Source: Acidobacteriota bacterium (GTDB lineage: Bacteria; Acidobacteriota; Terriglobia; Bryobacterales; Bryobacteraceae). From it: a DNA stretch of 5,715 bases. The stretch covers positions 1-5,715 of the forward strand of contig JAJYKC010000211.1 of NCBI GenBank assembly GCA_021788955.1, in the 5' to 3' direction. A program made the translations under genes and the position numbers. This document shows positions 1-5,715 of this stretch, piece by piece; position 1 is the stretch's first letter, and each line of letters opens with the position of its first letter. A model generated the notes under the pieces. That model searched no databases. It saw nothing but the letters and a program-made list of their open reading frames with translations, and had not been told where the DNA came from.

Positions 1-858
1 GATGTCGATCGTGTCCGGCGCCGTGCGTCCGTCAGGATATGCATAAATGCCGCCCGCGGCCACTGCGCTGATCGGGTCGTCCTGCAGCATAAACATGTGC
101 ACCGCGTCGATCCAGTGCGTGAACAGGTCTGTAACCTGCCCGCCGCCGAAATCGAGGTATGCGCGGAAATTCCAGTACTGCTGCGGATCCCAGTCGCGCC
201 ATTTCACGGGGCCCAGGAACATATCCCAATCGAGGTTCGCCGGCTTCTGCGCAAGCGAGGCCGGCGCTTTCCGCAGGTGCCATGAGTTGCCGTGCCACCA
301 TGTGCGTGCAAGCGTGATTTTGCCGAGTTTGCCCGCTTGAATATACTGGTCGCGCGCCTGCATGTAGTGCGGTCCGGAGCGCTGCTGCATGCCGGTCTGA
401 AATACGCGATTGTTTTCGCGCGCCGCTTTGACGACCTTCGGGCCTTCCTCGATGGTGAGCGTCAGCGGCTTCTCGCAGTAAACGTCCTTGCCGGCTTCCA
501 CCGCGGCGATCGAGATGCGCGAGTGCCAGTGGTCCGGCGTAGCGATGAGAACCGCGTCCAGGTCTTTGCCGTCATCGAGAAGTTTGTGGAAGTTGCCGTA
601 CTTCCTCGCGTCGGGGGCCTTCTGCGCGGCCTCGTCAACGCGGTCGCCCCAGACGTCGCAGAGCGCGGCCACATGAACCGCCGGGTTCTTCTGAAAGATG
701 CCCATGTCGTACTGGCCGCGCGAGCCGCAGCCGATCACGCCGAGTTGAACGCGGTCGTTGGCGCCCAGCACGCGGGAGTAACTGGCGGCTGTAACGGCGA
801 CGGCGCTCGTGGCGGCGGCGCGAAGAACACTGCGGCGGTTGACGTCCTGGTCCGGCAT
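1..858 (-). CDS. Tat-exported Gfo/Idh/MocA family NAD(P)-dependent oxidoreductase, 3' end cut by the window
   Basis: Reverse-strand reading from the ATG at 856-858 gives 286 residues with no stop before the window edge, so the C-terminus is missing. The N-terminus NRRSVLRAAATSAVAVTAAS (residues 7-26) has twin arginines followed by a hydrophobic, alanine-rich stretch, which looks like a Tat signal for export of a folded cofactor protein. A Rossmann motif GVIGCGSRG follows (residues 40-48), then TPDHWH (107-112) and the family signature EKP (129-131). GGGQVTD..THW (238-249) carries the Asp244/His248 pair typical of the catalytic domain. The family oxidises or reduces sugars, inositols and related polyols with NAD(P); the substrate here cannot be told. 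Exported members are frequent in Acidobacteria, Planctomycetes and Bacteroidetes and often act on carbohydrates outside the cytoplasm. The ATG is supported by the Tat motif directly after it; no strong Shine-Dalgarno is visible. The gene is transcribed divergently from trmFO. Confidence 0.93.
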   Translation of the reverse strand, partial: MPDQDVNRRSVLRAAATSAVAVTAASYSRVLGANDRVQLGVIGCGSRGQYDMGIFQKNPAVHVAALCDVWGDRVDEAAQKAPDARKYGNFHKLLDDGKDLDAVLIATPDHWHSRISIAAVEAGKDVYCEKPLTLTIEEGPKVVKAARENNRVFQTGMQQRSGPHYMQARDQYIQAGKLGKITLARTWWHGNSWHLRKAPASLAQKPANLDWDMFLGPVKWRDWDPQQYWNFRAYLDFGGGQVTDLFTHWIDAVHMFMLQDDPISAVAAGGIYAYPDGRTAPDTIDI

Positions 859-911
859 AATCTGCCAGTATATCCTCGGAGACTCCGCCAGGTCCGATAT
901 CCTGAGAGCGA
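859..911. promoter_or_regulatory. Divergent intergenic region with candidate promoters/operator
   Basis: This 53-bp gap must hold the 5' signals of both the oxidoreductase (minus) and trmFO (plus), unless promoters lie inside the genes. A perfect 11-bp palindrome CGGAG-A-CTCCG lies at 877-887. It is flanked by two direct copies of ATATCCT at 870-876 and 897-903, whose starts are 27 bp apart. TATATCC (869-875) and GATATCC (896-902) could serve as poor -10 elements, but no clear -35 box can be paired with them. The operator role is a guess from position and symmetry alone. Confidence 0.3.
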
Positions 912-2246
912 GTGCGAATTGCGATTTTAGGCGGCGGATTAGCGGGAGTCGAGGCGGCCTTGCAGGTGGCTCGTGCGGGCCTCGATTGCACTCTCCATGA
1001 GATGCGTCCTCTCGTCAGCACATCCGCGCATAAGACGGACCGTTTCGCCGAACTGGTCTGCAGTAACTCGCTCAAGAGCGAAACATCCGACACCGCGCCA
1101 TGGCTGCTCAAGGAAGAACTGCGGCGCATGGGTTCGGCCCTGCTCGAAGCCGCCGCACGGGCGCGTGTTCCCGGTGGGCAGGCGCTCACCGTCGACCGTG
1201 ACGTGTTCGCCGAAGAAGCCACGCGAGCGGTGGAAGGCAATGCGCGCATCGAAGTGGTTCGCGGCGAAGCTGTCGAAATCCCGCGTGAGGGAATCGTCAT
1301 CGTCGCCACTGGTCCGCTCACTTCCGGCTCGCTCGCCGAGGACATCGGCCGCCTCACCGGAACCAACCGCCTGTTCTTCTACGACAGCATCAGCCCGATC
1401 GTGGATGCGTTTACCATCGACCGCAACATCGTCTTCGCCGCCTCCCGCTACGGCAAGTCGATCGACGGCTCTGACGACTATCTCAATTGTCCACTCAATC
1501 GCGAAGAATACGAGCGGTTCGTCGATGGGGTGCTCGCCGCGCGGAGTGCGCCGTCGCATATCCCCGAAGACCATCCGAAATTCTTCGAAGCCTGCCTGCC
1601 GATTGAAGAACTCGCCCGCCGCGGACGCGACACGCTGCGCTTTGGTCCAATGAAGCCAATGGGGCTCATCGACCCGCGAACCGGACGCAGGCCGTATGCC
1701 GTGGTGCAGATGCGCCAGGAGAACCTGCGCGCCGAAAGCTACAACCTAGTCGGCTTCCAGAACCATATGCGATTCGAAGAACAGCAGCGCGTGTTCCGCC
1801 TGGTTCCAGGCCTGGAACAGGCCGTGTTCCTGCGCTATGGCCAGGTGCATCGCAACACGTATATCAACGCGCCCTCGCTGCTCACACCGACGCTGCAATT
1901 GCGCACCAAGCCCGAGGTTTTCTTCGCCGGCCAGATCTCCGGCGTCGAAGGGTACGTCGAATCTATAGCCACCGGACTCATCGCCGGGCGGAACGCGGCG
2001 GCGCTAGCGCGGGAGGAGCCAGTGGTTCCCTTTCCGCGCGAAACCGCTCTCGGCTCGCTGTGTGCTTATGTCTCGAGTGCAGACCCATCAAACTATCAGC
2101 CGGCCAACATTACCTTCGACCTGCTGCCGCCGCTCGAAGAAGCGGAGCGGATCAAGCTCGGACGCGACCGGCGCGCCCGTCACGCCGCGATCTGCCGGAG
2201 GGCGCTCGAAAGCCTCGATGCCACGCTTTCCGCCGGGGTCCGATGA
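912..2246 (+). CDS. trmFO: Methylenetetrahydrofolate--tRNA-(uracil-5-)-methyltransferase TrmFO
   Basis: TrmFO makes ribothymidine at U54 of the tRNA T-loop in the cytoplasm. It uses 5,10-methylenetetrahydrofolate as carbon donor and FAD/NAD(P)H as reductant, unlike SAM-dependent TrmA. The 444-residue product matches the usual family length (about 435-450). It opens with the FAD-binding motif ILGGGLAGVEAA (residues 5-16), followed by HEMRP (29-33), TDRFAELVCSNSL (42-54), VATGPLTS (131-138), RYGKS..DDYLNCP (179-194), FFEACLPIEELARRG (224-238) and FGPMKPMGLIDPRTG (244-258). ISGVEGYVESIATG (342-355) is the C-terminal FAD-site motif. Cys50 and Cys228 correspond to the two functionally important cysteines of Bacillus TrmFO (C53 and C226). 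The start is GTG at 912, chosen because the Rossmann motif begins within five residues. A weak GAGAG (904-908) is the only ribosome-binding candidate and is close to the start. The stop overlaps the xerC start, so the two genes are probably translated from one mRNA. Confidence 0.97.
   Translation: MRIAILGGGLAGVEAALQVARAGLDCTLHEMRPLVSTSAHKTDRFAELVCSNSLKSETSDTAPWLLKEELRRMGSALLEAAARARVPGGQALTVDRDVFAEEATRAVEGNARIEVVRGEAVEIPREGIVIVATGPLTSGSLAEDIGRLTGTNRLFFYDSISPIVDAFTIDRNIVFAASRYGKSIDGSDDYLNCPLNREEYERFVDGVLAARSAPSHIPEDHPKFFEACLPIEELARRGRDTLRFGPMKPMGLIDPRTGRRPYAVVQMRQENLRAESYNLVGFQNHMRFEEQQRVFRLVPGLEQAVFLRYGQVHRNTYINAPSLLTPTLQLRTKPEVFFAGQISGVEGYVESIATGLIAGRNAAALAREEPVVPFPRETALGSLCAYVSSADPSNYQPANITFDLLPPLEEAERIKLGRDRRARHAAICRRALESLDATLSAGVR
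2243..2246 (+). other. ATGA stop/start overlap joining trmFO to xerC
   Basis: The TGA of trmFO (2244-2246) overlaps the ATG of xerC (2243-2245) in the tetranucleotide ATGA. A GGGG at 2235-2238 is the only, weak, ribosome-binding candidate, so xerC is probably expressed by termination-reinitiation coupled to trmFO. The overlap also fixes the xerC start. Confidence 0.85.
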
Positions 2247-3142
2247 GCCCGCTGAGCCAGGCCATCGACGCGTATCTCGACGAACTCCGCCGGCGCAACG
2301 CTTCCGCCCACACCGTGCGTAACTACGGCGCCGACCTGCGCGAGTTTTTGACATACTTTTCTCCGCCCGAGGGCGACCCACCCTCGCCGGCCGCCTTCAG
2401 CACGCTCGAATTTCGCGAGTGGATGGGCAACCTGCACGCCCAGGGCCTCAGTGCCATCACCATCCGCCGCAAGCTTGCCGCGGTACGGGGTCTCTTCGGT
2501 TTCCTCCATCGCCGCGGCGAGATTCCCACAAACGCCGCCAAGAGAGTGCGGACGCCTCGCGCGCCCAAACTTGCTCCCAGCGTGCCGAACGCCGAAACCA
2601 CCAATCAGCTCATCGACGCCGTGACCGCGGACAAACTCGAACGCCCCTTCCCTGCCCGCGACCGACTGCTGTTCGAGTTACTGTACGGCTGCGGTCTGAG
2701 AATTAGTGAGTTGGTAGGCTTGAAGCTCGAAGACTTCGACCGTAGCGAGCGCTGGCTGCGCGTCCGCGGCAAGGGCAATAAGGAGCGCGAGGTGCCCTAC
2801 GGAGCGAAGGTTGAGGAAGCACTGGTGCGGTACCTGGAGAACCGGCAGCCGCATGACCCCGCCGCGCGGGATCTCTTGCTGAACGCCCGCGGCGGTAGGC
2901 TGACCGACCGTGGCGCCCGCGGAATCGTGAAGCTCTACGCGATCGCCCTCAGCGGCGACCCCTCGCTGCATCCGCATAGTTTCCGGCACGCTTACGCAAC
3001 CCACTTACTCGCCGACGGCGCCGACTTACGCGCGATTCAGGAGTTACTCGGCCACGCGAGCCTGTCCACCACCCAGCGCTACACCCAACTCTCGCTTACC
3101 GACCTGATGGCCGAGTACGACCGGGCGCACCCCAAGGCTTAA
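2243..3142 (+). CDS. xerC: Xer-type tyrosine recombinase (XerC/CodV)
   Basis: The 299-residue product has the size of XerC/XerD (298 in E. coli). These enzymes resolve chromosome dimers by strand exchange at dif during division. Residues about 1-95 form the N-terminal SAM-like DNA-binding domain (TVRNYGADLREFL at 24-36, TIRRKLAAVRGLF at 73-85). Residues about 110-295 form the catalytic domain with the full active site: Arg153 in GLRISELVGL, Lys177 in RGKGNKER, His245 and Arg248 in HPHSFRHAYATHLL, His271 in LLGHASLSTTQRY, and nucleophile Tyr280. Each lies five residues beyond its E. coli XerC equivalent (R148, K172, H240, R243, H266, Y275), so the spacing is intact. The ATG at 2243 is preferred over an in-frame ATG at 2060, which would add 61 residues antagonistic to family length and lie inside trmFO. 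XerC rather than XerD is inferred from the trmFO linkage, also known in Firmicutes (gid-codV). No att-like repeats or phage genes suggest a mobile integrase. The 3' end overlaps the convergent deiodinase-like gene. Confidence 0.92.
   Translation: MSPLSQAIDAYLDELRRRNASAHTVRNYGADLREFLTYFSPPEGDPPSPAAFSTLEFREWMGNLHAQGLSAITIRRKLAAVRGLFGFLHRRGEIPTNAAKRVRTPRAPKLAPSVPNAETTNQLIDAVTADKLERPFPARDRLLFELLYGCGLRISELVGLKLEDFDRSERWLRVRGKGNKEREVPYGAKVEEALVRYLENRQPHDPAARDLLLNARGGRLTDRGARGIVKLYAIALSGDPSLHPHSFRHAYATHLLADGADLRAIQELLGHASLSTTQRYTQLSLTDLMAEYDRAHPKA
3044..3142. other. Convergent 3' overlap of xerC and the deiodinase-like gene
   Basis: The last 99 bp of xerC (encoding the Tyr280 region and C-terminus) are also the antisense template of the last 33 codons of the deiodinase-like gene, because that frame has no stop until TAA at 3044-3046. 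No T-tract-flanked hairpin is visible at the junction (3143-3200), so the two transcripts may run into each other. Confidence 0.7.
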
Positions 3143-3841
3143 CTTCGCCGGGGCCACGCTGTCAAGAAGCGGCTGCATGTCGCGCGGATGGAAACCGAAC
3201 GGTCCGGGCTTGCTCCGGAAAACAATGCGCCCTTGCGTGTCGATCACGTACAGCCGGTCCGGCCAGCCGTTGTACTCCACCTCCACGCGGTTGTCCATGC
3301 CGTCGAGCAGCGCGGGAATCGCGATGTGCAGTTTGCGCACACAGCTACCAGCCACCGTCTCGCGCGCGAGCAGCGTCGTCGGATTCCGAAAAATCACTCC
3401 CTGCCGAATGTTGTCCGGCATCTGCCAGAAGTCGCTCGCATGCGCCTCCTGAATATAGACGATGTAGAATGCCACGCGGTCCTTGTACTTCCGATACATC
3501 TCGTTCAGGACGGGAACCTCCCGCCGGAAAGGCGGTCAAGTGTAGCTTCCAAAAACCAGCACCACCGGACGCACGCCGCGCAGCGAAGCCAGGTGAACCG
3601 GCGGGCCGCCTCGTAGCGGAGAAAGCGCAAAATCGGGCGCCATCGTATCCACCGACGCGCTGCCCGCCCGCGCCTGCGTCCATAGCGTCTCAAACGGAAG
3701 CACGAGGAAAACCAAGCCCGGCATCTTCGCCATGAAAGACGCGAAAACTCCGGGTGGCTGGAGCATCTGATGGTAGATGAGCGCCACGAAGCACACCCAC
3801 ATCGCGAGGAGGACTGTGAACGCTCCCTTGACTGGACCCAT
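3044..3841 (-). CDS. Iodothyronine deiodinase-like selenoprotein, thioredoxin fold, membrane-anchored; in-frame TGA read as selenocysteine
   Basis: Reading from ATG 3841 to TAA 3044-3046 gives 265 codons with a single internal TGA at codon 102. Residues 7-26 (GAFTVLLAMWVCFVALIYHQ) and about 32-50 look like membrane segments. A thioredoxin-like domain follows from APDFALSPL (68-76). RPVVLVFGSYT-U-PPF (91-105) matches the DIO1 active site RPLVLNFGSCT-U-PSF. FYIVYIQEAHASDFW (125-139) matches FLVIYIEEAHASDGW, and His134 lies 32 residues after Sec102, the same spacing as Sec126-His158 in DIO1. PDRLYVIDTQGRIVF (194-208) and KPGPFGFHP (211-219) continue the match. The family reductively removes iodine from thyroid hormones in animals. 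The bacterial substrate is unknown, and a general thiol/peroxide or dehalogenating redox role is inference. The start is 10 nt after the rnr stop and lacks a clear Shine-Dalgarno, so coupling to rnr is likely. The last ~33 residues are antisense to xerC and lie beyond the conserved domain. The alternative is a pseudogene or a sequencing error at a Cys codon; the candidate SECIS element argues against both. Confidence 0.88.
3504..3530 (-). promoter_or_regulatory. Candidate bacterial SECIS element (selenocysteine insertion stem-loop)
   Basis: Counting from the base after TGA, nt 11-17 (GGCGGGA, 3525-3519) pair with nt 21-27 (TCCCGTC, 3515-3509). This makes a 7-bp stem (one G-U pair) closed by a GGU apical loop (3518-3516). 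Below a 2x2 mismatch, UUU (3530-3528) can pair with GAA (3506-3504). The loop begins 17 nt after the TGA and starts with G. In E. coli fdhF the GGU loop starts 18 nt after its UGA, where SelB binds. The element lies inside the coding sequence, with the upper stem encoding residues 105-111. A competing hairpin CCGCC-TTTCC-GGCGG (3535-3521) is possible but places its loop too close to the TGA. Confidence 0.75.
3536..3538 (-). other. In-frame TGA recoded as selenocysteine (Sec102)
   Basis: The reverse strand reads GGA AGC TAC ACT TGA CCG CCT TTC (Gly-Ser-Tyr-Thr-Sec-Pro-Pro-Phe). The frame is open for 101 codons before and 163 codons after it, and conserved family motifs lie on both sides. The TGA falls exactly at the catalytic selenocysteine position of the deiodinase family. 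The true stop of the gene is TAA, consistent with TGA being recoded. Confidence 0.87.
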
Positions 3842-3851
3842 GAGAAACAGG

Positions 3852-5715
<1,864 letters not shown>

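Follow-up and report, generated by a model that had tools for sequence, protein, structure and literature searches.

Does a reading frame interrupted by TGA in an acidobacterial contig encode a single selenoprotein related to the animal iodothyronine deiodinases, and what might such a protein do in a bacterium? We addressed this question in a stretch of 5,715 nucleotides (the window), in which the initial annotation had joined two minus-strand open reading frames into one gene, here called dio. Its statement that deiodinase homologues form a known bacterial family is borne out by the literature, which is cited throughout from the portions of text available. Selenocysteine (Sec)- and Cys-containing bacterial deiodinase-like proteins with a bacterial SECIS element were reported from the Sargasso Sea in 2005, where a redox role was suggested (PMC1088965). 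They were found again in GOS in 2008 (PMC2398784), and the family is listed in reviews of 2022 (PMC9312934) and 2026 (PMC13188914). In the available parts of these four sources, thyroid hormone is judged not to be the substrate of the bacterial family.

As far as these excerpts describe them, the known bacterial proteins share the PF00837 domain, a Sec or Cys active site, and a bacterial SECIS element with dio. Both reviews list UxxC for the family in the text available, whereas dio reads UPPF and has no Cys at position +3; the accessible part of the 2008 table (PMC2398784) gives no motif for the family. A search that left most subscription papers outside its reach found no literature linking deiodinase-like proteins with Acidobacteria, and deiodinase is not mentioned in the available text of PMC12013277. 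It is well supported that dio adds an acidobacterial UPPF member to a kind of protein already known in bacteria.

Gene structure and genomic context

The features of the window are as follows.

3044..3841, minus strand: dio, deiodinase-like selenoprotein gene of 265 codons with one in-frame TGA (reading frame; PF00837; DIO2/DIO3 fold)
3776..3832, minus strand: predicted N-terminal membrane anchor (most hydrophobic 19-mer, residues 4-22)
3536..3538, minus strand: in-frame TGA, predicted selenocysteine 102 in GSYT-U-PPF (TGA conserved in relatives)
3509..3525, minus strand: predicted bacterial SECIS hairpin with apical GGU at 3518-3516 (covariation, frozen codons, recoding test)
3440..3457, minus strand: active-site strand Y129-I-Q-E132-A-H134, equivalent to Tyr197, Glu200 and His202 of DIO3 (alignment to 4tr3)
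3044..3142, minus strand: C-terminal tail of dio, antisense to the 3' end of xerC (xerC frame; low pLDDT)
3852..5705, minus strand: rnr, RNase R (TIGR02063, 643.6 bits, over cut-off)
2243-3142, plus strand: xerC (reading frame, profile match)

The dio frame starts with ATG at 3841 and ends with TAA at 3046-3044, and the TGA is codon 102. The proposed single frame of 265 codons across both open reading frames proved exact in coordinates and counts: the second ATG (3499) lies 114 codons past the first, with the TGA and 12 open codons between the two. The product matched PF00837 with 93.1 bits against a gathering cut-off of 27. It was also expected that standard annotation would split or truncate the gene, and protein databases do hold 151-aa fragments. 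P0002 in the protein collection is the window's own C-terminal piece, and P0003 and P0005 are the corresponding pieces from close relatives, the latter carrying the name hypothetical protein.

On the same strand, rnr lies directly upstream, its stop separated from the dio ATG by 10 nt; at its 5' end it may continue past the window edge. The trmFO-xerC pair on the plus strand converges on dio, and xerC overlaps dio tail to tail on opposite strands by 99 bp, corresponding to the last 32 codons and the stop of dio (3142-3044). This tail was poorly predicted, with block pLDDT dropping from 70 to 47, and the position of the stop is identical in three related loci (L001-L003). Counted after F217, the C-terminal tail of the dio protein comprises 48 residues, and that of most relatives is shorter. 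The trmFO stop TGA and the xerC start ATG overlap as ATGA at 2243-2246, and a Gfo/Idh/MocA-type oxidoreductase is found at the window edge. The gene neighbourhood of dio shows no overall conservation; rnr adjoins it in 6 of the 86 loci used for neighbourhood counts (86 of 89, with L184, L186 and L190 left out).

Conservation of the in-frame TGA

A scan of genome contigs yielded three loci from metagenome-assembled genomes (MAGs; L001-L003, Acidobacteria or Bryobacterales) with 90-92% identity to the dio protein. The codon at 3538-3536 was checked for a possible TGC or TGT reading; it reads TGA both in the window and in all three relatives. With TGA present in the window and in three separate MAG records, sequencing error was rejected. 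A search of 297 genomes of the phylum with the dio protein, limited to E 1e-20, gave matches in 16 genomes; a TGA occurs somewhere in 16 of the 17 matches listed, its position having been read within the class only. Within the class of G001, one of the three close relatives (299 genomes), PF00837 gave 111 matches in 99 genomes; 90 of the matches contain TGA and 21 have no stop, and 86 of the 99 positive genomes carry at least one TGA-containing match.

The active-site codon was then read in 87 of the 90 TGA matches, the window and L002, and in 5 of the 21 TGA-free matches; G165, G167 and a second weak match in G163 were left out. The codon is TGA in all 89 TGA-containing loci, window included, and Cys in all five TGA-free loci; because the loci were selected for TGA, these counts give no TGA frequency. 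Ninety of the 94 loci, 86 of them with TGA, were parsed by a motif that included the Ser, Thr and E-x-H positions, and L098, L100, L105 and L108 were read separately (three TGA, one Cys). The Cys loci represent other subtypes (GSYSCPNFR, GSYTCPNFR, GSYTCPQLR and GSATCP). Homologues ending at the TGA were also looked for, and the homologues either continue past it or have Cys. At two loci, L103 and L106, the frame stays open for 480 and 565 aa and has a Cys active site. Among database proteins, P0116 and P0118-P0121 (332-426 aa) are likewise longer deiodinase-like proteins with a Cys active site, some with TPR or EF-hand domains. These longer Cys-type proteins look like other subtypes.

This distribution bears on the possibility that dio is a broken gene whose TGA arose by nonsense mutation or through faulty assembly. 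Such a reading would fit the splitting of dio by ORF callers. However, TGA occupies the same codon in the window, in three MAGs and in many other genomes, the frame is kept beyond it, and the downstream hairpin described below is constrained at synonymous sites. The recurrence of TGA at one codon across relatives and loci refutes a broken gene as a general explanation, and we regard it as extremely improbable here.

The column also allowed a reading of TGA as tryptophan (code 4) to be weighed. The 120 listed protein matches divide at the active-site column into 71 with Cys, 39 with Trp, 5 with Gly, Arg or Ser and 5 that lack the residue. The Trp entries (such as P0004), which favour code 4 at face value, come from JGI in every case but P0106 and mostly from short contigs; they are probably TGA codons read by code 4, a systematic misannotation of the dio selenoprotein. 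Against code 4, trmFO in the window itself ends with TGA, a normal stop, which makes general TGA reassignment unlikely here; the column exchanges with Cys; and selB or tRNA-Sec co-occurs with the TGA matches. Code 4 was rejected on these grounds and is very improbable in this organism.

Selenocysteine machinery

The three close relatives contain tRNA-Sec, selA and selD over cut-off in all cases and selB in two of three, no selB over cut-off being found in G003. The selD match of each (L133-L135) has one in-frame TGA, and SelD is probably itself a selenoprotein in these relatives. At strict thresholds, tRNA-Sec was found in 203 and selB in 215 of the 299 class genomes. Among the 86 genomes that carry a TGA-containing match, tRNA-Sec and/or selB is present in 85 and both are present in 73, compared with tRNA-Sec and/or selB in 143 of the other 213 (Fisher p 3.5e-11, uncorrected for relatedness). 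The sole exception is G191, in which these thresholds gave no selB and no tRNA-Sec.

Predicted SECIS hairpin

Downstream of the UGA, the dio transcript can form the hairpin GGCGGGA-GGU-UCCCGUC, whose loop lies 17 nt past the UGA. The SECIS element of Escherichia coli fdhF has a similar GGU loop. Folding of the window RNA alone was no better than that of shuffled sequences (z 0.02 to 0.41), and Rfam contained no SECIS model matching the hairpin. A synonymous recoding test gave p 0.02 for the window, and p 0.05 was reached by only 37 of 86 loci.

Covariation was tested on 71 distinct sequences among the 86 rows, using the window hairpin minus pair 15-29, which forms in only 31 of 86 loci. Hairpin pairs were formed in 84.7% of cells against 68.2% after shuffling, and both sides were changed in 66 cells, compared with 29.5. 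Covariation scored 0.397 in the real alignment and 0.147 in shuffled data, none of 500 shuffles attaining 0.397, and the best slid version of the structure scored 0.246. Four pairs show changes on both sides, a count that does not go beyond the shuffles (as many or more in 76 of 500). Some of the changes track amino-acid changes, but in two of the pairs one side is a wobble base. At column 18, G is found in every one of the 37 sequences that have C at column 26, and C in the remaining 34; column 27 mostly tracks column 17.

Codon usage provided a view at constant protein sequence. The same PPFRREVP is encoded in 46 of 86 loci, and in these the hairpin codons are nearly frozen (CGG in 46, GAG in 46, GTT in 45, CCC or CCT in 45), whereas variation is seen in the Pro, Pro, Phe and Arg codons that come before them. 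The three core pairs form in 74 of 86 loci. In 12 loci the loop is shifted 4 nt downstream, three of these having both forms, and neither form is present in 3 of 86. In a DNA alignment of four genomes, the hairpin was highly conserved but surpassed elsewhere in the gene, the invariant run of 24 nt at the hairpin being shorter than one of 39 nt in the anchor region.

Fold and active site

Both halves of dio join in one predicted fold with a mean pLDDT of 91.4. Since the halves form one fold and the TGA falls on the active-site codon throughout the loci read, a chance overlap of two ORFs was rejected. The best structural matches were DIO2 and DIO3, many thioredoxin-like folds scored similarly, and no bacterial deiodinase-like structure was among the 50 matches listed in each fold list, an absence that carries little weight. 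Identity to DIO3 (4tr3) and DIO2 (9h48) is 26-27% over the domain. The NCBIfam deiodinase family protein model NF038285 scored 191 bits over residues 63-223, below its curated cut-off of 250. In contrast to the thioredoxin-fold envelope reductases ResA and CcmG and the 1-Cys peroxiredoxin AhpE, dio lacks an active-site CxxC and has the deiodinase motifs, including GSxT-(U/C)-P as GSYT-TGA-PPF.

The likeness to deiodinases claimed in the initial annotation holds for the catalytic core and fails for other functional positions. Alignment to 4tr3 shows that the positions of DIO3 Sec170, Ser167, Thr169, Tyr197, Glu200 and His202 are kept, with S99 and T101 as the equivalents of Ser167 and Thr169, and the spacing of 32 residues noted between Sec and His is that from Sec102 to His134. 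In homologues chosen without the motif, Ser and Thr are each present in 113 of 115, Tyr in 119 of 120, Glu in 120 of 120 and His in 119 of 120; the corresponding 86 of 86 in the TGA proteins is partly built in, as the selection motif included Ser, Thr and E-x-H. The position after the Sec by three residues is Phe in 85 of the 86 TGA proteins and Tyr in one. Four other DIO3 positions are different: His219, Arg275, Cys168 and Cys239 are replaced by Pro154, Pro212, Tyr100 and Ile175, so that the second His, the Arg clamp and the resolving Cys positions are lost. His occurs at column 154 in only 6 of 120 homologues and 1 of 86 TGA proteins.

In the available text of PMC12025243, the proton path of DIO3 is described as a His219-Glu200-Ser167 network with Tyr197 and Thr169, hormone is bound by His202 and Arg275, and the enzyme is recycled by Cys168 and Cys239; DIO2 itself lacks the proximal Cys. 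Reduction of DIO1 by glutathione requires the proximal Cys, according to the excerpt of PMC9141512. In dio, the core is therefore kept, but neither the hormone clamp nor the cysteines known to recycle the enzyme are, from which we infer a selenol-based reductase with another substrate. Cys167, which 109 of 120 closer homologues share, is the one candidate for an inner resolving Cys. Its proposal as a universal resolving Cys was dropped because among the TGA proteins the position is Cys in only 54 of 86 and Phe in 32.

These residues frame the case for a true reductive dehalogenase that removes I, Br or Cl from aromatics by the deiodinase mechanism. The kept Ser, Thr, Tyr, Glu and His positions, nearly invariant in 120 homologues and with roles described for DIO3 in the available part of PMC12025243, argue for this function, as do the top fold matches to DIO2 and DIO3. 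The losses at Pro154, Pro212, Tyr100 and Ile175 argue against it, and no organohalide gene was seen among 17 neighbour proteins scanned. We consider dehalogenation possible but on the unlikely side.

Membrane anchor and the AhpD-like neighbour

The predicted anchor has a Kyte-Doolittle mean of 2.22 and falls within a helix (2-26) in the predicted structure. Of the 86 TGA proteins, 84 were scored for hydrophobicity, and 79 of these have a hydrophobic stretch at the N-terminus; 83 entered the charge analysis. Net charge is more positive before than after this stretch in 63 of 78 proteins, which suggests a periplasmic domain; the window's own charge flanks are balanced, so the inference is weak there.

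Six of the 86 loci have a same-strand AhpD-like gene no more than 4 kb from dio, adjoining it in five and 2.4 kb off in one. These are L114 (7642-8238, minus strand; the same gene in L169), L143, L165, L171, L183 and L189. The active site reads CPY-TGA or CPF-TGA in five of the six and CKFC in one. In L114 the gene stands behind selA and selB, and in G268 a single strand carries, in order, an AIRS-domain (selD-like) gene, selA, selB, the AhpD-like gene and dio. The window has no AhpD-like neighbour, and none was seen in 80 of the 86 loci, 30 of which were viewed to 1.5 kb only.

The density of PF02627 genes was about 1.1 per Mb across ten genomes, which predicts about 0.27 same-strand cases for the 475 kb examined; six of these genomes were picked for having the AhpD-like neighbour, and the other four alone give an expectation of 0.24. 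The resulting P of ~4e-7 is too favourable, because the loci are related and the family came under test only once it had been noticed in G268. The available text of PMC13188914 names CMD-like proteins with CxxU among the selenoprotein families.

For the species that have it, the AhpD-like neighbour favours a peroxide-type role; for the window, where rnr adjoins dio, it is only a hint. A peroxiredoxin-like selenol peroxidase, paired in some species with the Sec-containing AhpD-like protein, is a tenable reading to which we stop short of giving an even chance. It is weakened by the many loci in which no AhpD-like neighbour was seen, by the Phe at position 167 in so many TGA proteins, and by the similar scores of many thioredoxin-like folds. 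In addition, AhpD is normally cytoplasmic, while the charge rule places the dio domain outside, which counts against a pairing. The more specific proposal that, in Acidobacteriota, the deiodinase-like protein and the Sec-containing AhpD-like protein form a selenium-based pair detoxifying peroxides or organohalides is unlikely at present.

Conclusions

Herein, dio very probably encodes, across a TGA, a selenium-containing relative of animal iodothyronine deiodinase. We hold with good confidence the combined reading of a membrane-anchored PF00837 selenoprotein with hairpin-directed Sec102 that acts as a selenolate reductase on a substrate other than iodothyronine. The host would be an acidobacterium close to Bryobacterales, in which SelB and tRNA-Sec would decode the UGA at codon 102 as selenocysteine, directed by the GGU-loop hairpin 17 nt downstream. 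In the membrane-anchored, deiodinase-like product, the selenolate of the thioredoxin-fold domain, set among Ser, Thr, Tyr, Glu and His as in animal deiodinases, would reduce a small molecule. The enzyme would then be re-reduced, perhaps via Cys167 or with the help of an external donor. An iodothyronine is probably not what it reduces; the likeliest substrate would be some hydroperoxide, or a different oxidised or halogenated compound, encountered at the cell envelope. Computation shows the reading frame, its homology and predicted fold, the conservation of the UGA, the covariation in the hairpin and the presence of Sec machinery in relatives; Sec insertion in this cell, the periplasmic location, the reductase chemistry and the class of substrate are drawn from these.

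A TGA-containing deiodinase-like match occurs in 86 of the 299 class genomes, and gene callers split or truncate such genes. The detoxifying pair, if true, would show the job of the deiodinase fold where thyroid hormone is absent. The kept and lost active-site residues, together with the AhpD-like neighbour of some species, make the role of bacterial deiodinases addressable by specific assays.
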